A stretch of 33,227 nucleotides of DNA from an uncultured Bacilli bacterium (lineage in GTDB: Bacteria > Bacillota_I > Bacilli_A > RF39 > UBA660): NCBI GenBank assembly GCA_944363735.1, contig CALVVB010000009.1, positions 1-33,227 on the forward strand, in the 5' to 3' direction. Positions 1 to 33,227 of this stretch are shown one piece after another (within the stretch, counting starts at the first letter, position 1; each line of letters begins with the position of its first letter). Both the position numbers and the translations under genes were made by a program. The notes beneath the pieces were generated by a model. The model was given only the letters and a program-made list of their open reading frames with translations, was not told the DNA's origin and made no database searches.

Positions 1-2
1 GC

Positions 3-611
3 TTTGGAAATGATGAAAATAATCTCTATAGAATAGTAAGTCATGAAAACGGAGTAGGTACAAAAATAGTCAGTGCCAAACCATTAAAGAGTTCTGGAAA
101 CTTTGTAACAAGTGATTTTGGAAGTAATATAACATTTTCTAATAGTAATACTATAGGAACATTTCTAAATGGAGACTATCTAACAAGTTATGTAGATAGT
201 GCATATAGTAATATGATAGAAGATAGTACTACATGGTATTTAGGAACAGTAGGATATGGAGCATCATATAAATTAGCCAAATATGCAGATACAAACATGA
301 GTAATTTAACTTCATCACAGGCAAATGCTAAAGTAGGATTATTAAGGTTTGGAGAATTAATGTCAGGTCAATTTGAAAGATATGGAGTTAAGGGAGAATT
401 TTCTAGTACTGGATTAACAACAACTTATTGGACATTAACCCCACTTAGTACGTATTACGTGCGTTGCGTCACCAACATCGGTAACGCGATCTACAGCAAT
501 CCGACCTTTGCTAACGGCGTCCGTCCATCAATAAATCTAAAATCTAACGTACAAATAACCTCAGGAACAGGGACTAAATCTGATCCTTTCCAAATAGAAC
601 TTGCTAGCTAA
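3..611 (+). CDS. C-terminal part of a secreted/surface protein with a DGR-like variable C-lectin-type end (5' end outside window)
   Basis: The frame is open from the first bases of the window, so this is the 3' part of a longer gene; an internal Met at 213 is not a credible start because homologous-looking sequence (YRIVSHENG, KIVSAKPLK) precedes it. Visible landmarks are VGLLRFGELMSGQ, YWTLTPLS and the closing block GVRPSINLKSNVQITSGTGT. This arrangement is typical of large exported proteins in low-GC gut Firmicutes, whose last domain resembles a formylglycine-generating-enzyme/C-type-lectin fold. The domain name and surface location are family knowledge and inference, because the signal peptide lies outside the window. 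Between about 444 and 527 the codon usage changes abruptly to C-, T- or G-ending codons (see the separate variable-region entry). It ends in TAA and is followed by a hairpin terminator. Confidence 0.8.
   Translation, partial: FGNDENNLYRIVSHENGVGTKIVSAKPLKSSGNFVTSDFGSNITFSNSNTIGTFLNGDYLTSYVDSAYSNMIEDSTTWYLGTVGYGASYKLAKYADTNMSNLTSSQANAKVGLLRFGELMSGQFERYGVKGEFSSTGLTTTYWTLTPLSTYYVRCVTNIGNAIYSNPTFANGVRPSINLKSNVQITSGTGTKSDPFQIELAS
441..530 (+). other. Candidate DGR variable region (VR) at the 3' end of the surface-protein gene
   Basis: By hand count, bases 444-527 hold 44 G/C in 84, far above the flanks. In the stretch 453-524 almost every codon ends in C or T (TAC, TGC, ACC, AAC, ATC, AAC, ATC, TAC, AGC, AAT, ACC, TTT, AAC, GTC), interspersed with fixed GC-rich codons (GTG CGT, GGT, GCG, CCG, GGC GTC CGT). 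Replacing the first two bases of the NNY codons by A would give runs of AAC/AAT (Asn), the usual template-repeat pattern of diversity-generating retroelements, where adenines are mutagenised. The encoded residues lie directly before GVRPS, the usual end of such a variable block. No template repeat or reverse transcriptase is in the window, so the DGR itself is inferred. Confidence 0.6.
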
Positions 612-670
612 CACTATATAATTATTTCAAATATATGCAAATAACAGATGTTGATTAGATTAATAAAACT

Positions 671-699
671 AAAGAGACTTTATAGTGAAGTTTCTTTTT
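671..699 (+). terminator. Rho-independent terminator after the surface-protein gene
   Basis: A 10-bp stem (671-680 with 688-697, one G-U pair) with a 7-nt loop runs into a short T tract. It sits 60 nt after the stop codon and between two convergent genes, so it may also serve the minus-strand uvsE. Confidence 0.7.
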
Positions 700-783
700 C
701 CTTTAATTAATTCTATCTAAAAGAAAAAATGAGATTTAAGAAAATATAAACTTTATAAATAATTATTAGTTTTAACTATAAAT

Positions 784-1728
784 TTACAAAGTAATAGTAG
801 TTCCTTTTATTTTAAAATCTTTATAAAACTTAAGTTGCCTTACTAATCTAAATAAAGCTTCATCTTTACCTTTTGCTTCTAACATAACATCTATATCAGT
901 ATTAAGAGGCTTTAATAATTTTAGAAACTTAATAAAAGAATTATAATTTAAATAAGTACTATGATTTCTTTTTTGTTTAGAGTTTAAAGAGCAAGAAAAG
1001 TGCATTTTAGGATTTAGATTAGTATTTTCCCAGGTCTTTATAATTCTAGGTAATAGTTTATCTAGTCTTTCATTTTTTTCGTGGTTACAGATATAGTGAT
1101 GATAATCTAAAACCATTGGTATGTTTAACTCTTCCGAGATTAATAGGGTGTCTGTTACTGTGTAAGTTTTATCATCATTTTCTAGGATTATAAGATTCTT
1201 TAATTCATTAGGTAATTTATTATAATTAATTTTAAATCTATTTAAAGCCTCTTCTTTAGTAGGCTTAGAACTACCTATATGTAATATACATTTACCATTT
1301 ATACCTAATAGTTTAAATATTTCTAGATGGAACTTTAGTATTTCAATACTATTATTAGTAACATTAATTTTTTCACTAGTTAATAAACAAAATTCATCAG
1401 GATGGGTATCTATTCTAATATTATACCTGCTTATAGTTTCCTTTAATCTCTTGAAATCATCCTTAAATATTTCTTTATAATCAATACTTACATTTGGATG
1501 AGTAAGTAGGGGAAACATAGTATGAGTCATACGATAGAATTTAATCTTATTATCATAATTATACTTTAATACTTTTTTAAAGTTTATAAAGTTTAGTTTT
1601 ATTCTTTTTGTTAATAAATCTATTCCTTTATCATATTCATATTTTGAAAATTCTTTAAAAGTTAAATTATGTGAGTATATATCTAAAAGAGTAGAAGGAT
1701 TACCTACATAACCTAAATTTATTTGCAT
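784..1728 (-). CDS. uvsE: UV damage endonuclease UvsE/UvdE
   Basis: A 314-residue TIM-barrel metal-dependent endonuclease that nicks DNA 5' to UV photoproducts and starts alternative excision repair. The family blocks are in order: N-terminal LGYVGNPS, YRMTHTMFPLLTHP (about 65-78), HPDEFCLLTS (about 108-117), CILHIGSS, LENDDKTYT, MVLDYHHYICNH and KMHFSCS. The conserved His, Glu and Asp residues of these blocks are the metal ligands in known UvsE proteins. Length is normal for the bacterial family. The ATG is preceded on the minus strand by AGAAAGGAAG at good spacing. It is divergent from the SGNH gene. Nothing is missing or odd. Confidence 0.93.
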   Translation of the reverse strand: MQINLGYVGNPSTLLDIYSHNLTFKEFSKYEYDKGIDLLTKRIKLNFINFKKVLKYNYDNKIKFYRMTHTMFPLLTHPNVSIDYKEIFKDDFKRLKETISRYNIRIDTHPDEFCLLTSEKINVTNNSIEILKFHLEIFKLLGINGKCILHIGSSKPTKEEALNRFKINYNKLPNELKNLIILENDDKTYTVTDTLLISEELNIPMVLDYHHYICNHEKNERLDKLLPRIIKTWENTNLNPKMHFSCSLNSKQKRNHSTYLNYNSFIKFLKLLKPLNTDIDVMLEAKGKDEALFRLVRQLKFYKDFKIKGTTITL

Positions 1729-1766
1729 TAGACGATACTTCCTTTCTTCTATAGTTTTAATAATTA

Positions 1767-1794
1767 TTGACTTTTTATACTTTATACTTATAAT
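1767..1794 (+). promoter_or_regulatory. Sigma-A-type promoter for the split SGNH gene
   Basis: TTGACT at 1767-1772 and TATAAT at 1789-1794 are separated by 16 bp, 27 nt before the start codon at 1821. A clear SD (AGAGGAAA) follows. This is one of the cleanest promoters in the window, yet it drives a gene that appears broken. Confidence 0.7.
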
Positions 1795-1820
1795 ATTTTT
1801 AAGAAGAGAGGAAATTAGTT

Positions 1821-2960
1821 ATGAAAGGCACATTTAGTATGGATGAAGATAAAATTAAAAAGTTAACAGATTATTATAAAAATGATGGATTAACTATTAT
1901 TGGTATGAATGATTCACAAGGTGTAAATACTACTTCAACTATATTTAAGAAGGGCTTATTAGAATATCTAGGGGAAATATTAACAACGGATGAATTAAAT
2001 CCTACTGTAATTAATACTTTCTCATTATTAATGAATAAAACTGAGCATATAGATTATTTTTTAAGAAGTAATTTAAATTTAGAATAAATAAAATTATCTA
2101 GAGTATATGGAGTTGTCAAAGCTTTAGAAAAAGTTATGAGTAATTATCATTTACCTAAGATTTTAAGTAATGTAGGCTATATGTATAAAGTTTGTGCTCT
2201 TCCTAAAGAAGGTGATGCCAAGATATTTCTTACATCTACCCTAGAAGATGCTAAAGAGCCAATTATAATATATTCAAGTGGCGGAAATAATTTAATGCGA
2301 GAAGTCGGAAGTAATCCTTATGCTATTAATAGAGATTATAAAAGAAGAGACATTAGACCTAATTATAATTATACTTTAGGTAAGATAAATGATAAGAGAA
2401 CTTTAAATAAAGTAATGCTTGGAATTGAAAGGAATTTTTATAATATTTTATCTATTAATTCTAGTAGTGATATTTATGCTTTAGGTATTTATGTACCTTA
2501 TAAACTAACAAATGAAGAAATGAAAATTATTCAAGAATTAGTATTAAAATATAATGATCATCTTATTAGCTTAAGTGAAAAATACCATGTAACTTATATT
2601 GATACCTGTCTGATTGGTAATATGTATAATAGAAGTAAGACTAATATTCATATTAATTCTAAAGGACAAATAGCATTAGCTTTAGAAATACTTAATGCTA
2701 TTTATAATAATAAATTTGTTGATATTAAAGATAATATTAAAGAATATAGCAGTTTTGATTATAATTCTAAAGGTTCTGTAGGAATTATGGATAAGACTTT
2801 AAAAGATATGAAGGAAACAAAGAATTTAGCCCTTATGAAAGAAGGTTATGAAAGAAAAAGACTTGAAGAAATAGCAGATGAACATAGATGTGAGTATGCT
2901 GTTTTTGATGAAGTGCAAAAGACTTTAACTAAAAGAAAGAAAAGATATACCTCTAATTAA
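1821..2960 (+). pseudogene. SGNH/GDSL-type lipase/esterase split by an in-frame TAA
   Basis: Two open stretches (1821-2087, 88 aa; 2136-2960, 274 aa) are in the same reading frame. They are separated only by a TAA at 2085-2087 and 16 sense codons (IKLSRVYGVVKALEKV) that lead straight into the second part. The first part holds TIIGMNDSQGVN, a diverged form of the GDS block with the nucleophile Ser. The second part holds IIIYSSGGNN (block III GxND type), LGIYVPY, and NIHINSKGQ at about the position of the catalytic His block. Joined, they make a 379-codon SGNH hydrolase. The second part has no convincing SD at 2136, which supports a nonsense mutation over two genes. The last 80 residues are charged and helical. 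Readthrough or a sequencing error remain possible. Substrate unknown. Confidence 0.7.
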
Positions 2961-3100
2961 GTATTTACAAAACAATATTTATTTGATATATTCTTATTGA
3001 CGTTTATGCTTAAAACTTAACTTTTAATTTAACTACATATTAATTTATGTGGGTTTTCTTCGTTTTCAAAGGACTTTACTAATTAGTGAGGAGGGATAAT

Positions 3101-5101
3101 GTGTCTATTAGTAAAGAAGAAATATTAAAAGAAAGGAAGAAATTACATGATGTTTTAGAGAGTCTTGATAAAGAGATTAAAGAGTCTAGTAGTGATTTGT
3201 TTCTAAAAGAAGAAGAACTTATTAATTTTAGAAAACTTAATTTCGAGGATAAATCATCTTTTGATAGTGCAGAGTTTAATCAAATAATGACTGCAGATAG
3301 CTTAGAAGCTTTAAGAGTGCTTAGTAAAAGAAAGTATTATAAATCTTTAGTTAATATTAAGGATAAACCTTATTTTGCCTCTTTCCTTTATAAAGATAAC
3401 GAAGGTAATAATTATAATATTTATATGGCTCTAACTTATTTAAAGAATAAAAACTATGATAATATTTTATATGATTGGCGTAGTCCTATTTGTAGTTTAT
3501 TTTATGATTATGAAGTAGGTCCTTGTAAATATAAAGTAGATGAATTTACTCATGAAGGTAATCTTTTAAAGAAAAGACAGTATATTATTGATGATAGAAA
3601 GCTTATTAGTGTTTTTGATAATTCTCTAAATATAGATGATGAACTATTACAAAAAGTAATCGCTACTACTGATAATGAAAAGATGAAAAATATTGTTAAT
3701 ACTATTCAGACAGAACAGAATAAGATAATTCGTAATTTAGATGATCATAATCTAATAGTTCAGGGTATCGCTGGTAGTGGTAAAACATCAGTAGCTTTAC
3801 ATCGTATCGCTTTCCTTTTATATCGTATTAAAAACTTAAGTTCTAATAATGTTTTAATTTTTTCTCCTAATAAGATATTTTCAGAATATATTTCTAATGT
3901 CTTACCAGAGTTAGGAGAAGCGAATACATTAGAGACAACTTTTAGTGATTATTTAAGTTACTTCTTAAAAGAGTATAAAAATATTGAGAGTTTTCCTCAC
4001 TTTATTAGTAAATATTATAAAGGCGATAAATATGATATAGAGATTATTAGATATAAACAAAGTAAAGAGATTATAAAAGATTTAGATAATTATATTAATG
4101 AGTTTTTAAAGAACTTTAAAGTTACTAGTGATATAGAACTTGATAAAATAAATGAAGTTAGTAAAGATGAGTTAAATTACTTAATTAAAGATAAATATAG
4201 TAGATTTCCTTTAGTTGAGAGAATTGATGAAGCATCTAAATATTTATCATTAAAGTATTATGGAACCCCTGGTAAGAGAAAGGCTTCTATTAGAAAGTTA
4301 ATTAAAGATAATATTAATGTGTCTTTAAATATTAAAGATATTTATAAAGATTTCTTCAATAGTAGTTATGCTAAATATAAATTAGATATTAAAAATACTA
4401 AAGTAATAGATTATGATGATGCCTTACTTGTATCTTACTTAAAAGGTAAACTCTTTGGATTTCCTTATAATAATTATATTAAACAAGTAGTTATAGATGA
4501 AGCGCAAGATTATAATTATCTACAATATGTTATTATTAAAGAGATGTTTAAGAAAGCTGACTTTACAATACTAGGTGATGTTAATCAGAATATTAATCCT
4601 TATTATAAATATGAAACTCTTGAAGAGTTAAAAGAGATATTTAATGATAGTAATTATTTAGAGTTATTAAAAACTTATAGATCTACGAAAGAAATAATAG
4701 AATATACTAATAAGATATTGAATTTAGATTATGTTAATGCAATTAAGAAGAGTAATAATAAAGATGTTCTTATTAGAAAACCTAAAGATATTAAGTTATC
4801 ACTACTTGATGATATAAAAACACTTACTAATACATATAAGTCACTTGCTATCATTACTAAAGAAGATAGAGAAGCAGAAGTTATCTATGACTTATTAAAA
4901 GATGATTTAAGTATTAGTTTGCTAACAGAAGAGTCTAAATCTTTTATTAAAGATTTAGTAGTAGTTCCAAGTTATATTGCTAAAGGTCTAGAGTTTGATA
5001 GTGTTATCATAGTAGATAGTGATGAGTCTTTTAAGAAGAATAAATATCTTTATTATGTCGCTTGTACAAGAGCAAAAGAGGAGCTTATTATTTATGAGTA
5101 A
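3101..5101 (+). CDS. helD: HelD-like RNA polymerase recycling motor ATPase (UvrD/Rep-type superfamily 1 helicase fold)
   Basis: About 666 residues. HelD binds RNA polymerase, inserts into its channels and frees stalled or post-termination enzyme using ATP. Seen here: an N-terminal charged coiled coil (first 70 residues), the HelD-specific block YDWRSPICSLFYDYE, QTEQNKIIRN before Walker A GIAGSGKTSVALHR (about 222-235), Walker B VIDEAQD (about 464-470), GDVNQNIN, LLKTYRST, VVPSYIAKGLEFDSV and YVACTRAKEEL near the end. A GTG at 3086 is in frame, but the GTG at 3101 lies 6-7 nt after GAGGAGG and is the better start. It overlaps the next gene by 8 nt. A second HelD paralogue lies at 29848. Confidence 0.9.
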   Translation: MSISKEEILKERKKLHDVLESLDKEIKESSSDLFLKEEELINFRKLNFEDKSSFDSAEFNQIMTADSLEALRVLSKRKYYKSLVNIKDKPYFASFLYKDNEGNNYNIYMALTYLKNKNYDNILYDWRSPICSLFYDYEVGPCKYKVDEFTHEGNLLKKRQYIIDDRKLISVFDNSLNIDDELLQKVIATTDNEKMKNIVNTIQTEQNKIIRNLDDHNLIVQGIAGSGKTSVALHRIAFLLYRIKNLSSNNVLIFSPNKIFSEYISNVLPELGEANTLETTFSDYLSYFLKEYKNIESFPHFISKYYKGDKYDIEIIRYKQSKEIIKDLDNYINEFLKNFKVTSDIELDKINEVSKDELNYLIKDKYSRFPLVERIDEASKYLSLKYYGTPGKRKASIRKLIKDNINVSLNIKDIYKDFFNSSYAKYKLDIKNTKVIDYDDALLVSYLKGKLFGFPYNNYIKQVVIDEAQDYNYLQYVIIKEMFKKADFTILGDVNQNINPYYKYETLEELKEIFNDSNYLELLKTYRSTKEIIEYTNKILNLDYVNAIKKSNNKDVLIRKPKDIKLSLLDDIKTLTNTYKSLAIITKEDREAEVIYDLLKDDLSISLLTEESKSFIKDLVVVPSYIAKGLEFDSVIIVDSDESFKKNKYLYYVACTRAKEELIIYE

Positions 5102-5573
5102 GATATATTTAGATAAAGTAGGTTATGAGAATTATTTAAAGAGTCTTGAAGACATAAAAAAAGAAATAGATGAAAATGCTAAACTTATGAGTATTTATGC
5201 AAGTGATGATGCATATGGAGATGGTTGGCACGATAACTTTGCTTATGAAGAGACTATGCATAAGGAAGCAGAACTATTTCAAAAGTATAATAAAAAGAAA
5301 AGTATGTTAAAAGATATAGTTATTGTAGATAAAGAATCTAACGGAACAGTTAGTCTTAATATGAAAGTAGAGTTATTATTTATAGATGATGAGGAGATAG
5401 AAGAATATATAATAACAGGTGATATTAATAGTAATATAGATGATAATAGTATTACTATTAATAGTCCTTTAGGTTCTGCAATTTATGGTAAAAAAGTAGG
5501 AGATAAAGTAAGTTATAAAGTTGGGGATAATACTTATAATGTAGAGATATTAGGAATAGTCGCTAAAGATTAA
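5094..5573 (+). CDS. GreA/GreB-family transcript cleavage/elongation factor
   Basis: A 159-residue protein. GreA/GreB factors insert a coiled coil into the RNA polymerase secondary channel and stimulate transcript cleavage. The N-terminal coiled coil starts at YENYLKSLEDIKKEID. Its tip reads GDGWHDNFAYEE, corresponding to the GDLSENAEY tip of standard GreA with one extra residue and two Asp in place of the Asp/Glu pair. The C-terminal FKBP-like domain has SPLGSAIYGKKVGDKV. The ATG at 5094 lies inside the 3' end of helD, after AGAGGAG, so translation is probably coupled. The atypical tip suggests a GreA paralogue rather than the housekeeping copy. Confidence 0.85.
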   Translation: MSKIYLDKVGYENYLKSLEDIKKEIDENAKLMSIYASDDAYGDGWHDNFAYEETMHKEAELFQKYNKKKSMLKDIVIVDKESNGTVSLNMKVELLFIDDEEIEEYIITGDINSNIDDNSITINSPLGSAIYGKKVGDKVSYKVGDNTYNVEILGIVAKD

Positions 5574-5630
5574 TTATTGTACTAAGGTTTTACATTATTC
5601 TTTTTTAAAAGTTATGTTCGGTTGCTAGAC

Positions 5631-5657
5631 TATATGTTAGAATTTTGTTAACATATA
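5631..5657. promoter_or_regulatory. Inverted repeat (candidate operator) upstream of the PPOX-family gene
   Basis: TATATGTTA at 5631-5639 and its exact complement TAACATATA at 5649-5657 are separated by 9 nt. The repeat ends just before the SD (AAGGAGAG) of the gene at 5678. The centre-to-centre spacing suits a dimeric regulator on one DNA face; a small hairpin over the SD is the alternative. Confidence 0.45.
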
Positions 5658-5677
5658 TCTAAGGAGAGTGATAATAA

Positions 5678-6079
5678 ATGAAAGAAGTATATGATTTTTT
5701 AGTAAAAACAGAAGTTAATTATGTAAGTACTATTAATGGAGATAAACCTAGTTGCAGACCTTTTGGAGTACCAATTATATATGATGATAAGATTTATATT
5801 TTGACTAGTAAACATAAAAATGTTTCTAAACAAATAGAAAAAAACAACAATGTCTGTATCGTTGCTTATGATGGAGAGAACTGGCTTAGGATAAATTGTA
5901 AATTAATAGATGATAGCAGCAATACAAATGTTAAATCTAAATTCTTAAAAGAGTTTGATGATTTAGAAGAAGCAGGTTATAGTCTAGATAATCCTAATAT
6001 GCAAATTTTATATATGAGTGATGTAGAAGCAATACTTTATGATGAAGATGGTAAAGAACTAGAAAAATATAAATTTTAA
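5678..6079 (+). CDS. Pyridoxamine 5'-phosphate oxidase family (FMN-binding split-barrel) protein
   Basis: A 133-residue single-domain protein. The opening FLVKTEVNYVSTINGDKPSCRPFG and IIYDDKIYILTSKHKNVSKQI match the small split-barrel flavoproteins annotated as pyridoxamine 5'-phosphate oxidase family or NimA-like. The later residues RINCKLIDD and DVEAILYDEDGKELEKYKF are usual for the group. These proteins bind FMN or F420-like cofactors and often reduce small molecules; a real PNPOx role is unlikely at this length. It has its own SD and an upstream inverted repeat, so it is probably monocistronic. Substrate unknown. Confidence 0.8.
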   Translation: MKEVYDFLVKTEVNYVSTINGDKPSCRPFGVPIIYDDKIYILTSKHKNVSKQIEKNNNVCIVAYDGENWLRINCKLIDDSSNTNVKSKFLKEFDDLEEAGYSLDNPNMQILYMSDVEAILYDEDGKELEKYKF

Positions 6080-6089
6080 TTATAAATAA

Positions 6090-6145
6090 AATGACCAGAG
6101 GCTTCTAAAGTTTCCCTGGCACTACTCGGTATTAATATACCATTT
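6090..6145. other. GC-richer structured spacer of unknown role
   Basis: Within an otherwise AT-rich gap, a hairpin CCAGAGG / CCCTGG (6 bp with one bulge) is followed by GGTAT-TAAT-ATACC. The sequence does not match any riboswitch consensus I can recall. It could be a decayed element end or a short structured leader. Confidence 0.3.
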
Positions 6146-6213
6146 TAATTATAGTCTGTCAAAACAAATTTGATAAGTCATAAATAATTAAACAGCCAAT
6201 TAGTAAATATTTT

Positions 6214-6241
6214 AAAGATACTTTAATATAGGTATCTTTTT
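6214..6241 (+). terminator. Rho-independent terminator
   Basis: AAAGATAC at 6214-6221 pairs with GTATCTTT at 6232-6239 over a 10-nt loop and is followed by T residues. It lies downstream of the PPOX-family gene and before the next SD. Confidence 0.6.
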
Positions 6242-6300
6242 AATTTTTGGAGCAAAAAAAAATGTTTCTCGTTAATTATATTATATGAGGAGGAACATTT

Positions 6301-6832
6301 ATGAGCGTGTAAAAAAGTTGGCTCGATAGAAGTGTATAGGCTTGATGAAAATTTAGACAAATATACTAGGAAAGAAAGGGAAGAGTATATAAATGAACTC
6401 TTTAAACAAGAGTATCAGGGTAAAGAAATATCTTATCTTCTGAATGGGGAAGAGAGAAAGGCTTTGATTAATCAAACAACAAGAAAGAATTTTAGGGCAT
6501 ACCAACATTCAGGAAAATATGAAACAAATAAATCATACCGTACTAGACAGAATATTGTCTTTAGTGGAGATTATATTGATATGGTGTCGAATACATTATA
6601 TGATTTTTCTAAAGATGAGCATAAAAAGTATCAAAAAGGACATCATTACGATAATAAGTGGCACTATTTTTATAAGATTATTAAATGTAATGATTGTTTC
6701 TTTTATGTTATTATTGACATACTTGAAAGAAATGGTAATTATTATATTTATAATACAAAATTAAAAGAAGTGGATGCCCGAGCATTAAGCCCAGGTATGA
6801 TATCCACCTCTTCTACAACTAATATATCATAA
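6301..6832 (+). pseudogene. Phage/ICE-type polyvalent-protein domain gene (LPD/PBECR-like) with a frameshifted start
   Basis: A perfect SD (GAGGAGG) precedes ATG AGC GTG TAA at 6301, a dead end after three codons. Removing one base from the GTGT at 6307-6310 would restore MSVKKVGSIEV and join the long frame that otherwise could only start at GTG 6332 without an SD. The 166-residue long frame contains KEREEYINELFKQEY, NQTTRKNFRAYQ, GDYIDMVSN, KWHYFYKIIKCN and an STTNIS tail. This pattern resembles the large-polyvalent-protein-associated or BECR-nuclease-like domains carried by phages and conjugative elements in gut Firmicutes. The family call is moderate and rests on overall pattern; no nuclease site can be proved. 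Confidence 0.5.
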
Positions 6833-6935
6833 GTACTAAATAGTATGCAAGAAAAAGTTAAAAGAAGTGGATTCCCCAACGATAAGTTGAGGTTATACAC
6901 CCACTTCTTCTACAAATAATATACATTAATACTAG
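6764..6935 (+). repeat. Two tandem ~80-nt hairpin-bearing repeats (gene tail and its echo)
   Basis: The 3' end of the preceding gene (6764-6840) and the following noncoding stretch (6853-6935) share the start TTAAAAGAAGTGGAT, the late block CTTCTACAA.TAATATA and similar length. In each, AGAAGTGG near the start can pair with CCAC..CTTCT near the end to form a long-loop hairpin. In the corresponding frame the second copy would encode a similar tail, so it looks like the leftover 3' end of a lost paralogue. Confidence 0.6.
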
Positions 6936-7000
6936 GAAATAATCAATAATTTTAATGCATAAAGTTAATTTTTTTGATATTCTATTATTGGGTGAAATTT

Positions 7001-7666
7001 GTGGAGAAAATATTAATTGTAGAAGATGATGAAACTTTAAGAGATGAGCTATCTAATTTATTATCTAATTCTGGGTATGAAGTATTAGTGTTAACAGACT
7101 TTAAAAATAGTAAAGAAGAGATTATTAAATTAAATCCAGATTTAATCCTTTTAGATATTAATATTCCCTATCTAAATGGAGAAATATTACTTAAAAGTCT
7201 TCGTGATGATAAAGTAAATACTCCAGTTATTATGCTAACTAGCAGTAATAAAACTATAGATGAAGTACTATCTATTAGTTATGGAGCAGATGATTACATT
7301 ACTAAACCTTATAATCCTACAATACTATTACTTAGAATTAATAATATCTTTAAGAGAATGAAGAAAAGCTTTGATTATTTAGAGTATGATGATTTAAAGA
7401 TATATCCTAATAAGGGAATTGTTGTTAAAGATGGTAATGAGTTTTATTTAACTAAAAATGAAATGTTAATCTTTACTTATCTTTTAAATAATAGAGGAAA
7501 TATAGTAAATCGTGATGATTTAATGAGTTATTTATGGAATAGTGATCTTTATATAAATGATAATGCTTTAACAGTTAATATTAGTAGATTAAGAGGAAAA
7601 CTTTATGATATGGGATACGATGACGTTATTGTTACAAGAAAGGGAGAAGGTTATTTATTAAAATGA
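7001..7666 (+). CDS. OmpR/PhoB-type response regulator, BceR-like
   Basis: A 221-residue two-domain regulator. The receiver domain carries EDDE near the start, the phosphoacceptor Asp52 in LLLDINIPYLNG, Thr in MLTSSNK and Lys in YITKPYNP. The winged-helix domain has LTKNEMLIFTYLL and ALTVNISRLRGKL. I place the start at GTG 7001 (MEKILIVEDD), because upstream in-frame codons code for a non-receiver-like prefix. It overlaps the kinase gene by 4 nt (ATGA). In Bce-type modules the regulator induces the neighbouring ABC exporter when peptide antibiotics such as bacitracin are sensed; the inducer here is not known. Confidence 0.9.
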   Translation: MEKILIVEDDETLRDELSNLLSNSGYEVLVLTDFKNSKEEIIKLNPDLILLDINIPYLNGEILLKSLRDDKVNTPVIMLTSSNKTIDEVLSISYGADDYITKPYNPTILLLRINNIFKRMKKSFDYLEYDDLKIYPNKGIVVKDGNEFYLTKNEMLIFTYLLNNRGNIVNRDDLMSYLWNSDLYINDNALTVNISRLRGKLYDMGYDDVIVTRKGEGYLLK

Positions 7667-8664
7667 AATTAAGTACTTATTTAAAAGATAAACTATATGC
7701 CTTTTTAATCTTTATTATTTATATAATTATTTTAATATTATTCTTAATCGCTTTAAAACTATCTAGTAGTATCATTATCTTTATAATTGTTTTTACTATT
7801 GTTATCTTTTTTGTCATTTTATTTTTTGATTATTTTAGGAAAAGAAAATTTTATAATGAATTACTTGATAAATTAAATACTTTAGATAAAAAATATCTTT
7901 TAATAGAGATGGTTCTTGTTCCTAACTTTTTAGAAGGTAAGATACTTTATGATGTCTTAGATGAAGTTAATAAAAATGAACATGATTTGATTAGTAAACT
8001 AAAAAATAAACAAGAATACTTTAAAGAATATATAGAGTTATGGATACATGAAGTTAAACTTCCTCTTGCAAGTCTTACTTTAATTAATAGAAAAGATAAA
8101 AATACTTTAAGAGTATTAAAAGAGTTAGAAGATTATGTAGAACAAATTCTTTATTATGTAAGATGTGAAAATGCTAATAATGATTATTTAATTAAAGAAT
8201 GGGATTTAGATACTATTATTAAAAATGTAGCATTAAGAAATAAAGATGACTTACTTGCTTTAAATATAGACTTTAAAGTAGATAATTGTAATTTGAAAGT
8301 CTTAACAGATTCTAAATGGTTAGAGTTTATTATTAATCAGATTGTTAGTAATAGTATTAAATATAAAAAAGAAAAAGATTCTTTTATTGAAATAACTGGT
8401 AAAGACTATAAAAACTATGTTACTATTACTATCTATGATAATGGTAAAGGTATTAGTAAAAGTGATTTACTAAGAGTATTTAATAAGACTTTTACAGGTA
8501 GTAATGGAAGAAGTACTAGTTCTAAATCTACAGGTATGGGACTTTATTTATGTAGGGAGTTATGTGAAAAATTAGGGCATAAAATAGAGATTGATTCTAA
8601 AATAGATGAATATACTAAAGTTACTATTACAGTTTATAAGAAAGATTTTTATAATGTATCTTAG
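7663..8664 (+). CDS. BceS-like intramembrane-sensing histidine kinase
   Basis: A 333-residue kinase with two N-terminal membrane helices (about 11-32 and 35-57) and almost no extracellular loop, the mark of BceS-type kinases that sense through their ABC permease. The phosphorylated His is H129 in WIHEVKLPLASL. The ATPase domain has NQIVSNSIKY, DNGKGISKSDLLRVFNKTFTG and STGMGLYLCRELCEKLGH. It is translationally coupled to the response regulator. Normal length; nothing missing. Confidence 0.9.
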   Translation: MKLSTYLKDKLYAFLIFIIYIIILILFLIALKLSSSIIIFIIVFTIVIFFVILFFDYFRKRKFYNELLDKLNTLDKKYLLIEMVLVPNFLEGKILYDVLDEVNKNEHDLISKLKNKQEYFKEYIELWIHEVKLPLASLTLINRKDKNTLRVLKELEDYVEQILYYVRCENANNDYLIKEWDLDTIIKNVALRNKDDLLALNIDFKVDNCNLKVLTDSKWLEFIINQIVSNSIKYKKEKDSFIEITGKDYKNYVTITIYDNGKGISKSDLLRVFNKTFTGSNGRSTSSKSTGMGLYLCRELCEKLGHKIEIDSKIDEYTKVTITVYKKDFYNVS

Positions 8665-8712
8665 CCTAAAAAAACTTTAGTTTACCTACAGCTTTTACAA
8701 AACTATTGATAA

Positions 8713-8739
8713 TTGTTTCGTATTGTATTAGTATATAAT
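8713..8739 (+). promoter_or_regulatory. Possible promoter before the pentapeptide-repeat gene
   Basis: TATAAT at 8734-8739 has TTGTTT 15 bp upstream and TTGATA 22 bp upstream; neither spacing is ideal. It lies 25 nt before the ATG at 8765, suggesting that this gene is transcribed separately from the two-component pair. Confidence 0.4.
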
Positions 8740-8764
8740 AAAAAATGTTTCTGAAGGTGATTAT

Positions 8765-10144
8765 ATGTCTTGTATTCAAATGGAAAATATTAATGAAATT
8801 AATTATTTGAAAAGTGTATTAGATAGAACAAAAGTATATGGAATTGATGTTAGTAACTATTATAATGAATTAGATACTATAATTGGTAATTATGAAAAAC
8901 ATAAAAAAAGTGAGTTAAATATACCTGAAGATAAGTTGCATTTAACTGTGGATATTGATAGTGAACATGAGTTAAGTATTAACCTTAATTTTCTTTCTAT
9001 TAAGCTAAATTGGTGTACATTATTTCTATCTCTTATTGATGTAACTGAAAACTGGGATTTAGATATCAATATAGATGAAACTTTTGATGCAGTATACAAT
9101 AATGTAGAAAATATCCTTGAGTATATTTATGATGTAGATATTCAAGAAAAAGTAATTATTAAATATTATGATTTAATCTTAAAAAAGATACTAAAAGATT
9201 ATAAAGACAATAAGTATGATTATTTAGAAGAATATAATAATTTAAAGAAAAATAGTTATTTAAAAGACAGTGTTATGAGGTTTTTGAAGAACAAAAATAT
9301 AATATTTGATAAAAATATAAACTGTTATAACTTAAAAGATATTATAGAAAGAGTTTATGTTACAGATAATAAAGAAGAAATAGTTATAGACGAAGAATTT
9401 AAAAATGATATAGTAGAGGTTAATGATGTAAGTGGTGTAAATAATTTGCTTTTTTCTATTAAAAACTTCTATAATGCTGTTATTAATAATAAGCAAGGTA
9501 TAGTATTAAGAAATAATGGTTATTTAAAAAGAGAAAAGAAAATTTTAAACTTTTTTATAAAGAAGTATTTAATTAAGCATTTTAGATTAACAGATAATTA
9601 TTTTGAAGAAGAAAAAGTAGATTTCTCATATTTTGGTAATTTTTATACAATGAAGAAAGTTGTAGATAAAATATATGAGTATGAGTCTAAAAATAGAATA
9701 ATCAGTTCATTAGACCAAGATAGTTTAAATAGTTATACGATTTATAGGATTATAAACAAGAATTTCAGTTATATAGATTTTAAGGATTTAAATTTAAGTT
9801 CTATAGATTTTACTGATGTTAATCTTTTTAATTCAGATTTAAGTGGTACAAAAGCAAGAATAAATCCACAAAGAGTTAATAGCATTAAATGGTGTTATTT
9901 AGAAGGGTGCTATGTAATTAATGATTTTAATGGATATTCTAATGATAGAATGCCTATTTTACTTGGTACAATTTTAGTAAATAGTTTTGACGAAATTTTT
10001 GGTTTGGAACTAAAACTGAGGTTAGGTATGGATATAAGTCATATTTGTGAATATAAGACTTCTAATTATTACACTAAAGCATCTTTTATAAAAGATGATT
10101 GTTGTATTGACAAGCCTAAAACATTAAGTATTACAAAAAAGTAA
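8765..10144 (+). CDS. Unknown protein with a short pentapeptide-repeat segment, inside a Bce-type locus
   Basis: A 459-residue protein, unrecognised over most of its length. Residues about 1-330 are acidic, helical and without a known motif (many Asp, Asn, Lys; no membrane segment). Near residues 330-365 a run FSYID FKDLN LSSID FTDVN LFNSD LSGTK has the five-residue periodicity of pentapeptide repeats, then a short C-terminal tail with YLEGCYVINDF. Only five or six repeats are present, fewer than in Qnr-type DNA-gyrase protectors. The SD is GAAGGTGA. It is inserted between the two-component genes and the ABC genes they normally adjoin, so a link to antibiotic stress is possible but unproven. 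Confidence 0.65.
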   Translation: MSCIQMENINEINYLKSVLDRTKVYGIDVSNYYNELDTIIGNYEKHKKSELNIPEDKLHLTVDIDSEHELSINLNFLSIKLNWCTLFLSLIDVTENWDLDINIDETFDAVYNNVENILEYIYDVDIQEKVIIKYYDLILKKILKDYKDNKYDYLEEYNNLKKNSYLKDSVMRFLKNKNIIFDKNINCYNLKDIIERVYVTDNKEEIVIDEEFKNDIVEVNDVSGVNNLLFSIKNFYNAVINNKQGIVLRNNGYLKREKKILNFFIKKYLIKHFRLTDNYFEEEKVDFSYFGNFYTMKKVVDKIYEYESKNRIISSLDQDSLNSYTIYRIINKNFSYIDFKDLNLSSIDFTDVNLFNSDLSGTKARINPQRVNSIKWCYLEGCYVINDFNGYSNDRMPILLGTILVNSFDEIFGLELKLRLGMDISHICEYKTSNYYTKASFIKDDCCIDKPKTLSITKK

Positions 10145-10216
10145 GGTTCTGTAATGTTAAACGAACGACAAAAGACATAAATAGTAGTATATTTTCTTGT
10201 GTAAGGAGGAGAATTT

Positions 10217-10984
10217 ATGTCAAATTTATTAAAAATTGATAATATTGAGAAGTATTATGGATCAAGAAGTGGTTTAACTAAAGCGATTAATAATATTTCT
10301 TTTGAAGTAAGTAAAGGTGAATTTGTCGCTATTATGGGAAGTTCTGGTAGTGGTAAAACAACTTTACTTAACTGTATTTCTACTATTGATAGAGTAACTT
10401 CTGGTCATATTTATATGAATGGTGTTGATATTACTAAGCTAAAGGGAAATGATTTAAATAAGTTTAGAAGGGAAGAGTTAGGTTTTATCTTTCAGGACTT
10501 TAATCTTTTAGACACTTTAACTGCTTATGAAAATATTGCTTTAAGCCTTTCTATTCAAGATAAAGGATATCAAGAAATAGATAAGCTTATTAAAGAAACT
10601 GCTAAAAAACTAGGAATAACTCATATTCTAAACAAATATCCATATCAAATGAGTGGTGGTGAGAAGCAAAGAGTCGCTAGTGCTAGAGCGATTATTACAG
10701 AGCCTAAGCTTATACTTGCAGATGAACCAACAGGAGCGTTAGACTCTAAGTCTAGTAAGATGTTACTTGATAGTTTTAATTACTTAAATGATGAGTTAAA
10801 AGCTACTATTTTAATGGTTACTCACGATGCTTTTACGGCTAGTTATGCAAAACGTGTAATATTCATTAAAGATGGTAAGATATTTAATGAAATTATAAGG
10901 GGTGAAAAAACTAGAAAAGAGTTCTTTGATGAGATTATTAATGTAGTTACCCTTTTAGGAGGGGATTTAAATGATGCTCTTTAA
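10217..10984 (+). CDS. BceA-like ABC transporter ATP-binding protein (MacB/LolD class)
   Basis: A 255-residue ATPase. Walker A is GSSGSGKT at residues 41-48, the Q-loop is FIFQDFNLL, the signature is YQMSGGEKQR, Walker B is LILADEPTGALDS, and the H-loop is MVTHDAF. It has a strong SD (AAGGAGGAG) and overlaps the permease start by 14 nt. Together with the following permease it forms a Bce-type exporter/detoxification complex that frees lipid II-cycle targets from peptide antibiotics. The substrate cannot be read from the sequence. Confidence 0.93.
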   Translation: MSNLLKIDNIEKYYGSRSGLTKAINNISFEVSKGEFVAIMGSSGSGKTTLLNCISTIDRVTSGHIYMNGVDITKLKGNDLNKFRREELGFIFQDFNLLDTLTAYENIALSLSIQDKGYQEIDKLIKETAKKLGITHILNKYPYQMSGGEKQRVASARAIITEPKLILADEPTGALDSKSSKMLLDSFNYLNDELKATILMVTHDAFTASYAKRVIFIKDGKIFNEIIRGEKTRKEFFDEIINVVTLLGGDLNDAL

Positions 10985-13031
10985 ACTAGCTTTTAAAAAT
11001 ATAAAGAAAAGTGTTAGTGATTATGCTATATACTTTTTTACTCTTGTACTTGGTGTTGCCATATTTTATGTCTTTAATGCTATAGATAGTCAAACTGCCA
11101 TGATGAAAGTATCAGAGAGTACTAGGGATATAATAGACTTAATGTTAAATATGTTAAGCGGTGTATCAGTCTTTGTTTCTTTTGTTCTAGGTTTTCTTAT
11201 AATTTATGCTTCAAGATTTTTAATGAAACGAAGAAATAAAGAATTTGGTATTTATATGACTCTCGGTATGAGTAAATGGAAGATTTCTAAAATACTGGTA
11301 GTTGAAACATTCTTAATAGGTTTATTATCACTTGTTGTAGGACTAGTATTTGGTTGTGCCTTATCACAAGTTATGAGTGTTATCGTTGCTAATATGTTTG
11401 AAGCAGACCTTACCGAGTTTACCTTTGTTATAAGCACTAATGCTATTTTTAAGACAATAATTTACTTTGGTATAATGTATTTACTTGTTATGATATTTAA
11501 TACTATTAGTGTGTCAAGATGTAAGTTAATAGATTTAATAAATGCTAATAAGAAGACGGAAACTGTTAAGTTAAAGAATCCTTATTTATGTATAGTTATT
11601 TTTGTGATAGCGGCTGTAATGTTAGGATATGCTTATTATCAAGTAACAGGTAATGTAGAGAATTTAAGAGAAACTTGGCGAATATTTTTACCAATAGGTC
11701 TTGGGGCTGTAGGAACATTTTTATTATTTTTCTCATTATCTGGACTTGTCTTAAGAGTATTACAACATTTTAAAAAGTTTTATTATAAAGGCTTAAATAG
11801 TTTTACGATAAAACAGTTTAGCAGTAAGATTAATACTACAGTATTTTCTATGACTGTTATATGTTTAATGTTATTTGTAACAATCTGTGTCTTTTCTAGT
11901 TGTATGTCTATGAAAAATGCTATGACATCTAACTTACAAGAACTAGCACCTATTGATATTCAACTTTTAAAAACTAAAAATATACCAAAAGAGTATATGG
12001 AAGAGTATGGATATAGTGAAGAGCAGGTAAATAACTCTTATTTAAGTATAGAAGATGATTTAAATAGTGTAGGATTTAATATAAATGATTATTATAAAGA
12101 TATAGTAGATATTAATACTTATACAACACCTAATCTTACTTTAAAAGATACTCTAGGTAGTACTTATAGTTATATGAAAGAAAAATATCCATTTATGACT
12201 TATGATGCTGTAGAAGAGATTGTTACTGTTAGTGATTATAATAAAGTTGCCAAACTACTAGGACTTGATACTTATACTTTAGACTCTGATGAATATCTAG
12301 TAATTGCAGATTATGATAATATGGTAAGTGTTAGAAATGCTGCCTTAGGATTAAATACTCCTATTATTATTGATGGTAAGACTTATTATCCTAAGTATGA
12401 TAAATGTAAAGATGGTTTTTTATTGATATCTAATAGTCATATTAATGCTGGTGTCTTTATTGTACCAGATGATGCTGTTAGTAATTTAACTGTAGAAGAA
12501 GAGTATATGTATGCTAATTATAAAGCGGATACAGAAGAAGTAAAACAGGAGATAGAAGATTTATTATTAAGTAAAAGTGATGCTTTATTAAATATTGGTT
12601 CAACAATTAGTGCTAGTACAAGACTTTCTATATATGAAGGTAGTGTAGGACTTGGTGCCTTAGTAACCTTTATTGGGTTATATCTTGGTGTAATTTTCTT
12701 AATAAGTAGTGCGGCGATACTTGCTTTAAAAGAGTTAAGTGAAGCGACAGAAAATAAAGAAAGATTTAAGATGTTAAGAAAAATAGGTGCTGATGAAAAA
12801 CTTATTAATAAAGCTTTGTTTAGACAAATAGCAATTTTCTTCTTAGCACCTCTTGTAATTGCTATCATCCATTCTATCTTTGGTATTATGTTTTGTAATT
12901 ATATCTTAGAAACATTTGGTAATGAAAGTTTATTACTGGCAATAGTTCTAACAGCATTACTTCTTGTAGTAATCTATGGAGGATACTTACTAATTACCTA
13001 TTACTGTAGTAAGAGAATAATTAAAGAATAG
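10971..13031 (+). CDS. BceB-like FtsX-type ABC permease with large extracellular domain
   Basis: A 686-residue membrane protein. Hydrophobic segments fall near residues 17-37, 60-83, 106-128, 150-180, 206-226, 237-262, 290-312, 567-590, 619-642 and 648-675. Between the seventh and eighth is a roughly 250-residue hydrophilic domain containing IDIQLLKTKNIP and later YYPKYDKCKDGFLLISNSH. Ten helices with the big loop between helices 7 and 8 are the signature of BceB, where the loop senses the antibiotic and helps the kinase. Two FtsX-like units flank the loop. It starts within the ATPase gene with SD AGGAGGGG. Confidence 0.92.
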   Translation: MMLFKLAFKNIKKSVSDYAIYFFTLVLGVAIFYVFNAIDSQTAMMKVSESTRDIIDLMLNMLSGVSVFVSFVLGFLIIYASRFLMKRRNKEFGIYMTLGMSKWKISKILVVETFLIGLLSLVVGLVFGCALSQVMSVIVANMFEADLTEFTFVISTNAIFKTIIYFGIMYLLVMIFNTISVSRCKLIDLINANKKTETVKLKNPYLCIVIFVIAAVMLGYAYYQVTGNVENLRETWRIFLPIGLGAVGTFLLFFSLSGLVLRVLQHFKKFYYKGLNSFTIKQFSSKINTTVFSMTVICLMLFVTICVFSSCMSMKNAMTSNLQELAPIDIQLLKTKNIPKEYMEEYGYSEEQVNNSYLSIEDDLNSVGFNINDYYKDIVDINTYTTPNLTLKDTLGSTYSYMKEKYPFMTYDAVEEIVTVSDYNKVAKLLGLDTYTLDSDEYLVIADYDNMVSVRNAALGLNTPIIIDGKTYYPKYDKCKDGFLLISNSHINAGVFIVPDDAVSNLTVEEEYMYANYKADTEEVKQEIEDLLLSKSDALLNIGSTISASTRLSIYEGSVGLGALVTFIGLYLGVIFLISSAAILALKELSEATENKERFKMLRKIGADEKLINKALFRQIAIFFLAPLVIAIIHSIFGIMFCNYILETFGNESLLLAIVLTALLLVVIYGGYLLITYYCSKRIIKE

Positions 13032-13041
13032 TACAATCTTA

Positions 13042-13065
13042 AAAGGAGTCGATTTCGACTCCTTT
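13042..13065. terminator. Palindromic hairpin between convergent genes (bidirectional terminator)
   Basis: AAAGGAGTCGA at 13042-13052 and its exact complement at 13055-13065 form an 11-bp stem with a tight centre in the 39-nt gap between the permease stop and the stop of the minus-strand gene. The T tracts on both strands are short. Confidence 0.65.
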
Positions 13066-13070
13066 AGTGT

Positions 13071-13844
13071 TTATATAATTTTTTTAGTTTCATTAATTTT
13101 TCTCAATAATAGTTGTTTTGCATCATTAGTATTCTTTTCTTGTTCTTCTTTATCTTCTTTAATAGCATTTGCTAATTCTTCTGCATAAGGATCATTTTTA
13201 AAGATTCCAAAAAGTCCTCCTAAATATAGCATTTTATATCCAAGATCAATTAATTTTTTAGTTCTTTCACTTGTCATATATGGGAAATATTTTAATTTTG
13301 ACTCATGCTCTAAGGAACACTTGGCATGAAGAGTATCTGTATTGCCATAAGAAATATCCACATCAAAATACTTTCCTTTCACAATATTTCCAATTTTAGC
13401 ATTTGCATATCTTAATTCTGATAAATCCCAAGTAAATACTTCTTGTAATTTGTAAATAATATCTTGAGAAATGTCTTTATTTTCAGACCATATTTGGAAA
13501 CCATTTCTTATATCAATTCCATAAATTCCTTCGTCTATTCTATAAATAGGAGATTTAACCCCATTTGCTTTATCCCATTTATAACTATCAGAAACATATC
13601 CATTTGTATTTAGTTTTTTAATTATATAATTATCATCAGTACTTCCTGCTAAGATAATATTTTTTTGTTCCTCAGTATATTCTGCATATAGTAACCTCAT
13701 ATTATCTGCCTCTTCTTTTCTATAGATAGTCTCAGCTTCTCCAGGATAGTTGCTACGGATTAATTTCCAATCTTTATTAAAGTCTAATATTTGAATATCC
13801 TTTGTATTAATATAAATATTAGGATTCTTTATATTGTTACTCAT
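13071..13844 (-). CDS. Hypothetical protein, 257 aa
   Basis: I do not recognise this protein. It is soluble-looking, with no signal peptide or membrane helix except a mildly hydrophobic GYKMLYLGGLFGIF stretch near residue 205. The first half is beta-rich with aromatic strands (YKWDKANGVKSPIYRIDEGIYGIDI, a repeat-like pattern). The C-terminal 40 residues are a charged helix (ELANAIKEDKEEQEKNTNDAKQ). A perfect SD (AGGAGGT) precedes the ATG on the minus strand, and a promoter lies upstream. It is transcribed alone, convergent to the exporter. Confidence 0.75.
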   Translation of the reverse strand: MSNNIKNPNIYINTKDIQILDFNKDWKLIRSNYPGEAETIYRKEEADNMRLLYAEYTEEQKNIILAGSTDDNYIIKKLNTNGYVSDSYKWDKANGVKSPIYRIDEGIYGIDIRNGFQIWSENKDISQDIIYKLQEVFTWDLSELRYANAKIGNIVKGKYFDVDISYGNTDTLHAKCSLEHESKLKYFPYMTSERTKKLIDLGYKMLYLGGLFGIFKNDPYAEELANAIKEDKEEQEKNTNDAKQLLLRKINETKKII

Positions 13845-14177
13845 AATTTACCTCCTAACTGGTTTTTAGTTTAAGCCTTTTGTATTTCTTTGTCAATAAT
13901 CTACGTATTAAAGTTGTTTTTTATTCTTAGTTTGGTTATAATAAGGTATAATTTGCATATGATGATTAGTTATAAAGATAATATATGAATATATGGAGTA
14001 TTTGTTATGAAAGAGACAATTTATAATTACGATTATTCAAATTGATGACTAGAATAAAAACAGAATTTTATAATTTTATGTATTTATCCTGAGTAGAAGA
14101 GGTTTTAAGTTTTTGATTATGTTTTTGCATATTTTAAAGTTAATTTAAAGATGAAATGATCTATAGGAGGTATATTA
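13845..14177. other. 333-nt spacer with divergent promoters and a possible gene remnant
   Basis: The left part holds the minus-strand promoter described above. On the plus strand TTGTTT (13914-13919) and TATAAT (13937-13942) are 17 bp apart. Further on, ATG at 14007 after TATGGAG opens a 12-codon frame, MKETIYNYDYSN, ending in TGA. That start resembles the IYNYD opening of some Nudix proteins, so it may be the stub of a lost gene. The rest (14046-14160) shows no gene. AGGAGGTA before 14178 is the SD of the next gene. Confidence 0.4.
13868..13896 (-). promoter_or_regulatory. Promoter of the minus-strand 257-aa gene
   Basis: On the minus strand, TTGACA (13896-13891) is followed after 17 bp by TAAACT (13873-13868), then the SD and the ATG at 13844. 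Confidence 0.55.
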
Positions 14178-14669
14178 ATGGAGTATTGGGATTTATATGA
14201 TGAAAATAGAAGAAAACTGAATAAAACAGTTACCAGAGGATCAATGTTAAACGATAATGAGTTTCATTTGGTAGTAAATGTTTGGATTAAAAATAATAAT
14301 AATGAATTTTTAATAAGTAGAAGGGCAGAAAGTAAACCTCATCCTTTAATGTGGGAGACTACGGGTGGTTCTGTTTTACTTGGTGAAGAATCAATAGATG
14401 CAGCAGTTAGAGAAGCTAAAGAAGAGTTAGATGTTGATTTGGATAAATCAAAAAGTAAATTAATAGGTAGTGCAAAAAGATATTATAAAGGTTGCAATGA
14501 TATTCTTGATGTTTGGTTATTTGAAAGTAACGTTAGCTTAAATGATATTAAATTACAAAAAGAGGAAGTTTGTGATTGTTTATGGGCTAGTAGTGAAAAA
14601 ATTAGAGAATTATATAATAAAGGAGAATTTGATGCTAATCCATTTTTTGAATCTGTAATAATTAGATAA
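14178..14669 (+). CDS. Nudix hydrolase (isopentenyl-diphosphate-isomerase-like subgroup)
   Basis: A 163-residue Nudix protein. The opening MEYWDLYDENRRKLNKT and FHLVVNVWIKNNNNEFLISRR are typical of IDI-like Nudix proteins of Firmicutes. The Nudix box runs GSVLLGEESIDAAVREAKEELDV, with the usual Gly near its end replaced by Asp; the metal-binding REAKEE core is intact. These enzymes cleave X-linked nucleoside diphosphates or similar; the substrate here is unknown. The last codons, FFESVIIR, and their DNA match the end of the PPase-like genes at 16292 and 32575, which suggests a recombined 3' end. Confidence 0.85.
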   Translation: MEYWDLYDENRRKLNKTVTRGSMLNDNEFHLVVNVWIKNNNNEFLISRRAESKPHPLMWETTGGSVLLGEESIDAAVREAKEELDVDLDKSKSKLIGSAKRYYKGCNDILDVWLFESNVSLNDIKLQKEEVCDCLWASSEKIRELYNKGEFDANPFFESVIIR

Positions 14670-14675
14670 AAAATA

Positions 14676-14706
14676 TTGACTCTCCCCTTAAGGTTAATGC
14701 TATAGT
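14676..14706 (+). promoter_or_regulatory. MerR-type promoter with 19-bp spacer
   Basis: TTGACT at 14676-14681 and TATAGT at 14701-14706 are exactly 19 bp apart, with the palindromic core CCTTAAGG between them. Overlong spacers that the regulator untwists are the hallmark of MerR-family operators. It lies directly before the MerR-family gene, so autoregulation is likely. Confidence 0.75.
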
Positions 14707-14727
14707 GATGGTGAAAGGAGGAAGAAT

Positions 14728-15882
14728 ATGTATAGAATAGGTGAATTTTCATATCTTTGTGAGTGTACTATTAAAACATTAAGGCATTATGAAAAAATGG
14801 ATATTTTAATACCTAAAGAAGTTGATGAGTTTACAGGTTACAGATATTATAGTGAAGAACAAGTTAGTACTTATCATAATATTAAAACATTACAAGAAGC
14901 AGGATTTACTTTAAAAGAAATAAAGAATATTCTTGATAATCCTAATGATAATAATATTATTAAAGAAGTTAAAAAACTAACTGAAGATTATCAAGATAAG
15001 CTAGAAAAACTAGAAGAGATAAAAAATAAATTAAGAGGGGGAGTTTATATGGAATTAGTTAAAAATCCTAATTTTGTTATGATAGGGGAGTTTAAAGAAT
15101 TAAAGACAAGAGATGATTTTAAGAAAGAATTAGAACTTATTGATAAGAAAATTGATGAAAAGAGTTATACTAATCTACCTGGTGTTTTAATTAGTTATGA
15201 AGTAGGTTTTAAAGAAAGTGATATTACTTGCTTTATAGGTAGAGTCTTAAGTGATGACCTAAAAACTAATTATAGTTTTATTAATAAACTTCAAAGTATG
15301 GGATTAGAAGTATTAACTGATAATGTTGTAGAAACTTTATTACATACATCTAGTAATGATGAGGTAATAGATACTTATAAAGAGATGATTAAGTATGCAA
15401 ATAATAATAATATTCAAATAAGAGGAGAATTTATAGAAATATATAATGATGACAAAACAGATATTTATGTGGAAGCTTATGACTTAACTAAAGATAATGA
15501 AGATGCTTTAATACATATGAAAAAAATAGAAGAGAAGTTTAAAACTACTAAACCTACTTATGATTCTAAATATGTTGGTAAGTGGATATTACAGGGACAA
15601 ATAGTAGAACCAGATAAATTATTTAATCCTAACAAAGAACATTTTATGCCTGATACTAAGTACAAAGAATTAATCTTATATAAAGATGGTACTACAAACT
15701 ATGATTATGTAACTTGGAGAGATGATTATTTAATTATAGAAAATAATGGTAAAATAATAGATAATCGTCTATTTCAAGAAACATCAAAGAATGGAACTAG
15801 ATATTTAGGAATATTTATGAATGATCTAAATATTAATGCAAGACCTTATAGATATTATTATAAAGAAGAGAATAATGATTAA
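14728..15882 (+). CDS. MerR-family regulator with GyrI-like effector domain
   Basis: A 384-residue regulator. The N-terminal MerR helix-turn-helix reads IGEFSYLCECTIKTLRHYEKMDIL...GYRYY, followed by a dimerisation coiled coil (about 75-105). From about residue 108 (MELVKNPNFVMIGEFKELKTRDD) the effector part resembles the GyrI/BmrR ligand-binding fold, which typically binds small cationic or hydrophobic drugs. The last 100 residues (KYVGKWILQGQIVEPDKLF onward, then WRDDYLIIENN) form an extra beta-rich lipocalin-like module. The SD AAAGGAGG is strong. The gene sits behind its own 19-bp-spacer promoter and ends in a terminator. Confidence 0.88.
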   Translation: MYRIGEFSYLCECTIKTLRHYEKMDILIPKEVDEFTGYRYYSEEQVSTYHNIKTLQEAGFTLKEIKNILDNPNDNNIIKEVKKLTEDYQDKLEKLEEIKNKLRGGVYMELVKNPNFVMIGEFKELKTRDDFKKELELIDKKIDEKSYTNLPGVLISYEVGFKESDITCFIGRVLSDDLKTNYSFINKLQSMGLEVLTDNVVETLLHTSSNDEVIDTYKEMIKYANNNNIQIRGEFIEIYNDDKTDIYVEAYDLTKDNEDALIHMKKIEEKFKTTKPTYDSKYVGKWILQGQIVEPDKLFNPNKEHFMPDTKYKELILYKDGTTNYDYVTWRDDYLIIENNGKIIDNRLFQETSKNGTRYLGIFMNDLNINARPYRYYYKEENND

Positions 15883-15897
15883 TTCTTTTCTTTTTTT
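15862..15897 (+). terminator. Terminator overlapping the MerR-gene stop codon
   Basis: AAAGAAGAGAAT (15862-15873) pairs with ATTCTTTTCTTT (15882-15893, one G-U) and runs into seven T residues. Confidence 0.65.
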
Positions 15898-15947
15898 GTT
15901 GTGGTTATTAAAACAAGAATATATAATATTGTTAATAGGTGGTAATG

Positions 15948-16292
15948 ATGGAAAAAATTGATTCTAAAAATTTTATAGGTAAGGAAGTTAATATTGTTAT
16001 AGATAGAGCTTTAGGAACTAAACATCCTAAACATGGCTTTGTTTATACTGTTAATTATGGTTATGTACCTAATGTAATTAGTGGAGATGGAGAAGAGTTA
16101 GATGCTTATTTATTAGGAGTATTTGATCCAGTAGAAAATTATAAAGGTAAGTGCATTGCAGTTATTCATAGAACTAACGATGATGAAGATAAAATAATTG
16201 TAGTGCCAGAGGGTGTTAATTATACCGATGATCAAATAAAAACTTTAACTGAGTTTCAAGAAAGATTTTTTGAATCTGTAATTATAAGATAA
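15948..16292 (+). CDS. Inorganic-pyrophosphatase-like protein, copy 1
   Basis: A 114-residue protein resembling the core of soluble family I inorganic pyrophosphatase. Evidence is VNYGYVPNVISGDGEELDAYLLG, which corresponds to the NYGxxPxT...DGDxLDxL active-site block, and AVIHRTNDDEDKIIVVP for the later acidic block. It is much shorter than canonical PPases (about 175 aa), so activity may differ. I choose ATG 15948 because the paralogue at 32231 begins there and identity stops immediately upstream. The SD is AGGTGG. It differs from copy 2 by about six bases, all after position 16186. Confidence 0.8.
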   Translation: MEKIDSKNFIGKEVNIVIDRALGTKHPKHGFVYTVNYGYVPNVISGDGEELDAYLLGVFDPVENYKGKCIAVIHRTNDDEDKIIVVPEGVNYTDDQIKTLTEFQERFFESVIIR

Positions 16293-16310
16293 AAGCCATT
16301 GTTTTTCTAG

Positions 16311-16363
16311 CTTAAGGTTATTAGTTTTGTTGTTTATAGATATTATTATAAAGAAAAGATGTG
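16311..16363 (+). pseudogene. Ghost of a second MerR gene: operator core plus last codons
   Basis: CTTAAGGTTA (16311-16320) lies 45 nt after the shared FFESVIIR-tail start, just as it does (44 nt) in the real MerR promoter. From 16334 to 16355, 22 bases are identical to 15846-15867, the end of the MerR gene. In frame they read YRYYYKE, as in the MerR C-terminus. Everything between operator and tail is gone. Confidence 0.6.
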
Positions 16364-16370
16364 AAATAAA

Positions 16371-16904
16371 ATGACTCAAGAAAAAATGGAATTAGGTAAG
16401 AAAATGGATGTGGCTTTGCATTATGTCGCTTATAATTTAAGAAAAACAGGTTATAATACAAAACCAGTATTATTTCATAGTTTTAAAGTTGCATATAAAC
16501 TTTATCAATATGATTATAGTGAAGAAGTAATAATAGCTGCTATACTTCACGATTTGCTTGAAGATACTAGCGTTACAAAAGAAGATATAAAAATTAAGTT
16601 TGGAGAATCTATTGCCAATATAGTCAGTGCAGTTAGCTTTGATTCTGATATAAAAGATAAATTAGAACAGGCTAGAGTAATGTTTCAAAACTGTATAGAT
16701 TATGGTATAGAAGCAGTTATTCTTAAGTGTGTAGATTTAATTGATAATATTGATTATGTGTCATTTGTTAAAGATAAAGAAAAACGTGATGTGTTATTAG
16801 CAAAATATAAATTATTTCTTTTGATGAGTGAAAATTTAATTGGTAATACAGAAGTTTATAAAGAATTAGAAACTAAAGTTAAAGATGAGGAGGAAAAGAT
16901 ATGA
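16371..16904 (+). CDS. HD-domain phosphohydrolase (RelA/SpoT-HD-like)
   Basis: A 177-residue single HD domain. Metal-binding residues are visible in LFHSFKVAYKL, then AAILHDLLEDTSVT (the HD pair) and later CVDLIDNIDYV, where a conserved Asp completes the site. GESIANIVSAVSFDSD matches the RelA/SpoT hydrolase-type family in which small proteins act on nucleotides or alarmones such as ppGpp; no synthetase domain is attached. It overlaps the following Nudix gene by 4 nt (ATGA), so the two nucleotide-hydrolysing enzymes are translated together. The SD is weak. Confidence 0.8.
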   Translation: MTQEKMELGKKMDVALHYVAYNLRKTGYNTKPVLFHSFKVAYKLYQYDYSEEVIIAAILHDLLEDTSVTKEDIKIKFGESIANIVSAVSFDSDIKDKLEQARVMFQNCIDYGIEAVILKCVDLIDNIDYVSFVKDKEKRDVLLAKYKLFLLMSENLIGNTEVYKELETKVKDEEEKI

Positions 16905-17359
16905 GGCAACCACATCAAATTTTAGCATTTCCTTATAAAAAAGATGAAAAAGGGAACTATTTATATGGTATTTTTTGTAGAAGAGGAAAGACTGAAAGAT
17001 GGCAAGGAATTGCTGGTGGAGTAGAAGAAGGGGAAACATTTTTAGAAGCTTGTAAAAGAGAAGCAAATGAAGAAGCTGGAATAAGTTATGATGCTAAAGT
17101 TATAGAGTTGAAATCTATTAGTACTATTCCTGTAGTTAATGTTACAAAAGAATTTATATGGGGAGAAGATGTTTATTTAATTTATGAACATTGTTTTGGA
17201 ATAGATGCTAAAAATGAAACTATAAGATTATCACATGAACATACTAAGATGGAATGGTTATCTTATGAAGATGCTATAGCAAGACTAAAATGGGATAGTA
17301 ATAAAAATGCTTTATGGGAATTAAATTGGAAATTATTAAATAATAAAACAGATATATAA
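16901..17359 (+). CDS. Nudix hydrolase (dATP pyrophosphohydrolase/NudB-like)
   Basis: A 152-residue Nudix enzyme. The opening RQPHQILAFPYKK and the perfect Nudix box GGVEEGETFLEACKREANEEAGI place it with NudB-like pyrophosphohydrolases of (deoxy)nucleoside triphosphates. The following segment EFIWGEDVYLIYEHCF and the late HEHTKMEWLSYEDAIARLKW match the same group. It is coupled to the HD-domain gene by an ATGA overlap. Actual substrate is not determinable. Confidence 0.87.
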   Translation: MRQPHQILAFPYKKDEKGNYLYGIFCRRGKTERWQGIAGGVEEGETFLEACKREANEEAGISYDAKVIELKSISTIPVVNVTKEFIWGEDVYLIYEHCFGIDAKNETIRLSHEHTKMEWLSYEDAIARLKWDSNKNALWELNWKLLNNKTDI

Positions 17360-17494
17360 TTTTTCTAATTAAAAAATGATTATTGTAATAAAGAGTGGCT
17401 AAAATAAAATATAATAATGGAATCTGCTACGTATTTAGAAAAAATAATTTGATACAAACGTTAGTTGTTTACAATTATTAGGGGTGATAAATAT

Positions 17495-18088
17495 ATGGGA
17501 AAAATTTCTAATGCAATATTAATGCTAAATTATTTAAATACAGGGAATAAATATACAGTAAAGGAACTTTCAGAAAAATTAGGAATAACTGAGAGAATGG
17601 TTCGGTATTATAAAGCTGAATTAGAAAGTGCTGGTGTTCCTATTGAAACATTTATGGGACCAAGTGGAGGTTATTATATTATTAATTGTACATATCAATA
17701 TAACTTATTTAACAAATATGATGTTCAATTACTTGAAAGTGTTTATGAAATTTTGAAAGAATCTGACTATATATTTTTAGATAAATACAAAAATATAGTT
17801 GATAAAATCAAACAAACAAAAGATATAGAAGAAGAAAAAAGTAAATATTTTTTGGAAAATACTGTAGAAGATAATTCTGAAGTTTACTTTTTATTAAAAG
17901 AAGCGATGAGTAAGAAAAGTAAAATACTGATTTTATATGAAAATTTAAATCAAGTATGGCAAGAAAGGTATATTCATCCAATTCAGTTTTTTAAATACAA
18001 TGATAAAATTTATGTTACTGCTTTTTGTGAACTTAGAAATACAATAAGACACTTTGAATTAAATAGAATTAAAATTAACAAAAAATAA
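17495..18088 (+). CDS. HTH/WYL-domain transcriptional regulator
   Basis: A 197-residue regulator. The N-terminal winged helix-turn-helix (HTH_11 type) reads YTVKELSEKLGITERMVRYYKAELESAG, with wing GPSGGYYI. The C-terminal part, KILILYENLNQVWQERYIHPIQFFKYNDKIYVTAFCELRNTIRHFELNRI, is a WYL-type ligand-binding fold, in which nucleic-acid or nucleotide ligands have been found. The ATG at 17495 follows SD AGGGGTGAT; the in-frame codons upstream lack an SD. Its C-terminus is shorter than usual WYL regulators. It sits directly before the long enzyme run and is the obvious candidate to control it. Confidence 0.8.
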   Translation: MGKISNAILMLNYLNTGNKYTVKELSEKLGITERMVRYYKAELESAGVPIETFMGPSGGYYIINCTYQYNLFNKYDVQLLESVYEILKESDYIFLDKYKNIVDKIKQTKDIEEEKSKYFLENTVEDNSEVYFLLKEAMSKKSKILILYENLNQVWQERYIHPIQFFKYNDKIYVTAFCELRNTIRHFELNRIKINKK

Positions 18089-18142
18089 TAAAGACTAAAT
18101 ATTTCCTATATATGTGCTACTATATAACCAAGAGGTGATAAT

Positions 18143-18622
18143 ATGCTTGATAACAAGATATTTATTGATTTTGATGGTGTTATAGTAGATAGCGAAGATA
18201 GGGTTATTAAACGAAGAGAAAAAGATAATGATATTAGTTGGGATGAGTTTTTTGAGAAGATTGACTGGTTTCAATTATTAGATGAATCTTTGATTATCAA
18301 TGATGCTGTTAACTGTATATTAGAAGGGCAAGAAAAAGGAAAAGATATATCTATTTTGACCAAAATACATACTTTAATGGAAATGAAAGCTAAAGTTGAG
18401 TTCATAAGAGACCATAATATAATAGTTCCTATATTATTTACTCCTCCCCATGTTAAAAAAACTGAAATATACTTACCTATTAATGGAGAGATTTTAATTG
18501 ATGATAGTATTAAAAATTTAAATAATTGGAAAATGAATGGTGGTACCGGTATTTATTTTAATAAAAATAATGATATTAATGAAGAGTTTCCAACAATAAA
18601 AACTTTAAGAAAAGTTCTATAA
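18143..18622 (+). CDS. Small HAD-family phosphatase (5'(3')-deoxyribonucleotidase-like)
   Basis: A 159-residue HAD protein. Motif I is FIDFDGVIVDS with nucleophile Asp9 and acid/base Asp11; motif II is probably the Thr in DISILTKIHTL; motif IV is EILIDDSIKNLNNW, followed by GGTGIYFN. The layout resembles the C0-capped 5'(3')-deoxyribonucleotidase group, which dephosphorylates nucleotides, although substrate is inferred. The SD is AGAGGTGAT. It is the first gene of the run, 10 nt before the HAD-PRTase fusion. Confidence 0.75.
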   Translation: MLDNKIFIDFDGVIVDSEDRVIKRREKDNDISWDEFFEKIDWFQLLDESLIINDAVNCILEGQEKGKDISILTKIHTLMEMKAKVEFIRDHNIIVPILFTPPHVKKTEIYLPINGEILIDDSIKNLNNWKMNGGTGIYFNKNNDINEEFPTIKTLRKVL

Positions 18623-18632
18623 GAGGCACATT

Positions 18633-20963
18633 ATGATAGATAAAGAATTATTGGAAAACTATAAAGAAGCTTTAAGACAAAAGTATAATGCAGTTTGTTT
18701 TGATATTGATGGAACTTTGACTGAAGATAATTCAACTAAAATAGATAAACGAGTCTTACCTATGTTAGCAAATATACTTAAAAGACATATTCCCATTGTG
18801 TTTATTACTGGTAGAGGAGAAACAGGACTAAATGATTTATTAGAAGACATAGTTTATGATTTAAAAGATAAATATGGTATCACTAATAAACAATTATTAA
18901 AGATGTATGCTCTTACTAATGATGGTGCTAGACTCTTTTTTACAAATAAGGATAGTGAAAAAATATTTGATGTTAATAGGTATATAAGTAAAGAAGAAGA
19001 TTTGAAAAAGTTGAGTGAATTTGATACTCTTATTAAACACACATTAAAAAATAATACATTAGAGAATTATTGTAATATTACTTATTCAAAAGATTCTCAA
19101 AATAATAATATTATTAATATTAGATTAGCTGTTAAAACTAAGGATGAAAAAATAGTTAACTGGTTCATAGCTTTAATTAATAATTTATTAAAAGATAAAA
19201 AATATGAAAATTTAAATTTAACTTTGGGTCTACATGAAGGAAAACAAATTTTACAAATAGGTACTGCCACTAAAAGTTTAGCTGTTCTAGTAACTGAAAG
19301 AATAATTGGAATACCACAAAACTCAATGTTAAGAATTGGAGACTGTGGAGATGAAACTGGTAATGATTATTCAATGTTAAATTGTAAAGAAGGCTTCAGT
19401 GTTTTTAAAACTAGCAAAGACAAAGATAAATGCTTTCCAGTTATTGATAATGAAGGCAATATATTAACAGGAATAGAAGCTACACTATATTTATTAAACC
19501 AAGTTAAATTATTACCTACAATTTGTTTGGAACATGCCACAATAGATAAATATATTAAAGAATATTCTAAAATAGAAAAACAAATGACATTAGGAAAAAA
19601 TAAAAATATATCTGTATTTAATTCTACTATTAATAATAAGTTTGAATTAGTAGAGGGCATTTATGGCTTATATGATATTTTTAGTGGTAGCATAAAAATA
19701 CCTATGTATGAATGGACTATTATGGACGATGAAAATCCTTTAAAGAAATTTTGGTCAAAAGGTTATGATAAAACGATGCATTATGCTATCTTTGATGATT
19801 ATAATCTTCTATTAAGAGGTTCAAGAGTCTATTATTATTTTCTTTCAAAAAGGATTCATAACACAGATACATATGAAGATATAACAACAAAAGATATGGT
19901 TCTTGAATGGTTAGATAATAATGAAGTGTTTTTTGAAGAGGCTAAAGATACTCTTTCTAGTAATAATGTTGATTATGACAATGTTACTAATGTTAAATTT
20001 CTTTTAGGAATAATTGATAATATTAGAAATTATTTACTTATCCTCTTAAATCAACAAATAGTCAGTAAAAATGTAAATTATAATTTACTTATTAATTTAA
20101 ATAGTTTAAAAAGTGAAACCTTAATTTATCAAATATATAGGAATTTAATAAAAGCTGATACTTTAATGTGTAATATTAGTTTTAATAAAGATTATAGAAT
20201 TAACAATGATGATATTTCTTCTTTATGCAATGAAGTAATAACGCTTACAAGAAGATTTAATGAATCTTTTACTAAAACAATAGAAAAGGATAATTATTCT
20301 AAAGATTTTAGAGCCTATAGGGAAATAGATAACTTTGCAGAAAACTTTATAACATGCTATTTAACTTTGAGAAAGAACGAAGATATGTATAGCAAAGGAA
20401 TGTGTGGTTTATCTTATGGAGGTATAGAGCTCCCAATATTAATGAAAACACTAGATTTTAGAATAGAAGATGTATCTATTTTAAAATTTAATAAAAGTGT
20501 TACAGGATATTCTAGGAAACAATCAGTTGATTTAAGGTACTTTGATATTTTTGAAAATGGCAGTATCAAATTATATGGAATTGATAAAAATAAGAAATAT
20601 GTCTTATTAGATGATAATTTATTAACAGGTAAAACAATGCAACTTGCTATTTCTTCTTTATATGATATTAATATTGACGTTGATAATATAATGGTTGTTA
20701 GGTATCCAGGAGTAAATAGAATTAATCAGATGTTTATGCCTAATCATGGAGCGATAGATTATAGATATTTTTTCGATTTTATTCAAGGGTTATATTTTCC
20801 TAGTCCTTATAGTTATAGAGATTCAAATAGTTTAGATCCATATGAAGATTCTTTAGGCGTCTTTGATTTAAACAGAAAAAAGATATTAGAATGTTTATTA
20901 AAAAATGGTGATTATAATGAAAAGGGTGAAGTTATAAAATATAGAAAGAGACTTGTTAGGTAG
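18633..20963 (+). CDS. HAD phosphatase-phosphoribosyltransferase fusion protein
   Basis: A 776-residue multidomain protein. An N-terminal HAD domain (about 18-290) has motif I CFDIDGTLTEDN (Asp24, Asp26), motif II FITGRGETG and motif IV RIGDCGDETGNDYSML. About residues 295-560 are an unrecognised, mostly helical middle region. The C-terminal phosphoribosyltransferase domain shows GLSYGGIELPILM and the PRPP-binding loop VLLDDNLLTGKTMQLA (about 656-671), equivalent to the usual VDDVxTTGxT motif. Such a protein could join or split a PRPP-derived ribosyl phosphate and remove phosphate; the base or acceptor is unknown. Gap to the next start is 13 nt. Confidence 0.8.
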   Translation: MIDKELLENYKEALRQKYNAVCFDIDGTLTEDNSTKIDKRVLPMLANILKRHIPIVFITGRGETGLNDLLEDIVYDLKDKYGITNKQLLKMYALTNDGARLFFTNKDSEKIFDVNRYISKEEDLKKLSEFDTLIKHTLKNNTLENYCNITYSKDSQNNNIINIRLAVKTKDEKIVNWFIALINNLLKDKKYENLNLTLGLHEGKQILQIGTATKSLAVLVTERIIGIPQNSMLRIGDCGDETGNDYSMLNCKEGFSVFKTSKDKDKCFPVIDNEGNILTGIEATLYLLNQVKLLPTICLEHATIDKYIKEYSKIEKQMTLGKNKNISVFNSTINNKFELVEGIYGLYDIFSGSIKIPMYEWTIMDDENPLKKFWSKGYDKTMHYAIFDDYNLLLRGSRVYYYFLSKRIHNTDTYEDITTKDMVLEWLDNNEVFFEEAKDTLSSNNVDYDNVTNVKFLLGIIDNIRNYLLILLNQQIVSKNVNYNLLINLNSLKSETLIYQIYRNLIKADTLMCNISFNKDYRINNDDISSLCNEVITLTRRFNESFTKTIEKDNYSKDFRAYREIDNFAENFITCYLTLRKNEDMYSKGMCGLSYGGIELPILMKTLDFRIEDVSILKFNKSVTGYSRKQSVDLRYFDIFENGSIKLYGIDKNKKYVLLDDNLLTGKTMQLAISSLYDINIDVDNIMVVRYPGVNRINQMFMPNHGAIDYRYFFDFIQGLYFPSPYSYRDSNSLDPYEDSLGVFDLNRKKILECLLKNGDYNEKGEVIKYRKRLVR

Positions 20964-20976
20964 TAATGAGGACAAT

Positions 20977-21615
20977 ATGCAAAGAGAAGAAAGATTTATT
21001 AAAACTGATACTGGTAAATTTAATTATATTGTTTATACACCTGACAAAATTGTAGATAAAATGCCTGTGCTATTGTTTTTACACGGAATAGGTGAACGAG
21101 GAGATAATATAAAAGATATAGAAAAGTATGCTTTACCTAAATATTTAAAAAAAATAGAAATACCTTATATTGTAATCGCTCCACAATGTTTAAATAATAA
21201 TTTTTGGGAATATCATTTAAGAGATGTTATTAAAGTATTGGAAATTGAATATAAAAGATATAATTATGATAAAGAAAGAATTTGTATTCTTGGATGTAGT
21301 ATGGGTAGTTATGGGGCTTGGAATTATATTATAGAAAGACCTAATATTTTTAAAGGAATTGTATCAGTTGCTGGTGGGATAATGGTACCTATTAAAGAAA
21401 ATTTATTACTTATTAAAGATAAACCAATGTTGTTATATCATGGTGACAAAGATGATGTAGTAGATATTAATGAAAGTTTAACTGCTTATAACAAATTAAA
21501 AGAAATAGGTTCTAAAAATATTGAACTAAGAGTTATAAAAGATGATAATCATTATCTTTGTTCTCATGCTTTTAAAGATAAATATTTATTTGAATGGTTA
21601 GAAAGGAATATATGA
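20977..21615 (+). CDS. Alpha/beta hydrolase (phospholipase/carboxylesterase or dienelactone-hydrolase-like)
   Basis: A 212-residue hydrolase. The oxyanion segment is LLFLHGIGERGDN, the nucleophile elbow GCSMGSYGAW (Ser), the acid in YHGDKDDVVD, and the catalytic His in DDNHYLCSHAF. FVKTDTGKFNYIVYTP-like openings and APQCLNNNFWEY are typical of predicted peptidase/esterases of the prolyl-oligopeptidase-like small group. I choose ATG 20977, 6 nt after GAGG; a TTG at 20953 is in frame but overlaps the previous gene without an SD. It ends overlapping the next start (ATGATG). It likely removes an ester or amide group from the pathway product; inferred only. Confidence 0.82.
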   Translation: MQREERFIKTDTGKFNYIVYTPDKIVDKMPVLLFLHGIGERGDNIKDIEKYALPKYLKKIEIPYIVIAPQCLNNNFWEYHLRDVIKVLEIEYKRYNYDKERICILGCSMGSYGAWNYIIERPNIFKGIVSVAGGIMVPIKENLLLIKDKPMLLYHGDKDDVVDINESLTAYNKLKEIGSKNIELRVIKDDNHYLCSHAFKDKYLFEWLERNI

Positions 21616-23579
21616 TGAGAGTAGTAAGTATTGGAGATTTAGTTACAGATTATTATTATAAAAATGGTAAATTAATTGGTGTTAACGGTGGAATGACTTC
21701 TCATAATATTATTGCCAATATTAGTAAAATGAATTTAGATACTAGTGTGTTTGGAGTATGTGGTAATGATGAGATGGGAAAGATTGCCATAAAAAGTTTA
21801 GAAGATATAGGAGTAGAAACTAGTAATATTAAAGTATTAGATGATTTAAAAACAAGATGTTTTCATGTGTCTTATTTTGAAGAGGATGGCAAATTAAATT
21901 TTAAATCTAAGAAGAGATGTCCTTTATGTAATCTGAAAAAGTGGTATGAAGAAAGTAAAATTGATGTAGATGATATTTTAAAAAATAAAAAAGTAGATGA
22001 TATATTAGTATTTGATAATTTAAATGATAAAAATGTTAAAGTTATAGATAATTGTAATAATAGAAAAATGTTAGATTTAGGTCAGTATTTTGAACTAGAT
22101 AATTATACTGATAAAGAAATATTAAAAAAGATAAATAATAAGTTTGATATTATAAATTTAAATGAACGAGTTGAGGATTATTTAAAGAGAAGATTTTCCT
22201 TAAAAAGTATAAGTGATATTTATAAATTATTTAAACCAAAGATGTTGATAGTTACTAGAGGAAAGATAGGATCAGACTTTGTATATAGTAATATTAAAAT
22301 AACTAAAACATTGGATAATCCTGAAGTAGAAGTTGATTCTATAGGAGCAGGGGATGCATTCTTTGCAACTTTTATTTGTGAATATATTAAGAATAACTTC
22401 TTTTTAGATGAAGAGTTTATTAATAAAACCTATGAGAAAGCGACTAAATTAACAAGAAAAGTGGTTAAAAAGTTTGGGGCAAGAGGACATATTAATTCTT
22501 TATATAAAATAAAAAAGAAAAATAATGTTTGTACTTGTGAAGACTTTGAAGTTGCTATTAGAAAGAAAATTAAAAGATGCAATATAAATGTTAATAATTT
22601 AGAGGTTAGAGTGATAAATGCTATTAATAGTAATGCTTATAAAAAACTAAAAGAAATTGATTTTCATAATTTGAAAAATAGTTTATTTTTGGGTACTGGA
22701 GGGTCATTTTCTGCTGCTATTTTTGCTTCTAAAGTTATAAATGAATTATATGGAAATAATAGCATTTCTTTATTACCTAGAGATGCATATTATAGAAATA
22801 ATTCACTAGTTGATAGCATTTTCTTATTCTCTTATTCAGGAACTACCAATGATTTATTTGTTAGTACTTCTTCTCTAGATAATAAACTAAAATATATTAT
22901 AACTAAAGGTGAAATAGGTAAAATAGTAACAAAAACTAAAATATCTAAAGATAATATTATAACTTATAGAACTGGTACTAATAAAGGTAAAGAAAGAGGA
23001 TTTTTATCTTTTGAAGGGACACTTGCACCATCTAGTTTATTCTTAAAACTATATTTTGAGGTTAAAGGGTTAAAAGATATTGATGATTTTATAAGAGACT
23101 CTTTGAATTATTGGAAGAAATATTTTAGTGATTATTTTGATAATAATAAAGAGTTTTTAAGTAAGTTTTTCAAACAAAAAAATTGCTTTAATATTTTTGT
23201 AGGAGATTTTACTAGTGTTGCAGGGACTGATTTAGAAAGTAAAATAATAGAATCGGGGATATTTAGTTGTTTAATACATGAGAAAAAGAACTTTTCTCAT
23301 GGTAGATTTATTAATTATGAACATTTAAGTGATAATAAAAATATTTATTTTAGGCAAAAAAATATAACTAAGTATGAGGAAGAACTACTAAATTATTTAG
23401 AAAAAGATATGAATTTAGTAGTTGAAAGTAGATATAATGGTATTTTATGTGAATATGATTTATTAGTAGCAAGTCAATATTTAATTTATTATATATCTAA
23501 TTATTTAGATATAGATATATCAAAACCAACTTATAGTGAAAATGCAATGAAAATATATTTTTATAAAGGTGAAGTGTAA
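21612..23579 (+). CDS. PfkB-type carbohydrate kinase fused to a SIS (sugar isomerase) domain
   Basis: A roughly 655-residue fusion. Residues 1-300 form a PfkB/ribokinase fold: VVSIGDLVTDYYYKNG, GVNGGMTSHNII, GVCGNDEMGKIAIK and the catalytic-base/anion-hole loop DSIGAGDAFFATFI (about 241-254). A Cys-rich insertion KKRCPLCNLKKW lies near residue 103. Residues about 350-650 form SIS-type halves with LFLGTGGSFSAAIFASKVI, FLFSYSGTTNDLF, and ESKIIESGI...KKNFSHGRFINYEHL, as in GlmS-like phosphosugar isomerases. The fusion would phosphorylate a sugar or nucleoside and isomerise the phosphosugar. Two adjacent ATGs (21612, 21615) follow AAAGGA; either may be used. Confidence 0.85.
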   Translation: MMRVVSIGDLVTDYYYKNGKLIGVNGGMTSHNIIANISKMNLDTSVFGVCGNDEMGKIAIKSLEDIGVETSNIKVLDDLKTRCFHVSYFEEDGKLNFKSKKRCPLCNLKKWYEESKIDVDDILKNKKVDDILVFDNLNDKNVKVIDNCNNRKMLDLGQYFELDNYTDKEILKKINNKFDIINLNERVEDYLKRRFSLKSISDIYKLFKPKMLIVTRGKIGSDFVYSNIKITKTLDNPEVEVDSIGAGDAFFATFICEYIKNNFFLDEEFINKTYEKATKLTRKVVKKFGARGHINSLYKIKKKNNVCTCEDFEVAIRKKIKRCNINVNNLEVRVINAINSNAYKKLKEIDFHNLKNSLFLGTGGSFSAAIFASKVINELYGNNSISLLPRDAYYRNNSLVDSIFLFSYSGTTNDLFVSTSSLDNKLKYIITKGEIGKIVTKTKISKDNIITYRTGTNKGKERGFLSFEGTLAPSSLFLKLYFEVKGLKDIDDFIRDSLNYWKKYFSDYFDNNKEFLSKFFKQKNCFNIFVGDFTSVAGTDLESKIIESGIFSCLIHEKKNFSHGRFINYEHLSDNKNIYFRQKNITKYEEELLNYLEKDMNLVVESRYNGILCEYDLLVASQYLIYYISNYLDIDISKPTYSENAMKIYFYKGEV

Positions 23580-23641
23580 AGCAGTATTTTGAAATAAGTA
23601 GTAGCAATTAAAATATATTAATTTAGGAGGAATAACCGATA

Positions 23642-24718
23642 ATGTTAGAAAAATTTATTGAAATTGCGAAGTCTTATAATTTATCAGTGGAAAATGTTTT
23701 ATCTATTGCGTTAAATAGATATGGTGTTTTAGTTAATGGTATTCAAGATAATAGACTGAGATTTAATTTAGAACTATTAGATTCAAAGAAAAAAACATAT
23801 TTTGCTGTCTGTGTAAATACATATTCTAATTCTCCATTTAGATTAATAAATAATGTTTTATATTTGGAAACTAAACCAGTAGGTAAAGTTACTGGAATTG
23901 AAAAGGATACATGTTTATCTACTTATTTTAGAAATAATAAAAAGGTTATTACATTTAATTCTAATTCAAGAAGCAAATGTGCTGGATGTAAATTTTGTGG
24001 AACATATAGTTTATCAGATGATGATGTTATGGAATTTGATACAGAAGAAAATATTCATAACTATTTTATACAATTATTAAAAGATAATAATATCGAAAGT
24101 ATGCAAAGTATTGAAAATGTGACAATTTGTACAGGATGTTTTGACACGGAAGACAAATTGATTGAGCATCTATTATTGGTTAATGAAACATTTAAAAAAA
24201 TGGGCTTTATGGGTAGTATTAACTATATTGGTTCACAACTAAGAGATTTTAATAAAATTAAAATGTTATCTGAAGAAATAAATGATTTTGGTATGTATCT
24301 GACAATAGAGAAATTCTTAGATAGAGAAAAGTTTATGAGACCAGAAAAAGCAAACTTATCAATATCTGATGCTAAAGAATTATTAAGTTATTGTACTTCA
24401 TTAGGCATGACAACTACCTTTCTATATATATTAGGACTAGAAGATTTAGAGACAATTAAATTATATTTTAATTTTTTGAAAGATAGTATAAATAAATTTC
24501 CAATTATTCAAGTTTTCCAAAATTATACAGTTGACCAGGAATTATATAGGTGTGAAGAAGCTAAGGATATAGAATTCTACATTAAAGCTAGAAAAATAAT
24601 AGATAAGATATTTGAAGATAAAAATATGAGCCCTAAAGCATGGGAATGTTTTAGAAGTTTATATTTTGAAAATAGTGAAAAGGGGCATGAAAAAATAAAA
24701 TGTATGAAATCAAATTAA
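23642..24718 (+). CDS. Radical SAM protein with CX2CX2C cysteine set
   Basis: A 358-residue protein. The cluster-binding candidate is KCAGCKFCGTY with Cys113, Cys116 and Cys119, one residue shorter between the first two cysteines than the canonical CX3CX2C. The remainder has a radical-SAM-like barrel course: ENVTICTGCFDTEDKLIEHLLLV, GSINYIGSQL, MYLTIEKFLDREKFM and TTTFLYILGLEDLETIK. A long N-terminal extension (first 110 residues) precedes the cluster. The reaction is unknown. The SD AGGAGGAA is strong, after a 62-nt gap; the stop overlaps the phosphoketolase start by 19 nt, implying linked function. Confidence 0.75.
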   Translation: MLEKFIEIAKSYNLSVENVLSIALNRYGVLVNGIQDNRLRFNLELLDSKKKTYFAVCVNTYSNSPFRLINNVLYLETKPVGKVTGIEKDTCLSTYFRNNKKVITFNSNSRSKCAGCKFCGTYSLSDDDVMEFDTEENIHNYFIQLLKDNNIESMQSIENVTICTGCFDTEDKLIEHLLLVNETFKKMGFMGSINYIGSQLRDFNKIKMLSEEINDFGMYLTIEKFLDREKFMRPEKANLSISDAKELLSYCTSLGMTTTFLYILGLEDLETIKLYFNFLKDSINKFPIIQVFQNYTVDQELYRCEEAKDIEFYIKARKIIDKIFEDKNMSPKAWECFRSLYFENSEKGHEKIKCMKSN

Positions 24719-26673
24719 TTAAAGATTATTTTTATGCATCGAATTATATTGTGCTATGTCAAATGTATTTAAATGAGTTTTTGAATTATAGAGATATATC
24801 AGAAAAAAATTTAAAAAAATACAACCCAGGACATTTAGGGACTAGTTTATCTATTAATTTTATATTGGCAAATTTAAATTATTTCTTAAATAGTAATGAA
24901 TTCACAAGTAGATTAATAATAGGCACAGGTCATAGTGGTGTATCTTTAATTACTAATTTATGGATAAATGGAACATTAGAAAAATATTATGCAAATTATT
25001 CTGCTAATAAAAAAGGCTTAAATAATTTAATTAAAGATTTTGGAGTGGTTATAAGAAGTGAAATTAACCCACAGTATCCTGAAACTATATATGACGGGGG
25101 AGAATTAGGATATTCTTTGGGAGTTGCTTATGGATATGCATTAAATACTAGTGAAGATATAATTCCATGCATAATAGGTGATGGTGAAGCAGAAACAGGT
25201 ACACTATGTTCGTCATGGCAGTTAAATAAATTATTGAAAACAAAAAGCAAAGTTCTTCCAATCATTAATTTAAATGGATTAAAAATGGGTTCACCTTCGT
25301 TTTTATCAAATTTTAATAATGATGAGTTAATTACATATTATTCCTTATTAGGTTACCAAGTTAATGTTATTGATGCCTCAAGAGAAAAAGATATATTTTC
25401 TACAATAGAGAATATGCAAAAAGCTTTATCAAACACTTTATCTCAAGAAAGCCCGTTAATTATTTTTCGCTCTAGTAAAGGATATACTTTGCCTAAAGTT
25501 AATGGTATTAATTTTGAAAATCTTCTAAGTGTACATAAGAATCCATTGCAAGAATATGATTCTAAAGAAAAAATTAATATAATTAAAACGTTTTTAAAAC
25601 ATTATGAAACTGAGATTTTTAACGAAGATAATGAAATTAATTTCAAATATACTAATTTTAAAACTGCAATAAAAAAAGATAAGAAATTAACAGTTAATAA
25701 AATGGACATAGGTAATAATGATTATGGTGGTATCAAAAATTTAGAAGTTTTTCTTTCAGCATTTATGGGTAACAATGATTTTAAAATATTTTCTCCTGAT
25801 GAGATTTTCTCTAATAAATTAGGATCATTAAGTTTTAATACTATTGAGTTATTAAATGAAAATGTACTACAAGCATTATATCAAGGCTATATTCAAGCTG
25901 GGAACAATGGCTTATATGTAAGTTATGAAGGTTTTATGCCTATAATTACGAGTATGATAACACAATATTATAAATATTTAAAACAGAAATGTCAGTTAGA
26001 TAATTATAACAGTACATTTTCTATGAATTATCTTTTGACTTCAACTTGTTGGGAAAATACTTATTCTCATCAAAATCCAGAGTTTGTTAATTCTTTATTA
26101 GTAAGGGATGACACGTTTTACTCTATATTATATCCAAAGGATGGCAGTAGTCTTGTAAAATGTGCAGAAAAAGCTCTATACTCAAAAAATCAAATAAATA
26201 TAATTGTAACATCTAAAAGGCATAATAAAATGTATCAAGAGTATGAAAGTTCTAATATTTCTATTGAAACTTTAATAGAATGTAGGAATCCACGTTTGAT
26301 TTTATGTGCTACTGGTGATTATATGTTAGATATAATTATTAAAGTTTATAAAACTTTAAAACCAGATAATCCAAATATAAAAGTTATTTATGTAACAAAT
26401 CCTAAACTACTTGACAAGAATAGCAAAAAAGGATTATCAGATTTGGAATTTTATAATTATTTCAATAAGAATTTACCCATAGTTTATTTATTTGCTGGTT
26501 ATCCAAGTATTATTAAGTCTTTATTATATGAAAGAAATGTTGAGTGTGAAATTTTGGGATATAATGATCAAATATCTATATGTGGAAATTTAGAAAATAC
26601 TACAAAATATAATGGATTATCAGTTTTAGATGTAGAAGAAAAATGTAGTACTTATTTAGAAAAAAAGTATTAA
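24700..26673 (+). CDS. Phosphoketolase-family (XFP) thiamine-diphosphate enzyme, short form
   Basis: A 657-residue protein. Family landmarks: NPGHLGTSLSINFILANLNYF, GTGHSGVSLITNLWING, YDGGELGYSLGVAYGYAL, the ThDP/Mg motif GDGEAETG (about 158-165), VLPIINLNGLKMGSP, and YVSYEGFMPIITSMITQYYKYLK. XFP enzymes split xylulose-5-phosphate or fructose-6-phosphate with phosphate to acetyl phosphate plus an aldose phosphate. Canonical members are near 790-830 residues; this one is over 100 shorter and diverged in the substrate half, so a different ketose phosphate or product is plausible. It starts inside the radical SAM gene, with AAAGGGG 15 nt upstream. Confidence 0.85.
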   Translation: MYEIKLIKDYFYASNYIVLCQMYLNEFLNYRDISEKNLKKYNPGHLGTSLSINFILANLNYFLNSNEFTSRLIIGTGHSGVSLITNLWINGTLEKYYANYSANKKGLNNLIKDFGVVIRSEINPQYPETIYDGGELGYSLGVAYGYALNTSEDIIPCIIGDGEAETGTLCSSWQLNKLLKTKSKVLPIINLNGLKMGSPSFLSNFNNDELITYYSLLGYQVNVIDASREKDIFSTIENMQKALSNTLSQESPLIIFRSSKGYTLPKVNGINFENLLSVHKNPLQEYDSKEKINIIKTFLKHYETEIFNEDNEINFKYTNFKTAIKKDKKLTVNKMDIGNNDYGGIKNLEVFLSAFMGNNDFKIFSPDEIFSNKLGSLSFNTIELLNENVLQALYQGYIQAGNNGLYVSYEGFMPIITSMITQYYKYLKQKCQLDNYNSTFSMNYLLTSTCWENTYSHQNPEFVNSLLVRDDTFYSILYPKDGSSLVKCAEKALYSKNQINIIVTSKRHNKMYQEYESSNISIETLIECRNPRLILCATGDYMLDIIIKVYKTLKPDNPNIKVIYVTNPKLLDKNSKKGLSDLEFYNYFNKNLPIVYLFAGYPSIIKSLLYERNVECEILGYNDQISICGNLENTTKYNGLSVLDVEEKCSTYLEKKY

Positions 26674-26686
26674 AGAGGGGCAAAAT

Positions 26687-27784
26687 ATGAATAATTATGA
26701 ATTTTGGGAAAACTATAATAACTTAGTTAGAGAAGAGATAAAAAAGTTATGTTCAAAAAAAGATAAACTATCTATTGATTTGCATATTCATTCTAATTAT
26801 AGTTCAGATGGAAAACAAAATTTAAATCAAATTTTACAAACAACAAAGGAAAAAGGTTTTGATGTTATAGCAATTACAGATCATGATTCGATAGATGTAT
26901 ATGATGAATTATATAACATAGTTTCAAAAACTCTTACTTATCCATTAATAATACCAGGAATAGAGTTTACTATAGATAATAAGGAGTATGGTAATCAATG
27001 CCATTTGCTACAACTATTTATTAATCCAAAAGATCAAATTATTCAGAAAGATGTCTTGAAAAATTATGAAGCGATGTTTAATAGAAGCAAAAAACAATTT
27101 GAAAGATTAAAACAGAATTTAGCAATTCAAGAATTAATAAAAAGTAATAACATATATTTATCTTATAATGAATATAAGAAATATCTTATGGAAAATGAAT
27201 ATATTCCTGAGTATGACACACTATGTTCCTATTTGATTGAAAAATTTAAGAAAAAAGGTATTACCACATTTAATGTTTTGGAAAAGTTAGAAAAATACAA
27301 TAAAGAAGATTGCTTTGAAGATAGGAAAAAATATAAAACAAAAAGGTATGCAAAGTTAAGAGAAAAATATTCTATAAACGATAATAATAAATATAATGCC
27401 AGGTTCCTGTTGTCTATGTTAGCTGTAAGAGAAGTTGATGATGATTGGTGGCCGAAACCAGCTTGTGGGAGTTTATCAGTAAATTCTTATGGACAATTAA
27501 AAATAGATGAAATTAATAATAAATATGATATATATTTTGCTCATCCTACTGAAAAAAGTTTGAAAGTAGTTGATAAAATAGTAAAGAGTAAAAAGAATAT
27601 AAAAGGGCTAGAATTAAATATTAGAAATGATTATAGAAATATTGAAAGTTTCTATAAAATATTGAAAGAAAATAAATTAATAGAAATAAAAGGTTCTGAT
27701 AGTCATGATGCTTCCTTACAATTTTATAAAAATATGAATTTCTTCATGATAGACTCTAAAGAATTTGAAAAAATAGCACACTGA
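26687..27784 (+). CDS. PHP-domain metal-dependent phosphoesterase 1 (with insertion)
   Basis: A 365-residue PHP protein. Metal-binding motifs are LSIDLHIHSNYSSDG (about 26-40), AITDHDSIDVYDE, IIPGIEFTI, FAHPTEKSL and IKGSDSHDAS. A large lysine-rich insertion (about 130-250, ending DDWWPKPACGS) separates the N- and C-terminal motif sets. PHP enzymes of this type hydrolyse phosphate monoesters or short (oligo)nucleotide phosphodiesters with a trinuclear metal site. SD GAGGGG, 13 nt after the phosphoketolase stop. It is paired with another PHP gene immediately downstream. Confidence 0.83.
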   Translation: MNNYEFWENYNNLVREEIKKLCSKKDKLSIDLHIHSNYSSDGKQNLNQILQTTKEKGFDVIAITDHDSIDVYDELYNIVSKTLTYPLIIPGIEFTIDNKEYGNQCHLLQLFINPKDQIIQKDVLKNYEAMFNRSKKQFERLKQNLAIQELIKSNNIYLSYNEYKKYLMENEYIPEYDTLCSYLIEKFKKKGITTFNVLEKLEKYNKEDCFEDRKKYKTKRYAKLREKYSINDNNKYNARFLLSMLAVREVDDDWWPKPACGSLSVNSYGQLKIDEINNKYDIYFAHPTEKSLKVVDKIVKSKKNIKGLELNIRNDYRNIESFYKILKENKLIEIKGSDSHDASLQFYKNMNFFMIDSKEFEKIAH

Positions 27785-27801
27785 TTTTAGGGGTGATTAT
27801 T

Positions 27802-28635
27802 GTGAATAAAGTAGATTTACATTTACATACAAGTTTGTCAGATGGGTTAATGAACCCTGAAGATGTTGTTGCCTTAGCAAAACAAAATAAATGTAAAGTC
27901 ATTGCAATAACTGATCATGAATTATCAAATAACTATGAACAGCTTGAAAAAAAATATGATATAAATATTATCCCAGGAATTGAGTTTAATACATCTGTAT
28001 CAAATTTACATTTGCTTGGATATGGAATTACTGATTTTGAAAAACTTGATGAAAAAATGACAGAATTAAGAAAACTAAATGAAGTGATATGTATAGAAGT
28101 TATTGAAAAATTAAGAAACGATGGTTTTGATGTTTCAGTAGAAAAATTAAAAGAATATTTATATAAAATAAAACTAGATTGCAATATATTAGATAAAAGG
28201 AAACTTGTTAAATATTTAATGCATATGGGATATTCTAGTAGTATTGTAGATACATATAATAAATTAATTGGAAAGGGTCAGAAATATTATATATCAAATA
28301 TAAAACTTAACCCTAAAGAAATAATAGAGCTAGTTGGATTATGCGGAGGAAGAACTGTTCTTGCTCATCCAAATACAATAACAAACGATAATGAAGAACT
28401 TCAAATATATATAAATGAATTAAAAGATTATGGCTTATTTGGTATAGAAGTTATTAACTCTAAAATGAAATTAAATCAAATCGAATATTATCAATATATT
28501 GCAAAAAAGTTTAATTTATTAGAAACATTTGGATCTGATTTTCATAATCCTACAAGTGACTCTATTGGACTAGAAATAGATTCGGAAAAAGTAGAAAAAA
28601 TATATGATAGTTTAGTCTTAAAAAAGAGATTATGA
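27802..28635 (+). CDS. PHP-domain phosphoesterase 2 (nucleoside-3',5'-bisphosphate phosphatase/RNase AM-like)
   Basis: A 277-residue protein with the compact PHP layout of the YciV/TrpH-like group: VDLHLHTSLSDGLMNPEDVV, AITDHELSNNY, IIPGIEFNT, LHLLGYGI, TVLAHPN and ETFGSDFHNPT. Members dephosphorylate nucleoside bisphosphates or trim 5' ends of RNA. The start is GTG 27802 after AGGGGTGAT; a GTG at 27793 is in frame but falls inside the SD. It lies 17 nt after the first PHP gene and closes the tightly packed run. It ends in TGA. Confidence 0.87.
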   Translation: MNKVDLHLHTSLSDGLMNPEDVVALAKQNKCKVIAITDHELSNNYEQLEKKYDINIIPGIEFNTSVSNLHLLGYGITDFEKLDEKMTELRKLNEVICIEVIEKLRNDGFDVSVEKLKEYLYKIKLDCNILDKRKLVKYLMHMGYSSSIVDTYNKLIGKGQKYYISNIKLNPKEIIELVGLCGGRTVLAHPNTITNDNEELQIYINELKDYGLFGIEVINSKMKLNQIEYYQYIAKKFNLLETFGSDFHNPTSDSIGLEIDSEKVEKIYDSLVLKKRL

Positions 28636-28666
28636 TATAATGATAAATATTGAAGGAGGCGTTTTT

Positions 28667-29194
28667 ATGTCATTAAAAAGGGGAATTGTTGAATTAGTTG
28701 ATTATGATGAAAATTGGCAAGAAGAGTACAAAAAGGAAGAAAAACTATTAAAGGATGTTTTAGGAGAGAGAATTAAAGAAATTCATCATATTGGAAGTAC
28801 ATCCATTCCGGCTTTAAAAGCAAAACCAGTTATAGATATTTTAGTTGTAATAGATGATTTTGATGAGATTAAAGAAATTGAAAAAGAATTAAGTTCTTAT
28901 GATTACGAAAATAGAGGGCATCAGGGAGTTCCAGATAGGTATTTTTTTGCAAAAGGTCCTGAAGAAGCAAGAAGCCACTATCTTCATTTTGTAGAACCTA
29001 ATAGTAATACATATTATAATCAAATTTATTTTAAAAGATATTTATTAGAGCACCAAGAATATATAAAAAAATATTGCGAGTTAAAACAAGAACTTGCCTC
29101 TAAATATGCCAATGAAAGACCTAAATATACTAGTGGAAAAAATGAATTTATTACTAATGTGATAAAAATGGCTAAAGAGGAATATGATGATTAA
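28667..29194 (+). CDS. GrpB-family protein (nucleotidyltransferase-like fold)
   Basis: A 175-residue protein. VELVDYDENWQEEYKKEE, IHHIGSTSIPALKAKPVIDILV (Gly-Ser with paired Asp), ENRGHQGVPDRYFFAKG, HYLHFVEPNS and YKKYCELKQELASKYAN-like helices are the GrpB (UPF0157) signature, a family of nucleotidyltransferase-fold proteins with no well-defined substrate. ATG 28667 follows a strong GAAGGAGG. It overlaps the HAD gene by 11 nt. Confidence 0.9.
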   Translation: MSLKRGIVELVDYDENWQEEYKKEEKLLKDVLGERIKEIHHIGSTSIPALKAKPVIDILVVIDDFDEIKEIEKELSSYDYENRGHQGVPDRYFFAKGPEEARSHYLHFVEPNSNTYYNQIYFKRYLLEHQEYIKKYCELKQELASKYANERPKYTSGKNEFITNVIKMAKEEYDD

Positions 29195-29825
29195 GATTGT
29201 ATCTTTTGATATTGGAGGCACTTTATTAAAAAATGAAGACCTTGGTAGTCAAAATCAGTATGGACTAAAAGAATTAACAAAATTATTAAATTTACCTTAT
29301 GAAAATGTTAGAGATGCTTATAAAGATGTATTTCAAAAGACAAAAGGTAGTTTTAATGAACTCATTAGCAAATTTTGTAATAAATTAGGTATTGAATCTA
29401 ATAAAACAATAATTGATTTTTTTCATAATAAATTTTTTATAGAAAGTAAGAAACAAGTTATTTTATCAGAGGACGTTTCACTTATTAAGAATTTAAAATC
29501 AAATGGATATAAAGTTATATTATTTTCTAATAGTTGTTGTTTATTAAATAACGATACAATAAATGAAGTATTAGATTATGTTGATAATATTTTTTATTCT
29601 TATGACATTGGATATACAAAAGATGATGAAGAAAGTTACAAATATATAGAAAAAGTTATGAATGTTAAACCAAATGAAATATTACATATTGGTGATACTT
29701 TAAAAAGTGACTATTATATGCCCAAAAAACACGGTTGGAATGTTTTATATTATGGTAATAGTGATGAAGCAGATGTTAAATCAATAGAGTTTCTAATTGA
29801 TTTAATTGACATATTAAAAATTTAA
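29184..29825 (+). CDS. HAD-family hydrolase with a DxGGT motif I
   Basis: A 213-residue HAD protein with an alpha-helical cap. Motif I is VSFDIGGTLLKNED; the second Asp of the usual DxDGT is Gly, so the general acid/base is missing or supplied elsewhere. Motif II is ILFSNS, motif III the Lys in GYTKDDEESYKYI, motif IV LHIGDTLKSDYYMPKKHGW. The starts ATG 29184 and 29187 are adjacent, after AGAGGAAT, within the end of the GrpB-family gene. It probably dephosphorylates a small metabolite, unless the motif change has turned it into a binding protein. Confidence 0.82.
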   Translation: MMIKIVSFDIGGTLLKNEDLGSQNQYGLKELTKLLNLPYENVRDAYKDVFQKTKGSFNELISKFCNKLGIESNKTIIDFFHNKFFIESKKQVILSEDVSLIKNLKSNGYKVILFSNSCCLLNNDTINEVLDYVDNIFYSYDIGYTKDDEESYKYIEKVMNVKPNEILHIGDTLKSDYYMPKKHGWNVLYYGNSDEADVKSIEFLIDLIDILKI

Positions 29826-29847
29826 TAGGCTAGAAAGGAAACAGAAA

Positions 29848-32052
29848 ATGACAAAAGAAGAAATATTTATATATGAAAAAAATAGGTTAGATAACGTAAT
29901 AGATATAATAAATAGACAAATCAAAGAAGCTGAAAAAAAATTTAATAATCAAGAGCATACAATTATTGGTTTTAAAGAAGGACAAAGAGGTACACAATTT
30001 ATTAGACAAGGGTTAATGTCTTTATATGCTACTGAAATAAATAATCTTAAGTCAGTATTAGCTAACCCTTATTTTGGAATGTTTCAATTTAAAGATAATA
30101 ATAATGAGACTACTGATATATATTTAGGAAAAAAAGCAATATTGGATGAAAATGCTAATGTTATTGCATATGATTGGAGAAGTCCAGTATGTTCAATGTA
30201 TTATGATTATAATATTGGTAAAGCAGAATATATTGGTACTAATGGAGTTAAAAATTTTGGTGAAATATTGAAAAAAAGACAAATAATAATAAAAAATGGG
30301 GAATTACAAGATGTAGAAGAGCAAGATACTTTATCTAATGATAGTATTTTATTAAAATATTTAACTGAAAACTCAGATGCACGTTTAAAGTCCATTATTG
30401 CTACAATTCAAAGAGAACAAAATCATATAATAAGAAGTCCATTAAAGAGTGATTATATTGTTCAAGGAACGGCAGGAAGTGGAAAAACTACAGTAGCATT
30501 ACATAGAATAGCATATCTACTATATAATGAAGCTAAAAGCATAAATGAATCTGATTTTATGATAATAGGTCCTAATAAATATTTCTTAAATTATGTATCT
30601 GATCTTTTGCCTGATTTAGATATAAAAAATGTCTCTCAATTTACATTTGATGAGATAGCTTTAAAAAATATAGGAGTATCTAAGATTAAAGTAGAAAGTA
30701 TGAATAAGACTTTGCAAGGAATATTAAGAGAAGAGATAGATGAAAATATAATTGCTTTCAAATCTTCAATTGAATTTTTAAAGTTAATTGAAAATTATAT
30801 TAATTTATATATTGATTCTCATTTTATAGATGATATTGTATATGAAGGAATTAAACTTTATAGTGCAGAAGATATAAGACTTAATTTTAATAATAATATG
30901 TTTGGAAACGATAAAAGTTGTAAAGAAAAGGCTAATGAACTTATTAAGAGATTAACAAAAAAAATTAAGAATAATTCTGAGGATTTATCTTATGGTATAT
31001 GGTTAAAATATAGAGATGAGATTTTAAATTTATCTCAAGATGATCCAAAAAGAAAAGAAATTTTAGAGAAAGTTAATAAAGCTCAAGCTGAAATAAAGAA
31101 AGGTTGTCCAACTGTTGTTAAAGAATATTTTAAGTTTTTGAAGGTGAATCCTTTAGCTTTATATCAGACATTTATAGAAAATTTAGATACAATTTATCCT
31201 AATGAAATGTTTGATATTAAGAGATTACAGGAATATACAAATTTAAATCTTTCTAAAAAACAAGCTAAATTTGAAGATTTAGCTCCCTTATTATTAATTA
31301 ATTATATGATAAATGGTGTAAAAGATTTTAAAGAGTATTCGTATTTAGTCATAGATGAGGCACAAGATTTAAGCTTGGCAGAATACTATATGTTAAAGAA
31401 ATTGTTTCCTAAAGCAAAATTTAATGTATTTGGTGATGTAAATCAATCTATTTATAATTATCAATCAATTCATAATTGGGATGAATTAAATAGTCTTATA
31501 TTCGATTCTAAAGCTAATAAATTAGAACTGAATAAAAGTTATCGTACAACAGTTAATATTTCTAATGTCTCAAATTTAATATTAAGACAAATGAGTCAAG
31601 AACATGCTGAATGTATAGCAAGAACTGGTGATGAATTATTATTAAGCAATGATATTTCATGCCAAAATATTATTCTTCAAATTAAAACGTTGCTGGATAA
31701 AGAATATCAATCTATCGCAATCATTTGTAAAGATGATAAAGAAACACATGATATATATAGTAAATTGAAAAAGATGAGATTAAATATATCTGAAATTACC
31801 GAAAACAATGAACAGTATAATGGAGGATTGTGTATCATGCCATCATATTTATCAAAAGGGCTAGAGTTTGATGCTATAATTATTTATAATGCAAATGCTA
31901 AAAATTATTCTTCAACAAATATAGATATGAAACTTTTATATGCTGCAACTACAAGAGCAATGCATGATTTAGTTATAAATTATGATGGTGAATTATCTTT
32001 ACCATTAAAATCATTAGAAAAGAAAAATAAAGTATTAAAAAAAGTTAAGTAA
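29848..32052 (+). CDS. helD: HelD-like RNA polymerase recycling ATPase, second paralogue
   Basis: A 734-residue SF1-type ATPase. It has the N-terminal coiled coil (first 50 residues), YDWRSPVCSMYYDYNIG, Walker A GTAGSGKTTVALHR (about 207-220), Walker B VIDEAQDLSLAEYY (about 501-514), GDVNQSIYNYQSI, LNKSYRTTVNIS, MPSYLSKGLEFDAI and LLYAATTRAMHDL. It is longer than, and clearly diverged from, the copy at 3101, so it is not a recent duplicate. The SD is AAAGGAAA, 22 nt after the HAD stop. Paralogues that differ in this way can protect polymerase from specific inhibitors, as shown for HelR in other bacteria; not demonstrated here. Confidence 0.9.
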   Translation: MTKEEIFIYEKNRLDNVIDIINRQIKEAEKKFNNQEHTIIGFKEGQRGTQFIRQGLMSLYATEINNLKSVLANPYFGMFQFKDNNNETTDIYLGKKAILDENANVIAYDWRSPVCSMYYDYNIGKAEYIGTNGVKNFGEILKKRQIIIKNGELQDVEEQDTLSNDSILLKYLTENSDARLKSIIATIQREQNHIIRSPLKSDYIVQGTAGSGKTTVALHRIAYLLYNEAKSINESDFMIIGPNKYFLNYVSDLLPDLDIKNVSQFTFDEIALKNIGVSKIKVESMNKTLQGILREEIDENIIAFKSSIEFLKLIENYINLYIDSHFIDDIVYEGIKLYSAEDIRLNFNNNMFGNDKSCKEKANELIKRLTKKIKNNSEDLSYGIWLKYRDEILNLSQDDPKRKEILEKVNKAQAEIKKGCPTVVKEYFKFLKVNPLALYQTFIENLDTIYPNEMFDIKRLQEYTNLNLSKKQAKFEDLAPLLLINYMINGVKDFKEYSYLVIDEAQDLSLAEYYMLKKLFPKAKFNVFGDVNQSIYNYQSIHNWDELNSLIFDSKANKLELNKSYRTTVNISNVSNLILRQMSQEHAECIARTGDELLLSNDISCQNIILQIKTLLDKEYQSIAIICKDDKETHDIYSKLKKMRLNISEITENNEQYNGGLCIMPSYLSKGLEFDAIIIYNANAKNYSSTNIDMKLLYAATTRAMHDLVINYDGELSLPLKSLEKKNKVLKKVK

Positions 32053-32065
32053 AATATGAGTGAAT

Positions 32066-32102
32066 AAAGATATTTTATTGTTAATCTAAAGAAAATATTT
32101 TT
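32066..32102 (+). terminator. Weak AT-rich terminator after the second helD gene
   Basis: AAAGATATTTT (32066-32076) pairs with AAAATATTTTT (32092-32102) with one G-U pair, around a 15-nt loop and ending in T residues. Confidence 0.4.
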
Positions 32103-32140
32103 ATCGCTTGAAATGAAAGAAGTTATGACATAGTTTAATA

Positions 32141-32153
32141 ACTAATGATTAGT
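32141..32153. promoter_or_regulatory. Palindrome ACTAATGATTAGT upstream of PPase-like copy 2
   Basis: A perfect 6-bp inverted repeat around one G, 78 nt before the start of the second PPase-like gene. CATTAGT recurs nearby at about 32163. A possible operator, absent upstream of copy 1. Confidence 0.35.
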
Positions 32154-32230
32154 GGCATATGTTCATTAGTCTATGGTTAATTTTACATAGTTTTCTGTGA
32201 ATATCATTTATTATAAAAGGAGAAATATAT

Positions 32231-32575
32231 ATGGAAAAAATTGATTCTAAAAATTTTATAGGTAAGGAAGTTAATATTGTTATAGATAGAGCTTTAGGAA
32301 CTAAACATCCTAAACATGGCTTTGTTTATACTGTTAATTATGGTTATGTACCTAATGTAATTAGTGGAGATGGAGAAGAGTTAGATGCTTATTTATTAGG
32401 AGTATTTGATCCAGTAGAAAATTATAAAGGTAAGTGCATTGCAGTTATTCATAGAACTAACGATGATGATGATAAAATAATTGTAGTGCCAGAGGGTGTT
32501 AATTATACTGATGATCAAATAAAAGCTTTAACAGAGTTCCAAGAGAGATTTTTTGAATCTGTAATTATAAGATAA
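32231..32575 (+). CDS. Inorganic-pyrophosphatase-like protein, copy 2
   Basis: The same 114-residue protein as at 15948, with only two amino-acid differences (Glu to Asp in NDDDDK; Lys to Ala in QIKAL). The first 239 nt are identical; about six substitutions fall in the last third. The match begins at the ATG and ends at the stop codon, with unrelated flanks, so this copy has its own SD (AAAGGAGA), leader and terminator. As a same-strand repeat of copy 1, it could support recombination that deletes or amplifies the 16.3 kb between them. Confidence 0.8.
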   Translation: MEKIDSKNFIGKEVNIVIDRALGTKHPKHGFVYTVNYGYVPNVISGDGEELDAYLLGVFDPVENYKGKCIAVIHRTNDDDDKIIVVPEGVNYTDDQIKALTEFQERFFESVIIR

Positions 32576-32588
32576 TGATAGTAAAAAG

Positions 32589-32620
32589 AAAGATAGAATC
32601 AAGTTTTGTTTCTATCTTTT
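32589..32620. terminator. Hairpin terminator shared by PPase copy 2 and the convergent prolyl-tRNA-editing pseudogene
   Basis: AAAGATAGAA (32589-32598) pairs exactly with TTCTATCTTT (32610-32619), followed by T. It overlaps the stop codon of the minus-strand gene. Confidence 0.7.
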
Positions 32621-33085
32621 ATACATCTAAATAAATGATTTTATTACCATATTTCTCTATTAAGTTAACTAGAGTCTTAAAACTTATAAAAATAGTATAA
32701 TCATTTCTATTAGGATGAACTCCTATAGTCTTATTAATTAATTCTTTATCAAAGACAAAGATAACTTCATAGTTTTTATCATAAATAAAGCCAAGTGGTG
32801 AGAAAGAACCTTTCTCTACGTTTAGATATTTTTTTAACCTTTCGGAACTTCCAAAAGAAAGACGAGTGCTTAAGCCTTTTGATATCTACCTTTTTGTCAG
32901 GATGACAAGTAACTAAATAATGGACTTTACCATTAGCATTTCTTAAAAATATATTTTTAGGAATAAGACCAACTTTTTCTAAATTAATATCTTTAATCTC
33001 CTCTATAGTATAGACTCTTTTATGATTAATAATTTTATAATCTATATTTTTTTGTTTATAACTTCTAAAATATCTTGTATTTATA
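32619..33085 (-). pseudogene. Prolyl-tRNA editing protein (YbaK/ProX family), frameshifted pseudogene
   Basis: On the minus strand three frames together spell a full YbaK/ProX trans-editing protein, which deacylates mischarged Pro-tRNA. From the 5' side: IQDILEVINKK in one frame, then NIDYKIINHKRVYTIEEIK, VGLIPKNIFLRN and VHYLVTCHPDKKVDIK in a second, then LSTRLSFGSSERLKKYL, GSFSPLGFIYD and IGVHPNRNDYTIFI up to the stop at 32621-32619. The breaks fall at a run of seven A near 33050 and at AAAAGG near 32880. A stop also lies right after the only ATG candidate (ATG ATA TAA). Three lesions make decay more likely than one sequencing error, though two are at homopolymers. Confidence 0.8.
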
Positions 33086-33117
33086 TCATTTCTTCGTTTA
33101 CTAAATGTTATTACAAA

Positions 33118-33150
33118 ATACTAAAAAATATACTAAATACTAAAAAATAT
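33118..33150. repeat. Short AT-rich direct repeat
   Basis: ATACTAAAAAATAT occurs at 33118-33131 and again at 33137-33150, followed by further AGTAAAAA-type units. It lies upstream of the decayed editing gene. No function is evident. Confidence 0.55.
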
Positions 33151-33185
33151 CAGTAAAAAAGAGTAAAAATAATTAATTAATAAAG

Positions 33186-33226
33186 AATAGGTAGAAATTG
33201 ATAAAAATAAATTTTACCTATTTTTT
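33186..33226 (+). terminator. Rho-independent terminator at the window end
   Basis: AATAGGTA (33186-33193) plus AAATT pairs with AATTT plus TACCTATT (33215-33222), with one bulge, followed by six T residues. The T tract indicates plus-strand use, although no intact plus-strand gene lies just upstream. Confidence 0.5.
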
Positions 33227-33227
33227 C

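Follow-up and report, generated by a model that had tools for sequence, protein, structure and literature searches.

The diversity-generating retroelement (DGR) of Bordetella phage BPP-1 comprises a reverse transcriptase (RT), the Avd protein, a template repeat (TR) and a C-type-lectin-like domain that carries the variable region (VR). Among cellular systems, the TvpA-family DGR of Treponema denticola combines one RT/TR core with several remote surface targets (PMC4891356), and Thiohalocapsa PB-PSB1 contains several DGR loci with multi-VR targets, diversification in trans, incomplete loci and locus duplication by mobile elements (PMC10907252). In DGR targets of Faecalibacterium prophages and tentaclins, DUF6273 carries the VR at its C-terminus (PMC11792537), and modelling gave a C-lectin fold for this domain in a published DGR target (PMC10743442). 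DUF6273 targets as well as remote and orphan VRs are already published. Since this also holds for multi-VR proteins and action in trans, the locus described here represents a known kind of system (PMC4891356; PMC10907252; PMC3521204). We found no DGR report for its lineage in the literature searched, an absence that is weak evidence.

A hypervariable tip on a DUF6273 protein

The window, i.e. the whole stretch of 33,227 nucleotides that was analysed, is the entire contig C9 of a 1.25 Mb assembly (G000; 72 contigs, estimated 94% complete). Based on our data, we are confident that positions 444-524 form a true VR belonging to a cellular DGR, probably written from a template by an RT-Avd complex whose genes lie on another contig. 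The gene and its parts are as follows:

3-611, + strand: DGR target gene, 3' part only; 202 aa with a DUF6273 domain, frame open to the contig start
344-440, + strand: segment 5' of the VR; differs from the sister genome G007 at 10 of 97 bases
444-524, + strand: VR of the TR2 family, 27 codons; its pattern of fixed and variable codons is common to sibling VRs
525-545, + strand: kept 3' flank of the VR (CCA TCA ATA AAT CTA AAA TCT); the same in other VRs, whereas TRs are followed by other sequence

As the contig begins inside the gene, the target is 5'-truncated. The VR stands out by composition alone: the GC content of 441-530 is 0.52, compared to a mean of 0.248 (sd 0.050) over all 90-mers of the window, and the only six 90-mers of the 33 kb that reach 0.52 all start between 436 and 441. 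The remaining gene has a GC content of 0.30 before and 0.33 after the block. Within the block, 23 of 30 codons end in C or T (66 of 145 upstream) and 18 of 30 in C or G (17 of 145 upstream). The first-pass annotation, made from the letters alone, had described this GC-rich stretch of C/T-ending codons as the very end of the gene; the composition is as described, but about 26 codons follow before the gene ends. Its reading of the codons was right: the variable ones reduce to template codons of the AAC/AAT type, and the fixed ones (GTG CGT, GTC, GCG, CCG and GGC GTC CGT CCA) recur in other VRs of the same genome. The TR-homologous part covers about 444-524, with 441-443 and 525-530 as conserved flank. 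Because VR/TR homology stops just 5' of the kept 3' flank, where TRs read CATTTCC instead, a candidate initiation-of-homing (IMH) boundary may be placed at about 516-527, by analogy with other DGRs.

The DUF6273 match of the window protein lies just above the cut-off (Pfam, 4e-5). Its closest paralogue (82% identical), encoded on contig C50, is a full-length target of 529 aa that has two VR units. Complete siblings carry two DUF6273-like units after an N-terminal anchor or signal peptide, and attachment is predicted from sequence to rely either on an N-terminal membrane anchor (C63) or on a signal peptide combined with a C-terminal anchor (C50). The C50 domain, which is 82% identical to the window domain, was modelled with AF2 at a mean pLDDT of 82, with about 83-97 in the VR region. 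Structural matches of this model include phage DUF6273 proteins (E to 5e-8); in the PDB, a single match is strong (9qa6, 1e-5) and those to C-type lectins are weak. An earlier AlphaFold model with close relatives as the only input was discarded (pLDDT 41). We take the DUF6273 domain to be displayed on the cell surface, where it would bind a variable ligand.

Contig C50 also contains an exact direct repeat of 781 bases (1458-2238 and 3596-4376 of L037, 2,138 bases apart), which spans the end of a XerC-like gene and the start of the target gene and reflects either a tandem duplication of the target gene with its two VRs or an artefact of the assembly graph. The window itself holds further repeated genes. 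Two HelD/UvrD-like helicase paralogues are found within the 33 kb (3086-5101 and 29848-32052), and two nearly identical pyrophosphatase-like ORFs lie 16 kb apart (15939-16292 and 32231-32575). As both of the latter and a NUDIX-like ORF (14178-14669) end in FFESVIIR, a repeated 3' segment may exist around these three ORFs.

One apparently intact DGR and a second VR family

The genome encodes two RTs, on C21 and C63. The C21 RT carries PQGGLISP, a QG..SP motif of the group II intron type. The C63 RT (313 aa) shows IGNYTSQ (residue 199) and YMDD (residue 231); (I/V/L)GxxxSQ in region 4 marks DGR-clade RTs, and DiGReF found this kind of motif in 90% of DGR RTs (PMC3521204). The protein matches phrog_1423 at 5.5e-70. 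Its best PDB match is 8ub7 (1.3e-18), from a series that we take to be the BPP-1 RT. MAGs labelled Bacilli, Tenericutes and Candidatus Onthousia contain relatives of this RT (84-94% identity) and, on the basis of these labels, the genome appears to belong to Candidatus Onthousia-like Bacilli.

An Avd-like ORF of 114 aa overlaps the RT start and matches phrog_3206 ("Avd protein of DGR", 2e-5); its matches to Pfam bAvd (0.009) and NCBIfam Avd (0.012) are both below the curated cut-offs. The order on C63 is a membrane-anchored target of 624 aa, TR1, an ORF of 112 aa, the Avd-like ORF and then the RT, with two elements in between the known genes:

L035 4906-4826, - strand: TR1, non-coding, between the target gene and the accessory ORFs
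L035 4236-4574, - strand: 112-aa ORF between TR1 and the Avd-like ORF, a candidate DGR accessory

Profile searches gave no family match for the 112-aa ORF, which is possibly a new DGR accessory protein, and Rfam no RNA family in the window or in the C63 locus. The 624-aa target has two DUF6273 units with one VR each, and both VRs differ from TR1 in an adenine-specific manner (12/27 A vs 3/51 non-A sites, p=9e-5; 14/27 A vs 3/51 non-A sites, p=7e-6). The C63 DGR is apparently intact.

The first-pass annotation had placed template and RT of the window VR elsewhere in the genome and had proposed a search for a copy that differs only by adenines and lies next to an RT. The DGR RT, the Avd-like gene and TR1 on C63 bear out the first part; TR1, however, was ruled out as template of the window VR, with mismatches at 12 of 27 A and also at 13 of 51 non-A sites. 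Its suggestion of several dispersed targets agrees with the distribution of the VRs, as the template family of the window VR also occurs on C50 and C20. Altogether, this family has four VRs on three contigs (the window, C20 and two on C50) and another four in the sister genome (two on C2, one each on C60 and C59). A further target of the family is probable on C33, which ends exactly inside a VR (7831-7856, L194; GGCGTCCGTCCATC...), a breakage that fits population variability or repeats. The common template, TR2, was reconstructed from sibling VRs together with close TRs of other species and would read AGTACGTCTAACGTGCGTAACGTC...CCGACCAATGCTAACGGCGTCCGT, with CATTTCC as the expected TR continuation.

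The template signature of the window VR was assessed in two ways. In a leave-one-out comparison, with columns taken from the siblings and both the window VR and its ortholog left out, 12 of the 29 A-containing columns have another base in the window VR, compared to a changed base in 1 of the 45 columns with an invariant non-A base (p=2e-5); as the A-containing columns are mostly variable by construction, what this establishes is that the variable positions of the window VR coincide with those of its siblings. The adenine claim is instead carried by independent TRs from other species: against the nearest real TR (G040), 11 of 26 A sites are mismatched vs 9 of 55 non-A sites (p=0.01). These nine non-A mismatches with even the closest TR, like the 13 with TR1 and the missing TR2, count against the DGR reading of the window VR.

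When the inferred TR2 plus flanks was used as query against all 35 genomes of the genus, it retrieved relatives of this template and no exact copy, neither in this genome, where the query found only VRs and TR1, nor in the sister genome or elsewhere in the genus. The intact TRs are 92% (G040), 90% (G042), 88% (G017) and 87% (G019) identical to the inferred TR2, and the upper two adjoin DGR RTs (L082 in G040, L079 in G042). Viral contigs contained no match to the TR2-like core or to the VR 3' end. That inferred templates can be real follows from two orphan VRs of G022, which fit the TR of G042 with 2 and 3 non-A mismatches. TR2 may be unassembled, since contigs in this genus tend to be interrupted at VRs and TRs: C9 itself begins inside the target gene, C33 ends inside a VR, C10 of the sister genome starts inside one, and the ends of its C57 and C29 lie around a TR.

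Cassettes also decay, as seen from two truncated TRs of the sister genome that directly follow targets and have lost RT and Avd (C2, L187, about 1780-1860; C10, L188, 179-250). At C10, the next gene (a 301-aa ORF) is the gene that follows the RT on C63 in our genome, which indicates that a cassette was deleted there.

Divergence from the sister genome and competing explanations

Contig C59 of the sister genome is the orthologous locus, collinear over 2.66 kb and with a 100% identical UV-endonuclease-like neighbour (function predicted from sequence). The two VRs differ at 24 of 90 bases, with 15 codons changed nonsynonymously and one synonymously, compared to 10 differences in about 2,700 bases downstream (0.4%; Fisher vs VR p=6e-30) and no change at all from 514 to 809. 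The VR is therefore hypervariable between the two sister genomes; the first-pass annotation had proposed a comparison of this kind across strains. Mapped on the G040 TR, these 24 differences fall on 14 of 26 A and 10 of 55 non-A sites (p=0.0015), and the ten at non-A sites imply that drift, another template or gene conversion contributed.

As for the mechanism, the RT-Avd complex encoded elsewhere would reverse-transcribe an RNA copy of the template repeat, random bases would be incorporated opposite template adenines, and the mutated cDNA would then take the place of the VR. In this way, the predicted binding face could be randomised at about 15 codons, with no loss of frame or fixed codons. 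TR2 would have served several dispersed genes, leaving its signature on four VRs on three contigs, and the C63 RT or a sibling copy probably acts, or acted, on the window VR via a TR2 RNA missing from the assembly.

Within this DGR reading it is possible, if somewhat doubtful, that the VR is a fossil, i.e. that the TR2 cassette was lost or replaced by the TR1 cassette and that only ordinary mutation has followed. The absence of TR2 from the assembly and the RT-less truncated TRs on C2 and C10 of the sister genome would fit such a loss, as would the observation that VR families often match TRs intact only in other species, such as the G022 VRs and the G042 TR; a like situation is described for Treponema denticola (PMC4891356). 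However, the VR has changed strongly since the split from the sister genome next to a flank that hardly diverged, its invariant non-A columns are still clean, and the missing template may simply have fallen into one of the contig breaks at VR/TR repeats.

Explanations without any reverse transcription fare much worse. Ordinary gene conversion or recombination among DUF6273 paralogues could shuffle the tips, and paralogues are abundant. Besides, 95 of the 97 bases just 5' of the VR in the sister genome are identical to its own C2 paralogue; as this segment is nearest to another paralogue of that genome, gene conversion, or else a contig-end artefact, likely extends up to the VR there. Nevertheless, no VR copies another, each being unique with 16 of 84 differences in the nearest pair, the changes cluster at template-A positions, and the genome contains an apparently intact DGR, so that we regard shuffling as very improbable as the source of the variation. 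Even harder to believe is an assembly or binning artefact in which a foreign GC-rich block was joined to an AT-rich contig. The window is indeed a MAG contig that starts inside a gene, but the block is in frame and is followed by a conserved C-terminus and a neighbour gene identical in the sister genome, whose independent assembly of the locus contradicts this explanation, and the same architecture occurs in many genomes of the genus.

Possible template turnover and relation to known systems

Beyond the single locus, a genus-wide system of multi-template surface variation is conceivable, though unlikely in its full form: in each genome, many DUF6273 proteins, often with two VRs apiece, would belong to several TR families, whole TR-RT cassettes would be lost, truncated or interrupted by a TR-inserting element with three tyrosine recombinases, and orphan targets would be re-activated once a matching cassette arrives. 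In this context, the perfect palindrome TTATAAGACATGTCTTATAA occurs once each in 7 of the 35 genomes, always at the same TR base and after GGCAACGCGAA-like sequence (L231, L232, L233, L234, L235, L236 and L237 in G046, G022, G016, G013, G047, G012 and G011, respectively), and nowhere else in these seven genomes, allowing up to one mismatch. At L081:427-3823, the palindrome opens an insert of 3.4 kb that encodes three tyrosine recombinases in a row; the TR continues beyond it. This insert looks like a recombinase-in-trio (RIT-like) mobile element that uses the DGR template as its site; possibly, a single ancient insertion was inherited with the cassettes instead of repeated TR-specific targeting. 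If true, a mobile element repeatedly found in the TR would be a natural off-switch for DGRs.

The window illustrates that DNA sequence by itself can reveal a hypermutated tip while its template is out of view, and that such a tip can then be tested. It also places a cell-encoded, multi-target DGR in a little-known gut lineage with small genomes, where the dispersed VR families make template gain, replacement and decay readable within one genus.

The set of RT, Avd or Avd-like protein, TR and a VR domain that is putatively C-type-lectin-like here is common to this DGR and that of BPP-1, and the RT matches the 8ub7 series; unlike here, BPP-1 diversifies a single target in cis with a host-tropism role in a phage. 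With the gut phage targets of Faecalibacterium prophages and tentaclins, it shares the VR at the C-terminus of DUF6273, a domain for which a published model is C-type-lectin-like (PMC11792537; PMC10743442), and the C50 model matches phage proteins with this domain. In contrast to these, the gene is chromosomal, complete siblings have a membrane anchor or signal peptide, and no phage genes were noticed around the window gene. The targets of Thiohalocapsa PB-PSB1 are putative conflict-system sensors, whereas those found here are membrane-anchored DUF6273 proteins. Treponema denticola likewise has a cellular DGR with remote targets and VRs whose closest TR type exists only in other isolates (PMC4891356); the system described here differs from it in the DUF6273 fold family, in often having two VR units per protein, in its phylum and in the several TR families within one genus.
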